Positions 1 to 58,164 of a stretch of 58,164 nt of DNA are shown one piece after another. The notes under the pieces were generated by a model, which saw only the letters and a list, made by a program, of their open reading frames with translations, had not been told where the DNA came from and ran no database searches. The position numbers and the translations under genes are program-made. Every line of letters begins with the position of its first letter. Position 1 is the stretch's first letter. Source of the DNA: Bacteroidota bacterium (lineage in GTDB: Bacteria; Bacteroidota; Bacteroidia; Bacteroidales; JABHKC01); the NCBI GenBank assembly GCA_018692315.1, contig JABHKC010000048.1:1-58164 (forward strand). The letters run 5' to 3'.

Positions 1-30
1 ATCCTACAAAGATAAAAAGAATATACCAAC

Positions 31-65
31 AAAAAAGTCGATTCGAGGACTACGGAGACTTTTTT
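31..65 (+). terminator. Short hairpin ending in a T-run at the window edge
   Basis: A 9-bp perfect inverted repeat (AAAAAAGTC at 31-39, GACTTTTTT at 57-65) encloses a 17-nt loop. Its 3' arm ends in six T, so read left to right it resembles an intrinsic terminator for a gene lying before the window. The stem is mostly A:T, so it is weak. Nothing else could be identified in positions 1-118. Confidence 0.35.
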
Positions 66-118
66 AAACGCATATGTGGTATGTTAAGCTATTATGATTG
101 CAAAAAGTTAAAATAGAG

Positions 119-301
119 TTAATATTTATGACTTTTAGAGGCTAAAGAATCGTATTGCTTGGTTTCCAGAAATGTATTCATGTTTTCAATGAATTCTGGA
201 ATTTGAGATTTAAAAATATCTACCATTTCTACAATTATATCTTTACTACCATCCGACATACTTTCCAAATATGTAAGATCAACGTAATTATATTTAGCCA
301 T
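119..301 (-). pseudogene. Truncated Hpt (histidine phosphotransfer) domain protein
   Basis: This 60-residue ORF looks like the N-terminal half of an Hpt domain of a multistep phosphorelay. It opens with YVDLTYLESMSDGSKDI, has the amphipathic helix expected next (EMVDIFKSQIPEFIENM), and reaches the phospho-accepting histidine in ASKSHKY. A normal Hpt domain continues (H-K-L/A-K-S/G-S) for about 50 more residues. Here a TAA stop follows two codons after the His, and the other frames downstream give no recognisable continuation. As written, the four-helix bundle cannot form. It could be a gene broken by deletion or insertion, an assembly error, or a decayed remnant. A hybrid kinase that would need an Hpt partner lies at 50688, but no link is shown. 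Confidence 0.6.
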
Positions 302-431
302 TTTTAATAAAATTTAATTATTGAAACGAAAATCGTATTAAATATTTAAGTTTATATACTCTAATTAAATGCAATATTATAAAAATATTTTTATAATATT
401 AATTATTAATAGAAATATAAATTGTTAAAAG

Positions 432-462
432 AAAATCTTATTTGTTTTTCAAATAGGATTTT
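432..462 (-). terminator. Intrinsic terminator after the serine/DUF1015 cluster
   Basis: A 12-bp stem (AAAATCTTATTT at 432-443 with AAATAGGATTTT at 451-462, one G:T pair) lies immediately past the DUF1015 stop codon. It is well placed to end minus-strand transcription of the serC-serA-DUF1015 genes. Confidence 0.65.
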
Positions 463-465
463 ATT

Positions 466-1713
466 TTAATCTAAAGAATGAATGACCAAACCACTACGAA
501 GTTTTGGTTCGAACCATGTAGTTTTTGGTGGCATAATGTTTCCTGTATCTGCAATATCAATAAGTTGCTTCATCGAAACCGGATACAAAGCAAATGCTAC
601 TGCCATTTCTCCACAATCAACTCTTTCTTTCAATTCTCCCAAACCTCTTATTCCTCCAACAAAATCTATTCTTTTAGATGTTCGTAGATTTTTAATATCT
701 AAAATGTTATCTAAAACTAATTTTGATAATATAGTAACATCTAAAACTCCGATAGGATCATTATCGTCATAGGTGCCGACTTTCGCTGTAAGCGAATACC
801 ATTTTCCGTTCAGATACATGCTGAAATTATGAAGTTCATTTGGTTTATATATTTCCGAACCTTTTTCCTTAATATCAAAAACTGAATTGAGTTTTTCAAA
901 TAATTCGTTTTCCGTTAAACCATTCAAATCTTTTACAACTCGATTATAATCAATTATTGACAGTTGATTGTCGGGAAAATGAACAGCTAAAAAATAATTA
1001 TATTCTTCTTCGCCGGTATGATTCGGATTGTTAAGTTTCTTCTCATTTCCAACTAAAGCGGCGGCGGCAGTTCTGTGGTGTCCATCAGCCACATATGTTG
1101 AAGGAACTTTTGTAAATAAATCGGTAATTCTCTTTATTATGTTTTTGTCATCTATCGCCCAAAAATGATGTCCAAAACCATCATCGGCAGTGAAATCGTA
1201 ATCTGTTATATTGTTTTGCGTAAATTTTTCAACAATCTCATCAATTTCTGCAACAGCGGGATAGGTAAAGAAAACGGGCTCAATATTCGCATTATTTATA
1301 CGAACATGTTTCATTCGGTCTTCTTCCTTATCGTTTCTTGTAAGCTCGTGTTTTTTTATTACATTGTTCAAATAATCTTCAACTGCTGCACAGCCTACAA
1401 TTCCGTATTGTGTTCTTCCATCCATTGTTTGAGCATAGATATACAAACAATCTTTTTTGTCCTGAACTAAAAATCCTTTCTCTTGAAACTTCGTGAAATT
1501 TTCAAAGGCTTTGTTATAGACCGGTTCTGAATGCACATCAATTTTAGACTCAAAGTCAATTTCAGGTTTGATAATATGTAGTAAAGAATGCTCGTTTCCT
1601 TTTGCTTCAATTCGTGCTTCTTCTGAGTTTAATACATCGTATGGTCGTGATGCTACTAATTTTGCTAATTCTTTGGGAGGTCGTATTCCTTTAAATGCTT
1701 TTAGTATTGCCAT
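466..1713 (-). CDS. DUF1015 family protein of the serine biosynthesis cluster
   Basis: This 415-residue protein is recognised as DUF1015 from its N-terminus (ILKAFKGIRPP...LVASRPYDVLNSEEAR) and the hallmark VADGHHRTAAA motif near residue 212. Genes of this family sit next to serA and serC in many Bacteroidetes and Clostridia, and the order serC-serA-DUF1015 is reproduced here, 47 bp after serA on the same strand. The GHHR motif resembles the nucleotide-binding GxxR motif of the ParB/sulfiredoxin superfamily, so a phosphotransfer role on serine or phosphoserine is a reasonable guess, but that is inference. No classical phosphoserine phosphatase gene is visible beside the cluster. It has no signal peptide or membrane segment and is probably cytosolic. 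Family assignment is secure; the reaction is not. Confidence 0.85.
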   Translation of the reverse strand: MAILKAFKGIRPPKELAKLVASRPYDVLNSEEARIEAKGNEHSLLHIIKPEIDFESKIDVHSEPVYNKAFENFTKFQEKGFLVQDKKDCLYIYAQTMDGRTQYGIVGCAAVEDYLNNVIKKHELTRNDKEEDRMKHVRINNANIEPVFFTYPAVAEIDEIVEKFTQNNITDYDFTADDGFGHHFWAIDDKNIIKRITDLFTKVPSTYVADGHHRTAAAALVGNEKKLNNPNHTGEEEYNYFLAVHFPDNQLSIIDYNRVVKDLNGLTENELFEKLNSVFDIKEKGSEIYKPNELHNFSMYLNGKWYSLTAKVGTYDDNDPIGVLDVTILSKLVLDNILDIKNLRTSKRIDFVGGIRGLGELKERVDCGEMAVAFALYPVSMKQLIDIADTGNIMPPKTTWFEPKLRSGLVIHSLD

Positions 1714-1760
1714 TTTATTTAATTTTATTAACTGGTTTTAGTTTAATAGTTTCTAAAGGC

Positions 1761-2684
1761 TTAGTTAACTTTGAAAGTGGTATCACCGTTTGCGAAGAAA
1801 TTGATTATTTGATTTGCAGCCGCTAATCCAGCATTTATATTGGCTTCGGCAGTTTGAGCTCCCATTTTTTTTGGTGTGAAGAAAAATTGGTTAGGAAATT
1901 TTTCTGCAATCTCGTCTTTACAATCTGGTGCTATATCTGATATGTAACTAAAATCAGTTCTTTCGGCAAGCAACTTCATTAGAGATTCTTCACAAACTAC
2001 TTCTTTTCTTGCTGTATTAACAATAAAGGCATTTTTTGGCATCATCGACATTAAATCATAGTTTATAGATTTTTTTGTCTTTTCATTTGCCGGAATATTT
2101 AATGATACATAATTGCAAGTTTTGTAAAGCTCTTCTACTGAATTTAATGGAATAACATCGTCTTTACTAATATCTTCGTCGCTGATGAATGGATCAAAAG
2201 CATAAACTTTCATTCCAAATCCTTTAGCTATTTTTCCTATCAACCGACCGACATTTCCATAGGCATGTATTCCTAATGTTTTATCTTTTAGTTCTGTTCC
2301 TGATTTACCATTAAAGCCATTTCTTGCATTAAAGACCATCATTCCGAGAGCAAGTTCAGCAACTGCATTAGAGTTTTGCCCAGGTGTATTCATTGCAACA
2401 ATATTTTTTTCCGTTGCTGCCTGAAGGTCAATATTGTCGTATCCTGCACCTGCACGAATAATTATTTTTAAGTTTTTCCCAGCTTCGATTACTTCTCTTG
2501 TAGCTTTGTCACTTCTAATTATCAAAGCATCGGCATCTTCCACTGCTTTTACAAAATCATCTTGTTTTTCGTATTTTTCGAGAAGTTGAATTTCGTAATC
2601 AGATACTTTTTCAAAAACTGATTTTATGCTTGAAACTGCTGCCGCAGCAAATGGTTTAATGGTTGCAATTAAAACTTTTTTCAT
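1761..2684 (-). CDS. serA: D-3-phosphoglycerate dehydrogenase, short lysine-type
   Basis: This enzyme oxidises 3-phosphoglycerate to 3-phosphohydroxypyruvate with NAD, the first step of serine synthesis. At 307 residues it is the short form without the C-terminal ACT regulatory domain, so feedback inhibition by serine through ACT is not expected. The 2-hydroxyacid dehydrogenase signatures are present: RAGAGYDNID (residues 77-86), the Rossmann turn GIHAYGNVGRLIG (138-150) and NTARKEVV with catalytic Arg226. Where most family members have the catalytic His of PHxGAxT, this one reads PKKMGAQT, placing Lys273 at that position. This is the 'type IIIK' arrangement described for Entamoeba and Bacteroides enzymes. 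It lies between serC and the DUF1015 gene, 17 bp after the serC stop. Confidence 0.95.
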   Translation of the reverse strand: MKKVLIATIKPFAAAAVSSIKSVFEKVSDYEIQLLEKYEKQDDFVKAVEDADALIIRSDKATREVIEAGKNLKIIIRAGAGYDNIDLQAATEKNIVAMNTPGQNSNAVAELALGMMVFNARNGFNGKSGTELKDKTLGIHAYGNVGRLIGKIAKGFGMKVYAFDPFISDEDISKDDVIPLNSVEELYKTCNYVSLNIPANEKTKKSINYDLMSMMPKNAFIVNTARKEVVCEESLMKLLAERTDFSYISDIAPDCKDEIAEKFPNQFFFTPKKMGAQTAEANINAGLAAANQIINFFANGDTTFKVN

Positions 2685-2701
2685 GTTAATTGATTTTAAA
2701 A

Positions 2702-3772
2702 TTAAATTTTCTCTTCGTATTCTCTCATTACATCAACAAGGGCTTGAACGCTGTCAATCGGTAAGGCATTGTAGGTAGAAGCTCTAAATCCACCAACTGA
2801 TCTATGGCCTTTTATTCCTATCATTCCCATGCTTGTTGCATAATTGAAAAATTCTTTTTCCAAATCTTTGTATTCATCGTTCATCACAAAGCAAATATTC
2901 ATAATAGAACGGTCTTCTTCGTCTGCAACTGCAGCTTTAAAAAGAGGATTTCTATCTATTTCGTCGTATAACAAATTTGCTTTTTTGAGGTTGTTTGCAT
3001 GAACAGCTTCAAGTCCGCCTTGTGCTTTCAACCATTTCAATGTTTGAAGAGCAGCAAAAATTGGGACACATGGTGGTGTGTTGAACATAGATTCTTTATC
3101 GATATGTGTTCGATAATCTAACATGGTTGGAATTGTTCTATCAACTTTACCCAAGGCAGATTCTTTAACAATAACGAAAGTTACACCAGAAGGAGCAAGA
3201 TTTTTTTGTGCACCACCATAGATTAATGTGTATTTTGAAACATCCATTGGACGACTAAAAATATCTGAGGACATGTCTGCAATTAATGGAATATTGATGT
3301 CCATGTCGTATTTAATCTCCGTTCCGTAAATTGTGTTATTGGTCGTGATATGGAAATAATCTGCATCGGCAGGTATTTCATAATTTTTAGGAATATAGTT
3401 GTATGTTGCTTCTTTCGATGATGCAACTTCTACCATTTCGCCAAAGTTTTTTGCTTCTTTCTGAGCTTTCGCTGCCCATGAACCTGTATTTAGATACGCA
3501 GCTTTTTTGTTCATTAAATTAAAAGGTATCATCGCAAATTGTGTGCTTGCACCTCCTCCGAGAAATATGACCTTATATCCTTCCGGAATATTTAATAGTT
3601 CTTTGAATAATGCTACTGCTTCGTCAACTACCGCTACAAATTCTTTACTGCGGTGTGAAATTTCCATGATGGACAAACCTGTTCCTGCAAAATTTTGCAA
3701 AGCTTTGGCTGTTTCATCTATCGTAAACTGTGGCAAAATTGATGGACCAGCGTAAAAATTATGTTTTTTCAT
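2702..3772 (-). CDS. serC: Phosphoserine aminotransferase
   Basis: SerC is a PLP enzyme converting 3-phosphohydroxypyruvate and glutamate to phosphoserine and 2-oxoglutarate; it also serves pyridoxal phosphate synthesis in some bacteria. At 356 residues it has the usual length. The start is the typical [12 protein letters not shown], followed by SIMEISHRS, the phosphate-binding [12 protein letters not shown] and the PLP-lysine segment [12 protein letters not shown]. The C-terminus has [11 protein letters not shown]. It is the first gene of the minus-strand serC-serA-DUF1015 group, with a 130-bp AT-rich gap to the saccharopine-dehydrogenase gene upstream. No promoter matching the Bacteroidetes consensus was found in that gap. 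Confidence 0.96.
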
Positions 3773-3902
3773 AGGATAATTTATTAAATATTAAAAAATT
3801 CAAAATTTTCTGCAATATGCAAATTATTTCTTTTATTATAAATGATTTATTAAATGTTTTAACTTTTTTCAAACGGTCATTGAGAAATTATTTTGTACCA
3901 AA

Positions 3903-5240
3903 TTACTGAATGTTCTCGCTAAGCGGCAAACCGTATTCTTCAATCATTTTTATATTTAGTTCTTCAAGCGAATCAAGAATTGGATGGTATATTTCTGGAA
4001 TGACAGGTATATGTACTCCAGTAGCTTTTATTTTTCCTTCGAGCAACATTTTCACTGCTACTGCTGCTGGGAGTGCAACGGTTCTTGCTACAGAAGTATC
4101 TGTTTGCAATGTGCCAAAATCGATTAACCGAGATTTTATAACTTCTTTTTTATTGTTTTCATAACTTGCTACAAATGTGTGCTGCATTACTACCATATCT
4201 CTCTCTTCTTTGCCAATCATCATTTTATCTATCATCAAATCGGAAGTGATCTCAAAAGCAGAGTTTTCTTCGCATCCTATCAGTTTATCTTCAAATAATC
4301 CTAACCACTCTATTGCAATTATTGGATTTGAGTTTATTGAAACTTCTAAGTAATCGGCTACTTTTTGTTTTAAGTTTTGGGAGTTGTCGGTTCCAATCAT
4401 TTTGGCCATGAATTCAGCATATGTTTTACCATTTAAATTTATTTTATCGTTGTTGAGTAAATTCAAAGCTTTTATTGCATCAATAACTTCGCACCATTTT
4501 TGATATCTGAAAGTTCCGCGATAGATTGTTTTTGTTTCTGGAATTCCGTACAAATCTATATATGATAGTGAGTCTCTGTTGGGATATACTTCTAATTCGC
4601 CTATTTCAGGGAAGTCAATTTTGATTGGATTTTTGAAAAGGTTTTCAGTATCAACATAAACTTCTTTACCTTTTAACAAATACTTCCCATCATTGTTTCC
4701 GGCCATTACTACTCCTTTTGGAGCCCAAGTAAACTTATAATTAAATGGGTTTTTTTCTACTTCTGGAGCTACTAAGGCTCCACAAATTGAGTAGAATTCT
4801 TCTATTTGCCCTCCTTTTTCATGAACATTTTCAATTATCCGCATGGCAGACATATGGTCGATTCCCGGATCTACACCTAATTCATTAAGAATTATTACAC
4901 CGGCTTTTTTTGCTTCGTCGTGAAGTTCTTTCATTTCTTTTTTCACATACGAAGTGGTAACCATATTTTTTTTGTGTTCTATACAAAGTTTAGCCACCAT
5001 AAGATGAAATCCATAGGGTAGCAAACTTACGGTAATATCATTATCTGCAACTAATTTGCTGAGCGTGGATTCATCGTCTGCTGTCCAGGCTATTGAGGTT
5101 CCGTTTTTATGACCTGCTATTAATTTCTCTGCATCGGTTTTGAATTGGGTGGCAACTGTTACTTTTATATCAGAGTTTAATAAATACTGAATGATTGGAT
5201 TTGCAACCATTCCTGCACCCAAAATGAGGACTTTTTTCAT
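3903..5240 (-). CDS. Saccharopine dehydrogenase family protein
   Basis: This 445-residue NAD(P)-dependent enzyme starts with a Rossmann fold (KKVLILGAGMVANPII, GxGxxx at residues 7-12). It then has the segment ILNELGVDPGIDHMSAMRII, typical of saccharopine dehydrogenase (glutamate-forming, Lys9-like) proteins, and their C-terminal domain. The family makes or breaks saccharopine in lysine metabolism; related enzymes act on carboxynorspermidine or homospermidine, but the length and the LGVDPGIDHM block fit the Lys9 branch. No other lysine gene lies nearby, so the direction of the reaction cannot be told from context. It is probably transcribed alone: a -7-like TAATTTTG (minus strand, 5279-5286) and a perfect inverted repeat lie just upstream. 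Confidence 0.85.
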   Translation of the reverse strand: MKKVLILGAGMVANPIIQYLLNSDIKVTVATQFKTDAEKLIAGHKNGTSIAWTADDESTLSKLVADNDITVSLLPYGFHLMVAKLCIEHKKNMVTTSYVKKEMKELHDEAKKAGVIILNELGVDPGIDHMSAMRIIENVHEKGGQIEEFYSICGALVAPEVEKNPFNYKFTWAPKGVVMAGNNDGKYLLKGKEVYVDTENLFKNPIKIDFPEIGELEVYPNRDSLSYIDLYGIPETKTIYRGTFRYQKWCEVIDAIKALNLLNNDKINLNGKTYAEFMAKMIGTDNSQNLKQKVADYLEVSINSNPIIAIEWLGLFEDKLIGCEENSAFEITSDLMIDKMMIGKEERDMVVMQHTFVASYENNKKEVIKSRLIDFGTLQTDTSVARTVALPAAVAVKMLLEGKIKATGVHIPVIPEIYHPILDSLEELNIKMIEEYGLPLSENIQ

Positions 5241-5278
5241 ATTGATTTCAACTATTAATTTTTGAACAATTTAAATGG

Positions 5279-5327
5279 CAAAATTAAAATTATTTCAAAT
5301 GAAAAAATAAAATATTTGAAATAATTT
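5279..5327 (-). promoter_or_regulatory. Possible promoter with adjacent 14-bp operator-like inverted repeat
   Basis: Upstream of the saccharopine-dehydrogenase gene the minus strand has TAATTTTG (5286-5279), a full match to the Bacteroidetes -7 box. A perfect 14-bp inverted repeat (AAATTATTTCAAAT at 5287-5300, its complement at 5314-5327) covers the place where the -33 region should be. No TTG is found at the right distance. The repeat could be a regulator site, or a hairpin serving as a weak terminator. Confidence 0.35.
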
Positions 5328-5400
5328 ATTGTGTAAAAAAAATAATAACTTGTTTACTTAGTGGTAATTATGAAACAAACAAAAAGCCTAAAAATAAAAA

Positions 5401-5427
5401 AAGCTACCTTAAATAAATAGGTAGCTT
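5401..5427 (-). terminator. Intrinsic terminator of the DUF2795 gene
   Basis: A 9-bp stem (AAGCTACCT at 5401-5409, AGGTAGCTT at 5419-5427) with a 9-nt loop lies 20 bp past the DUF2795 stop on the minus strand. It is followed in that direction by a T-rich tract, the standard form of an intrinsic terminator. Confidence 0.75.
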
Positions 5428-5446
5428 CAAATTCTTCTTAAAATGA

Positions 5447-5668
5447 TTAGTACTCATCTTCGTTGAAGAAGAAATCATCTTTGCTAGGATAGTCGGGCCA
5501 GATATCTTCAATGCTGTCGTAAACATCTCCTTCGTCCTCAATTTCCTGCAAATTTTCTATTACCTCAAGAGGCGCACCGCTTCTAATACCAAAATCAATT
5601 AATTCGTCTTTGGTTGCAGGCCATGGTGCATCTTCTAATTTTGAAGCTAATTCAAGTGTCCAATACAT
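5447..5668 (-). CDS. DUF2795 small acidic protein
   Basis: This 73-residue acidic protein belongs to the DUF2795 family, common in Bacteroidetes. It has the recognisable core YWTLELASKLEDAPWPATKDELIDFGIRSGAP, followed by a Glu/Asp-rich tail ending in FFFNEDEY. It has no signal peptide, cysteines or membrane segment. Its function is unknown. It stands alone between its own promoter (5713-5742) and terminator (5401-5427), so it is probably expressed as a single-gene transcript, which suggests a steady cytosolic role rather than membership of a neighbouring pathway. Confidence 0.85.
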   Translation of the reverse strand: MYWTLELASKLEDAPWPATKDELIDFGIRSGAPLEVIENLQEIEDEGDVYDSIEDIWPDYPSKDDFFFNEDEY

Positions 5669-5712
5669 AGCTACAATATTTTTTGGTTAATAATTCCTTT
5701 TTTAAAAGGCGG

Positions 5713-5742
5713 CAAATATAAAAATTATAAATTACAAAACAA
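5713..5742 (-). promoter_or_regulatory. Bacteroidetes-type promoter for the DUF2795 gene
   Basis: On the minus strand TTG (5742-5740) is followed after 19 nt by TATATTTG (5720-5713), a full match to the TAnnTTTG -7 consensus, about 45 bp before the start codon. Confidence 0.6.
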
Positions 5743-5802
5743 TCTATTGAAAAAAAAAATATAAATTTACTTATATTGCTGAAATACAGTATGATAAAAT
5801 AA

Positions 5803-6345
5803 TTATTTCTCCCATGTAATTTCTTCAAGCTTAAAATATTTGCTTAATTTTCGAGATAAAACAAATAAAAAGTCTGATAATCGATTAATATACATTGGTA
5901 TTTGATCTTCAACAGATTCGTTTTGCATAAGTTCTACGATTTTTCTTTCGGCTCTACGACAAATGCTTCTGGCTACATGGCAAATCCCAACAACTGAGTT
6001 TCCTCCTGGTAAAATAAACTTTGTCATTGTTGGCAAATTTTTTTCAAAAAGGTCTATTTGTTTTTCTAAATAATCAATATCTTTTTCAGAAACTTTTGGA
6101 AGATTTTCCGAAACATCAGGATTGTCGCTTGCAAGATTCGAACCTATTGTAAATAAAATATTCTGTATTTTTTTTAGGTCTTCCTTTATCGAAAATTCAA
6201 TAGATTGTGAGCCGAGCAAGCCTATATATGAATTTAATTCATCGATTGTTCCATAAGCTTCAAATCTGATATGATTTTTCGGAAGTCTTTTTCCTCCTAT
6301 CAAAGAAGATGATCCATGGTCTCCTGTTTTTGTATAAATTTTCAC
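5803..6345 (-). CDS. Cob(I)alamin adenosyltransferase, PduO type
   Basis: This 180-residue enzyme transfers the adenosyl group of ATP to cob(I)alamin, giving coenzyme B12. The PduO/EutT-family signatures are clear: the ATP-binding N-terminus KIYTKTGDHGSSSLIGGKR, then YGTIDELNSYIGLL, and the C-terminal helix SICRRAERKIVEL whose Arg and Glu residues contact ATP and cobalamin. The length is normal. No other cobalamin gene is nearby, so it may serve salvage of imported corrinoid. It lies on the minus strand 131 bp after the ABC ATPase stop. No terminator or full promoter was recognised around it. Confidence 0.93.
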   Translation of the reverse strand: MKIYTKTGDHGSSSLIGGKRLPKNHIRFEAYGTIDELNSYIGLLGSQSIEFSIKEDLKKIQNILFTIGSNLASDNPDVSENLPKVSEKDIDYLEKQIDLFEKNLPTMTKFILPGGNSVVGICHVARSICRRAERKIVELMQNESVEDQIPMYINRLSDFLFVLSRKLSKYFKLEEITWEK

Positions 6346-6476
6346 CTTATATATAATGTATGTTTTTTTTATTTTTAGTTGATTATTTTTAATTTATAAT
6401 CTAAAATTGAATGATGAGTGTTGACAATTGGTTGAAATATATTATAAATTATTATTTATGCCAATTAACTACTAAA

Positions 6477-7184
6477 TTAGTCTTTAGTAGTTAACTCTGT
6501 TAATTTATCAGAAGCAATCTGTCCATCAATAAGTCTAATGATTCTTTTGGCATATTGAGCAATATCTTCTTCATGAGTAACAATAATTATTGTATTTCCT
6601 TTTTCATGAATTTCTTTAAAAAGTTTCATCATTTCTATCGATGTTTTTGAATCTAAATTTCCTGTAGGTTCGTCTGCAAGAATTATTGATGGATGATTGA
6701 CGAGTGCTCTTGCCATTGCAACTCGCTGGCGCTGACCTCCGGAAAGTTCATTTGGTTTATGTAAAACTCTGTCAGAAAGTCCTACACTTTCTAAAACTTC
6801 ATTTGCTCTTTCAATTCTTTGTTGTTTCGATTTTCCTGCATAAATAAGAGGTAGCATAACATTTTCTAAAGAATTGTATCGTGGCAAAAGATTAAATGTC
6901 TGAAAGACAAATCCAATTTCATTATTTCTTATTTCTGCAAGATTGTCGTCATTCAAATGACTTACATCTGTTCCATTCAGAACATAGTTACCATTTGTTG
7001 GAGTATCGAGGCAACCTATAATATTCATCATTGTTGATTTTCCTGAACCAGATGGTCCCATGATAGCAACATATTCACCTTTTTTTATTTCAATAGAAAC
7101 ACCTCTCAGTGCTTTTACTACTTCTGTTCCTACCTTATAATACTTCTTTATTTCCTTAAATGTGATTACAGATTTATTGTCCAT
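6477..7184 (-). CDS. ABC transporter ATP-binding protein, LolD/MacB type
   Basis: This cytosolic ATPase subunit has Walker [10 protein letters not shown], signature motif [15 protein letters not shown], Walker [13 protein letters not shown] and the H-loop IIVTHEED. Together with GCLDTPTNG after Walker A these place it in the LolD/MacB/FtsE branch, which drives lipoprotein release, efflux or cell-division machinery rather than nutrient import. An in-frame ATG at 7232 would add 16 residues, but the conserved N-terminus ([14 protein letters not shown]) begins just after the ATG at 7184, so that start is preferred, giving 235 residues. No permease gene adjoins it, so its partner must be elsewhere. 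It is divergent from rpsL. A lone -7-like TATTTTTG lies on the minus strand at 7237-7230. Confidence 0.88.
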
Positions 7185-7232
7185 TTTCTTGAATTTTTCA
7201 GCTAAACTATTACAGTATTTTCTAATCAACAA

Positions 7233-7696
7233 AAATATTATTATTTTATTGTAATGATTTAATCATTGCAAAAAAGTTTAGTATTTTAAGAAATTTCTAC
7301 AAATTGAACGGACTTTTAAAAATACCTCAAGAAATGTGAAAATGTCGGGATGACTGTATTAAACTCATTTTCAATACTATTATTGATAATTTATTAATAT
7401 GCAATATTTATATGACAAATGATTTTTCATATTTAATATTAAAATTTTACGATTTAAATCTTTCAGTTTTGAATAGAATTTTTCACTTTTTTGCCTTCGA
7501 AACTTTGTGTTTTAAGAAGATATTACAAATTTGTAAAAAAAAAGATATTAACAATATGTTTTATACGTCTAAATATCAGGTATATAATTAAGACTTATCA
7601 TTAATGAAATTTTATTTATATTATTCTTGTTTTTAAAAAATATAATCTATCTTTGCAAGCCAAATTTGGAAAAAAGTTTTTAATTAATATTGTATT
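7233..7696. other. Divergent intergenic region upstream of rpsL
   Basis: About 460 bp, extremely AT-rich, between the ABC ATPase and rpsL. It holds the rpsL promoter near its right end. No small gene, tRNA or convincing hairpin was found in the rest. Confidence 0.6.
7627..7655 (+). promoter_or_regulatory. Main promoter of the ribosomal protein super-operon
   Basis: TTG (7627-7629), an 18-nt spacer and TATCTTTG (7648-7655) match the Bacteroidetes sigma-A consensus (TTG, 17-19 nt, TAnnTTTG). Transcription would start close to 7662, leaving a leader of about 35 nt before the rpsL ATG at 7697. Confidence 0.75.
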
Positions 7697-8077
7697 ATGC
7701 CTACTATTCAACAATTAGTTAGAAAAGGAAGGAAAGAGATTATCGTAAAAAATAAGTCAAGAGCTTTAGATGCTTGTCCTCAACGAAGAGGTGTTTGTCT
7801 GAGAGTTTATACAACCACACCCAAAAAACCTAATTCTGCAATGCGAAAAGTTGCTAGAGTAAGATTAACAAATGGAAATGAAGTGAATGCTTATATTCCA
7901 GGTGAAGGTCATAATCTTCAGGAACACTCAATAGTATTAATCAGAGGTGGAAGAGTAAAAGACCTTCCTGGAGTTCGGTACCATATAATAAGAGGTGCAC
8001 TTGATACTACCGGAGTTGAAGGAAGAACTCAAAGGCGTTCGAAGTACGGAACAAAAAGACCAAAGGTTAAAAAATAA
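7697..8077 (+). CDS. rpsL: 30S ribosomal protein S12
   Basis: S12 (126 residues) lies at the decoding centre of the small subunit and helps control tRNA selection accuracy. The diagnostic segments are present: [28 protein letters not shown] and [11 protein letters not shown]...[13 protein letters not shown]. The lysines of TPKKPNS and GRVKDLPG, where streptomycin-resistance changes arise in other bacteria, are wild type. It is the first gene of the str-S10-spc-alpha super-operon. Confidence 0.98.
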
Positions 8078-8099
8078 GAATCATTGAAATTATTATAAT

Positions 8100-8576
8100 A
8101 TGAGAAAGTCAAAACCAAAAAAGGCACGAAGGCTACCAGATCCTAAATTCAATGATCTTCTAGTAGCAAGATTTGTGAATGATTTAATGGTAGATGGAAA
8201 GAAAAGTATTTCATTGAAAATATTCTATGATGCTCTTGATATTGTAGATAAAAAGATGGAAAAAAACGAGATGTCGCCTATAGATATTTGGAAGAAATCT
8301 TTAGAAAACATTACTCCGGCTGTTGAAGTAAAAAGCCGACGAGTTGGTGGTGCAACGTTTCAAGTTCCAATGGAAATCAGACCAGATAGAAAAGTTTCTA
8401 TAAGCATCAAAAACATGATTATGTATGCCAGAAAAAGGAGCGGAAGATCAATGGGTGAAAAATTGGCTAACGAAATCATTTCTGCATACAACGAAGAGGG
8501 TGGTGCTTTTAAGAAGAAAGAAGATACACACAGAATGGCAGAAGCAAACAAAGCTTTCGCACATTTCAGGTTTTAA
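8100..8576 (+). CDS. rpsG: 30S ribosomal protein S7
   Basis: S7 (158 residues) is a primary 16S rRNA-binding protein that nucleates the 30S head and contacts E-site tRNA. It begins [30 protein letters not shown] and carries the family core [21 protein letters not shown], ending [16 protein letters not shown]. It follows rpsL by 22 bp and precedes fusA by 17 bp, the classical str order. Confidence 0.98.
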
Positions 8577-8593
8577 TCTGTTTCTATTTTAAA

Positions 8594-10702
8594 ATGAATA
8601 TTGACCTGAAACATAATAGAAACATTGGCATTGCTGCTCACATTGATGCTGGTAAAACAACAACTACCGAAAGGATTTTGTTTTATACCGGTTTGACTCA
8701 TCGAATTGGTGAGGTAGATGACGGAGCTGCAACAATGGATTGGATGATTCAGGAACAAGAAAGAGGAATTACGATTACCTCAGCTGCAATTACAACATAT
8801 TGGCACTATCTTAAACAAAAACACAAAATTAACATCATTGATACTCCCGGACATGTCGATTTTACTGTTGAAGTTGAAAGATCTTTGAGAGTCTTGGACG
8901 GAGCTATTGCTATTTTTTGTGCAGTAGGTGGTGTCGAACCACAGTCTGAAACAATTTGGCGACAAGCAAATAAGTATAATGTACCAAGAATTGCATTTGT
9001 TAATAAAATGGATCGCTCAGGTGCCGATTTTATTGGTGTTGTCAGTCAAATAGAAAAAAAATTATCTGCAAAAGCAATTCCACTGCAAATACCGATTGGA
9101 GCTGAAGAAGATTTCATTGGTGTAATTGATTTAATTGAAAACAAAGCAATAGTTTGGGATAGTGAAGATACTTCAGGTCTCAAATTTGAATATGAAGAAA
9201 TACCAGAAGAATATAAAGCCGAAGCTTTAGAATGGAGAACAAAACTGGTAGAAGGTGTTGCAGAACATAGAGACTATTTGCTCGAAAAATATCTTGATAA
9301 TCCCAATTCAATCACCAAAGAAGAAATGATTGAAGTAATTAGGGAAGCAACTGTAGATTTAACAATTGTACCGGTTTTATGTGGTTCTGCTGCAAAAAAT
9401 ATTGGTATCCAACCTTTAATTGATAGCATAGTTTGTTTTTTGCCAAATCCTTTAGATAGAGGTGCAACAATTGGAATAAATCCCAGAACAAATTCTGAAG
9501 TTTTCCTAAAACCTGAAGAAGAAGAACAACTATCAGGTTTAGTTTTTAAAATTGCCACAGACCCATACTTTGGAAAATTAGCATTCCTTCGAGTTTATTC
9601 AGGAAATTTAAATGCAGGAAGTGTTATTTATAATACCAGAACAAAAAGACGTGAGAGAGTTTCTCGAATATTTCAAATGCACGCAAACAAACAAAATTCT
9701 ATTAATAAGATAAGTGCTGGAGATATTGGAGCAATTGTTGGATTAAAGAATATACGAACCGGAGACACGCTAAGCAACGATAAATTCCCGCTACTATTAG
9801 AATCAATTACTTTTCCTCAACCAGTTCTTGGAGTTGCAATTGAAGCAAAAACACAAGACGATGTAGAAAAACTTTCGATGGCTCTCAGCAAACTATCTGA
9901 AGAAGATCCAACTTTTCAAGTGAGTACAGATCCTGATTCTGGCCAGACAATAATTAGCGGCATGGGCGAGCTTCATCTCGAAATTATAATTGACAGAATG
10001 CAACGCGAATATAATATCGAATGTAGTCAAGGGATTCCACAAGTTGCATATAGAGAGGCAATTACCTCTAATCATAAATTACGAAAAGTATATAAAAAGC
10101 AATCAGGCGGAAAAGGTAAATTTGCCGATTTTACATTTGAAATGTCTCCATGTAAAAATGGAGAAATAGGCTTAGAGTTTATTGATAAAACCAAAGGGAA
10201 CATAATTCCAAAAGACTTTGTGTCAGCAATTGAAAAAGGCTTTAAAGAATCAATGTCGAACGGACCAATAGGAGGATTTCCTATAAATAGCGTAAAGATT
10301 GAATTAATTGATGGTGCATATCACGATGTAGATTCAGATGCCCTCTCTTTCGAAATTGCTGCCAAAATTTCATTTAAAGAAGCATTTGCAAGAGCAAATC
10401 CTGTGTTGTTAGAACCCATAATGAGTGCAGAAGTTAGTACACCGGAGATTTGTCTCGGAGATATTATTGCTGATTTTAATAAACGTCGAGGAAAAATCGA
10501 AGGAATGGAAGATAAAAAGGACTTTAAAACTATAAAAGCTAAAGTTCCTTTGTCAAAGACTTTTGGATATGTAACTGATCTAAGAACATTAACCTCAGGG
10601 CGAGGAAACTCAAGCATGGAATTTTCGCATTTCGAAAAAGTACCCGATGCTATTGAGAAAGATTTGATAAATAAGATAAAAGGAATATATAATTACGAAT
10701 AA
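8594..10702 (+). CDS. fusA: Translation elongation factor G
   Basis: EF-G (702 residues) is the GTPase that drives translocation of tRNA and mRNA and helps split ribosomes during recycling. The G motifs are complete: [15 protein letters not shown] (G1), the switch region [17 protein letters not shown] (G3), NKMD (G4) and GSA (G5). These are followed by domains II-V, ending [19 protein letters not shown]. It has normal length. It sits in the str position between rpsG and rpsJ; the tuf gene that follows fusA in proteobacteria is absent here, as is usual in Bacteroidetes. Confidence 0.98.
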
Positions 10703-10716
10703 TTAATTAATATAAA

Positions 10717-11022
10717 ATGAGTCAGAAGATTAGAATAAAATTAAAATCTTACGATCATAACTTGGTAGATAAATCTGCTGAGAAGATTGTTAAAACTGTA
10801 AAAACAACGGGTGCGGTCATTAGCGGCCCAATTCCATTGCCAACTCACAAAAGAATTTTTACTGTTTTGCGCTCACCGTTTGTAAACAAAAAATCAAGAG
10901 AACAATTTCAATTATCTTCATATAAGAGATTATTAGATATTTACAGTTCTACTGCAAAAACTATTGATGCTCTTATGAAATTGGAATTACCAAGCGGAGT
11001 TGAAGTAGAAATAAAAGTATAA
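10717..11022 (+). CDS. rpsJ: 30S ribosomal protein S10
   Basis: S10 (101 residues) belongs to the 30S head and in other bacteria also serves as the NusE transcription antitermination factor. The core is [14 protein letters not shown]...[33 protein letters not shown], with the loop that binds 16S rRNA. It is the first gene of the S10 section, 14 bp after fusA. Confidence 0.97.
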
Positions 11023-11073
11023 TAATAATTGGCAACAATTAAAAAAGTATCAATTAAAATTAAATAATAAAAA

Positions 11074-11694
11074 ATGCCAGGATTAATAGGAAAAAAAATC
11101 GGAATGACTTCGATTTTCAGTGCCGAGGGTAAAAATATACCATGCACTGTTATAGAGGCTGGTCCTTGTTTTGTTACACAAATCAAGACTAAAGCCAAAG
11201 ATGGTTACGATGCAGTCCAGATAGCATTTGGTGAAAAAAAACCGAAACATAGCAATAAAGCTATGATTGGTCATTTCAATAAAGCAAATACAGGACCTAA
11301 GAGTAAACTTCACGAATTTAGAGGAGTTTTTGATCATCTTAAATTGGGTGATGTTTTGAAATTAGAAGAAGTTTTGAAACATGACCGCTGGATAGATGTT
11401 ACAGGAATTTCTAAAGGAAAAGGATTTCAGGGAGTTGTAAAAAGATATAATTTTAAAGGAGTAGGAGATGCTACGCACGGACAACACAATCGCTTAAGAG
11501 CACCAGGTTCTTTGGGTGCTTCTTCATATCCTTCAAGAGTTTTCAAAGGCATGAGAATGGGTGGTAGAATGGGTGGAGATCAAGTGATGATGATTAATCT
11601 TAGCATCGTTGAAAAAATGCCTGAGAAAAATTTGTTAGTTGTAAAAGGCTCTGTCCCAGGTCCAAATGGTTCATTTTTAATTATCAATAAGTAA
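11074..11694 (+). CDS. rplC: 50S ribosomal protein L3
   Basis: L3 (206 residues) is an early-assembly 23S rRNA-binding protein whose loop approaches the peptidyl transferase centre. It begins [15 protein letters not shown] and contains [18 protein letters not shown] and [23 protein letters not shown]. Its stop overlaps the rplD start by one base (TAATG at 11692-11696), which suggests translational coupling. Confidence 0.97.
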
Positions 11695-12323
11695 TGGAAA
11701 CAGCAATATATAACATAGCAGGCGAAGATACCGGAAAAAAGATAGAGTTAAACGAATCTATTTTTGGTATTGAACCAAACGACCATGCCATTTATTTGGA
11801 TGTGAAACAATACATGGCAAATAATCGTCAAGGTACACATAAATCGAAAGAACGAGCTGAAATAATTGGTAGTACCAGAAAAATAAAGCGACAAAAAGGA
11901 ACAGGAACAGCCAGAGCTGGTAGTATCAAGTCGCCCCTTTTTCGTGGAGGTGGACGAGCATTCGGTCCTCGACCAAGAAATTATTATTTCAAACTGAATA
12001 AAAAAGTTAAACAGCTTGCAAGAAAATCTGCATTAAGCTATAAAGCTAAAAACGAGGGACTTATCATATTGGAAAACTTTAGTTTTGAGAAACCATCAAC
12101 TAAAGAATTTGTAAATTTTGAAACAAATTTAAAAATAAATGACAAAAAATGTCTTTTAGTGTTATCCGAACAAAATAAAAACATATATTTGTCCTCCAGA
12201 AATTTAAAGGGCTCAAAAGTCGTAATGATTTCTGAACTAACAACATATGATATATTGGATGCTTCAGTTTTATTAGTTGTTGATAGTGCAATTGACGTTT
12301 TGGAGAGTTTTTTTAAGAAATAA
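11694..12323 (+). CDS. rplD: 50S ribosomal protein L4
   Basis: L4 (209 residues) lines the nascent-peptide exit tunnel. The extended loop is visible as [19 protein letters not shown] and [20 protein letters not shown], followed by [16 protein letters not shown]. In E. coli L4 autoregulates the S10 operon, but no equivalent leader structure was seen before rpsJ here. Its start is coupled to the rplC stop. Confidence 0.97.
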
Positions 12324-12331
12324 GAAAGAAA

Positions 12332-12622
12332 ATGGATATTATTATAAAGCCAGTAATTAGCGAAAAGATGACCACTTTGGGTGAAAAACTCAACAGATAT
12401 GGTTTCATAGTTGATAAAAAAGCCAATAAAATTCAAATTAAAAAGGCTGTTGAAGATATGTATGGTGTGTCAGTAGAAGCTGTCAATACCATGATATACG
12501 GTGGAAAACCAAAATCAAGATTTACCAAAACCGGTGTAATCTCCGGAAAAACAAAAGCATACAAAAAAGCCATTGTAACTTTACTTGAAGGCGATAACAT
12601 TGATTTTTATAGTAGTATTTAA
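12332..12622 (+). CDS. rplW: 50S ribosomal protein L23
   Basis: L23 (96 residues) sits at the tunnel exit and is the docking site for trigger factor and the signal recognition particle. It begins DIIIKPVISEKMTTLGE and continues with YGFIVDKKANKIQIKKAVEDMYGVSVEAVNTM, the usual family core. It lies 8 bp after rplD. Confidence 0.96.
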   Translation: MDIIIKPVISEKMTTLGEKLNRYGFIVDKKANKIQIKKAVEDMYGVSVEAVNTMIYGGKPKSRFTKTGVISGKTKAYKKAIVTLLEGDNIDFYSSI

Positions 12623-12673
12623 GTGAAAAAATTGATTGATGCATAATTTAGCAAAAATCTTAAAATATTAAAA

Positions 12674-13495
12674 ATGGGTTTACGAAAACTAAAACCAACA
12701 ACACCAGGTCAAAGACATAAAATTGTAGGGACTTTTGATGAAATCACAGCATCGAAACCCGAAAAGTCTCTTATTGCGCCAATAAAAAAGAGCGGTGGAA
12801 GAAACAATGAAGGTAAAATGACTATGAGATATCTTGGTGGAGGCCATAAAAAAAGATATCGACTAATCGACTTTCTTAGAGAAAAAGAAGGAATAGCCAA
12901 AGTGAAAACAATAGAATATGATCCTAACAGAACAGCTAGAATTGCTTTAGTCGTTTATGGCGATGGAGAAAAAAGATATATTGTTGCTCCCAATGGATTA
13001 CAAATTGACCAAGAAATAGTTTCCGGGAAAGGAGTTGCTCCTGAGGTTGGAAATTGCCTATTATTATCAGAAATTCCACTCGGAACAATTATTCACAACA
13101 TTGAGCTTTATCCCAGTCAAGGTGCTGTTATTGCTCGTAGTGCTGGATCATATGCACAATTAATTTCTCGTGAAGGAAAATATGCTTTAATAAAAATGCC
13201 TTCCGGCGAAATTCGTAAAATTCTTATCACTTGTAAAGCCACAATTGGAGCTGTTTCTAATGCCGATCATCAATTAGAAAGGTCTGGAAAAGCTGGTAGA
13301 TCTAGATGGTTAGGTAGAAGACCACGTGTGAGAGGAGTTGTAATGAATCCTGTAGATCACCCAATGGGTGGTGGAGAAGGTAGAGCATCAGGAGGATTGC
13401 CACGTTCAAGAAATGGTATCCCTGCAAAAGGTTTCAAAACTCGTGAAAAAAAGAAAGCTTCGAACAAATATATAATTGAGCGAAGAAAGAAATAG
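12674..13495 (+). CDS. rplB: 50S ribosomal protein L2
   Basis: L2 (273 residues) is a primary 23S rRNA-binding protein essential for subunit association and peptidyl transferase activity. The characteristic stretch [20 protein letters not shown] contains the conserved His in a normal context, and the C-terminal basic tail ([11 protein letters not shown]) is intact. The length equals that of E. coli L2. Confidence 0.98.
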
Positions 13496-13536
13496 TATAA
13501 GTTGAAAAGATTAAATACTGACAAAAAATAATTAAT

Positions 13537-13803
13537 ATGAGCCGTTCATTAAAAAAAGGTCCATTCATTGATTTCAAATTAGAAAGAAAAATTGTTGCTC
13601 TAAATGAGACAAGCAAAAAAACTGTTGTTAAAACATGGGCAAGAAGTTCAATGATTTCTCCAGACTTTGTAGGGCATACTATAGCCGTTCATAATGGCAA
13701 TAAATTTATTCCTGTTTATGTAACAGAAAATATGGTAGGACACAAATTAGGTGAATTTTCGCCTACAAGAACATATAGAGGACATACCAGTAAGAAAAAA
13801 TAA
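13537..13803 (+). CDS. rpsS: 30S ribosomal protein S19
   Basis: S19 (88 residues) binds the 30S head near the A-site finger. The sequence [18 protein letters not shown], the core [23 protein letters not shown] and the end [15 protein letters not shown] are all family hallmarks. It keeps the S10-cluster order between rplB and rplV. Confidence 0.97.
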
Positions 13804-13829
13804 TAATTCGATAAAAGAAAACTGTAAAA

Positions 13830-14243
13830 ATGGGTGCAAGAAAAAGACTCTCAGCAGAAATGCGTAACGAAGAAAAGGAAAAGTTGTTTTTCGCAAGTTT
13901 GCGAAATTGCCCTACTTCACCTCGTAAGATGCGATTAGTTGCCGATATGATTAGAGGACTTGAAGTAAATAAAGCTTTAGATATATTAAAATTTAGCTCT
14001 AAAGAAGCCTCAAAAAAAGTTGAAAAACTTTTATTATCAGCAATTTCAAACTGGCAAACAAAAAACGAAACAGAAAAAATTGAAGATCACGATTTATTTG
14101 TAAGTGAAGTATTTGTTGATTCAGCTCGAATGTTGAAAAGAATTCAACCAGCTCCACAAGGACGTGCTCATAGGATTAGAAAAAGATCTAACCATGTAAC
14201 AATTTTTATAGATAGTAAAGTAACTAATGAAATTGAAAATTAA
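13830..14243 (+). CDS. rplV: 50S ribosomal protein L22
   Basis: L22 (137 residues) forms part of the exit-tunnel constriction with L4. It contains [20 protein letters not shown] and the C-terminal hairpin [26 protein letters not shown]. An N-terminal extension of about 20 residues ([18 protein letters not shown]) precedes the core. Confidence 0.96.
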
Positions 14244-14253
14244 AAGAAATTAA

Positions 14254-14952
14254 ATGGGACAAAAAGTTAATCCGATAAGTAATAGACTTGGAATCATCAA
14301 GGGATGGGATTCTAATTGGTTTGGCGGAAAAAACTATGCCGATAAATTATTCGAAGACGACAAAATTCGAAAATATTTAATGGCTCGTTTAGCAAAAGCA
14401 AGTATCTCAAGGATTATTATTGAACGAACATTAAAATTAGTTACTGTTACAGTCAATACGGCACGACCTGGAATTATTATTGGTAAAGGCGGACAAGAAG
14501 TAGATAAGCTGAAGGAAGAGTTAAAAAAAATTACCAAGAAGGAAGTACAAATAAATATATATGAAATAAAAAGACCTGAATTTGATGCAATAATTGTTGC
14601 GAATAATATTGCAAGACAAATTGAAGGAAAAATTGCATATAGAAGAGCAATAAAAATGGCAATTGCATCAACTATGCGAATTGGAGCAGAAGGAATAAAA
14701 GTTTTAATCTCAGGGCGATTGAATGGAGCAGAGATGGCACGTTCCGAGATGTATAAAGAAGGAAGAACTCCCCTACATACACTTCGAGCCGATATTGATT
14801 ATGCTTTAGCAGAAGCACACACAAAAGTTGGATTAGTAGGAGTGAAAGTATGGATTTGCAAAGGTGAAATTTTTGGCAAACGAGATCTGTCGCCAAACAT
14901 TGGCGTAACCGAACAAAAGAAAAAAGCACCTTCTTTTAAGAAAAGAAGATAA
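14254..14952 (+). CDS. rpsC: 30S ribosomal protein S3
   Basis: S3 (232 residues) lines the mRNA entry channel and contributes to helicase activity there. It begins [21 protein letters not shown], has the KH-domain GxxG motif in [18 protein letters not shown], and the C-terminal domain [27 protein letters not shown]. It starts 10 bp after rplV. Confidence 0.97.
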
Positions 14953-15001
14953 GCTTAAGGTATGCAATAATTACGATTTTAAATGTAATTTTTAGAAAGA
15001 A

Positions 15002-15430
15002 ATGTTACAACCAAGAAAAACAAAGTTTAGAAAGCAGCAAAAAGGCAGAATGAAAGGAAACGCCAATCGGGGCAATCAATTAGCTTTCGGCTCATTCGGA
15101 ATCAAAGCATTAGAGCAAACATGGATAACCGGAAGACAAATCGAAGCTGCTCGACAAGCTGTTACACGTCATATGAAACGTGAAGGACAAATTTGGATTA
15201 GAATTTTTCCGGATAAACCAATAACAAAAAAACCTGCTGAGGTTAGAATGGGAAAAGGTAAAGGAGCACCAGAACTTTTTGTTGCAAGAGTATCTCCCGG
15301 ACGGATATTGTTTGAAGCAGAAGGAGTCCCTTTTGACATTGCAAAAGAAGCACTTCGACTGGCTGCACAAAAACTGCCCATAACAACCAAGTTTGTAGTA
15401 AGAAACGATTACGTAGAAAATTCAATATAA
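15002..15430 (+). CDS. rplP: 50S ribosomal protein L16
   Basis: L16 (142 residues) contacts A-site tRNA and organises the A site of the large subunit. The start [18 protein letters not shown], the core [24 protein letters not shown] and [16 protein letters not shown] identify it. It lies 49 bp after rpsC in the usual order before rpmC. Confidence 0.97.
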
Positions 15431-15436
15431 TAAGCA

Positions 15437-15640
15437 ATGAAAAATTCTGAAATTAGAGAATTAACAACAAAAGAGGTAATTGAACGAATAGATGAAGAAA
15501 AAAGCATCCTATCTCGTCAGAAATTGAACCACGCTGTTTCACCTTTAGATAATCCGATGAAAATAAAGGAAACAAGGAAAAACATTGCCAAACTGAAAAC
15601 CGAATTACAAAAAAGAACTTTATCCGAAACTAACAAGTAA
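15437..15640 (+). CDS. rpmC: 50S ribosomal protein L29
   Basis: L29 (67 residues) is a two-helix protein near the tunnel exit, next to L23. The pattern [18 protein letters not shown] followed by ...[12 protein letters not shown] matches the family, with the usual helical composition. It starts 6 bp after rplP. Confidence 0.94.
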
Positions 15641-15651
15641 ATTTAATTAAA

Positions 15652-15909
15652 ATGGAAAAGAGAAATTTGAGAAAAGAATTTGTTGGTGTTGTTGTTAGCA
15701 ACAAAATGGATAAATCTATTGTAATTGCAGTAAATAGAAAAATGAAACATCCCATCTATGGGAAGTACATAAAAAAGACAACAAAATTAGTTGCTCACGA
15801 CGAAAAAAATGATTGCAATATTGGAGACACTGTGAAAATTATGGAAACACGTCCGTTGAGTAAAAATAAATGTTGGAGATTAGTAGAAATTGTTGAAAGA
15901 GTTAAATAA
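15652..15909 (+). CDS. rpsQ: 30S ribosomal protein S17
   Basis: S17 (85 residues) is a primary 16S rRNA-binding protein with an OB fold. It has the core [40 protein letters not shown] and [25 protein letters not shown]. It ends two bases before rplN begins. Confidence 0.97.
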
Positions 15910-15911
15910 TT

Positions 15912-16280
15912 ATGATACAACAAGAAAGTCGATTATCGGTAGCCGACAATAGCGGTGCGAAAGAGGTTCTTTGCATAAATGTTCTTGGAGGAACCGGCAA
16001 AAAGTATGCTTCAATCGGAGATAAAATTGTAGTAACTGTAAAAGGTGCTATGCCCGGTGGCGAAGTGAAAAAGGGAATGGTTACAAGAGCTGTCGTTGTT
16101 AGAACCAAAAAAGAAGTAAGAAGACCAGATGGTTCGTACATTAGATTTGATGATAATGCTTGCGTATTGCTAAATCAGGCTGACGAAATTAGAGGAACTC
16201 GTATATTCGGCCCCGTAGCTCGCGAACTTAGAGACAAACAATATATGAAAATTATTTCATTAGCTCCTGAGGTATTATAA
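15912..16280 (+). CDS. rplN: 50S ribosomal protein L14
   Basis: L14 (122 residues) is at the subunit interface and is the binding site of the silencing factor RsfS. It begins [18 protein letters not shown] and contains [25 protein letters not shown] and [14 protein letters not shown]. The length equals that of the E. coli homologue (123). Confidence 0.98.
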
Positions 16281-16292
16281 TCTGAAAATATT

Positions 16293-16625
16293 TTGAAAAT
16301 GCGAAAGAAACTACACATAAAAAAAGGAGATACTGTTATAGTTATTAGTGGTGAAGCTAAAGGACAAAAAGGAAAAGTACTTGAAGTAATAGCTAAAACC
16401 AATAAAGCTATTGTAGAACAAGTAAATTTGGTTTCGAGACATACAAAACCAAATGCAGAAAGTCCTAATGGTGGAATAATTAAAAAAGAAGCACCAATAC
16501 ATGTTTCAAATATTCTACTTGTTGATCCATCAACAGGCGAACCAACAAGAATTGGAAGAAGAATTAGTCCAAAAACAAATAAATTAGTTCGATACGCCAA
16601 AAAATCAGGAGAGGAGATAAAATAA
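16293..16625 (+). CDS. rplX: 50S ribosomal protein L24
   Basis: L24 (110 residues) helps initiate large-subunit assembly. A KOW motif is visible ([23 protein letters not shown]), followed by [22 protein letters not shown]. Its stop overlaps the rplE start by one base (TAATG at 16623-16627), indicating coupled translation. Confidence 0.96.
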
Positions 16626-17179
16626 TGAAATATATACCAAACCTAAAGAAAAAGTATGACGAAGAAATAATTCCTTCATTGAAAAAGGAATTTGGTTATA
16701 CATCAGTTATGCAAGTACCTAAATTAGAAAAAATTGTTCTTAATCAAGGTATTGGTAAAGCTGTCGCAGACAAAAAACTGTTAGATAATGCTACAAAAGA
16801 ATTATCAGAAATATCAGGACAAAAAGCCGTTCAAACGGTTTCGAAAAGAGATATTTCAAATTTCAAACTAAGACGAAAAATGCCAATCGGAGCAAAAGTT
16901 ACTCTTAGAAAAGAAAAAATGTATGAATTTCTTGACAGACTTATTTCTGCCTCCCTTCCACGAATTCGCGATTTTAGAGGTATAAATTTTAAATTCGACG
17001 GAAAAGGAAACTATTCATTAGGAATAAAAGAGCAAATAATCTTTCCTGAAATTGAAATTGACAAAATAAACAACATATTAGGTTTAGATATTACGTTTGT
17101 AACCACTGCAAGTACCGACGAAGAAGCCTACGCATTGTTAAAAGAATTTGGATTACCATTCAAAAATATTAAAAAGTAA
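16625..17179 (+). CDS. rplE: 50S ribosomal protein L5
   Basis: L5 (184 residues) binds 5S rRNA and forms an intersubunit bridge. It contains [43 protein letters not shown] and [11 protein letters not shown], all characteristic. It starts the L5-S14-S8-L6 part of the spc section. Confidence 0.97.
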
Positions 17180-17184
17180 TAGAA

Positions 17185-17454
17185 ATGGCAAAAGAATCAA
17201 TGAAAGCACGCGAAGTAAAGCGTAAAAAATTAGTTGAAAAATATGCTGCAAAAAGAGCAAAATTGAAAGCTGAAGGAGATTATATTGGTTTAAGTAAACT
17301 TCCAAAAAACTCTTCTGCAATCAGAATGCACAACCGCTGCACACTTACCGGACGACCAAAAGGATATATGCGACAATTTGGATTGAGCCGTATTACTTTT
17401 AGAGAAATGGCTTCAGCCGGACTAATCCCGGGAATAAAAAAAGCTAGTTGGTAA
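17185..17454 (+). CDS. rpsN: 30S ribosomal protein S14, zinc-independent form
   Basis: S14 (89 residues) belongs to the 30S head. It is the longer form without zinc ligands: the region that would hold CxxC pairs reads [27 protein letters not shown], with a single Cys. It ends with the typical [11 protein letters not shown] and lies 5 bp after rplE. Confidence 0.97.
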
Positions 17455-17496
17455 TATTCAATTTTTTAAGAAAACATAAATAAAACTTAATATAAA

Positions 17497-17892
17497 ATGA
17501 CCGACCCTATTTCAGATTTTCTGACTCGAATCAGAAATGCCATGATGGCAAAGCACAAGGTTGTCGATATTCCTTCAGCAAATATTAAAAAGGAAATTAC
17601 AAAAATTTTGTACGAGAAAGGATATATTAGTAGCTATAAATTTGAGGACAATGAAGTTCAGGGAACTATAAAAATTGCTCTTAAATACGATCAAAAAACA
17701 AAAACTCCTGCTATAAAAAAACTTACAAGAATTAGTAAACCAGGTTTGAGAAAATATGTTGGAGTTGATTCAATTCCGAGAGTACTAAACGGACTTGGGA
17801 TTGCTATTTTATCTACTTCGCACGGAGTCATTTCAGACAAAGAGGCAAAAGCCAAAAAAGTTGGTGGCGAAGTATTATGTTATGTATATTAA
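17497..17892 (+). CDS. rpsH: 30S ribosomal protein S8
   Basis: S8 (131 residues) binds the central domain of 16S rRNA. It begins TDPISDFLTRIRNAMMAKH and ends with the conserved GLGIAILSTSHGVISDKEAKAKKVGGEVLCYVY region. In E. coli it represses the spc operon; no matching RNA target was recognised here. Confidence 0.97.
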   Translation: MTDPISDFLTRIRNAMMAKHKVVDIPSANIKKEITKILYEKGYISSYKFEDNEVQGTIKIALKYDQKTKTPAIKKLTRISKPGLRKYVGVDSIPRVLNGLGIAILSTSHGVISDKEAKAKKVGGEVLCYVY

Positions 17893-17910
17893 TAATAGAA
17901 GAATATAGAA

Positions 17911-18465
17911 ATGTCAAGAATAGGGAAATTACCAATAAATATACCCGAAAAGGTTGTTGTTAAAATTGATAAGAACAATCTTGTTACAATAAAGGGACCT
18001 ATCGGAGAACTTTCTCAGGAAGTAAATCCGAAAATGAAGATAGAAATTGAAGACAATATCTTAACAATTATCAGACCTTCAGACGAAAAAGAAGATAAGG
18101 CATTACATGGTTTGTATCGTGCTCTTATTAATAATATGATTATTGGAGTCTCAAAAGGTTACGAATTGAAACAAGAAATAGTTGGAGTTGGATACAGAGC
18201 CGAATTTAAAAATGGAATTTTAGATTTAACGCTTGGATACTCACATCATATTTATTTCCAATTGCCAAAAGAGATTCAATGTGAAGCAACCACCGAAAGA
18301 CGAAGCAATACGATCATCACCTTAAAAAGTCATGATAAGCAATTAATTGGTCATGTTGCTGCGAAAATCAGGTCGTTCAGAAAACCCGAACCATACAAAG
18401 GAAAAGGAATTAAGTTTGTTGGAGAAGAATTAAGAAAGAAAGCTGGTAAGGCTGCTAAAGTTTAA
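17911..18465 (+). CDS. rplF: 50S ribosomal protein L6
   Basis: L6 (184 residues) lies near the sarcin-ricin loop. It has the two repeated domains, beginning SRIGKLPINIPEKVVV and including ALINNMIIGVSKGYE and the C-terminal signature PEPYKGKGIKFVGEELRKKAGKA. Confidence 0.97.
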   Translation: MSRIGKLPINIPEKVVVKIDKNNLVTIKGPIGELSQEVNPKMKIEIEDNILTIIRPSDEKEDKALHGLYRALINNMIIGVSKGYELKQEIVGVGYRAEFKNGILDLTLGYSHHIYFQLPKEIQCEATTERRSNTIITLKSHDKQLIGHVAAKIRSFRKPEPYKGKGIKFVGEELRKKAGKAAKV

Positions 18466-18485
18466 TATTAGATTGAAAAATAAAG

Positions 18486-18845
18486 ATGGCTTTAAATAAA
18501 TTAGAAAGTAGAAAGAGAATAAAAATGAGAATCAGAAAAGTAGTTTCTGGTACTCAGGAAAAACCACGGATGTCTGTATTCAGAAGCAATAAGCAAATTT
18601 CTGTTCAAATTATTAATGATATCGATGGCAAAACAGTATTATCGGCATCATCATTGAATAAAACAATTGCAACACAAGAAGGAGTCAATAAAATTGCACA
18701 AGCTTCACTTGTCGGAAAACTTATTGCTGAAAAAGCTATAAACGCTGGAATTGCGACAGTAGTTTTTGACAGAAATGGCTATTTGTATCATGGGAGAGTA
18801 AAGAAATTGGCAGAAGCAGCAAGAAAAGCCGGACTTAAAATATAA
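18486..18845 (+). CDS. rplR: 50S ribosomal protein L18
   Basis: L18 (119 residues) binds 5S rRNA together with L5. Features are the basic N-terminus, [18 protein letters not shown] (as [10 protein letters not shown]) and the C-terminal [22 protein letters not shown]. It ends five bases before rpsE. Confidence 0.97.
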
Positions 18846-18850
18846 TTATC

Positions 18851-19360
18851 ATGGAAGAAAAGAGAATAAGAACTAGTGATATAGATTTAATCGACAGATT
18901 AGTACACATTAATAGAGTTACAAAAGTTACTAAAGGTGGTAGGACTTTTAGCTTTGCAGCAGTGGTTGTTGTTGGAAACGAAAACGGAATTGTTGGCTGG
19001 GGAAAAGGAAAAGCAAGCGAGGTAACAACAGCAATTGCAAAAGGAGTTGAATCTGCCAAGAAAAATCTTGTTACAATACCTGTATTGAAAGGAACAATTC
19101 CTCACGAGCAGTATTCAAGTTTTGGAGGAGCTAAAGTTTTTATTAAACCTGCTTCAAACGGAACCGGAGTAAAAGCTGGTGGTGCAATGCGCGCAGTATT
19201 AGAGAGTGTTGGTATAAAAGACGTTTTGGCAAAATCTAAGGGCTCTTCAAATCCTCATAATTTGGTGAAAGCTACCTTAAAAGCACTTTTAGAACTTAGA
19301 GATGCACATACGGTAGCACAAACAAGGGGTATTACCTTAGATCAAGTATTTAATGGTTAA
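18851..19360 (+). CDS. rpsE: 30S ribosomal protein S5
   Basis: S5 (169 residues) contributes to decoding accuracy and the mRNA entry site. It has the double-stranded RNA-binding-like domain ([19 protein letters not shown]) and [22 protein letters not shown], then the S5 fold [18 protein letters not shown]. Confidence 0.97.
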
Positions 19361-19406
19361 TATTTTATAACAATTTTATTTTTGATACAGACAAACAATT
19401 ATTAGA

Positions 19407-19586
19407 ATGGCAAAATTAAAAATAACACAAAAAAAGAGTAGGATTGGTAGTACTCTCAGGCAGAAAAGAACACTCGATGCTCTTGGCTTAAGAAAAACCA
19501 ATTCTGTTGTTGAAAAAGAGATAACTCCTCAAATTGAAGGAATGGTCAACAAAGTGAGACATCTTGTTGAAATTGAAGAAATTTAA
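19407..19586 (+). CDS. rpmD: 50S ribosomal protein L30
   Basis: This short gene between rpsE and rplO was read directly from the sequence. It encodes 59 residues beginning [19 protein letters not shown] and ending RHLVEIEEI. The phrase [24 protein letters not shown] is the family signature (GxxxxQRxTLxxLGLRK), here with its usual GLRKTNSVV part. Position and length match L30 of the spc operon. It starts 46 bp after rpsE and ends 23 bp before rplO. Confidence 0.96.
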
Positions 19587-19609
19587 AAATAATTAATTGT
19601 TATATAGAA

Positions 19610-20056
19610 ATGGATTTAAGCAATCTAAAACCAGCAAAAGGTTCAGTTAAAAAAGGCAAACGAATTGGTAGAGGTCAAGGTTCAGGACGAGGCGGAACCT
19701 CAACTAGAGGACACAAAGGAGCCAAATCAAGATCAGGTTATTCCAAAAAAATTGGTTTTGAAGGTGGACAAATGCCATTGCAAAGACGAGTACCAAAATT
19801 TGGATTCAAAAATATAAATAGAAAAGAATTTAAAGGTATTAATATTGAAGCAATTCAAAAATTAGTTGATAAAGATGGCATTACTGTTTTTACAGATAAA
19901 GTTTTAGTTGATGCCGGTTTAGCCTCGAAAAATGATTTGATTAAGATATTAGGTGATGGCGAACTAAAGTCGAAAATAGAAATTAGTGCACATGCATTCT
20001 CAAAATCCGCACTTGCAGCTATTGAAAAATTAGAAGGAACAGCAATAAAACTTTAG
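19610..20056 (+). CDS. rplO: 50S ribosomal protein L15
   Basis: L15 (148 residues) is a late-assembly large-subunit protein. The glycine/arginine-rich N-terminus (KRIGRGQGSGRGGTSTRGHK) and GFEGGQMPLQRRVPKFGF are diagnostic. It precedes secY by four bases. Confidence 0.97.
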   Translation: MDLSNLKPAKGSVKKGKRIGRGQGSGRGGTSTRGHKGAKSRSGYSKKIGFEGGQMPLQRRVPKFGFKNINRKEFKGINIEAIQKLVDKDGITVFTDKVLVDAGLASKNDLIKILGDGELKSKIEISAHAFSKSALAAIEKLEGTAIKL

Positions 20057-20060
20057 ATGA

Positions 20061-21398
20061 ATGAAAGATTTTATAGAAACTATAAAAAACATTTTTAAGA
20101 TTGAAGATCTTAGGGCTAGAATAATTACTACCTTAGGATTTATTCTTATCTACAGATTGGGTTCGTTTATTGTGATACCTGGAGTTGATCCATCTAAATT
20201 AGCAAGCCTACAAAATCAAACTGCCGACGGACTACTTGGACTATTAAATATGTTTTCTGGTGGAGCGTTTGGAAATGCTTCTATTTTTGCATTAGGAATT
20301 ATGCCTTATATTTCTGCTTCCATTGTGATTCAGTTGTTAGGAATGGCAGTTCCATATTTTCAACGATTGCAGCGCGAAGGCGAAAGCGGAAGAAAGAAAA
20401 TTAATCAAATAACAAGATATTTGACCGTTCTTATAACTGGTTTTCAAGCACCTACTTATATTGCAAACCTCAAGAGTCAATTACCTCCTGAAGCATTTAC
20501 AATTTCAAGTACCTTTTTCTGGGTTACAGCAATTGTGATTCTTATAGCAGGTACTATGTTCATTATGTGGCTAGGCGAGAAAATTACTGATAAAGGGATT
20601 GGAAATGGAATTTCACTTATCATTATGATTGGTATTATTGCAAGATTACCATTTGCAATATTTGCAGAATTTGGTTCAAGACTCGAACAATCTGGCGGTG
20701 GATTAATTATGTTCCTTCTGGAAATAATTATTTTATTCTTCATTTTTATGGCAACAATTCTGCTCGTTCAGGGGACAAGAAGGATTCCTGTTCAGTATGC
20801 AAAAAGAATTGTTGGAAACAAGCAATATGGCGGTGTTCGTCAATACATTCCTTTGAAAGTTAATGCTGCTGGAGTTATGCCTATTATTTTTGCACAAGCA
20901 ATAATGTTTGTTCCAATGGCAATTGCCGGTTATGGAGGAGAATCAATGTCAGGATTTGCTGCTGCTTTTTCCGATTATACTGGATTCTGGTATAATTTCA
21001 CTTTTGCATTAATGATTATTGCATTTACATATTTTTATACTGCAATTACCATTAATCCAACCCAAATGGCTGAAGACATGAAGCGAAACGGAGGATTCAT
21101 TCCTGGAGTAAAACCAGGTCGAAAAACCGTTGAATTTCTTGATACTATTATGTCAAGAATAACATTGCCAGGTTCAGTATTTTTAGCAATTATTGCCATT
21201 TTACCTCCAATTGCTATGATTGCAGGAGTAAACAATCAGTTTGCTCAATTTTTTGGAGGAACATCATTATTGATTTTAATAGGAGTTGTACTTGATACAT
21301 TACAACAAATTGAAAGTCATTTGTTAATGCGTCATTACGATGGATTAATGAAATCTGGTAGGATTAAGGGAAGAGGCGGAAGAGCATCTGCAATGTAG
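20061..21398 (+). CDS. secY: Protein translocase subunit SecY
   Basis: SecY (445 residues) is the channel-forming inner-membrane subunit of the Sec translocon, exporting unfolded proteins including the T9SS cargo in this window. The ten membrane segments expected are visible as hydrophobic blocks, starting with ITTLGFILIYRLGSFIVIPG. The plug-region residues follow, then LGIMPYISASIVIQLL and the cytosolic loop QREGESGRKKINQITRY. The C-terminal end RIKGRGGRASAM is basic. It stands in the normal place between rplO and map. Confidence 0.98.
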   Translation: MKDFIETIKNIFKIEDLRARIITTLGFILIYRLGSFIVIPGVDPSKLASLQNQTADGLLGLLNMFSGGAFGNASIFALGIMPYISASIVIQLLGMAVPYFQRLQREGESGRKKINQITRYLTVLITGFQAPTYIANLKSQLPPEAFTISSTFFWVTAIVILIAGTMFIMWLGEKITDKGIGNGISLIIMIGIIARLPFAIFAEFGSRLEQSGGGLIMFLLEIIILFFIFMATILLVQGTRRIPVQYAKRIVGNKQYGGVRQYIPLKVNAAGVMPIIFAQAIMFVPMAIAGYGGESMSGFAAAFSDYTGFWYNFTFALMIIAFTYFYTAITINPTQMAEDMKRNGGFIPGVKPGRKTVEFLDTIMSRITLPGSVFLAIIAILPPIAMIAGVNNQFAQFFGGTSLLILIGVVLDTLQQIESHLLMRHYDGLMKSGRIKGRGGRASAM

Positions 21399-21420
21399 TC
21401 CTTTTTTTAAGCGTTCTTTG

Positions 21421-22197
21421 ATGATATATTTGAAAACCGATGATGAAATTGAATTACTTAGAATTAGTAATTTATTAGTTTCTGAAACTCATGCTCAAAT
21501 TGCTCCTCTGATTAAACCTGGAGTTAAAACAATCGAATTAGATCGAATTGCTGAAGAGTATATTCGAGACAATAATGGAATTCCTGGATTTCTTAATTAT
21601 AAGGGTTTCCCTAACACTTTGTGCACTTCGGTGAACGAGCAGGTTGTTCACGGAATTCCTTCTGATTATGAATTAAAAGATGGAGATATAATTTCGATAG
21701 ATTGTGGAGTAATAAAAAATGGTTTTTATGGAGATTCGGCTTATACATTTGCTGTTGGTGAGATTAAAGAGGAAGTGAAGAAGCTTTTGGAAATTACTAA
21801 AGAATCACTATTAAAAGCCATAGAAGTTTCTGTTTCAGGTAATAGAATGGGTGATATTGGATTTGCAATACAAAACTATGTTCAAAGCTTTGGTTATAGC
21901 GTAGTACGCGAACTTACCGGACACGGAATTGGAAAAAATCTGCATGAAGACCCTGTTGTACCAAATTATGGTAAACGTGGGAGAGGATCGAAACTTAAGA
22001 ATGGAATGGTGATTGCTATTGAACCTATGATAAACTTAGGAAAAAAAGAAGTGAAACAAGAAAAAGATGGATGGACTATTCGAACTGCGGATATGCAACC
22101 ATCGGCACACTACGAACATTCAATTGCAATTAGAAATGGAAAAGCAGATATATTATCAAATTTTGCGTTAATTGAAGATGTTTTAAAAAATAAATAA
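21421..22197 (+). CDS. map: Methionine aminopeptidase, type I
   Basis: This cytosolic enzyme removes the initiator methionine from nascent proteins. The metal ligands of the pita-bread fold are present: Asp in [20 protein letters not shown] (two Asp), His in LTGHGIG, Glu in IAIEPM and Glu in HYEHSIAI. The ORF can be extended to a TTG at 21418, but the adjacent ATG at 21421 gives [11 protein letters not shown] and is the natural start (258 residues). It is part of the secY-map-infA block. Confidence 0.96.
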
Positions 22198-22208
22198 ATA
22201 TAAATTGT

Positions 22209-22430
22209 ATGGCAAAACAGCCCTCAATAGAACAAGATGGTACTATTATTGAAACTTTATCGAACGCAAGGTTTCGTGTCGAACTCGAAAATGGATATGT
22301 AATTTTGGCACATATCTCTGGAAAAATGAGAATGCATTACATAAAAATCCTTAAAGGAGATAAGGTTAAGATTGAAATGTCGCCATATGATTTAACTAAA
22401 GGACGAATTATTTTCAGGTATAAAAATTAG
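22209..22430 (+). CDS. infA: Translation initiation factor IF-1
   Basis: IF-1 (73 residues) is an OB-fold factor that occupies the A site during initiation. The family sequence is clear: [40 protein letters not shown] and the end [20 protein letters not shown]. It lies between map and rpmJ. Confidence 0.98.
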
Positions 22431-22448
22431 AATTAACAAAATATAATT

Positions 22449-22565
22449 ATGAAAGTTAGAGCATCTGTAAAAAAGCGTAGTGCTGATTGTAAGATAGTAA
22501 AAAGAAAAGGAAGACTTTATGTAATTAACAAAAAGAATCCTCGCTTTAAACAAAGACAAGGATAA
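22449..22565 (+). CDS. rpmJ: 50S ribosomal protein L36
   Basis: This 38-residue protein was read directly: it begins [20 protein letters not shown] and ends [12 protein letters not shown]. The C-x-x-x...pattern is reduced: only one Cys (SADC) is present, where the zinc-ribbon form has three Cys and one His, so this is the zinc-free form. The start [11 protein letters not shown] and the end NPRFKQRQG are diagnostic. It lies 18 bp after infA. Confidence 0.96.
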
Positions 22566-22626
22566 TTTTTAGAAATATTACATTTGAAATTGAATAGAAT
22601 TTAAACTTAAAATAAAAAAGTAAATT

Positions 22627-23007
22627 ATGGCTAGAATAGTTGGAGTTGATATTCCGAACAATAAAAGAGGTGAAGTTGGATTGACCTATATATTTGGAAT
22701 TGGACGAAGTTCTGCTAAATCTATTTTACAGAAAGCTGAAATTGATATAAACGTCAGAGTAAAAGATTGGGATGATAATCAATTAAATACTATCAGATCA
22801 ATTATTAATGATGATTATAAAATTGAAGGAGAGCTTAGGTCAGAAAATCAATTAAATATTAAACGATTGATGGACATAGCAAGCTATCGTGGCATTAGGC
22901 ACAGAACCGGAATGCCGGTACGTGGACAGAAAACAAAAAATAATGCACGTACCCGAAAAGGAAAAAGAAAAACTGTAGCAAATAAGAAAAAAGCAACTAA
23001 AGGTTAA
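22627..23007 (+). CDS. rpsM: 30S ribosomal protein S13
   Basis: S13 (126 residues) is in the 30S head and forms bridges to the 50S subunit and contacts P-site tRNA. It contains [21 protein letters not shown], the H2TH-like segment [16 protein letters not shown] and the basic tail [20 protein letters not shown]. It opens the alpha section. Confidence 0.97.
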
Positions 23008-23019
23008 TAAATAGTAATT

Positions 23020-23412
23020 ATGGCAAAGAAAAGAACTGTATCTGCTAAGAAAAGAGTTGTTAAAATTGAGCCTGTTGGTCAAGCTCACATTAAAGCCTCC
23101 TTTAACAACATTATCATTTCTCTGACAAATAATCAAGGACAAGTAATATCTTGGGCTTCAGCAGGAAAGATGGGTTTTCGCGGATCAAAGAAAAATACTC
23201 CTTATGCTGCTCAAATAGCCGCCGCTAATTGTGCTAAAACAGCTTACGATCTAGGATTAAGAAAAGTAAAAGTTTATGTAAAAGGACCTGGGGCAGGCAG
23301 AGAATCAGCAATGCGATCGATTCATAGTACCGGTATTGAAGTTACTGAAATTGTTGATGTTACTCCATTACCTCACAATGGCTGTCGTCCACCAAACAGA
23401 CGAAGAGTATAA
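23020..23412 (+). CDS. rpsK: 30S ribosomal protein S11
   Basis: S11 (130 residues) lies on the 30S platform near the mRNA exit. It has [27 protein letters not shown], the [16 protein letters not shown] block and the conserved end [13 protein letters not shown]. It lies 12 bp after rpsM. Confidence 0.97.
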
Positions 23413-23466
23413 TTAAACAATTCGTTTTAAGTATTTTAAATATTAATTTATAATTGAAAAATAAAG

Positions 23467-24075
23467 ATGGCAAAATATATTGGACCAAAAACTAAAATAG
23501 CAAGAATATTTGGAGAACCAATTTTTGGACCCGACAAGGCATTAGAAAAGAAAAACTACCCTCCAGGACAGCACGGTAACAATAAACGTAGAAAAAAACC
23601 TTCAGTCTATGGAATTCAGCTTAAAGAAAAACAAAAAGCTAAACGGACTTATGGAGTACTTGAAAAGCAATTTTTAAACTTATTTAAAAAAGCATCTGGA
23701 ATAAAAGGAATTACAGGTGAAATTTTGCTTCAATTGCTTGAATCTCGTTTAGATAATGTGGTTTATAGAATGGGATTAGCCCCTACTCGAAGCGGAGCAC
23801 GACAACTGGTTGGACACAGACATATAATTGTTAACAACGAAGTTTGCAATATTCCTTCACGACAAGTTAAACCTGGCGATATAATTGGAATTCGTGAAAA
23901 ATCTAAATCTATGGAATCAATTCAAGATTCTTTGTCCTCAGCAAGTCATTCAGCTTATTCTTGGATAGAATGGGATAATGAATTGTCGGCCGGAAAATTT
24001 ATGAATACTCCAGAAAGACAAGAAATACCTGAAAATATAAAAGAACAACTTATTGTTGAATTGTATTCTAAATAA
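23467..24075 (+). CDS. rpsD: 30S ribosomal protein S4
   Basis: S4 (202 residues) is a primary 16S rRNA-binding protein and, in other bacteria, an autoregulator of the alpha operon. It begins [17 protein letters not shown]. It has the S4 RNA-binding domain in [30 protein letters not shown]. Helix [15 protein letters not shown] and [10 protein letters not shown] are typical. Confidence 0.97.
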
Positions 24076-24134
24076 GCTTAAAATATTTTTAGATAATAAA
24101 ATAGCATTTGTTTTAATAAAAGAAAAAATCAAAT

Positions 24135-25130
24135 ATGTCAATATTAGCTTTCCAAAAACCAGATAAAGTTATAATGCTTGATTCAGACGATAAAATCGGC
24201 AAGTTTGAATTCAGGCCACTTGAACAAGGATATGGGATCACAATTGGTAATGCTCTCAGAAGAATTTTAATCTCATCTTTAGAAGGATACGCAATTACAT
24301 CAATTAGAATCGATGGGATTGATCACGAATTTTCTGCTATGGCTGGAATCAGAGAAGATGTTACCGATATAGTATTAAATTTAAAACAAATTCGATTCAA
24401 GCAAGAGGTTGAAGATGTTGAAGAAGAAAAGGTTACGATAAACATTACTGGTCAGGACACATTTAAAGGTGGCGACATAGAAAAATTTATAAGCGGCTTT
24501 AAAGTACTAAATCCTGAACATGTAATTTGCAATCTTACAAATCCGGATGTGCGATTTCAAATGGAAATGACCATTAAAAAAGGAAGGGGATATGTTACAT
24601 CTGACGAAAACAAACCTCTTGAACCAGTTATTGGATTAATTCCAGTAGATTCTATTTTTACTCCGATAAAAAATGTAAATTATCACATTGAAGATTATAG
24701 GGTTGAACAAAAAACCGACTTCGAAAAACTTGTAATTAATATTGAAACGGATGGCTCAGTAATGCCAAAAGATGCACTTAAAGAAGCGGCAACCATTTTA
24801 ATCAAACATTTCATGTTGTTTTCAGATGAGAAAATTACAGAAGATGTTGAAGAAAAAGAAGAAACCGAAGAATTTGACGAGGAAATACTTCATATGCGAC
24901 AGCTTTTAAAAACAAAACTTGTTGATCTTGATTTGTCCGTGAGAGCATTGAATTGTCTTAAAGCTGCCGATGTAGAAACTTTATCCGAATTAGTTGCATT
25001 TAATAGAAACGATTTGTTGAAATTTAGAAATTTCGGAAAAAAATCACTAACAGAACTTAACGAAATGTTAGTTACAATGAATTTGGATTTCGGAATGGAT
25101 ATTACAAAATATAAATTAGATCAAGAGTAA
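24135..25130 (+). CDS. rpoA: RNA polymerase alpha subunit
   Basis: RpoA (331 residues) nucleates RNA polymerase assembly through its N-terminal domain and binds promoter DNA and activators through its C-terminal domain. The dimerisation region shows [20 protein letters not shown] (residues 32-51). After an acidic linker ([15 protein letters not shown]), the C-terminal helix-hairpin-helix domain reads [26 protein letters not shown]...[19 protein letters not shown]. It is in the usual place before rplQ. Confidence 0.98.
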
Positions 25131-25184
25131 AATTTCTCTTTTGACTCAAAATAAAAAATTACAGAAAGCAAAATATAATAAGAA

Positions 25185-25778
25185 ATGAGACACCGAAAAA
25201 ATTTTAATCATCTAAGTAGAAAAGCGCCCCACAGAAAAGCCATGTTAATGAATATGGCAAATTCGCTTATCAAACATAAAAGAATTTCTACAACAGTTGC
25301 AAAAGCTAAAGCTCTTAGAATGTTCGTAGAGCCATTGCTTACAAAATCGAAAGACGATTCAACTCATTCACGTAGAGTTGTGTTTAGTTATTTACAAGAC
25401 AAAGAGGCTGTTTCTGAATTGTATAGAGAAATTTCTGTAAAAATTGCTGAAAGAAATGGGGGATATACGAGAATTCTAAAAACTGGAAATAGATTAGGCG
25501 ATAATGCCGAAATGTGCATAATAGAATTGGTTGACTATAATGAAAACATGCTTGCCGAAAAAGATGCTGCACCTAAAAAAGCAACCAGAAGAAGAAAGAA
25601 AAGCAAAAAAACTGATGACACTGCTACTTCTGTAGAAACTGCAAAAACTGAAGTTGTAGAAGAGGAGACTAAAGAAACTGCAGAAACTGAGGAAGTAAAA
25701 GTAGAAGGAACTGAGGAATCAAAAGTTGAAGAGAAAAAAGAAGAAGATAAAGAAAAACCAAAAGAAGAAAGTAATTAA
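25185..25778 (+). CDS. rplQ: 50S ribosomal protein L17 with acidic C-terminal extension
   Basis: L17 (197 residues) lies near the exit-tunnel rim. The conserved domain occupies roughly residues 1-120 ([29 protein letters not shown] to [13 protein letters not shown]). The remaining 70 or so residues form a low-complexity tail, first basic ([12 protein letters not shown]) and then very rich in Glu, Lys and Thr. The tail makes it far longer than E. coli L17 (127 residues); tails of this sort are common in Bacteroidetes. It is the last gene of the super-operon. Confidence 0.96.
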
Positions 25779-25808
25779 TATTGAAATAGAAATATTATTA
25801 TATTAAAG

Positions 25809-25840
25809 GGGGGATAAAAAATATTTTTATCCCCCTTTTT
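25809..25840 (+). terminator. Strong intrinsic terminator of the ribosomal super-operon
   Basis: A perfect 12-bp stem pairs GGGGGATAAAAA (809-820) with TTTTTATCCCCC (824-835), with a 3-nt loop and five T at 836-840. It separates rplQ from eno and should end the 18-kb transcript that starts near 7662. Confidence 0.9.
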
Positions 25841-25873
25841 CAGTAAAAAAATGTAAAAATAAAAAAGACAGAA

Positions 25874-27157
25874 ATGGGAAAAATAGCAAATATTTATGCA
25901 AGACAGGTTTTGGATTCTAGAGGAAATCCAACAATCGAAGTTGAAGTAATAACAGAGAATGGATTTGGTGGTAGAGCAATAGTTCCATCAGGAGCTTCTA
26001 CAGGAGTTCACGAAGCCGTTGAACTGAGAGATTTCGACAAACAAAAATATCTTGGAAAAGGAGTTTTAAAAGCTGTAAATAATGTAAATTCAGTTTTAAA
26101 CGACGAACTAAAAGGAATGTTCGTAACAGAGCAAAACGACATTGATGCTCGAATGATTGAAATTGATGGAACTGAAAACAAAGCCAAACTCGGTGCAAAT
26201 GCCATACTTGGCGTATCTCTCGCTGTAGCTAAAGCTGGAGCACAATTCACAAATCAAGAATTGTTCAGATATATTGGAGGAGTAAATGCAAATACTCTTC
26301 CAATTCCTATGATGAACATATTAAATGGAGGTTCTCATGCCGACAATAAAATTGATATACAAGAATTTATGATTATGCCAACAGGTGCAAAATCATTCAG
26401 TGAAGCTCTAAGGATGGGTGTTGAAGTTTTTCATAGTTTAAAATCTGTTTTGAAATCGGAGAATCATTCAACTAATGTTGGCGATGAAGGCGGTTTTGCA
26501 CCAAATTTAAATTCCAATGAAGAAGCTATTGAAGTTGTAATTAAAGCAATTGAAAAAGCTGGTTATATTCCTGGCAAAGAAATTTATATTGCTCTGGATG
26601 CAGCAGCTTCTGAGTTTTACGACAAGAAGAAAAAACTATACCACTTTGATTCTACTATGGAAGACAAAACATCTTTCGAAATGGTTGAATATTGGAAAAA
26701 GTGGACAAATGATTATCCAATTTTATCTATCGAAGACGGACTTGACGAAGACGATTGGGACGGTTGGAGACTTTTGACAAAAGAAATTGGTCATAAAGCA
26801 CAAATTGTTGGAGATGATTTATTTGTTACTAACGTAAAACGTCTTGAAAGAGGAATTCTTGAAAATACTGCAAATTCAATCCTTATAAAAGTAAATCAAA
26901 TTGGAACTCTTACAGAAACTATAAATGCTGTGAGAATGGCAGATATAAATTCATATACTTCAATTATGAGTCACCGCTCTGGCGAAACTGAAGACACTAC
27001 AATTGCCGACTTAGCTGTTGCATTAAACACAGGATTAATAAAAACTGGTTCTGCATCACGCTCCGATAGGATTGCAAAATATAACCAATTACTCAGAATT
27101 GAGGAAACGCTTGGAAGTTCAGCCAAATATCTTGGTTCGAAATTTAAATTTATTTAA
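25874..27157 (+). CDS. eno: Enolase
   Basis: Enolase (427 residues) interconverts 2-phosphoglycerate and phosphoenolpyruvate in glycolysis and gluconeogenesis. Signatures include [19 protein letters not shown], the lid loop [41 protein letters not shown], metal ligands in [18 protein letters not shown] and VGDDLFVTN, and the active-site Lys in [12 protein letters not shown]. The C-terminus ([20 protein letters not shown]) is intact. It follows the ribosomal super-operon and has its own terminator. The promoter could not be placed. Confidence 0.98.
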
Positions 27158-27174
27158 TAAATTCATAGTAAATT

Positions 27175-27211
27175 AAAACCTACTATAAGCTTTTGGTTTA
27201 TAGTAGGTTTT
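27175..27211 (+). terminator. Intrinsic terminator of eno
   Basis: A perfect 14-bp inverted repeat (AAAACCTACTATAA at 27175-27188, complement at 27198-27211) with a 9-nt loop starts 18 bp after the eno stop. The 3' arm ends in four T. Confidence 0.8.
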
Positions 27212-27339
27212 AGTTCAATTTAGATTTTGTTTATTGCAAAATTGCAATTTCTGGTCAATGCGTTTTTGAAATCAGACGGAGCTATTCAAAAAAAATAATG
27301 GTGCTATTTCACTGAAAAAAGAATTATACTCAAAAATTG

Positions 27340-27364
27340 AAATAATGCTAAGTTAGCATTATTT
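27340..27364. terminator. Hairpin between converging eno and M43 genes
   Basis: An 11-bp perfect stem (AAATAATGCTA at 27340-27350, complement at 27354-27364) with a 3-nt loop touches the stop codon of the minus-strand peptidase gene. It can act as a terminator for that gene and may serve both directions. Confidence 0.65.
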
Positions 27365-28185
27365 TATTTTATATACGACCTTTCATTTTCAAGTATATAT
27401 ACCATTTTATTTAATTGAGAAATAGTAAAAACACATCTGCATGAATCATGCGATGACATAATGTTTTCGAACGAATGCCTGTATTTCTGACCAATAGGAT
27501 CGAATTCTATAAACTTTGGATTGCAATACTCTTGTTCAACATGCTTGTCAGCTTTAGTATCGCACAAAAGATCGCCCGCTTGTTGGCAGTTTGACCCATC
27601 GACCAATTCAAGCCCAAAGAAAGTTTCAAATGTATGATACAAACCCAGAAAATGTCCCATCTGGTGTGTTAAACCATTGCCGCTAAATGATTTACTGCTA
27701 ACAACTATAATATCATCACCACCTGGGAAAAAGCTATGTCCTTCAATTGAATAATTCGCTCCAGACAGTGGAATTGAATCAACAACAAAAACATTTATTA
27801 CTCCTGCCTTATAATAAAGTGTTCTCAACTCTGGAATCTCTTTATCGAGAGCAAGAATATTGTATTTATAGTTCTCAATAGAATCTATCTCACAATATTT
27901 AAAACTAATTCCGGATCGTTTGAAAGCATCGTTTAGCTTAACCAGAGTGTTTTCAATTATTAGAAAATCCGGCTCATATTCATAATTTTCATTAGCTATC
28001 AAATGTAAGTGTATGCTTAAATTTCGATGACAAGGATTCATTCCATGTGCAGAAAAATCCTGTGTTAAGCTGGTTTCAAATTGATATTGCACCTGATTTG
28101 GGACAACAAAGCAATTTTGTGCTTTCAAGTTTAAACTTAATAAACAAAAAAATAATAAAAATAGGTGGGTTAATTTCAATTTCAT
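27364..28185 (-). CDS. Secreted M43-like metallopeptidase homologue with substituted catalytic Glu
   Basis: This 273-residue protein has a Sec signal peptide (KLKLTHLFLLFFCLLSLNLKAQ). It carries the M43 (pappalysin/cytophagalysin) zinc-site pattern, but the motif reads H174-Q-M-G-H178-FLGLYH184, so the general base Glu of HExxHxxGxxH is Gln175. The codon is CAG, one base from GAG. The three zinc-binding His are intact, as are the following family blocks: a Cys near GDLLCDT (204-210) and the Met-turn region ENIMSSHDSCRCVFTISQ with Met243. Zinc binding is therefore likely, but peptide hydrolysis is doubtful. No T9SS sorting domain follows; the protein ends just after the catalytic domain. It is divergent from the 2047-residue PKD protein with only 62 bp between starts, so the two may share regulation. 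Confidence 0.82.
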   Translation of the reverse strand: MKLKLTHLFLLFFCLLSLNLKAQNCFVVPNQVQYQFETSLTQDFSAHGMNPCHRNLSIHLHLIANENYEYEPDFLIIENTLVKLNDAFKRSGISFKYCEIDSIENYKYNILALDKEIPELRTLYYKAGVINVFVVDSIPLSGANYSIEGHSFFPGGDDIIVVSSKSFSGNGLTHQMGHFLGLYHTFETFFGLELVDGSNCQQAGDLLCDTKADKHVEQEYCNPKFIEFDPIGQKYRHSFENIMSSHDSCRCVFTISQLNKMVYILENERSYIK

Positions 28186-28247
28186 AAAAAATTTCTTAAA
28201 TTTGAAACATAATATATTTATTAAAATGAATATTCAAAATTAATAAA

Positions 28248-31200
28248 ATGTTTTCAAAACATCTAAACATTGTGATTATATTATTGTTGATTGTTTTTAA
28301 TAATGCAAAATCACAAATAGCAATCACTCCTACCTCTGGATGTTCGCCTCTAACAGGTGTTTTGTTTAATTCTTCCGGATCCGGATTGTCGAACATATTA
28401 TGGGATTTTGGTGATGGAGCCAGTTCAATTGACACAATTGCTTATCACACATATTCCAATCCTGGAGTATATAATGTAATTATTACAGGACAAAACAATA
28501 ACGGCAATCAATTTTCAGACACTACAATTATTGAAGTTTTTGAGAATCCTATTGCCAATTTTCAACTTGAAAGTATTAATTTGGCTTGTACACCGTATTC
28601 GGCTGCATTCTCCGATAGTTCATACGCAATTGGTGCAGCCAGCATAGTTAGTTCAAACTGGACTTTCGGAGATGGAGCAACTTTACAGAGCAATAACCAG
28701 GCAAACGTTTTACACACGTATGTAACAACAGGTTTTTTTGATGTTTCGCTTGAGGTAGTTGATGACAATGGATGTTCTGACTTTATGCTGCTTGATAGTT
28801 TATTGACAATATCAAGTCCGCCAAATCCATCAATTTTTTCAAATATTCAAACTGTTACTGACTGCGATATTCCAATACTTGTTACTTTTTTTGGTTTTGC
28901 AAACACAAATTCGATTATATCTGATACAATATTCTATTCCTGGGATTTTGATAATGGAATAACAAGTGATTCTACAATTAATATGATTGAGTTTTATGAA
29001 GGAAACTACGATGTTTCGCTTGCAGTAACCGACAATTGGGGATGTACAGATACTCAAAGTTATCAATTAGACATAGTTGTTCCCGAAGCAAGTTTTATCA
29101 TTTCCAATTCAAATGATTTTTATATATGCGATTGTGCGTTTTTTATAAATACAAGTAATTTTTCAACTGTGTACTGGGATTATGGAGACGGAACAGGTGA
29201 TGTTAGCGGTTTTCATTGCTTTTCAGGACCAGGAAATTATGATGTAACACTTACGGTGGAAGAAGGAAACTGCTTTGATGATACCACTATTACTGTAATT
29301 CTGGAAGAAATAGTTGCAAATTTTGAGTATAATCCTGATTATAGCTGTTCAAGTCCTTTAGGAGTCCAGTTTACTGATTTGTCTATTAATGCAACATCAT
29401 GGATGTATTATTTTGGTGACGGCAATGTTAGCCCATTTCAAAATCCGTTTCACTATTTCTATGATACAGATACAGGATTGTATGATATGCCTCAATTAGA
29501 CATCTTTCACCCGTACCTTCTTGCCACTGACCAGCATGGATGTAATAATCAATTTTTTCATCCTGATCCTATTATTATTGACCTTCCGGTTGCCTGGTTT
29601 ATGCCAAATGTAAACTATGGATGTGTTCCTGTAACTGTAGATTTCAGCGATTCATCATATGGAGCTGGCAACATTGCAAACTGGTTTTGGGATTTTGGTG
29701 ATGGCACAACACTTAATTCAACAAGCGATAATGTATCACATACTTATTCTCAGGTCGGCATATATGAGGTTTATTTAACAATAACAAACGTTTCTGGATG
29801 TACAGATATTTCTTACCCAATAGAGATTGAAGTTTTAGATACGAGTGATATTATTTGCAACTTAAACACTCCAGTCATAGATTTATTTGTTTGTGCATGT
29901 TTCCCCGAATGTGGAAATTATCCACAAAGCTATTATTCTGCATATGAGCAAATGTTCGACCTTTTTACCGGTTGTGGATCTTTGGCACCTAATGTCTATT
30001 CTTTTGCTCAGGATACAGGATTTATTCCCATAGAGTTTTATGAATATTATGATAGCATACTATATCAACACCAGATTGCTTACCCACGAATATTTCTTGA
30101 GCCACCACTTGGACATATTTCATATGATTATGATTGTGCTCAACCATACCAGTTTCATTTTCATGCAAATGCAATTGGTGCAGATTCAATAGTTTGGGAT
30201 TTCGGCGATTTTACAGTAATTGATACCGGAAATGTATCTGATTATTTTCATAATTATAATGATAGGGGAGACTATATTGTTAAGTTGGAAATTCATAATT
30301 TTAGCACAGGATGTTTCATTCAGGATAGTCTGACTGTTTATGTCAGGGAAATCTATGCAGATTTTGTTGTTCAAGATGATGGATGTTCAGGAATTCCGGT
30401 ATTATTTAATGCAAATGACTCAGAAGATTTACATACTGCTTGTTTTACCGGCTACGAATGGGATTTTGGTTATGGAGTAGTAGAAAAGACACCTTTTCCT
30501 ACAATTTCCCACACTTACCATTCATGGAATTATGGACTGAATATCATAAAACTTACAGTTCAGGATATCAATGGTTGTTTTGACTATCATTTTGACACAA
30601 TTGACATACATTTTATAAGTGCAAACTTAGAGTTTGATCCGCAATATTTGTGTTCTCCGGGTTATATAAGTGTTAACGATCTGAGTTATGCTGATTCTAC
30701 AATTGTATCTTGGACATTCAACGTAAGCTCAGGTTTTAATATGAATTATGTGCCTGACTCTCTATATTTTAACTTTTTATATGATACTACGGTAAATGTT
30801 TACCTTTTAATTGAAGATACTTTTGGTTGCTATGATACTTTTTGGGATTTGATTCATATCTCAGCCATTGATTTCGAAATTAGTTCAAGTCAGCAGGATA
30901 TTTGCCCATCAGGAATTTCATTAATTGAAATATCTCAACCATACCCGGGCGTAACCTGGTATTTTGAAGACAGTATCAGTTATCCAAACAATGATACAAT
31001 GGTTATCCACACATTCGATGATCCTGGATTTTATGATGTAACAGTTGTGGTTGAGAAAAATGACGGATGTAAGGATTCTATAGTGTACCCCAACTTTATT
31101 CAAGTTCATGAAAATCCTATTGCACAAATTTTTTCTGATCCTTCCGAAGATACACTTTGTCTCCCTGTGCAGATAACTTTCATCGATTCTTCAATTGTTG

Positions 31201-34200
31201 ATGTATTTGGGTCAAGAGCATGGAATTTCTATAATTCAGCTTCCACTGCTCCAAGTCAAAGTGTGTTTATGCCCTATGAATTTCCGGGAACATATCAGGT
31301 TAGCCTGATAGAAACAAGTCAATTTGGCTGTAGCGACACGGTTACAAAAACTTTTGATGTAGAAGGTCCTTTAGCCGAATTTAGTTTAAATCCATCAATA
31401 ATTTGTCAGGGACATTCTATACAGGTTCAAATGTACGACACGAGCAATATCGTTAGCTGGTCATGGGATTTCGGCGATGGAAATATTGACAGTTCGCAAA
31501 GTACTTTTGTTGAGTATTATTACAATCCAAACTTCTATCCAAGCAGTAGTCAAACAATTATTTCATTGATTTATAGTTCGGAAAACTGTGAAGCAACTAA
31601 AACAGATTATATTGATTTTTACCCACAAATAGCTGCCGATTTTAGCTTCATTGGCAACAATGATTCCATAATTTGCCTTGGTTCAGCAATAACACTTAAC
31701 AATACCTCAGTTAATGCAAACAACTGGAACTGGGATATTGGTGATGGTACTACAATTACAAACAATGCTCCTCAAGTTACACATGTTTATCAGGATACAG
31801 GATATTATGAAATTAGTCTGATTGCTTCAAATGCAAATTTGTGCTTTGACACAATCAGGCGAAATATTTATGTAACAGACATTAATGCCGATATAGCTGT
31901 TAGTCCGCTTTTAATTTGTGATAGCGGAATGGTTCAATTTGTTAATAATTCATTTTCTTACACAGGAATTGAAACTACTTTGTTCAACTTTGGAGATGGT
32001 TTTCAGGCAGATAGTTTTACAGTCAATCATTTTTATAACAGTGTTCCAGCAGGTAACCAATACGAAATTGTTTTTACTATAAGCGATTTGGCCGGCTGTT
32101 CATCAACAGCAAATCTGGCTGTTCAATTTTCCAGTGCTGATGCAATTTTCTCAGTATCTGATCTTGACATTTGCATAGGTGAACAGATAGATTTTTGGGC
32201 AACAAATAATTATCCGATTTATAATTGGGATTTTGGAAATGGCATAAGTTCTACTTCTCAAAATCCTACACTTATATACAGTGCAACCGGAAATTATACA
32301 GTTAATCTTGCAGTTGAAGATACATGGGGCTGCATTGATACTTTTCATTATCCTATTGAAATTGCCGTTCACGATATGCCAACAGCTTCCTTTTCATACA
32401 GTCCCAATCAAACTGTAAGTTGTATTCCTGCCGAATACATTTTTGAAAATACCAGTTCCTGTCAGGATATGTACACATTAAGCTGGACAATTCCTCCAAT
32501 GATGTATAGTGCAAATATTGTTGAGTTAACTTGGACAGAAGTTGGCACCTATACTGTTAATCTTCTTGTCAGTACAGCTTTTGGATGTTCTGATTCTTTC
32601 AGTAATACATTTACAGTTGAAGGTCCGTCAGCCGATCTTATTTTATCGGCTGATGCAATTTGTATTAATACACCTCTGGGTTTGCAATTGCAAAATCCTG
32701 TGGATATTTCGAACTGGGTTTGGGATTTTGGTGATGGGACATTAGACCCAAGCTCAACATCATTTAGCCTAAACCATACATATGGGGGAAATTTTCAGGT
32801 AGATAGTATTTTTTATATTTCAGTTATTATCAATTCGCCAAATTGCTCCTATACACTTTTGGATTCTGTTTTGGTGGCTAATCCAATAGCAGATTTTACA
32901 ACAAATCCTATTGCCTGCCTGGGAACTCAATCGTTTTTTACGAACTTGTCAACTGGTTCAGACGAATGGATTTGGAATTTTGGTGATGGTAGCCCTAATT
33001 ATACAGGATCGGATGCTTATCATACCTATCAAAGTACAGGGCAGATGACAGTAACTCTATACGCTTATTACAATTCTGTTCAAGGATGTTTTGATTTTGA
33101 AACTTTCGATATTAATATAATCTACCCTGAATTAGAAATTTCCTTTGCAAATGATACTTTCTGCCTCGGAAATAGCGAGAATTTCACACTTTCAGTAAAT
33201 CAAGATGTTGAATCATGGTCAATATTGTTTTACCCAAATTCAACACCACTCAATGGTTCTGGAAATCTATCCGACAATTTTACATTTCCTACCAACGAAA
33301 ATATAGGTGCCTCAGTTACCCTTAGTGTTACATATTCGGGAGAAGATGGAAATTGCCCCTCGATATTTGAACTTCCGTTAAATTTCTTCGATGTAGAAGC
33401 CTTTTTCATTTGCACCAACGAGCCAGATTTAACTATTTGTAAAGGAGATACTTTCTACTTTCAGGAAAATTCAACAAATGCCGATGAGTTTAACTGGGAT
33501 TTTGGCGATGGAGCCAATGCAAATGGAGAAAATATTTTCCATCCATATGAAACTCCGGGAGAGTATTTTGTTACATTAAACATAGAAAATGCCAGTTGGG
33601 GCTGTCAGGATTCATATACTGAAAAAATGATAGTACGTGACGATGCAGTAGTCCTAACTCCTGAGATATGGATATGCGAAGGCGATTTGGCAGAACTTTC
33701 AGCAAGTGCTGAAGGAGGCATTACATATTATTTTTGGTCGCCCGATACATTATTTGAGAATCCAGAATCTCCCACCCAGCTGATAATTCTATACAATACT
33801 CAAACATTCGAAGTAAGTATTATTGATGGATTTGGTTGCCCTGGCTTTGGCGATTTGAAAGTTAATGTAATAATCACTCCATCTGCAATTTACTGGGATA
33901 CAAGCGTAATTATTGGCCAAACTGTTCAGTTGGATGCTTGGTTAGGAAACGGATTTGTTTATGAATGGGTTTACGATGAAACACTTGATGCTACCGATAT
34001 TTACGACCCTATTGTCTTAACTATTGTAGATAATACATATACGGTTTTGGTAACTGACCCAATTAATGATTGTTTTAAAATCACCAATACATACCATATT
34101 GATATTTTGCCTGAAACAAGCCTTGATTTACCAACTGTTTTTACTCCAAATAATGACGAAATCAACGATGTTTTTTTTCCACAAGGATGGGGAATCAAAG

Positions 34201-34391
34201 AAGTTGTGGAAATGAAAGTTTACAACAGATGGGGTGAATTAGTGTATGAATCTTATGATGACAATGCATCTTGGGACGGTACCTACAAAGGTAAAGATCA
34301 ACCAAACGACACTTATATTTATATTGTAAAAGTTAAATCCTGGCTTGATCAAACATTCGAAAAACGTGGTTACATTAACTTAATCAGATAA
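28248..34391 (+). CDS. Giant PKD-repeat surface protein with gliding-type (type B) T9SS C-terminal domain
   Basis: This 2047-residue exported protein has a signal peptide (LNIVIILLLIVFNNAKSQ). It is then almost entirely PKD-like domains: at least 15 variants of the core WDFGDG occur (for example WFWDFGDGTT, WSWDFGDGNI, WVWDFGDGTL, WIWNFGDGSP, FNWDFGDGAN), each followed by a strand with HTY or HxY and GxYxVxL. Paired cysteines recur in GC and C-x-P phrases. The last 90 residues are the gliding motility-associated (CHU_C, type B) sorting domain: LPTVFTPNNDEINDVFFP, VYNRWGELVYES, WDGTYKG and the final YINLIR. It is expected to cross the outer membrane through T9SS and stay on the surface. The next two genes encode PorP/SprF- and PorE-like proteins, as is usual for type B cargo. 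A role in adhesion or gliding is inference. Confidence 0.93.
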   Translation: MFSKHLNIVIILLLIVFNNAKSQIAITPTSGCSPLTGVLFNSSGSGLSNILWDFGDGASSIDTIAYHTYSNPGVYNVIITGQNNNGNQFSDTTIIEVFENPIANFQLESINLACTPYSAAFSDSSYAIGAASIVSSNWTFGDGATLQSNNQANVLHTYVTTGFFDVSLEVVDDNGCSDFMLLDSLLTISSPPNPSIFSNIQTVTDCDIPILVTFFGFANTNSIISDTIFYSWDFDNGITSDSTINMIEFYEGNYDVSLAVTDNWGCTDTQSYQLDIVVPEASFIISNSNDFYICDCAFFINTSNFSTVYWDYGDGTGDVSGFHCFSGPGNYDVTLTVEEGNCFDDTTITVILEEIVANFEYNPDYSCSSPLGVQFTDLSINATSWMYYFGDGNVSPFQNPFHYFYDTDTGLYDMPQLDIFHPYLLATDQHGCNNQFFHPDPIIIDLPVAWFMPNVNYGCVPVTVDFSDSSYGAGNIANWFWDFGDGTTLNSTSDNVSHTYSQVGIYEVYLTITNVSGCTDISYPIEIEVLDTSDIICNLNTPVIDLFVCACFPECGNYPQSYYSAYEQMFDLFTGCGSLAPNVYSFAQDTGFIPIEFYEYYDSILYQHQIAYPRIFLEPPLGHISYDYDCAQPYQFHFHANAIGADSIVWDFGDFTVIDTGNVSDYFHNYNDRGDYIVKLEIHNFSTGCFIQDSLTVYVREIYADFVVQDDGCSGIPVLFNANDSEDLHTACFTGYEWDFGYGVVEKTPFPTISHTYHSWNYGLNIIKLTVQDINGCFDYHFDTIDIHFISANLEFDPQYLCSPGYISVNDLSYADSTIVSWTFNVSSGFNMNYVPDSLYFNFLYDTTVNVYLLIEDTFGCYDTFWDLIHISAIDFEISSSQQDICPSGISLIEISQPYPGVTWYFEDSISYPNNDTMVIHTFDDPGFYDVTVVVEKNDGCKDSIVYPNFIQVHENPIAQIFSDPSEDTLCLPVQITFIDSSIVDVFGSRAWNFYNSASTAPSQSVFMPYEFPGTYQVSLIETSQFGCSDTVTKTFDVEGPLAEFSLNPSIICQGHSIQVQMYDTSNIVSWSWDFGDGNIDSSQSTFVEYYYNPNFYPSSSQTIISLIYSSENCEATKTDYIDFYPQIAADFSFIGNNDSIICLGSAITLNNTSVNANNWNWDIGDGTTITNNAPQVTHVYQDTGYYEISLIASNANLCFDTIRRNIYVTDINADIAVSPLLICDSGMVQFVNNSFSYTGIETTLFNFGDGFQADSFTVNHFYNSVPAGNQYEIVFTISDLAGCSSTANLAVQFSSADAIFSVSDLDICIGEQIDFWATNNYPIYNWDFGNGISSTSQNPTLIYSATGNYTVNLAVEDTWGCIDTFHYPIEIAVHDMPTASFSYSPNQTVSCIPAEYIFENTSSCQDMYTLSWTIPPMMYSANIVELTWTEVGTYTVNLLVSTAFGCSDSFSNTFTVEGPSADLILSADAICINTPLGLQLQNPVDISNWVWDFGDGTLDPSSTSFSLNHTYGGNFQVDSIFYISVIINSPNCSYTLLDSVLVANPIADFTTNPIACLGTQSFFTNLSTGSDEWIWNFGDGSPNYTGSDAYHTYQSTGQMTVTLYAYYNSVQGCFDFETFDINIIYPELEISFANDTFCLGNSENFTLSVNQDVESWSILFYPNSTPLNGSGNLSDNFTFPTNENIGASVTLSVTYSGEDGNCPSIFELPLNFFDVEAFFICTNEPDLTICKGDTFYFQENSTNADEFNWDFGDGANANGENIFHPYETPGEYFVTLNIENASWGCQDSYTEKMIVRDDAVVLTPEIWICEGDLAELSASAEGGITYYFWSPDTLFENPESPTQLIILYNTQTFEVSIIDGFGCPGFGDLKVNVIITPSAIYWDTSVIIGQTVQLDAWLGNGFVYEWVYDETLDATDIYDPIVLTIVDNTYTVLVTDPINDCFKITNTYHIDILPETSLDLPTVFTPNNDEINDVFFPQGWGIKEVVEMKVYNRWGELVYESYDDNASWDGTYKGKDQPNDTYIYIVKVKSWLDQTFEKRGYINLIR

Positions 34392-34400
34392 AGTTTGATA

Positions 34401-35420
34401 ATGAGAATTGCTATAAATACGATAATAATAGTCCTGATCTGGTCAAGTATTTTTATTAAAAATGCTAATTCTCAGGATATTCACTTTTCGCAATATGATT
34501 TTTCTCCGCTAATTCTGAATCCTGCAAACACTGGCAATTTTTATGGTAACTGGCGTTTTAGCAATCTTTTTCGTTCGCAATGGAAGAAATTTGCTGATCC
34601 CGGATATCAAACTTTTGGAGTAAGTTTTGATAAAAAATTTGAAAACCTCTTTAAAAACCTGAGTCTCGGCGGTGTTCTGATTTATGATAAATCAGGTTCG
34701 ATAGATTTAACTGTTACAAAGTTCTTGCTTTCAGCTTCATACAAAAAAGTAGTTGGAAGAAATATTTTCAGAACCGGTATCCAGGGAGGATTGGTTTTTA
34801 AGCAATTTACAAATGCTACTTACAGCACACAATTCGATGTTACTACCGGCTCAATCAATCCTTCACTTCCATCTTTAGAAACAGGAATGGATAATAATAT
34901 AGCTTATCCGGATATGAACGCTGGCATTCTTTGGAAAAGAAAAATTGGTAGATTTGAACCGGAGATAGGAGTGTCTTTTTTTCATATTAATCTTCCAAAA
35001 GAAAGATTTACAGATTTGGGAGGAAGGCTCAAAATTAGGTCAATGTACAGCCTTGAAACGAGGATTATTGTAGGAGATTATTTCTCATTGGTTCCAAATA
35101 TTTATTACCAAAAAACTACGAAGGCTGAAAACATGCTTGCCGGCTGCCGCTTCAGGTTCGATCTAAAAAACAATGCAAGTAAGTTTCATTATATTCTAAT
35201 GGGTAGTTCGGTCAGAAGTGGATTTGGCAGGCAAACTGATGCTGCAATTGTTTCACTCGCTATAGCAAAAGGCGACTACCTTATAGGTGCAAGTTTTGAT
35301 ATCAATATTTCTGAATTAAAAGCTTATACTCAATCGGTAGGAGGATTTGAGATTGGACTTATTTATACAGGTTTGTCTCATGATATTAATAAAAATTCTC
35401 TTCCTTGTTCACGCGAATAA
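34401..35420 (+). CDS. PorP/SprF-family outer membrane protein
   Basis: This protein of about 340 residues has a signal peptide (IAINTIIIVLIWSSIFIKNANS). It continues with the family hallmark QDIHFSQYDFSPLILNPANTGNFYGNWR, in which DIHFSQ and NPAxTG mark the type IX PorP/SprF family. The rest is a predicted beta-barrel with regular alternating strands. Members of this family help secrete or anchor cargo bearing type B sorting domains, and this gene directly follows such a cargo gene with 9 bp between. A TTG at 34395 is in frame, but the ATG at 34401 gives the natural signal peptide start. Confidence 0.9.
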   Translation: MRIAINTIIIVLIWSSIFIKNANSQDIHFSQYDFSPLILNPANTGNFYGNWRFSNLFRSQWKKFADPGYQTFGVSFDKKFENLFKNLSLGGVLIYDKSGSIDLTVTKFLLSASYKKVVGRNIFRTGIQGGLVFKQFTNATYSTQFDVTTGSINPSLPSLETGMDNNIAYPDMNAGILWKRKIGRFEPEIGVSFFHINLPKERFTDLGGRLKIRSMYSLETRIIVGDYFSLVPNIYYQKTTKAENMLAGCRFRFDLKNNASKFHYILMGSSVRSGFGRQTDAAIVSLAIAKGDYLIGASFDINISELKAYTQSVGGFEIGLIYTGLSHDINKNSLPCSRE

Positions 35421-35429
35421 ATACAAATT

Positions 35430-37421
35430 ATGGCTTCTTTTTATTATAGAATTACCACCATCATAGTTGTTCTTACATTGCTTTTTTCACAATATTCTTT
35501 GTCAAAAGAAAAACCACGCAAATTAAAACGCAAAGCTCGAAGGGCATACATAAAACAAGATTATTATAAAGCAAAAGAGCTTTATGAAAAATATATTGAG
35601 CTGAAGCCCGAGAAATATGACAAAATCTATATTCTGGCTGAACTACAAAGACTTACTCGCGATTACAAAAAAGCAAGGGAAAATTATGCAAAACTGGCTG
35701 CCAAAAAAAATATTGATTATCCGCTTGCTTCTTATTTTGCTGCCATTTCGTTTCAAATGACAGCTGAATATGCTATAGCTGACAGCTTTTATAATGTGTT
35801 TCTCAATAGCAGATCTAAGAATATTTATGACCGAAAATATAGGAAGCTTTCTGAAATAGGGCTGCAATCATGTGCTATTAGTGATTCATTAATAAATTCT
35901 CCTGTTGAAGTGGCAATAATTCATCTCGACACCAGTATTAATAAAGCTTATTCCGAATTTTCACCCATTCCGGTCAACGAAAATACTTTTTGGTTTGCAA
36001 GCCTTCAATCTGATACATTATTACCTTCTGGCACAGCGAAAAGAAAACAATTCTACAAAGCTGAGAAAATCAGTAACTTATGGAAAAATGCAGGATTGTT
36101 AGAAGAAAAATTTAATGATTTGTCATTTTCAAACGGAAACGGATGTTTCTCACCTTATGGCGACAGGTTTTATTTAGCCCGATGCGAAAAAAATCTAAAT
36201 GACATCAAAATATGCAATATTTATGTGTCTGAATATGAAAAAAATGAATGGCAGAAACCAAAGATATTGCCTGCTCATGTCAATCATCTTGATTTCAATT
36301 CTACACAACCCACAATTGGAAGATATTCAAAACATAAAGACAAAGAGATTTTGTATTTTGTGAGCAACAGGCCGGGTGGGAGAGGAGGCTTTGATATTTG
36401 GTACACTATCTTTAATAAAAGGAAAAAGACTTATACCGAAGCGAGAAATCTTGGAAGTGATATAAATAGCATAGGAGATGAATTAGCCCCTTTTTATGAC
36501 ATTCGCACCGGTGCTATGTATTTCAGTTCAGATGGATATCCGGGTCTCGGAGGTTTAGATATTTATAAATCATATGGGGAGAAAAAAAACTGGACTAAGC
36601 CTGCACAAATTGGCTATCCTTTAAATTCAAGTTACGACGACTTGTATTTTACTACAATGAACAAAGAATATGGATTTTTTGTATCGAACAGAGATGGTGG
36701 AGTTTCCTTTCGGAATCAAAACTGCTGCGATGATATTTATTCATTCAGATATACTGCATTCATTCATTTTGCAATTAAAGGGAGTGTTTATGAATTAATT
36801 GATGATACAACAAAAAGAAGTCTTGAAAACACCTTGATTTCTATTTATATGATTGATCGTGAAACAGAGGAAGAAATACTAATTTTGGAAAATGAATGTG
36901 ATGAAAACGGTGATTATCTAATTGATGTAGATGTTGGATATAAATATAAAATTATTGCTTCTAAAGAAGATTATTTTTCAAAAAGTAAAAAAATCAATAC
37001 AGAAAATATCGATTATAGCGATACATTAATAAATGATTTGATACTTCAAAAAATTCCGAAAAAACCAATCAAGCTTGAAAACATTTATTTTGATTTCGAC
37101 AGTGCTGAATTACTTGCAAAAGCAAAGTCCTCCATAGATACAACCCTACTGGTTATAATGAATGACAATCCTGAGATGAATATCAAAATTGAAGCACATA
37201 CCGATTCAAAAGGAAACGATGCGTTTAATATGGATCTCTCAAAAAGGCGTGCAAAATCTATAACAGACTACCTCCTGAAAAAAGGAATTAACAAAAATCG
37301 CTTGATTTCTGAAGGTTTTGGAGAAACTCAACCGATAGCTCCAAACAAAAATCCCGATGGTAGCGACAAGCCTGAAGGAAGACAATTGAATCGAAGAATT
37401 GAATTTAGGGTGATAAATTAA
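35430..37421 (+). CDS. PorE-like TPR/PD40/OmpA protein
   Basis: This 663-residue protein combines an N-terminal TPR region (RRAYIKQDYYKAKELYEKYIEL, residues about 30-110) and a central PD40/WD40-like propeller (FVSNRPGGRGGFDIWYT, MYFSSDGYPGLGGLDIYKS and FFVSNRDGG). A CarboxypepD_reg-like domain near residues 440-530 follows. The C-terminal OmpA peptidoglycan-binding domain has IYFDFDSAEL, IEAHTDSKGN and NRRIEFRVIN. This layout matches PorE of the type IX secretion apparatus, which ties the machine to the cell wall. A signal peptide is visible, but no lipobox Cys follows it. It lies 9 bp after the PorP/SprF gene, so the three genes probably form one unit. It may be a dedicated accessory copy rather than the core PorE. 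Confidence 0.9.
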   Translation: MASFYYRITTIIVVLTLLFSQYSLSKEKPRKLKRKARRAYIKQDYYKAKELYEKYIELKPEKYDKIYILAELQRLTRDYKKARENYAKLAAKKNIDYPLASYFAAISFQMTAEYAIADSFYNVFLNSRSKNIYDRKYRKLSEIGLQSCAISDSLINSPVEVAIIHLDTSINKAYSEFSPIPVNENTFWFASLQSDTLLPSGTAKRKQFYKAEKISNLWKNAGLLEEKFNDLSFSNGNGCFSPYGDRFYLARCEKNLNDIKICNIYVSEYEKNEWQKPKILPAHVNHLDFNSTQPTIGRYSKHKDKEILYFVSNRPGGRGGFDIWYTIFNKRKKTYTEARNLGSDINSIGDELAPFYDIRTGAMYFSSDGYPGLGGLDIYKSYGEKKNWTKPAQIGYPLNSSYDDLYFTTMNKEYGFFVSNRDGGVSFRNQNCCDDIYSFRYTAFIHFAIKGSVYELIDDTTKRSLENTLISIYMIDRETEEEILILENECDENGDYLIDVDVGYKYKIIASKEDYFSKSKKINTENIDYSDTLINDLILQKIPKKPIKLENIYFDFDSAELLAKAKSSIDTTLLVIMNDNPEMNIKIEAHTDSKGNDAFNMDLSKRRAKSITDYLLKKGINKNRLISEGFGETQPIAPNKNPDGSDKPEGRQLNRRIEFRVIN

Positions 37422-37433
37422 ATTACAAAACAT

Positions 37434-38654
37434 ATGCAATACCAAACTCAAACTCTCCCAAACGGAATAAGGTTAATTCATAAACAAACACAGTCGCCAA
37501 TCGCACATTGTGGAATAATTGTAAACACAGGCTCAAGAGACGAAGATGAGAATGAGCATGGCATGGCTCACCTTACAGAACATGCAATTTTTAAAGGGAC
37601 AGCCAAACGAAAAAGTTTTCAAATAATTGGACGAGTTGAAGATGTTGGCGGAGAAATCAACGCTTATACTTCTAAGGAGGAAACATTTATTTATTCAAGT
37701 TTTCTGAATCAGTATTTCAACCGAACTGTCGAACTACTGAGCGATATTTTTTTTAACTCTATTTTTCCTGATAAGGAGATTCAAAAAGAAATTGATGTAA
37801 TTATTGATGAGATAAATTCCTACAAAGATTCCCCTTCCGAGTTAATTTACGACGAGTTCGAAGAAATGATTTTCAAAAACAATTCAATTGGCAGGCAAAT
37901 ACTCGGTGAGCCAAAAAAACTCAAGAATTTCAGTAAAACAGAAATACTTAATTTCATCAAGAAAAAATATAATACAGACGAAATTGTTTTTTGTTCAAAT
38001 GGAAATTTCCCATTCACAAAAGTGAAAAAATGCTTTGAGAAATACTTTTATGACATTCCTCAAAATTTGAGAAATTTTTCAAGAAATTCTTACGGGAATT
38101 ATTTGCCTGAGAAAAGAATTGAAATAAAAGATACATACCAAACCCACAATATTATTGGAACAACAGCTTATTCGCTGAAAGATAAAAATAGAGTTGCTTT
38201 AGTTTTGTTAAATAATATTATTGGCGGTCAGAATATGAATTCGCGACTCAATGTTGCTTTGCGCGAAAAAACAGGCTATTCTTATAATGTAGAATCAAAT
38301 TATCTTCCATATACCGATACAGGCGTTTTTCATGTGTATTTTAGTTGCGATGAGTTGAATTTGCAAAAAAGTAACGATTTGGTTTTAAGAGAATTTGCTA
38401 AGTTGAAAACTAAAAAATTAGGAATAATTCAATTAGCAAAGGCAAAGCGACAATTAATTGGGCAAATTGCAATTTCGTACGAGAGCAATGTAAGTTTGCT
38501 TCTTTCAATGGGAAAAAACTTTTTGCATTTCAATAAAGTTGAAAGTTTGGAAAATATATTCAAAAAAATTGAAGCTGTAAGTTCCGAACTATTAATCGAA
38601 ATCTCTAACGAAATTTTAGACTCACAAAAGCTTTCATTTTTATGCTATAAATAA
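37434..38654 (+). CDS. M16 (insulinase family) zinc peptidase
   Basis: This 406-residue peptidase of the M16 family has the inverted zinc motif HxxEH in MAHLTEHAIFKGT (about residues 43-55). The third zinc ligand is expected in EIDVIIDEINSYKDSPSELIYDEFEE. The C-terminal R/Y-containing segment (LREKTGYSYNVESNYLPYTDTGVFHVYF) binds substrate in the family. The N-terminus (YQTQTLPNGIRLIHKQ) has no signal peptide, so a cytosolic or periplasm-facing role cannot be settled. It follows the PorE-like gene by 12 bp and may share its transcript, though M16 peptidases are also common outside T9SS loci. Confidence 0.93.
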   Translation: MQYQTQTLPNGIRLIHKQTQSPIAHCGIIVNTGSRDEDENEHGMAHLTEHAIFKGTAKRKSFQIIGRVEDVGGEINAYTSKEETFIYSSFLNQYFNRTVELLSDIFFNSIFPDKEIQKEIDVIIDEINSYKDSPSELIYDEFEEMIFKNNSIGRQILGEPKKLKNFSKTEILNFIKKKYNTDEIVFCSNGNFPFTKVKKCFEKYFYDIPQNLRNFSRNSYGNYLPEKRIEIKDTYQTHNIIGTTAYSLKDKNRVALVLLNNIIGGQNMNSRLNVALREKTGYSYNVESNYLPYTDTGVFHVYFSCDELNLQKSNDLVLREFAKLKTKKLGIIQLAKAKRQLIGQIAISYESNVSLLLSMGKNFLHFNKVESLENIFKKIEAVSSELLIEISNEILDSQKLSFLCYK

Positions 38655-38659
38655 ATAAG

Positions 38660-38779
38660 GGGACTTCTTAAAATAGCAAATTTCAAGGCGTAAGAAATTT
38701 CAAAACCGTAGTTTACTATTGTAAATGAGGATTTTGAAATTTTGAAAAAACGAAGAAATTTGCATTTTTAGAAGTTCCC
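38660..38779. repeat. End-to-end hairpin element (MITE-like), 120 bp
   Basis: Nearly the whole element pairs with itself. The outer arms (GGGGACTTCTTAAAATAGC at the left, its near-complement ending in TCCC at 38779 on the right) match with few mismatches. An inner pair (AAATTTCAAAACCGTAGTTT from about 38695, complement ending about 38742) matches as well. The tip is a 5-nt loop near 38717. It contains no ORF and fills the gap between the M16 and yjbQ genes. It is probably a non-autonomous mobile or REP-type element. Confidence 0.7.
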
Positions 38780-38836
38780 ATAATTATTTTTTATTGCTGA
38801 ATCTTACGAATTAATTTCACAAAATAAAACAAAGCC

Positions 38837-39250
38837 ATGCTCGAACAATTTGAAATAAAATTGCCATCATTCAAAAGAGGTTATCATTTGATAACAAACA
38901 TATTAGAAGAAAATATCCCTGCACTTCCCGAGAAGGGGATAATCAATATTTTTATAAAACATACATCGGCAGGAATTACGATAAACGAAAATGCCGATCC
39001 ATCGGTTAGAGATGATTTCGAATCATTTATGAATTGGCTAATTCCTGAAAATCATAAAACTTATACACATGTTTTCGAAGGAGCTGACGATATGCCGGCA
39101 CATCTGAAAGCTTCACTAATTGGGCAAACTTTAACAATTCCAATTTCGAATCATCAACTTAATCTTGGCACATGGCAGGGAATTTACCTATGTGAATTTA
39201 GAAACTACGGTGGACGGCGAAAACTACAAATTACGATTGTTGGGGAATAG
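38837..39250 (+). CDS. yjbQ: YjbQ family protein (secondary thiamine-phosphate synthase-like)
   Basis: This 137-residue protein belongs to the YjbQ/UPF0047 family. The typical blocks are present: INIFIKHTSAGITINENADPSVRDDFE (with the His, Thr, Ser and Asn of the putative active site), DDMPAHLKASLIG and the C-terminal LGTWQGIYLCEFRNYGGRRK. The family has weak thiamine-phosphate synthase activity in one study, but its normal role is not established. It is cytosolic and stands alone between two repeat regions. Confidence 0.92.
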   Translation: MLEQFEIKLPSFKRGYHLITNILEENIPALPEKGIINIFIKHTSAGITINENADPSVRDDFESFMNWLIPENHKTYTHVFEGADDMPAHLKASLIGQTLTIPISNHQLNLGTWQGIYLCEFRNYGGRRKLQITIVGE

Positions 39251-39254
39251 CAAG

Positions 39255-39281
39255 AGGACAGTTCGAGAGCCTCACTGTCCT
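39255..39281 (+). repeat. REP-type hairpin just after yjbQ
   Basis: AGGACAGT (39255-39262) and ACTGTCCT (39274-39281) form a perfect 8-bp stem, with GAG/CTC pairing inside the loop. No T-run follows, so it is more like a REP unit than a terminator. It opens the cluster described next. Confidence 0.6.
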
Positions 39282-39283
39282 AA

Positions 39284-39680
39284 CATGCCTACCGCAAGTT
39301 TGTAACTTGTGGTCATCATAGTAAAAAGTCCCTGCGGGTTTTCAAAACCCGCAGGGTGGGGTGAACGAAATCGCGACATTTTATTTTTTTTCTTCGTTCA
39401 CATATTTTAAGCTCCAAAGGAGCGAAATCAATAGCAAAGAGTGAAGCCCTTTGTGAAAAAACAAATAATTATTCAAGCCCCAAAGGGGTGTAATCGTCTG
39501 ATAAACATTATATTTCGCCCCGTTGGGGCTTGATTATTGTTGCTATATTATTCGTAGGGCTTACACCCTACGCTTTTATATTTCGCTCCTTTGGAGCTTT
39601 ACTTTTTAAGTTCAAATATTTTTTTGAACGTATATTTTTTTGAAAATATTCTGATTTCTTTCACCCCACCCGCAGGGACT
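39284..39680. repeat. Nested REP-like palindrome cluster 1
   Basis: A 400-bp non-coding cluster arranged as nested inverted repeats. From the left: CAAGTTTGTAACTTG (39295-39309); a 13-bp perfect stem from CCCTGCGGG at 39330 to 39356; GCTCCaaaGGAGC with GAAAT tail (39411-39427); GCCCCaaaGGGG (39477-39488). From the middle to the right: GCCCCgttGGGGC preceded by ATTTC (39513-39529); GTAGGG/CCCTAC (39554-39571); GCTCCtttGGAGC preceded by ATTTC (39581-39597); and CCCGCAGGGACT (39669-39680), the inverse of AGTCCCTGCGGG at the left. No ORF fits the region. Confidence 0.85.
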
Positions 39681-39691
39681 GGTGCCAGCTT

Positions 39692-41545
39692 CTAATTAGC
39701 CGGATAAACCAAAGTAGCTACATCCTCCATTTTTATTGGATAACCTTCGCCGGGATACATATTTCCAATATTGTTAATGCTGTACATTGGCCAATAAACT
39801 AAACCAAGATCATTTTTTACCATTATGATAATATTTGAAATGCCGGTTAGCATGCTATCAATATCTCCGCTTGACTGACGCAGATAAGCCATAATATTCC
39901 AGCCGGCTTGTAAATTTATAGATGTAACTTCCGGCACAACTGCAACTCCGGTAACTTCAAGAATATTAAAAGCATCCATTTTTACGATATAGCCTTCGCC
40001 AATTGTTAAATCTCCAATATTATTAATTCCGTAAATTGGCCAATAAACCAGACCTGCCTCATCTTTCATAATTATAAGATTGGTATCAATATCAATAAAA
40101 ACAGAATCAAGATTTGGGATATCAATATCAATAAAAGTAGAAATAATAGACCAGCCCTGAACAAGGTCGATAGATTGACTGGCCGGTTCAGGATAATTTT
40201 GAGAAATTTTTGCGAGAAAAATATCTGTCCATGCAAAATGACCATAAACTGTATCATTATCAATGGATAATTCTCCAGCATAATCGCCACAAAGGTATAT
40301 ATCATTATCGTAGATACTAATATCTCTTGGACGATTATATTCACCTGCAATATTTTTTACCCACAGTACATCACCTGATGAACTATACTTTGCGACAAAT
40401 GAGTTTTGATAAGCAGAATACGGAAGGGTAAAGGTATCTAATTGAATTAAGCTAGTTAACCAATTGCTATAACCTCCTAAAAGATAAATATCATTATTAT
40501 TATCAATAGCAAGGTACCCGCAATAGCATTCACTTCCATATCCAAAGTTAGTCCAAATAATATTACCTACAGTATCTAATTTTGCAGCGAAAAAGTGCCG
40601 TGCATTTAGACCTGTATTAGAAGTCCAGACAGTATCATTATCTATCATAAATAATGTACTACTCTGATTCCATCCAATAATAACTAAATTATTTTCTGTA
40701 TCCATTTTCATATCAGTTATAAAACCTTCAATAGATTTGCCCCAAACACCATTTCCATTTGAATCTATTTTTACAAGAAAAGTGCCTCCTCCGAGAGTTG
40801 GTGTTAAAGAAATATTTGCAAATGTGAATGAAGAATAAAATATTCCTGATATATATACGTATCCATAATTATCAATTAATATTTTTTTTGGTTCGCTACT
40901 AATTGAGGACATTTCACCACTAATTAACCAGTCCTGATTGCCAATAGAATCATATTTTGCTAAGAATATATCTCCAATACCATTTGGATTATTAACAATG
41001 CTTGAACCAAAAGAAATAGATGGGCTTTCAAATTCTCCAATAACATATAAATTATTATTGTTATCATATTCAAAATCGACTGCCCAATCATTTCCAGTGC
41101 CACCAAAAACTTTTACCCACAATGGATTGTCATTAATGTCATATTTCCAAATTGCAGCATCTTGTTGCCCAAATCCAACAATTCCACTTGTATTTCCAAA
41201 CTGATTTGGTGAAAGGAGCCACCAGAAATTGGCAGACATAATGCCATCTCTATATTTAAATTTTTGGTTATAAGTATTAAAATCCACAACAATAGAATTG
41301 ATTGCACTTCCGTCATCATTAACAACAACCATACTTTGATTAGTGATTTGTATTGTATCTATCATAAAAGATTGAAATACACCACCAAACAACATATAAC
41401 AATTACCACTACTATCATTATCAATTACATAAGGATATTCTTCCCAATTTGAACCGGCAGAAAGTATCCATTCGCATTCTACTTCTTGTGTAAAAGACTG
41501 AAGGCTTATAATTAATGTAAGTACTATTAAAATAAAGATTTTCAT
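39692..41545 (-). CDS. Secreted beta-propeller (SBBP-repeat) protein, apparently C-terminally shortened
   Basis: This 617-residue exported protein has a signal peptide (KIFILIVLTLIISLQSFTQ). Residues about 50-445 form a propeller of SBBP-type repeats (IFLAKYDSIGNQDWLISGE, GTFLVKIDSNGNGVWGKSI and FVAKYSSSGDVLWVKNIAGE). From about 460 to the end it has two lobes of a module also found in the next gene (GWSIISTFI...VYWPIYGINNIGDLTIGEGY and GWNIMAYLR...MYPGEGY). It stops right after the second lobe with VYPAN, whereas its neighbour continues into a further domain and a T9SS sorting signal. The palindrome cluster reaches to within 12 bp of the stop. A truncated T9SS cargo is the likely reading. 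Confidence 0.78.
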   Translation of the reverse strand: MKIFILIVLTLIISLQSFTQEVECEWILSAGSNWEEYPYVIDNDSSGNCYMLFGGVFQSFMIDTIQITNQSMVVVNDDGSAINSIVVDFNTYNQKFKYRDGIMSANFWWLLSPNQFGNTSGIVGFGQQDAAIWKYDINDNPLWVKVFGGTGNDWAVDFEYDNNNNLYVIGEFESPSISFGSSIVNNPNGIGDIFLAKYDSIGNQDWLISGEMSSISSEPKKILIDNYGYVYISGIFYSSFTFANISLTPTLGGGTFLVKIDSNGNGVWGKSIEGFITDMKMDTENNLVIIGWNQSSTLFMIDNDTVWTSNTGLNARHFFAAKLDTVGNIIWTNFGYGSECYCGYLAIDNNNDIYLLGGYSNWLTSLIQLDTFTLPYSAYQNSFVAKYSSSGDVLWVKNIAGEYNRPRDISIYDNDIYLCGDYAGELSIDNDTVYGHFAWTDIFLAKISQNYPEPASQSIDLVQGWSIISTFIDIDIPNLDSVFIDIDTNLIIMKDEAGLVYWPIYGINNIGDLTIGEGYIVKMDAFNILEVTGVAVVPEVTSINLQAGWNIMAYLRQSSGDIDSMLTGISNIIIMVKNDLGLVYWPMYSINNIGNMYPGEGYPIKMEDVATLVYPAN

Positions 41546-41606
41546 AATTAATTTTTTTAAACAAAATTAGTATTCTTTTAGCTATTTTCAAATTATTAAT
41601 ATGTAA

Positions 41607-41651
41607 GTCATCGGATGACTTATACAATCTCATAAATAGTCATCCGATGAC
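41607..41651. repeat. Inverted pair of 13-bp palindromic sites
   Basis: GTCATCGGATGAC (41607-41619) and its exact reverse complement GTCATCCGATGAC (41639-41651) are separated by 19 bp. Each is itself a near-perfect palindrome (AAGTCATC-G-GATGACTT for the first). They lie upstream of the propeller-protein gene, 30-70 bp beyond a -7-like TAATTTTG (minus strand, 41579-41572). They may be an operator pair or a repeat element. Confidence 0.6.
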
Positions 41652-41728
41652 ATACAGATTTTAGGTAATACTTCGCTACAAGAATTATACTTAATAAAAT
41701 TGTAAGGAAATATTACAAAAAAATTCAA

Positions 41729-44700
41729 TTACAATATCACGATTTTTTTTGTAGTATTATAACTTTTTGATGAAAGTTTAATTAGATATGTGCCTGGTGA
41801 AAGAGAACCAAGCTGATAGTTATAGGAATGATATCCTTTTGTCAATTCCTTTGAAATAATATTATCTATCTTTGATCCAAACATATCAAATAAATTAACT
41901 TTTATAGATTCTTTTTTTAGAAGGTAGAAATTTATTTTAAAATTGTCTTTGCAAGGATTTGGAGAAATCGGATAAAAAACTACAGATTCCGGAACAATTT
42001 CTTGCATTTTTCCTGCAATACTTATTCCATCATTTTCATATTTTTCGCTACCTTCAATCCATTCGGGAACTTTAAATTCTCGTTCTATACCGGAAAATGA
42101 ATTATAAACTTTTATAGCGAATTTTTCATTTTCATTAAGCCCTTCCTTTATATTTGAACTTTTATCATCTCCATGAACTAAAAATATAATATTCTTGCTT
42201 TCGAAAACTGCTGCCCCACATAGATTGCCCTGAGAATCGAAAACACCGATTTCATCACCATGATCAGGTATATAATCCCATGAATCTATAGGTATGCCTA
42301 AGCCCATTGTATTATATGTTTTGAAATAGTCCTGATAATATGAAATTTCAGGTTTTTCCATTGGCAAATTATAAGTTTTCGTTACAGTATTTGGATAAAT
42401 TAATGTAACTGGATTTGATGGATTAGAAACGAGTTTACAATAATAGCCTTCGCCTGGTTTCATTTCACCAATTTGATTTACCCAACCTGGAAAATAAATG
42501 AAACCAACATCATCTTTAACATACATAACATCAGTAGCAACATTAGCGATCATTGTTTCAATCATCTCATCAGTATAACGTAAATAGCCAAATAAACTTT
42601 CCTGATCCTCTAATAGTATTGGATAATTATATGGAACTTTTGCACCGATAATTCTAAGATCGTGTGTTAGTTCATTCATATGAATTTTAAATCCTTCGCC
42701 AGGTATTATATCATTTATTTCATTTATTACATCTGGTATATATTGTTTTATATCCTGATTTCCATTTTGAAGACCATTCTTATATCGCTGAATTTCATCA
42801 ACATAAGGTTCAATCTCTTTTAAAACGAATTCAATTTCAGGACATAAGGGATGTATATATGTCGAAATATAATCCCAGGTTTTTCCAAGTTCAATTTTTT
42901 GTTGATTAGAAACAAGTTCGAAAAGTTGTGAATTGCCACTTGCTGTGAACGTTACGAAATCATAACTAAGGTTTGTGCCCCAAGCAGAATATTCAATGTT
43001 TTCATTTTTGTCATGAATTACCCATGTTATCCTCTCGTTTGGTTCAAATCCATCATCGGCTCCAGTACTTGATTCACCATATGCTATTACAGTGGTACCG
43101 CTTGTTGTACTCCATTCGGCATATCCGCCACAAGCCATATCATATTCGCTGGTCATATAAAAAACTCCAATTATATCCCCATCCTCAAGTGGCACTTGTT
43201 GATTTGTCGCTAAATCAACTTTTCTCATACCTGTGGTACTAGGTATTACAATTGTATGAGTTGATCCTGAAGTTTGATGTTGCCATTGTAATATGCTTGT
43301 TTCGAATGCCCCTTTATCTAAACCATAACAAGTTGGTCTGCTTTTGTAGTTTTGATCAAATTCGATTGGATAATCAAAAGCATTATCAATACAAGGAGAA
43401 TACATAGACAAATTATAATCCGAATTTAACGCATCAATAAATTTAACATCAGAGATATCGTCAGTACCGTAATTATCACTATTAGTCCATGTCGATAGTC
43501 CATTAATAATATTAATATCAGTATTTGAAGAGTTATGAACAATAATATTATTGAATATTTTTTTTATAGATGGCCATGAATTTTGAATATATATTCCATC
43601 TTCCTCCGAATCAATAATTGTATTATTATATATACTATATCCATTACCAGCACTATAACTATAAACAGGATTTTCTGAATACCAATTAATATATATTCCA
43701 TGACCATCATCAGTATTAGGCACATTCCCAGCATCTTTTATTACATTGTTAAAGATATTAATATCATATGAGCTTTTTGAACCAATACCTTCTCCGGTTC
43801 CGTTTTCAATCCAGTTGTTATAAACTGAAGCTTGAAAAGTTCCTCCACCGATAAAAATACCTGCATTATTCATACCGTCTTTTAGTCCATAGTTTTTTAT
43901 TACATTATCATGGATCACTATTCCAAGACTATCATTTGATATTTTTATTCCTGTTGCACCAGTGTTTTCGGTAATATTACCATAAACTTGTATGTTTTTC
44001 AATTCAGCCCAAAATATTTTATAGCTTGTTTGTCCACAAGTTAAAGTAGAATATTGATAAGGATAGGAATGTCCAATATACATGCCTTCTTTTCCCACAT
44101 CATGAATATAATTGTTTCTTAAAATAACATTTTCAATAAAATATCCTTCAGTAAAAATATTAGTTGATAAATCTATATAATTTCCCCATCTTTCAAAAAT
44201 ATTTTGTGGAGCACATCCCCCTCCACCTACATGATAATAAGGAAGTGGATCATTAATATATATCCCTGCTGTATTATTACTAGATACTAATATGTCATTA
44301 GGATCACCATAGATTTCAATATTTTCAATTATAAAGTCATGGCACTTACCATCAAATGATATTCCATCTGTATAAGCTCCATTTTTTTTTGTATAAAGTT
44401 TTATTCCATATGGATCAGAAGTATTGGTACTACTTGTTAATACAAAGTTCGTGCAATTTCTAAAAACAATGCAAAAACCATTTCCTCCTCCTGATGTTGT
44501 TGTTCCATTTATTACAACAGGAATATTACTCTTGTTAACAATATATGTATAACCATCACTATTATTAGGAGCTCCGGTAATATCTTTAAAATAAATGTTA
44601 TTTCTTTCGCCATTGACATCTCCTTGAATATAGATTGTATCTCTTGCTGTTTGGTTATATGATTCATCAAACGAGGGATCAGTTGCATCAATAGGATATG

Positions 44701-44767
44701 TGCTATACTGTGCCATAATACTATTAACTATTATTAATAATAAACTAAGAATTAAATACTTTTTCAT
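41729..44767 (-). CDS. T9SS-exported right-handed beta-helix protein
   Basis: This 1012-residue protein has a signal peptide (KKYLILSLLLIIVNSIMAQ). A right-handed beta-helix covers roughly residues 60-490 (IFNNVIKDAGNVPN, GYSIYNNTIIDSEEDGIYIQN and IKKIFNNIIVHNSSN), suggesting carbohydrate binding or lyase-like architecture, though no catalytic signature was recognised. Next come a GDxIGVF domain (about 525-620), the two-lobed PGEG(Y/F) module (about 627-790), a second GDEIGVF domain (about 835-920), and a type A T9SS sorting domain (FYPISPNPCKDNFKINFYL to TKKIVIL, about 927-1012). It is expected on the cell surface or released. It is the upstream neighbour of the propeller gene on the same strand, 183 bp apart. 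Confidence 0.88.
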   Translation of the reverse strand: MKKYLILSLLLIIVNSIMAQYSTYPIDATDPSFDESYNQTARDTIYIQGDVNGERNNIYFKDITGAPNNSDGYTYIVNKSNIPVVINGTTTSGGGNGFCIVFRNCTNFVLTSSTNTSDPYGIKLYTKKNGAYTDGISFDGKCHDFIIENIEIYGDPNDILVSSNNTAGIYINDPLPYYHVGGGGCAPQNIFERWGNYIDLSTNIFTEGYFIENVILRNNYIHDVGKEGMYIGHSYPYQYSTLTCGQTSYKIFWAELKNIQVYGNITENTGATGIKISNDSLGIVIHDNVIKNYGLKDGMNNAGIFIGGGTFQASVYNNWIENGTGEGIGSKSSYDINIFNNVIKDAGNVPNTDDGHGIYINWYSENPVYSYSAGNGYSIYNNTIIDSEEDGIYIQNSWPSIKKIFNNIIVHNSSNTDINIINGLSTWTNSDNYGTDDISDVKFIDALNSDYNLSMYSPCIDNAFDYPIEFDQNYKSRPTCYGLDKGAFETSILQWQHQTSGSTHTIVIPSTTGMRKVDLATNQQVPLEDGDIIGVFYMTSEYDMACGGYAEWSTTSGTTVIAYGESSTGADDGFEPNERITWVIHDKNENIEYSAWGTNLSYDFVTFTASGNSQLFELVSNQQKIELGKTWDYISTYIHPLCPEIEFVLKEIEPYVDEIQRYKNGLQNGNQDIKQYIPDVINEINDIIPGEGFKIHMNELTHDLRIIGAKVPYNYPILLEDQESLFGYLRYTDEMIETMIANVATDVMYVKDDVGFIYFPGWVNQIGEMKPGEGYYCKLVSNPSNPVTLIYPNTVTKTYNLPMEKPEISYYQDYFKTYNTMGLGIPIDSWDYIPDHGDEIGVFDSQGNLCGAAVFESKNIIFLVHGDDKSSNIKEGLNENEKFAIKVYNSFSGIEREFKVPEWIEGSEKYENDGISIAGKMQEIVPESVVFYPISPNPCKDNFKINFYLLKKESIKVNLFDMFGSKIDNIISKELTKGYHSYNYQLGSLSPGTYLIKLSSKSYNTTKKIVIL

Positions 44768-45694
44768 TTTGCTAAATTTTAAATTAATACTATTCTAATT
44801 GTGTTTTTTCATTGTGTTTTGATATTGCAAATAAGATTTTTTTCATATCAAGTTTATCCTCAAAAAAGTTTATTAAACATCGGAAAAAAATCTATCAAAA
44901 AATTGCTTTCCTTTTTTGAGGTAAATTCAGTCGAATTTGTTTTTCCCCAATTCAAAAATGTTAATACTCTTTGGGAAATAGTATTCGGTCTTATTTTGAA
45001 AAAATAAAAGAAGCCTGCAAGACTTACCGATAAAGAAGTGAGGTGAGGGCACCGGCAAGTTTGCAAGCTTCTAAGGAAATTTAATTAATTCAAGTGTTAT
45101 TTTTAATTGAATCTCCTGTATTTGTAAACCATATAATGTTATCAAGTATCTCAAACATATTTCAAATGTTCGAATTAAGCTAACAATTTCAAATTTCATT
45201 ATTATTTTCACTTCTTTTAGTTTTATTCCGATTTTTATCTGAATTTCAAAAAACTAAACCCTCTCATATAGTAATAACAAAAAGCCCAAAAATCTTTCAT
45301 GTTTTTTGGTAATTATTTGCAAAAAAATCTTGTAAGCGTTTGAGTGTTAGGGAGGAAAAAAATTAAAAATTTTTATGCAAGTTGAATTTTTGCAGTTTTT
45401 TTAAGGGATTTCTGCTTTCGCAGGAATTTTTGATGGGAGCAATTGTTTTTCCAATATCCAATATCAAACACGGAATATTCAGCATTTTCTTATTAACAAA
45501 AGTTTTGTTAAAAAACAAAACCCTCAATATGGCGATACTATTTCTCGAATCCTTAATTCTAACTGGATTTTCAGAATTTCTCTGTAAATTATCAAACTTT
45601 TTCAGCAAGCTTACTTTTAGCTACAGAAAAACCAAAAAAAACCTAAACCGAAAAATTATAATATTTTTGTCGCAAAATTTATAAAAAGAAATGT
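44768..45694. other. Long intergenic region upstream of aspS
   Basis: About 930 bp with no convincing protein gene. It holds the structured element at 45009-45072. Between about 45400 and 45680 lies AT-rich sequence containing a degenerate copy of the common 'ctgctttcgcagg' intergenic palindrome (45410-45424) and ORFs in both directions that look like repeat translations rather than proteins. Confidence 0.6.
45009..45072 (+). ncRNA. Candidate structured RNA or long hairpin
   Basis: The ends AGAAGCCTGCAAG (from 45009) and CTTGCAAGCTTCT-like complement (to 45072) form a stem of about 20 bp including CTTACCG/CGGCAAG, with one bulge and few mismatches. Inside lie an asymmetric loop (ATAAAGAAGTGA) and a terminal hairpin GGTG-AGGG-CACC (45042-45053). 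A promoter-like TTTG (44970-44973), 17 nt, TTATTTTG (44991-44998; one mismatch to consensus) would start a transcript right at the base of the stem. On the minus strand the same stem is followed by a T-rich tract, so a terminator or repeat is the alternative. Confidence 0.4.
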
Positions 45695-47455
45695 ATGCTT
45701 AGAACAAATACTTGCGGAGAATTAAACATCAACAATATAGATTCAAATGTTACACTTTGCGGATGGGTGCAAAAATCAAGAGACCTTGGAGGTATGACTT
45801 TCATTGATGTCCGCGACAGATATGGAATCACACAATTGGTTTTCGATATGGAATCGAAACCGGAATTATGCAAACAAGCCAGACAAGTTGGAAGGGAATT
45901 TGTAATTTCTGCCACTGGAAAGGTTCGTGAAAGATCGAATAAAAATTTGAAAATCAGTACCGGGGAAATTGAAATTGATGTTGATAAGCTTACAATTTTA
46001 AACAAATCGGAAATTCCACCATTTACAATAGATGATAAAACTGATGGTGGCGATGAACTTAGAATGAAATATCGATATTTAGACCTTCGCAGAAATGTAG
46101 TAAGAAATAATATAAAACTTCGACACAAAATGGCATTCGAGGTGAGAAATTATCTTAACAGCCTGGATTTTATTGAGGTTGAAACTCCTGTTTTGATAAA
46201 ATCGACACCTGAAGGTGCCAGAGATTTTATAGTTCCTTCACGAATGAATAAAAATGAGTTTTATGCTTTGCCTCAATCACCGCAGGTATTTAAGCAACTG
46301 CTGATGGTGGCAGGATTCGACAAATATTTTCAAGTTGTTAAATGCTTTCGAGACGAAGATCTTAGAGCTGACCGCCAACCTGAATTTACCCAAATAGACT
46401 GTGAAATGTCATTCGTAGAGCAAGAAGATGTTTTAAATACATTCGAAGGACTTGCCAAACATTTGTTCAAATCAATTATGAATATTGAAATTCCTGAAAC
46501 ATTTGCGAGAATTTCTTTTTCAGATGCTATGAAATATTATGGTTCGGATAAACCCGATTTAAGATTTGAAATGAAAATTTCGGAAATTTCTGAGGCAGCC
46601 AAAGGAAATAATTTTGAGTTGTTCGAAAGTGCAGAATACATAGGTGGAATTTGTGCAGAAAATTGTGGTACGTATTCAAGAAAACAATTAGATAAGCTCA
46701 CAAAATTTGTTCAGAAACCACAAATTGGAGCAAAAGGTTTGATTTACATAAAGTGCAATGCTGATGGAAGTTTTAAGTCCTCAGTCGATAAATTCTATAG
46801 TCAAGACGATTTGCAAAATCTTGCAAAATTATTCTATGCAAAAGCTGGCGATTTAATTCTAATTCTGGCAGGAGAAAAAAATCATACTCTGAAAGCATTG
46901 TGTGAACTACGTCTCGAAATGGGAGAAAGATTAGAATTGCGAGATAGAAACAAATTTGTGCCACTTTGGGTAACAGATTTTCCATTGCTCGAATGGGACG
47001 AGGAAACTCAAAGATTCCATGCAATGCACCATCCTTTTACTTCTCCAAAAAACGAAGATATTGAAAATTTGGAAAGAGAGCCCGAAAAAGTGAGAGCAAA
47101 CGCCTACGATTTAGTAATAAATGGAGTTGAAATCGGTGGTGGATCTATAAGAATTTTCGACAAGGAACTTCAGCAAAAAATGTTTAAACTACTTGGCTTC
47201 ACAGATGAAGAGGCAGAGTCTCAATTCGGATTTCTGATGAATGCTTTTAGATATGGAGCACCTCCACACGGTGGAATTGCATTTGGTTTCGACCGATGGG
47301 CAGCTCTTTTTGGTGGATCCGATTCGATACGCGATTTTATTGCATTCCCGAAAAACAATTCAGGTAGAGATGTTATGATTGATTCGCCTTCGAAAATATC
47401 AATTGACCAACTAAAAGAATTATCTTTGAAAATAGATAGCCAAGAAAAAATATAA
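45695..47455 (+). CDS. aspS: Aspartate--tRNA ligase
   Basis: AspRS (586 residues) charges tRNA-Asp and is the bacterial type. It has an N-terminal OB anticodon-binding domain ([25 protein letters not shown]), the class II catalytic core with motif 1 and motif 2 ([23 protein letters not shown]), a GAD insertion near residues 300-400, and motif 3 ([13 protein letters not shown]). Length and order are normal. The nearest -7-like match is TATTTTTG at 45662-45669, without a clear -33 box. Confidence 0.97.
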
Positions 47456-47506
47456 TTAGTTGAAAATCAAATTATTTACAAATTGAATTTTTATCTTGTG
47501 CTTTTT

Positions 47507-47678
47507 ACTAGTGTCAAGTTAAGTGTAGAGTATGATGTAAATGTTGCAGTTAATTTTTGAATTTTGTAATATGATAAAAAGTAAGCATAGCCATAGCTAC
47601 GTGAATCTTTTTATCATGAAACAAAAACGAAAAGAAACAAGACATGGTACGTCATAATATACTTGTCTTGACACTAGT
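47507..47678. repeat. MITE-like element with 12-bp terminal inverted repeats
   Basis: ACTAGTGTCAAG (47507-47518) and its exact complement (47667-47678) bound a 172-bp non-coding element. A second perfect pair, ATGATAAAAAG (47571-47581) and its complement (47607-47617), lies inside, and the sequence between the two pairs matches imperfectly along its length. The whole element therefore folds into one long hairpin. The right end also forms a 10-bp palindrome ACACTAGTGT (47671-47680). It lies between aspS and the DUF4301 gene. Confidence 0.75.
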
Positions 47679-47806
47679 GTTCAGATTAACTTCAATAATA
47701 AAAAATCTATGTTTATTAAAATGTATAAATTTGTTAGTTTGATTTTTGTTGGATGTAAGAAAAAAAGTATTGTACAAAATATAAAGTATTGATAAAAATA
47801 GAGAAT

Positions 47807-49360
47807 ATGTTTACAGAAAAAAACTTACAACAATTTGGAGACAAGGGTATAAACGAAAAAAATATTTGTCAACAAATTGAAAATTTTAAAAATGGGTTTC
47901 CATATCTGAATCTTGTAAAACCAGCTACATACAAATCCGGAATTGTAAAATTGGACGAAAAACAGTTGCAAAAATGCATCAAATTGTATGACAAAGAGTT
48001 AAAAATTAAGCAAGCAATAAAATTTGTTCCTGCTTCGGGTGCAGCAAGCCGAATGTTCAAAGCACTATTTGAACTGATCAGTTCTCGAAAGAAATCTGAA
48101 GAAGACTATATGAAACAAATGACAGAAAGAGGTTTTCATTCGGTGGGAACTTTTTTTGAAAACATTCAAACCTTCGCTTTTTATAACGATTTACGAGAGG
48201 TTTTTTTACAAAACAATGGCAATATTGATGTTTGCTATCAGAAAAAAAATTACATTAAAATTGTAGAAACTCTTTTGAATGAAGACGGATTGAATTACGG
48301 AAAACTGCCAAAAGGATTATTGAGATTTCATAAATATTCCGGATATGCAAGAACTTCTTTTACCGAACACTTGGTTGAAGCTGCGCACTTTTGCAAAAAT
48401 GCTGACGAAACAGTAAAGGTTCATTTCACTATATCGCCTGAACACAAACAGTTGTTCATTAATAAGTTCGACGAAATAAAAGAGCAGTACGAAGACGAAT
48501 TGAAAGTACAGTTTGAAATTTCATTCTCGTTCCAAAAATCTTCGACAGATACAATTGCTGTAGATCTTGAAAACAAACCTTTTGTTGAAGACGATGAGAA
48601 AATATTGTTTCGTCCAGGAGGGCATGGTGCATTAATTGAGAACTTAAATGACATTGATGCCGACATTATTTTTATTAAAAATATTGACAATATTGCACCA
48701 GATAGGATTAGAGACGAAACATACATTTATAAAAAAGCTCTTGCCGGTGTTTTGCTCGCAGCTCAAAAAAAAGTATTTGAATATCTTGAACTTTTGGAAA
48801 ATGAAAATGCAATTGATCTAAAAACAATAAATAAAATAGCTGCCTTCTTGCAAAAAGAATTGTTTATTACTCTAAATGAAGATTTTGACGATCTTGAAAA
48901 TGCCAAAAAAATCAAATATCTGAAAAGTAAATTAAATAGACCATTCAGAGTTTGCGGAATGGTTAAAAATGAAGGAGAACCCGGAGGAGGACCTTTTTAC
49001 ACAAAATGTGTTGATGGTAGCACTTCTTTACAGATAGTAGAAAGTTCGCAAATAGATAAATCCGATGAAAACCAAAATGAAATATTGTTAAGCTCAACTC
49101 ATTTCAATCCTGTTGATCTGGTTTGCTCAATAATAGATTACAAAGGACAAAAATTTGATTTATCGAAATTTGTCGATGGGAATACAGGATTTATTTCGCA
49201 AAAATCGAAAGATGGTAGAGACCTAAAAGCTCAGGAATTGCCGGGTTTGTGGAACGGTGCAATGGCAAATTGGAATACAATTTTTGTTGAAGTCCCAATT
49301 AGTACTTTTAATCCTGTTAAAGTGATAAACGATTTGCTTCGTGAAGAACACCAAGCTTAA
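47807..49360 (+). CDS. DUF4301 family protein
   Basis: This protein of about 517 residues is recognised as DUF4301, a Bacteroidetes family, from its start (MFTEKNLQQFGDKGI) and blocks such as FVPASGAASRMFKALFEL. Further blocks are PKGLLRFHKYSGYARTSFTEHLVEAA, FRPGGHGALIENLNDIDADIIFIKNIDNIAPD and RVCGMVKNEGEPGGGPF. The ASGAASRMF and GGHGALIENL segments resemble nucleotidyltransferase/UDP-sugar pyrophosphorylase motifs, so a nucleotide-sugar role is possible but unproven. An upstream in-frame TTG (47789) adds six residues; the ATG at 47807 gives the expected family start. A -7-like TAAATTTG lies at 47726-47733. Confidence 0.88.
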   Translation: MFTEKNLQQFGDKGINEKNICQQIENFKNGFPYLNLVKPATYKSGIVKLDEKQLQKCIKLYDKELKIKQAIKFVPASGAASRMFKALFELISSRKKSEEDYMKQMTERGFHSVGTFFENIQTFAFYNDLREVFLQNNGNIDVCYQKKNYIKIVETLLNEDGLNYGKLPKGLLRFHKYSGYARTSFTEHLVEAAHFCKNADETVKVHFTISPEHKQLFINKFDEIKEQYEDELKVQFEISFSFQKSSTDTIAVDLENKPFVEDDEKILFRPGGHGALIENLNDIDADIIFIKNIDNIAPDRIRDETYIYKKALAGVLLAAQKKVFEYLELLENENAIDLKTINKIAAFLQKELFITLNEDFDDLENAKKIKYLKSKLNRPFRVCGMVKNEGEPGGGPFYTKCVDGSTSLQIVESSQIDKSDENQNEILLSSTHFNPVDLVCSIIDYKGQKFDLSKFVDGNTGFISQKSKDGRDLKAQELPGLWNGAMANWNTIFVEVPISTFNPVKVINDLLREEHQA

Positions 49361-49439
49361 TAGTTAAAAGTTCAAAGTATATAGATTTCTATTTAAATAT
49401 CGGATATAAACTTCAAATTTTATTATTAAAAAACAAAAA

Positions 49440-50615
49440 ATGAAAAGTATAAAATCAATCTTAATTTTAATATGTATTATGACATCAAATAGTCTATTCT
49501 CACAAGAAAATGAAAACAAGTTCGCAGATTACATTGAAACTGAATCCGGGCTTAAATTTATAATTACTCAACGGGCAAGGGGAGTCCAGGCGAAAGCTGG
49601 CGATAAAGTTGCAGTTCATTACAAAGGTACTTTGCTTGATGGAACTAAATTCGACAGCTCTTACGATAAAGACCAGCCATTTGTATTTGAATTAGGAGCC
49701 GGGCAAGTTATCAAAGGCTGGGACGAAGGCATTGCACTTTTGCATCAAGGCGATAAAGCTACATTTGTAATTCCGTCAGAATTGGCATATGGCGAACGAG
49801 ATATGGGAACAATTCCTCCAAATTCCACTTTAATATTTGAGGTAGAATTAATTAAAGTTGAGCAAGGAGTTAGTATTGAAGCTTTTAATGTTGCCGGAAA
49901 AGATACTCAAATTACCCAATCTGGTTTGAAATATATTGTTGTTGAACAAGGAAATGGAGATTTCATCAAAAAAAATGAAACAGCAAAGATTCATTACACA
50001 GGCTATCTGAGCGATGGTACAATTTTCGATTCATCGGTAAAAAAGGGTAAGGAATTAGAATTTCCGGTAAGTACAGGGAGCATAATTAAAGGACTTGACG
50101 AGGGCGTGCTTTTCATGAAAAAGGGCGGAAAGTGTCGTTTAATAATTCCAGCTTCTTTGGGTTTTGGAGATCAAGCTATGGGAAGTATTCCAGCAAATTC
50201 AACTTTAATTTTCGATGTAGAATTAATTGATATCATACCTGAAAAAAAGGTTGAAGCTTTTGATATTGAAGGAAAAAAGATTCACAAGACAAACTCCGGT
50301 TTAGAATATATAATTGTAAAAGAAGGAGCCGGAAAACAAGCTGAAGCAGGCTTAAATGTCGAGGTTCATTATACAGGATATTTAGAAAATGGCGAAATTT
50401 TTGACTCTTCGGTAAAAAGAGGAAAACCAATTGACTTTCCTCTCGGAACAGGGCGAGTAATTAAAGGTTGGGACGAAGGAATTGCAATGATGAAAGTTGG
50501 TGGTAAACGCCGCTTGATAATTCCATCTGAACTTGGATACGGAAGCAGAGCCCAAGGAAGTATTCCTGCAAATGCCACTCTTATTTTTGATGTTGAATTA
50601 GTTAATGTTAAATAA
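49440..50615 (+). CDS. Exported FKBP-type prolyl isomerase with three tandem domains
   Basis: This 391-residue protein has a signal peptide (KSIKSILILICIMTSNSLFSQ). Three FKBP domains follow at about residues 33-142, 150-262 and 275-391. Each has the pattern GLKxI...VxVHYxGxLxDGxxFDSS, then VIKGxDEGI and a GxxxxGxIPxNSTLIFDVEL ending. All three keep the aromatic and Asp residues of the active pocket (FDSS, GWDEG or GLDEG, and YG or FG), so each may be active; the second has LDEG where the others have WDEG. It probably works in the periplasm or outer membrane, helping fold exported proteins. Three-domain forms are uncommon, since most bacterial FKBPs have one. Confidence 0.92.
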   Translation: MKSIKSILILICIMTSNSLFSQENENKFADYIETESGLKFIITQRARGVQAKAGDKVAVHYKGTLLDGTKFDSSYDKDQPFVFELGAGQVIKGWDEGIALLHQGDKATFVIPSELAYGERDMGTIPPNSTLIFEVELIKVEQGVSIEAFNVAGKDTQITQSGLKYIVVEQGNGDFIKKNETAKIHYTGYLSDGTIFDSSVKKGKELEFPVSTGSIIKGLDEGVLFMKKGGKCRLIIPASLGFGDQAMGSIPANSTLIFDVELIDIIPEKKVEAFDIEGKKIHKTNSGLEYIIVKEGAGKQAEAGLNVEVHYTGYLENGEIFDSSVKRGKPIDFPLGTGRVIKGWDEGIAMMKVGGKRRLIIPSELGYGSRAQGSIPANATLIFDVELVNVK

Positions 50616-50625
50616 GTTCCTTTTT

Positions 50626-50656
50626 TTTGTAAAAATGGAATACATTATTAATATTG
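50626..50656 (+). promoter_or_regulatory. Promoter for the hybrid histidine kinase
   Basis: TTTG (50626-50629), a 19-nt spacer and TAATATTG (50649-50656, one mismatch to TAnnTTTG) lie 31 bp before the start codon. This suggests the kinase is transcribed on its own rather than from the FKBP gene. Confidence 0.55.
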
Positions 50657-50687
50657 TATGCAAAGATTGAAAGTAAATTCGTAAAAT

Positions 50688-52655
50688 ATGATAAAGAAAA
50701 GCCTTTTGATAGCTTTATTATTTGCATGGACATTATTATTGGTAGTAAGTCTATTATGGAATTTAAAAACTATTAACAATTCAACTTTAACGAATGTAAA
50801 AGGACAAACTAAGGCATTTTTCGATCAGATTCAAATTTCGAGAAGATGGAATGCCAAACATGGTGGTGTCTATGTTCCGATTACGGATTCTATTTTGCCA
50901 AACAAATATTTAGACATCAAAAATAGAGATATAATAATTGATAGCTTGGGTATTTCTCTTACGAAAATAAATCCGGCTTATATGACAAGGCAAGTTTCGG
51001 AGTTGGCTAAAAAGTATAATGCTACACGATTCCATATTACAAGTTTAGACCCAATTCGTCCTCAAAATAAACCCGACTATTGGGAAGCTAACATGTTAAA
51101 TTCTTTTGAAAATGGAGTAATAGATACTATTGAGCTAATTAATTGGCATAACGAACAGTACTACAGGTATATGGCTCCATTAGAAATTAGAGAAGCCTGC
51201 CTAAAATGCCACGCCGACCAAGGCTATGAATTAGGCGATATTCGGGGAGGGATAAGTGTTTCTGTGAAGGCTGAAAAGTATCTGGCAAGTTCTAATGCAT
51301 TAAAACAAAACATTTGGGTTTTTCATGGACTTATATTAATAATTGGTTTGTCGGTAATTTATTTTATTAGTAGATATATAAATAAGAATTACCTGAAGTT
51401 GATAAAAAAGGCCGTACAGCTTGAAAATTACGAAGAAGAACTCTCAGTTCAAAACGAAGAACTTTTGTCTCATCAAGATCAAATAATTAAACAAAAGGAT
51501 ATTGCTGAAAAAGCAAAAGAAAAAGCCGAGTTAGCCTCGCAGTATAAGTCAATTTTTTTAGCAAATATGAGCCACGAAATACGTACTCCCTTAAATGGAA
51601 TTATTGGTTTCACAAATATTTTGCTCGAACAAGGAGATTTGAACGAGGTGCAAAAAGATCAGATAGATACGATAAAAAATAGTGGAGACAATCTCATTGC
51701 CATCGTAAACGATATAATTGATTATTCGAAAATTGAAGCAAACCAATTAGAATTGGAAGAAGCTCATTTAAATTTGTTCAACCTGATAAATGAGACTTTG
51801 AAAATGCTAAGCTTTAAGGCAAAGCGTAAAGGTATTGAATTGCATAGTAATATTCATCCGGATATTCCCTCATGGATAATTGGCGATTCTGTCAGAATTA
51901 AGCAAGTTTTGATAAATTATTTAAACAATGCAATAAAATTTACGCATCAGGGCTTTGTAGAATTAGATGTCGTTCCTGCAGAAATTAAAGGAAAGAATAT
52001 AAAAATAAAGTTTTCTGTGATTGATACAGGTATTGGTATTTCTTTGTCAAACCAGTCGAAAATATTTACAGATTATGCTCAAGCAGAAAAATCGACAGCC
52101 CGAAAATACGGAGGAAGTGGCTTAGGTCTGGCAATATCTAAAAGGCTTGCTAAATTAATGAATGGCGAGGTTGGATTCGAAAGTGTCGAAAATTCAGGTT
52201 CTACCTTTTGGTTTACAGGGAGATATAAAATTGGGAAATCTCCCGGTTATGTCAATTTAAATACAAAGCCAATTAAAGCCAAAAGAAATATTAAGGCATT
52301 GCTGGCAGAAGATAATTTGATTAATCAGAAAGTTGCAACAATTTTCTTGAAAAAATATGTTAAGGAAATTGAAGTTGCTGCAAATGGTGCTGAAGCTGTA
52401 GAATTTGTAAAAAACGAACATTTCGATTTGATTTTTATGGATATTCAAATGCCTGTTATGGACGGCTATGAAGCTACAAAAAAAATACGTGAAATCGAAG
52501 ATAGTGAAAATAGAACCAAATCAGTAATAATTGCAATGACAGCAAATGCCTTAAAAGGCGATAGAGAAAAATGTATTGCTATTGGCATGAACGATCATTT
52601 GTCAAAACCATTCAAACCAGAAGATTTGGCAAAAATAATTGAGGATTTTGTCTAA
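50688..52655 (+). CDS. Hybrid histidine kinase with DUF3365 (CxxCH) sensor domain
   Basis: This 655-residue inner-membrane kinase has two membrane segments (about residues 5-25 and 209-228) bracketing a periplasmic DUF3365/Tll0287-like domain. That domain carries a c-type heme motif C171-L-K-C174-H175 just before [15 protein letters not shown]. After a coiled coil (238-290) follow the HisKA domain ([15 protein letters not shown], phospho-His296), HATPase (NNAIKF, DTGIGIS and [11 protein letters not shown]) and a receiver domain (LLAEDN; phospho-Asp585 in [12 protein letters not shown]; Lys in LSKPF). It therefore probably senses redox state or a heme ligand and hands phosphate onward through an Hpt protein. 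No partner regulator is adjacent. Heme attachment is inferred from the motif. Confidence 0.9.
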
Positions 52656-52790
52656 GTAACTGTAAATAAATAAGTGCTCTTTTTGATATTTGCAAACGAT
52701 TTTTAATCAAGCTGTAAAGAAATATAAAATAATCAATAATAAATTAACAATTTCTAATTTCCTTTTGCATTTGTTGTGAATCATTGAAAA

Positions 52791-54935
52791 CTACTCACTT
52801 CTAACAACTTTCCTAATACCTTTTATTTTTCTTAGTTTTTGTAGAATAATGTGCAAATGTGTTGTGCTTTTCACTACAATATTTATAGTCCCAATAAATT
52901 CATCTTTACTCGAATTTAGGTTTATTCCTCTCATATTTAATTTTAAATCAGACGAAATAAGTTTGGTTATTTCTTCCAACATACCTACTCTGTCGTCTCC
53001 CGAAATGCGGATTGCTGTTTTGAACGAAGCATTGGATTCGTCTGTTTTCCATTTAATTGTTTTAATACGAAACTTGTTGTTCAAAACTAAATTTTTGGCA
53101 TTCGGACAGTTTTTCCTATGTATAGAAATTCCTGTTCCTATAGTTACATATCCGAAAACATTATCGCCAAATATTGGATTACAACATTTGGCAAATCGGT
53201 AGTTTATGTTGTCAACCGAACCGTCAATCAGAAAATAGTCCTTCTCTTTTTCTGGCTTAGAATTAATATCTTCAGCCGCGACAGCAGTTTCAGGAATGAT
53301 AGTTTCAGACTCGTTTGAGCTTAAAAGAACATTTTTAATGTCCTGAATTTCAATAGTATCTCTTGCTATGGCTGAATAAAAATCTATAGCGTTTTGAATT
53401 TTCAAACTTTTTAGCAAAAAACTAACTGTTTCATCATCAAATTTTAATTTCCAATTTTTCAGTTTCCGCTTCAAAATTTCTTTGCCATTATCTGCCTCCT
53501 TATTTTTTTCTTCCTTTAAAATTTTCTTGATTTTAGATTTTGCTTTTGTTGTTTTTACAAATTTTAGCCAATCTTCACGAGCCCTCTGATTTTTTGAAGT
53601 AATAATAAAAACCTGATCTCCGTTTTTTAAAACATATTTCAATGGGACAAGTTTATTGTTTATTTTGGCACTTTGGCATGTCATACCAATTTTTGTGTGT
53701 ATATCGAATGCAAAATCGAGGATAGTAGAACCTTTCGGGAATTTTTTCAAATCACCATTCGGCGTAAAAACAAAAATTTCGTTGCTGTAAAGGTCAGCCT
53801 TGAAACTATCAATTTTATCCTCCTTGTCAAGTTCTTGGCTAACAAGCATTTCTCGGGTTTTCTGAATCCAGTTTTCTACGGTGTTTGATTTTTGTTCGCT
53901 TTTATATTTCCAGTGCGCAGCCATTCCCATCTCTGCAATTTCGTCCATTTGTTTTGTGCGAATTTGAATTTCAACCCATTTGCCCTCCTTGCTCATCACA
54001 GTTGTATGCAAAGATTCATAACCATTGTTTTTTGGAAACGAAATCCAATCCCTCAGTCTGTTGGTGTTGGGAATATATAAATCGGATACTATAGAATAAA
54101 CTTTCCAACAGTCAGATTTTTCTTTGCTCTCAATTATTATTCTTATGGCAAAAAGGTCATAAACTTCCTCAAATTCAACATTTTGTTTTTGAATTTTCCG
54201 ATAGATAGAACTTATTGATTTTGTTCGCCACGAAATTTTAAAATCATAGTTTTGAGATTTTAGTTTTTCATTTATAGGTTTAAGAAAATAATTAATAAAT
54301 GATTCCCTGCTTCTCTCAGTTTCAATAATTTTATCTTGAATAGAATGAAACATTTGGGGATTTTTTATTTTCATTACAGAATCTTCCAGTTCGAGCTTTA
54401 TATTGTAAAGCCCGGCCCTGTGAGCAAAAGGAGCATAAAGGTATTCTGTTTCTGAAACGATTTTATCTTTTTCTTCTTTAGTAGATTCAACAAATGTTCT
54501 GATTATATGCAAATGTTGGGCAAGTTTTATTAAAATAACTCTGATATCATTTGAAACAGCTTTTAGAAGTGCATTGATATAGTCCGATTTTAAGCTTTTT
54601 TCATTAACATTCAAATCCGAAATTTTTTCGATTTCGACAATAGTTTTTGCTATTTTTTCACCGAATTCATTTTTGAGTTCATCAATTGTTATGATTTTAC
54701 TTTTGTAAGGATTAAGCAAAAATATACAAACAATAGAAAATGCTTGCAAACCGATTTCTTCCATTGCAATTCTCGCAGTAATTAATATTTCAGAAATTTC
54801 AACTTCATTATTGGATTTTTTCGCGTATGCTTGAAGTTTGGCAAAAGCTAAGTCAAGCATTTTTGCCTCTTCTGTTTTTATTGTTGGTTTTAAAAGTTCA
54901 AGCAGGAATTTATATTCTGTATTTATTTTTAGCAT
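52791..54935 (-). CDS. relA: RelA/SpoT-type (p)ppGpp synthetase with decayed hydrolase domain
   Basis: This 714-residue stringent-response enzyme makes (p)ppGpp from ATP and GTP or GDP. The N-terminal hydrolase region is degenerate: the HD motif is absent (the stretch ILITARIAMEEIGLQAFSIVCIFLL replaces it), and KLADRLHNMRT is changed to KLAQHLHIIRT (137-147). The synthetase is intact: the RTKSISSIYRKIQ segment (237-249), YDLFAIRII with Asp260, NGYESLHTTV, and VEIQIRT with Glu322 are all present. TGS (about 365-430, EIFVFTPNGDLKKFPKGSTILDF) and C-terminal ACT (about 640-714) domains allow ribosome and stress regulation. It should be synthesis-only, so a separate hydrolase or bifunctional Rel is expected elsewhere in the genome. 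Confidence 0.93.
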   Translation of the reverse strand: MLKINTEYKFLLELLKPTIKTEEAKMLDLAFAKLQAYAKKSNNEVEISEILITARIAMEEIGLQAFSIVCIFLLNPYKSKIITIDELKNEFGEKIAKTIVEIEKISDLNVNEKSLKSDYINALLKAVSNDIRVILIKLAQHLHIIRTFVESTKEEKDKIVSETEYLYAPFAHRAGLYNIKLELEDSVMKIKNPQMFHSIQDKIIETERSRESFINYFLKPINEKLKSQNYDFKISWRTKSISSIYRKIQKQNVEFEEVYDLFAIRIIIESKEKSDCWKVYSIVSDLYIPNTNRLRDWISFPKNNGYESLHTTVMSKEGKWVEIQIRTKQMDEIAEMGMAAHWKYKSEQKSNTVENWIQKTREMLVSQELDKEDKIDSFKADLYSNEIFVFTPNGDLKKFPKGSTILDFAFDIHTKIGMTCQSAKINNKLVPLKYVLKNGDQVFIITSKNQRAREDWLKFVKTTKAKSKIKKILKEEKNKEADNGKEILKRKLKNWKLKFDDETVSFLLKSLKIQNAIDFYSAIARDTIEIQDIKNVLLSSNESETIIPETAVAAEDINSKPEKEKDYFLIDGSVDNINYRFAKCCNPIFGDNVFGYVTIGTGISIHRKNCPNAKNLVLNNKFRIKTIKWKTDESNASFKTAIRISGDDRVGMLEEITKLISSDLKLNMRGINLNSSKDEFIGTINIVVKSTTHLHIILQKLRKIKGIRKVVRSE

Positions 54936-55140
54936 TATTTTCTATTCAATTTTTACGAAAAGGAAAAGTACAATTATATTGAAACAAAAGCAACTTTTGC
55001 AATTTATTACTCAAGTTTCGCACATTAAATATAGCTATAAATTCAATATTTCGTAGTTTGAACACAAATCAAGGCATGAAACTAAAGCCTTTTCTATCAG
55101 TATTTTAATGAAAAAAATCTGAATCAGTAAATATTTCGGT

Positions 55141-55394
55141 TTGCCACAAGTTTTAAACTTGCAGCAGTTTGGCAAAAAGTCCTGAAAGGACGAAATGTAA
55201 AAGCATAGGGTGAAAACCCTACGAAAAAAAACACAGAAGAAACAAAATCCTGTAGGGATGAGATCAGAATCTATCGTTTGTAATTTCTATACCATTTAAT
55301 AATTTCAGCCTTTCAGGATTCACAAAATGATGATGGCATTTCATTCTCAGGGTTTACACCCAGAGCTATAACATTCCGTCCTTTCAGGACTTTC
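55141..55394. repeat. Nested REP-like palindrome cluster 2
   Basis: Laid out like cluster 1. CAAGTTTTAAACTTG (55147-55161) lies inside a TTGCCA/TGGCAA pair. Then come GTCCTgaaAGGAC followed by GAAAT (55179-55196), TAGGGTgaaaACCCTA (55206-55221), ATCCTGTAGGGAT (55248-55260), CCTttcAGG (55309-55317), CTCaGGGTttacACCCaGAG (55346-55365), and GTCCTttcAGGAC (55378-55390), the exact inverse of the left unit. The same unit types as cluster 1 recur with different stem bases. Confidence 0.82.
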
Positions 55395-55533
55395 GTTTAA
55401 TATTTGACAATATCACAAGGTTTTACAAAAAAATTTCTTAATTTCAACAAATGAAAAATGCCAATTTTTCTAAAAAGTTAATATTCTTAATCCAACTTTT
55501 TAAATCGTATTGTAGTCTGTGAAATGAAAGAAT

Positions 55534-55564
55534 TTTGTATGGACAAAAATATCATATAAATTTA
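55534..55564 (+). promoter_or_regulatory. Promoter of the seven-repeat surface protein gene
   Basis: TTTG (55534-55537), a 19-nt spacer and TAAATTTA (55557-55564, last base off consensus) lie about 30 bp before the start codon at 55595. Confidence 0.5.
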
Positions 55565-55594
55565 CGAACTATTTTTTAATAAAATTTTTATAGA

Positions 55595-57760
55595 ATGAAT
55601 TCATTTTTTACTGAATATTTTAAGTTGTTTTTGAAGAACAATAAGTTTTTTATCCTATTATTTTCAATGATTTTTATTTTTCAAACTCAAGCCCAACAAT
55701 GGAATGAGATAATTAAGGCAGTTGCCACAGATAGAGATTCTGTCGATTGGTTTGGAATTTCGGGAAGCATTTCGGGCAATTATGCCATAATTGGAGCAAT
55801 GGGCGAAGACGATGATGTTGCTGGTCGTGCCAATTACAGCAATTCGGGTTCTGCATATATTTTTGAAAAAAATGAATATGGTCATTGGATTCAAAAACAG
55901 AAATTAAAAGCTTCCGACAGAGATATTGAAGACTATTTTGGCTGGTCTGTAGCAATTTCAGGGAACTATGCGGTTGTTGGTGCTGTGTTTGAAGACGAGG
56001 ATGTTTTTGGTGCTGATTCATTGAGCAGTGCAGGCTCTGCATATATTTTCGAAAGAGATAACATGGGAGTTTGGGCAGAAGTACAAAAAATTGTTGCTGC
56101 CGATCGTGAAATACAAGACTTCTTTGGATATTCGGTTGATATTTCAGGGAGTACTTTAATTGTAGGTGCTGTTTATGAAGATGAAAATCAAAACTTAACT
56201 GCTTCGGCGAGCAATGCTGGCTCTGCCTATATTTTCGAAAGAAATGGTATAGGAAATTGGGTGCAAGTACAAAAAATTGTGCAATCAGACCGAATGAACG
56301 ATGATAGATTTGGTTTTACAGCTCATATCCATAATGATATATTGATTGTTGGGGCTATAGGTCAGGACTACGATACCAGTGGAAATAGCAGCAAACTGTT
56401 TGCAGGGGCTGCCTACATATTCGAAAAAGATGGATTGGGAGTATGGAATGAAACTCAAAAAATTGTTGCTTCTGATAGAGAACAATTTGATTATTTTGGG
56501 TATTCTGTCGATATCATTGAAAACTGGGCAATCGTTGGAGCGTATCATGAAAATGAAGATTCGCTTGGAGGAAATACATTAGATAATTCAGGATCGGCTT
56601 ATGTATTTGAAAAAGACTCACTTGGAACTTGGTCTGAGAAACAAAAAGTTACTGCCGGCGAAAGAGCTGTCGATGATTTGTTTGGATATACTGTTGCAAT
56701 TTCCGAAAATTTTATCGCTGTGGGAGCGAAAAACGAAGATGAAGATGCTTTTGAAACTAATACCCAAGATGATGCAGGTTCGGCTTATATCTTCAAAAAA
56801 AACAATCTCGGAGTTTGGAATTTCGATAAAAAGATTGTCGCATCGGATAGAGCGGCAAACGATGCTTTTGGAGCTTTTGTAGATATTTCTGAAAATGACA
56901 TTTTAATTGGAGCATATCTTGAAGATGAGGATATTAGTGGAGTAGATTTTTTGTCAGCATCAGGTTCTGCATATATTTATAATACCTGTGCTACCATTGA
57001 ATACGACACCGAATCTATTTGTGAAGGCGATAGCATTTTTCTTGAGGGAAATTATCAAACAGTTGCCGGAGAATATTACACAAATTTTATAAGTACTGGA
57101 GGTTGCGATAGTACAGTAATTGTAAATTTGAGTTTTAATCCTGTTTTTGAGTTTACTGAAAATGTTTCTATTTGCGATGGCGACAGTATATTGGTTGCCG
57201 GTGTATTTCAATCAACTGCTGGAACTTATCCTGTTTTATATAATACAATTCTTGGATGCGATAGTATAGTCAATACCGAATTGAATATTTATCCTGTTCC
57301 AATAATTGCGTACAATGTTTTCCCGGATTCTAATAATCTTGGAAATATTGATTTGTCGATAAGTGGTGGAAGCTCGCCATATTATTTCGAATGGAGTAAT
57401 GGAGAAACAGTGGAGGATATTTCAGAACTTCAAAGCGGAGAATATTCTGTTACAGTTTATAATATTTATGGCTGTGCGAGCACCGAGTTAATTTCTGTTC
57501 CGCTATATGATTATATACAGGATTATACCATTTCAGAATTAAAAGTTCTTCCTAATCCCACAGAAGGTATTTTTACAATACAAAATATTTCAGGCTCAAT
57601 GATTTTTATTTATAATCCTTTAGGTGAATTGCTCGAAACATATTTATCAGAAAAACCTGTGGTAAATTTCGATATATCACATTATAAAAATGGATTATAT
57701 TTTATTAAAGCTGTAAATGAAAATATGGTTTTTACTGCAAAATTACTGCTAGAGAAATAG
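55595..57760 (+). CDS. T9SS-exported FG-GAP-like seven-repeat protein
   Basis: This 721-residue exported protein has a signal peptide ending TQAQ. Residues about 38-470 hold seven tandem repeats of about 62 residues, each with DRxxxDxFG, ISGNYAxVGA, an acidic EDEDxxG loop, GSAYIFE and GxWxxxQKI. Seven copies fit a closed seven-bladed propeller of the FG-GAP type. Two CDSxxV/I repeats (ICEGDSIFLEGNYQTVAGEYY and ICDGDSILVAGVFQSTAGTY) and a SprB-like domain (SGGSSPYYFEWSNGETVEDIS) follow. A type A T9SS sorting domain (LKVLPNPTEGIFTIQN to LLLEK, about 645-721) ends the protein. It is expected on the cell surface; the acidic loops suggest calcium binding. The ligand is unknown. Confidence 0.9.
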   Translation: MNSFFTEYFKLFLKNNKFFILLFSMIFIFQTQAQQWNEIIKAVATDRDSVDWFGISGSISGNYAIIGAMGEDDDVAGRANYSNSGSAYIFEKNEYGHWIQKQKLKASDRDIEDYFGWSVAISGNYAVVGAVFEDEDVFGADSLSSAGSAYIFERDNMGVWAEVQKIVAADREIQDFFGYSVDISGSTLIVGAVYEDENQNLTASASNAGSAYIFERNGIGNWVQVQKIVQSDRMNDDRFGFTAHIHNDILIVGAIGQDYDTSGNSSKLFAGAAYIFEKDGLGVWNETQKIVASDREQFDYFGYSVDIIENWAIVGAYHENEDSLGGNTLDNSGSAYVFEKDSLGTWSEKQKVTAGERAVDDLFGYTVAISENFIAVGAKNEDEDAFETNTQDDAGSAYIFKKNNLGVWNFDKKIVASDRAANDAFGAFVDISENDILIGAYLEDEDISGVDFLSASGSAYIYNTCATIEYDTESICEGDSIFLEGNYQTVAGEYYTNFISTGGCDSTVIVNLSFNPVFEFTENVSICDGDSILVAGVFQSTAGTYPVLYNTILGCDSIVNTELNIYPVPIIAYNVFPDSNNLGNIDLSISGGSSPYYFEWSNGETVEDISELQSGEYSVTVYNIYGCASTELISVPLYDYIQDYTISELKVLPNPTEGIFTIQNISGSMIFIYNPLGELLETYLSEKPVVNFDISHYKNGLYFIKAVNENMVFTAKLLLEK

Positions 57761-58164
57761 TTTTTTTTATTGTCATTTTATTTTCGCAACTCCTTTTGCT
57801 TATATCTGCATTAGTTTTCTATCTTTGCTGTATAGCTTTACCACCATAGATGAGATTGTTAATCCATTCGATGTTATGGATATTAAAAATAAAAAATATA
57901 AAAAAATATCAGGAATTTTCTGGATACTAATGACTTATGCAAGTGTGTCGGAGCGAAAATGAAAATTTGACACATATACTCTTTGAATAAACAGATAAAA
58001 AATTATTGTTAGGCTATTTAGTGCCTCTAACCTGAATAATTCATAAATATTTCTACTACAAGCCCAAACTGCACATCATCTTTGACCGTCCTCAATTTTT
58101 ATTCCATCAAAATAGCTCGCTATTACTCAAAAATAAAAATCTGTGGTAGTTCAAATCTGACACA
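57761..58164. mobile_element. Probable terminal region of a mobile element, no ORF
   Basis: After the propeller gene, TGTGTCGGAGCG (from 57946) is followed 18 bp on by TTGACACA (57968-57975), a hairpin-like pair. The window ends in CTGACACA, an inverted copy of TGTGTC. TGTGTC termini in both orientations, with no ORF between, look like the end of an IS or a non-autonomous derivative running off the window. The family was not identified; 57761-57945 shows nothing recognisable. Confidence 0.35.

Follow-up and report, generated by a model that had tools for sequence, protein, structure and literature searches.

Two intergenic hairpin clusters in a 58,164-nucleotide stretch of a Bacteroidota genome (contig JABHKC010000048.1, hereafter the window) very probably represent non-autonomous REPIN- or MITE-like DNA elements, each consisting of the paired inverted ends that flank a Y1 HuH (IS200-like) transposase gene, with no gene in between. 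They are best read as non-autonomous because the position that the transposase gene holds in complete loci is taken in the clusters by a short spacer. This reading draws on a common plan of hairpins, its recurrence, covariation within the stems, a strand bias among mismatched pairs and the adjacency of the same hairpins to transposase (TnpA) genes in many bacterial groups, all of which are seen directly in the sequences. We also favour, with less assurance, an extension to the Rfam family RF01687 as a whole: it would be a three-hairpin single-strand DNA substrate of one Y1 HuH clade instead of an RNA, constituting a separate REP-type system that record titles place in about ten phylum-level groups, with hairpins on the complement of the Rfam strand, and spreading gene-less elements like clusters 1 and 2.

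Two clusters share one plan of inverted hairpins

Both clusters follow the plan A-B-A2-spacer-A2'-B'-A', in which the primed parts are reverse complements of the unprimed parts and stand in mirrored order. Their features are as follows.

55177-55393: cluster 2, whole element
55178-55223, minus strand: cluster 2 left arm (A + B), RF01687 match, 43.4 bits (gathering score 37)
55179-55191: cluster 2 hairpin A, GTCCTGAAAGGAC, followed by GAAAT
55204-55223: cluster 2 hairpin B
55246-55264, plus strand: cluster 2 hairpin A2, the inner A-type hairpin of the left arm (stem 55247-55259)
55265-55301, no strand: cluster 2 spacer, at the position held by the transposase gene in relatives
55302-55320, plus strand: cluster 2 hairpin A2', inner hairpin of the right arm, imperfect
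55346-55365: cluster 2 hairpin B'
55346-55391, plus strand: cluster 2 right arm (B' + A'), RF01687 match, 42.7 bits
55378-55390: cluster 2 hairpin A', GTCCTTTCAGGAC, exact reverse complement of A
39330-39372, plus strand: cluster 1 outer module, hairpin 39330-39356 plus GGTGGGGTGAACGAAATC at 39355-39372
About 39408-39606: cluster 1, whole element
39410-39453, minus strand: cluster 1 left arm (A + B), weak match to model R1 (see below), 30.1 bits
About 39411-39423: cluster 1 hairpin A, GCTCCAAAGGAGC
39435-39453: cluster 1 hairpin B, AAAG/CTTT stem
39475-39495, plus strand: cluster 1 hairpin A2 (stem about 39478-39488), from reading the sequence
39517-39529, plus strand: cluster 1 hairpin A2'
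39553-39572: cluster 1 hairpin B'
39553-39598, plus strand: cluster 1 right arm (B' + A'), RF01687 match, 47.8 bits
39585-39597: cluster 1 hairpin A'
39653-39670, minus strand: cluster 1 frame, inverted copy of the outer motif, GGTGGGGTGAAAGAAATC

An earlier note on this DNA had described two clusters with the same plan in different bases, a description that holds unit by unit, and had taken the far-side stem for the exact inverse of the first, as A' is of A in cluster 2. The TAGGGT-type hairpin that it placed in both clusters is present on the far side of cluster 1, but hairpin B on the near side has the AAAG/CTTT stem instead. The outer stretches of cluster 2 (55176-55230 and 55339-55393), each of 55 nt, show 80% complementarity. 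Folded as DNA, cluster 2 reaches a z-score of -6.69 and cluster 1 one of -10.13, and none of 200 shuffles folded as well in either case.

Two repeats extend past the hairpins. The segment 55307-55424, comprising the right half of cluster 2 plus some 33 nt beyond A', recurs with 88% identity on contig C178 (locus L008, 1468-1586); the sequences suggest a copied unit larger than the hairpins, reaching at least 30 nt beyond A' in cluster 2. The outer inverted repeat that frames cluster 1, GGTGGGGTGAAMGAAATC, recurs near RF01687-type hairpins on contig C91 (L153, 1665-1682), and one repeat may be nested inside another at cluster 1.

RF01687-type repeats are dispersed in this genome

A cmscan of the window returned three matches to RF01687 (Acido-Lenti-1) at or above the gathering score of 37 bits (47.8, 43.4 and 42.7), one in cluster 1 and two in cluster 2, and no other Rfam family; the window also contains no tRNA. 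Each match is a hairpin pair B + A with a 12-nt linker. Model R1 was built from 31 same-phylum sequences, taken from 37 RF01687 matches after omission of six that were weak or oddly spaced (L005, L006, L007, L047, L050 and L051); four of the 31 (L032, L039, L040 and L044) come from TnpA flanks.

In this genome RF01687 has 8 matches and R1 has 14, which combine to 12 sites, all outside called genes. The full plan is visible by eye at 4 of the 12, always as an inverted pair: at clusters 1 and 2 and on contigs C90 and C240, the latter two being the kind of further example that the earlier note had proposed to look for. Across the phylum, 42 of 198 sampled genomes carry RF01687 matches at an E-value of 0.001, 21 of them over the cutoff, with up to 29 per genome. 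Dispersed intergenic copies together with inverted pairs, the arrangement by which REP/REPIN families are recognized, are found both here and in genome G112.

The same hairpins flank a clade of Y1 transposase genes

The transposase domain PF01797 (Y1_Tnp) is encoded in 41 of the 42 genomes with RF01687 matches, so its presence alone says little. Location is more specific: several RF01687 matches, including the sole match in G188 and in G154, lie 100 to 300 bp from Y1 genes. Among 70 Y1 loci, taken from more than 70 listed and with many low scorers left out, R1 matched 26 at 20 bits or more, while 35 scored below 18 bits or had no match; not every member of the subclass thus carries the motif. 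The positives include a complete clade of 11 in the Y1 tree (support 99/95; 11 of 11 at 20 bits or more), or 8 of 8 once three genes whose flanks had trained R1 are removed. As a control, R1 matched 1 of 30 recA loci, drawn from 30 of the 42 genomes (p = 2e-4 against all Y1 loci and 4e-9 against the clade of 11).

Ten TnpA proteins encoded beside the repeats were aligned. They are about 150 amino acids long, HxH, Y115, Q119, H122 and H123 are invariant, and the predicted catalytic residues are intact in all ten. The four proteins compared with NCBIfam matched IS200/IS605 models above cutoff, with the REP-tyrosine model below cutoff or absent; L061, the one TnpA run against Pfam, matched Y1_Tnp only. 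A profile of the ten proteins matches IS608 TnpA structures (E 1.5e-15). From the Y---Q--HH signature in our own alignment, these proteins appear to belong to subclass 1.2 of PMC6006769. That paper describes subclass 1.2 as generally without typical hairpins, and its table lists no REP for it; the clade studied here is flanked by hairpins.

A contig scan with the ten-protein profile kept the best 80 of 578 relatives, which are 80 different genes and, by selection, those most like a profile built from genes already known beside the motif (L190, one of the 80, is itself a source of the profile). Within these best 80 of 578, R1 matches occur at 78 loci, with L163 matching only half of the model and L207 and L219 having no match; 73 of the 80 have a match of at least 20 bits no more than 250 bp from the gene, and matches drop off fast beyond 300 bp. 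Upstream matches lie on the minus strand 58 times and on the plus strand 22 times, downstream matches on the plus strand 50 times and on the minus strand 20 times, and 43 of the 80 loci carry the canonical inverted arrangement on both sides (upstream minus, downstream plus).

Record titles place these best 80 of 578 loci in Bacteroidota, Ignavibacteria, Acidobacteriota, Lentisphaerota, Kiritimatiellota, Verrucomicrobiota, Planctomycetota, Armatimonadota, KSB1 and Delta- and other Proteobacteria; because many of the records come from metagenome bins, individual assignments may be in error, and newer schemes unite some of the groups. Twenty loci with non-Bacteroidota titles were chosen from the 80 (L161, L164, L176 and L239, with such titles, were left out). 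The unmodified RF01687 model reached its gathering score at 4 of these 20: in Lentisphaeria (L203), Acidobacteriota (L215), Planctomycetota (L225) and a Deltaproteobacteria MAG (L235), a set that includes both founding phyla of the family. Within the window's own order, R1 matched 17 of 20 TnpA loci and RF01687 reached gathering at 4 of 20. Repeats that flank a Y1 HuH TnpA gene, a further hallmark of REP/REPIN systems, are present in relatives and not in this genome.

The genome level gives a weaker test. A TnpA match of at least 200 bits is present in 17 genomes, and 13 of these carry RF01687 matches, compared with 29 of the 181 others (p = 4e-7). The comparison is partly circular in that ten of the 17 supplied the TnpA profile; without these it becomes 3 of 7 versus 29 of 181 (p = 0.10). 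The four strong-TnpA genomes that lack RF01687 have an R1 match of 19 to 40 bits beside the gene.

The plan occurs with and without the transposase gene

Complete loci link the plan to the gene. By eye, L080 reads A-B-A2-tnpA-A2'-B'-A', and in L075 and L056 the order A2'-B'-A' directly follows the stop codon. Among cases with at least 16 bases separating the motif from the gene, 18 of 43 on the upstream side have a perfect 5-bp hairpin in the interval from B to the gene (0.4 expected), as do 21 of 40 on the downstream side (0.6 expected). Genome G112, which holds the TnpA locus L061, also has gene-less full-plan copies at five places (L296, L301, twice in L306, and L307) and A2'-B'-A' halves at many more. 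Clusters 1 and 2 of the window correspond to this gene-less form.

The profile finds no subclass 1.2 TnpA in this genome (0 matches), though it does match in 73 of the 119 genomes sampled from its order; the absence would be explained either by a gap in the 248-contig assembly or by loss of TnpA once the repeats had spread. The other Y1 matches of this genome (L009 to L013) have no R1 match at their loci, and these proteins were rejected as the cognate enzymes. As a separate observation, L009, L010 and L011 (G000 contigs C219, C34 and C126) are frames of 1057 to 1097 amino acids with Eco57I/MmeI-type methylase domains and a Y1_Tnp match in mid-protein, as if a Y1 domain lay within a restriction-modification enzyme.

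A comparison of contig C8 of G016 with contig C86 of its relative G011 gave no clean filled and empty pair: long pieces are 79 to 96% identical and the intergenic regions are rearranged. In 20 same-order relatives the best identity to the RelA/SpoT-type gene flanking cluster 2 was 47%, too distant for use. The dispersed copies closest to the TnpA-side copies are those of the same genome in G164, G185 and G162, and by a small margin in G112, at margins of 0.02 to 0.09 in mean identity. In G016 the copies closest to the TnpA-side copies are not those of the same genome, for which L122 accounts in part. The pattern, in four of five genomes, is no more than suggestive of a cognate matching of repeats and TnpA inside genomes.

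Covariation, folding strand and alternative readings

The earlier note held that structure is kept while stem letters change, and the alignments bear this out with strong covariation. Double changes occur at 12 of 13 pairs in the 31 same-phylum sequences and at 13 of 13 pairs in 138 distinct TnpA-locus sequences (from the best 150 of 177 matches), where 93.6% of cells pair; this alignment was fitted to the structure, which favours pairing, and a MAFFT alignment of the 31 sequences gives 90.2%.

Read on the Rfam strand, the non-Watson-Crick cells of the 138 sequences comprise 80 A.C and 12 G.T. Without the loop-closing pair the counts are 47 A.C versus 7 G.T, from 27 loci versus 6 (p = 2e-8 on the assumption of independent rows, which the rows are not), and the 31-sequence set leans the same way (13 versus 5). 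A G.T pair is a better tolerated mismatch than A.C. Since an A.C mismatch reads as G.T on the opposite strand, the aligned sequences indicate that folding probably takes place on the complement of the Rfam strand. The bias should not be made by the model, because the model rewards G.U. Taken alone, it does not separate an RNA of the other strand from single-stranded DNA.

Covariation by itself fits RNA as well, and the clusters could be transcribed and act on neighbouring genes, with RF01687 a true small RNA or RNA regulator. Rfam files the family as an sRNA gene, Weinberg 2010 marks it 'y' for RNA and 'n' for cis-regulatory, and a 2026 paper (PMC13298647) guesses at a regulatory role for RF01687 downstream of Tannerella protease genes. 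We regard this explanation as very improbable: the motif adjoins TnpA genes across many phyla, often as inverted pairs; the rarity of G.U pairs makes the Rfam strand, at least, probably the wrong one; and position with respect to other genes varies, cluster 1 lying between convergent and cluster 2 between divergent genes, a poor fit to one fixed transcript role. The Tannerella Acido-Lenti-1 matches of PMC13298647 could be transposase-associated repeats instead.

That the hairpins belong to another Y1 protein of this genome, such as the class 2.6-like L013, or to none, with only the hairpin style in common, is less probable again. The genome does lack a subclass 1.2 TnpA, and L013 is REP_Tyr_transpos-like (51.9 bits, below the cutoff of 80); against this, L012 and L013 are among the loci without an R1 match, the repeats here reach the RF01687 gathering score and share the linker and three-hairpin order with TnpA loci, and the TnpA profile is common in the order, as given above. 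Least probable of these readings is that the hairpins are ordinary terminators, or insulate against read-through around a transposase gene or between genes. Terminator-like patterns do exceed those in shuffles (3 versus 0.3 in the cluster 2 gap and 5 versus 0.7 in the cluster 1 gap), and the repeats can act as terminators as a side effect. Terminators, however, need neither a conserved linker nor the three-hairpin order nor dispersed near-identical copies, and cluster 2 lies upstream of both neighbours, so that no transcript of theirs ends there.

Proposed mechanism and its implications

Under the preferred reading, in which the clusters are gene-less transposase-locus ends, one end would consist of the three short hairpins A, B and A2 and the other of the same three reversed, with a gene for a TnpA of about 150 amino acids between A2 and A2' in a complete locus. 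When the DNA becomes single-stranded, for example at replication, the hairpins would fold on one strand. TnpA, with its HuH motif and catalytic tyrosine, would recognize them through their shape and the unpaired linker, nick beside them and rejoin them, so that ends are copied or moved into other intergenic places. Stems would change by paired substitutions because folding and linker outweigh the stem letters. PMC6006769 describes hairpins in single-stranded DNA as the binding sites of HuH Y1 enzymes, which cut adjacent to them; by analogy, we infer that TnpA would bind, cleave and mobilize the hairpins here, and that the copies in this genome were probably moved by a TnpA now missing from the genome or the assembly. 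The earlier note was right about plan and structure, and what its account lacked is this mechanism, hairpin ends of a transposase system.

With such a system, an Rfam family that lacks a function would gain one, and the transposase subclass that was said in 2018 to be generally devoid of such structures would gain a likely substrate. It would caution annotators against taking Acido-Lenti-1 matches as regulatory RNAs, and it opens to experiment the question of how HuH enzymes retain a substrate that preserves its fold as its stem letters vary.

Relation to known Y1-associated repeats

Like REP, BIME and REPIN sequences and the REPtron of TnpA_REP (RAYT), the RF01687-type repeats are short, intergenic, multi-copy hairpins that form inverted pairs and flank a Y1 HuH gene. 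Unlike RAYTs, the TnpA here is of the IS200-near Y---Q--HH type (in the four proteins run), and unlike REPs the ends are three-hairpin composites; the modelled columns contain no GT[AG]G foot, in a model that omits the 5' side of hairpin B. As in TIRtrons with their TIRYT proteins (Di Nocera 2013, PMC3733652), a Y1 gene lies between long inverted repeats, and that paper describes some TIRYT repeats as double palindromes and some as repeat families in certain genomes. PMC6006769 places 20 of 26 described TIRYTs in subclass 2.1, with HTH tails; the TnpA here differs in its length of about 150 amino acids and its Y---Q--HH signature, and shows no C-terminal HTH (L061 matches Y1_Tnp only).

The repeats also resemble IS200/IS605 elements in having a related TnpA and hairpins close to both ends. 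Unlike the same-orientation subterminal hairpins of those elements, the ends here are mostly inverted (upstream minus 58 versus plus 22 in the best 80 of 578), and subclass 1.2 does not have IS properties according to PMC6006769. The B + A hairpin pair is that of the Rfam RF01687 entry itself, from which our account differs in reading it as DNA ends with the complement as the likely folding strand. Class 3 Y1 repeats with the foot CnGA, which PMC6006769 reports from Solibacter, are likewise multi-copy structures of an atypical kind that adjoin a Y1 gene, in Acidobacteria and Planctomycetes; they are set apart here by their other TnpA signature. Our literature search found no tie of RF01687 to a transposase in the sources covered; preprints and most subscription papers lay outside it, so a published link is possible.

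Neighbouring genes and a flanking palindrome family

Cluster 2 lies between divergent genes, one of RelA/SpoT type and one with FG-GAP and T9SS features, and cluster 1 between convergent genes, a UPF0047 gene and one that is weakly SBBP propeller-like (70.3 bits, cutoff 400). The earlier note had placed both clusters next to a propeller-type surface protein gene. Across sites, the association with surface-protein genes is weak. A single crude signal-peptide rule gives a secreted neighbour at 8 of 12 sites, with one neighbour absent or cut at C148 and C240, and at 30 of 58 background gaps (p = 0.27). Of the 10 other sites, 4 adjoin a relative of the two propeller genes of the window, compared with 8 of 59 gaps (one-sided p = 0.06). 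When five site neighbours serve as queries, the wider count is 6 of 12 versus 10 of 59 (p = 0.02), a comparison that is partly circular. The background gaps come from about 368 kb of this genome, on contigs covered by this analysis, and are not a random draw. The p = 0.06 result hints that long gaps around large surface genes tolerate such repeats, and some sites adjoin genes named by eye as lipoate ligase, dihydrolipoamide dehydrogenase or ATPase.

The genes at 39692-41545, 41729-44767 and 28248-34391 and those at C90, C178, C221 and C240 encode large, mostly secreted-looking proteins that are sequence-related by phmmer, several of them through a C-terminal stretch ending ...INNIGNMxPGEGY.... 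In Pfam, 41729-44767 has a T9SS tail and a sub-threshold beta-helix only, and 39692-41545 has no match.

A CAAGTTT palindrome lies beside each cluster.

39295-39309, no strand: palindrome CAAGTTTGTAACTTG beside cluster 1
55147-55161, no strand: palindrome CAAGTTTTAAACTTG beside cluster 2, outside the core element

The earlier note had both clusters begin with it. The pattern CAAGTTTNNAACTTG is present at both positions, but it belongs to a separate dispersed family and not to the core element: as a candidate part of the element it was rejected, since 7 of its 10 places have no listed RF01687-type match nearby and the other 3 are near such a repeat at differing distances. Those 10 places are all that the 4.98-Mb genome holds, the same pattern read backwards occurs at none, and the family typically reads GCCGCAAGTTTGCAACTTGTGGC, with ends that vary somewhat.
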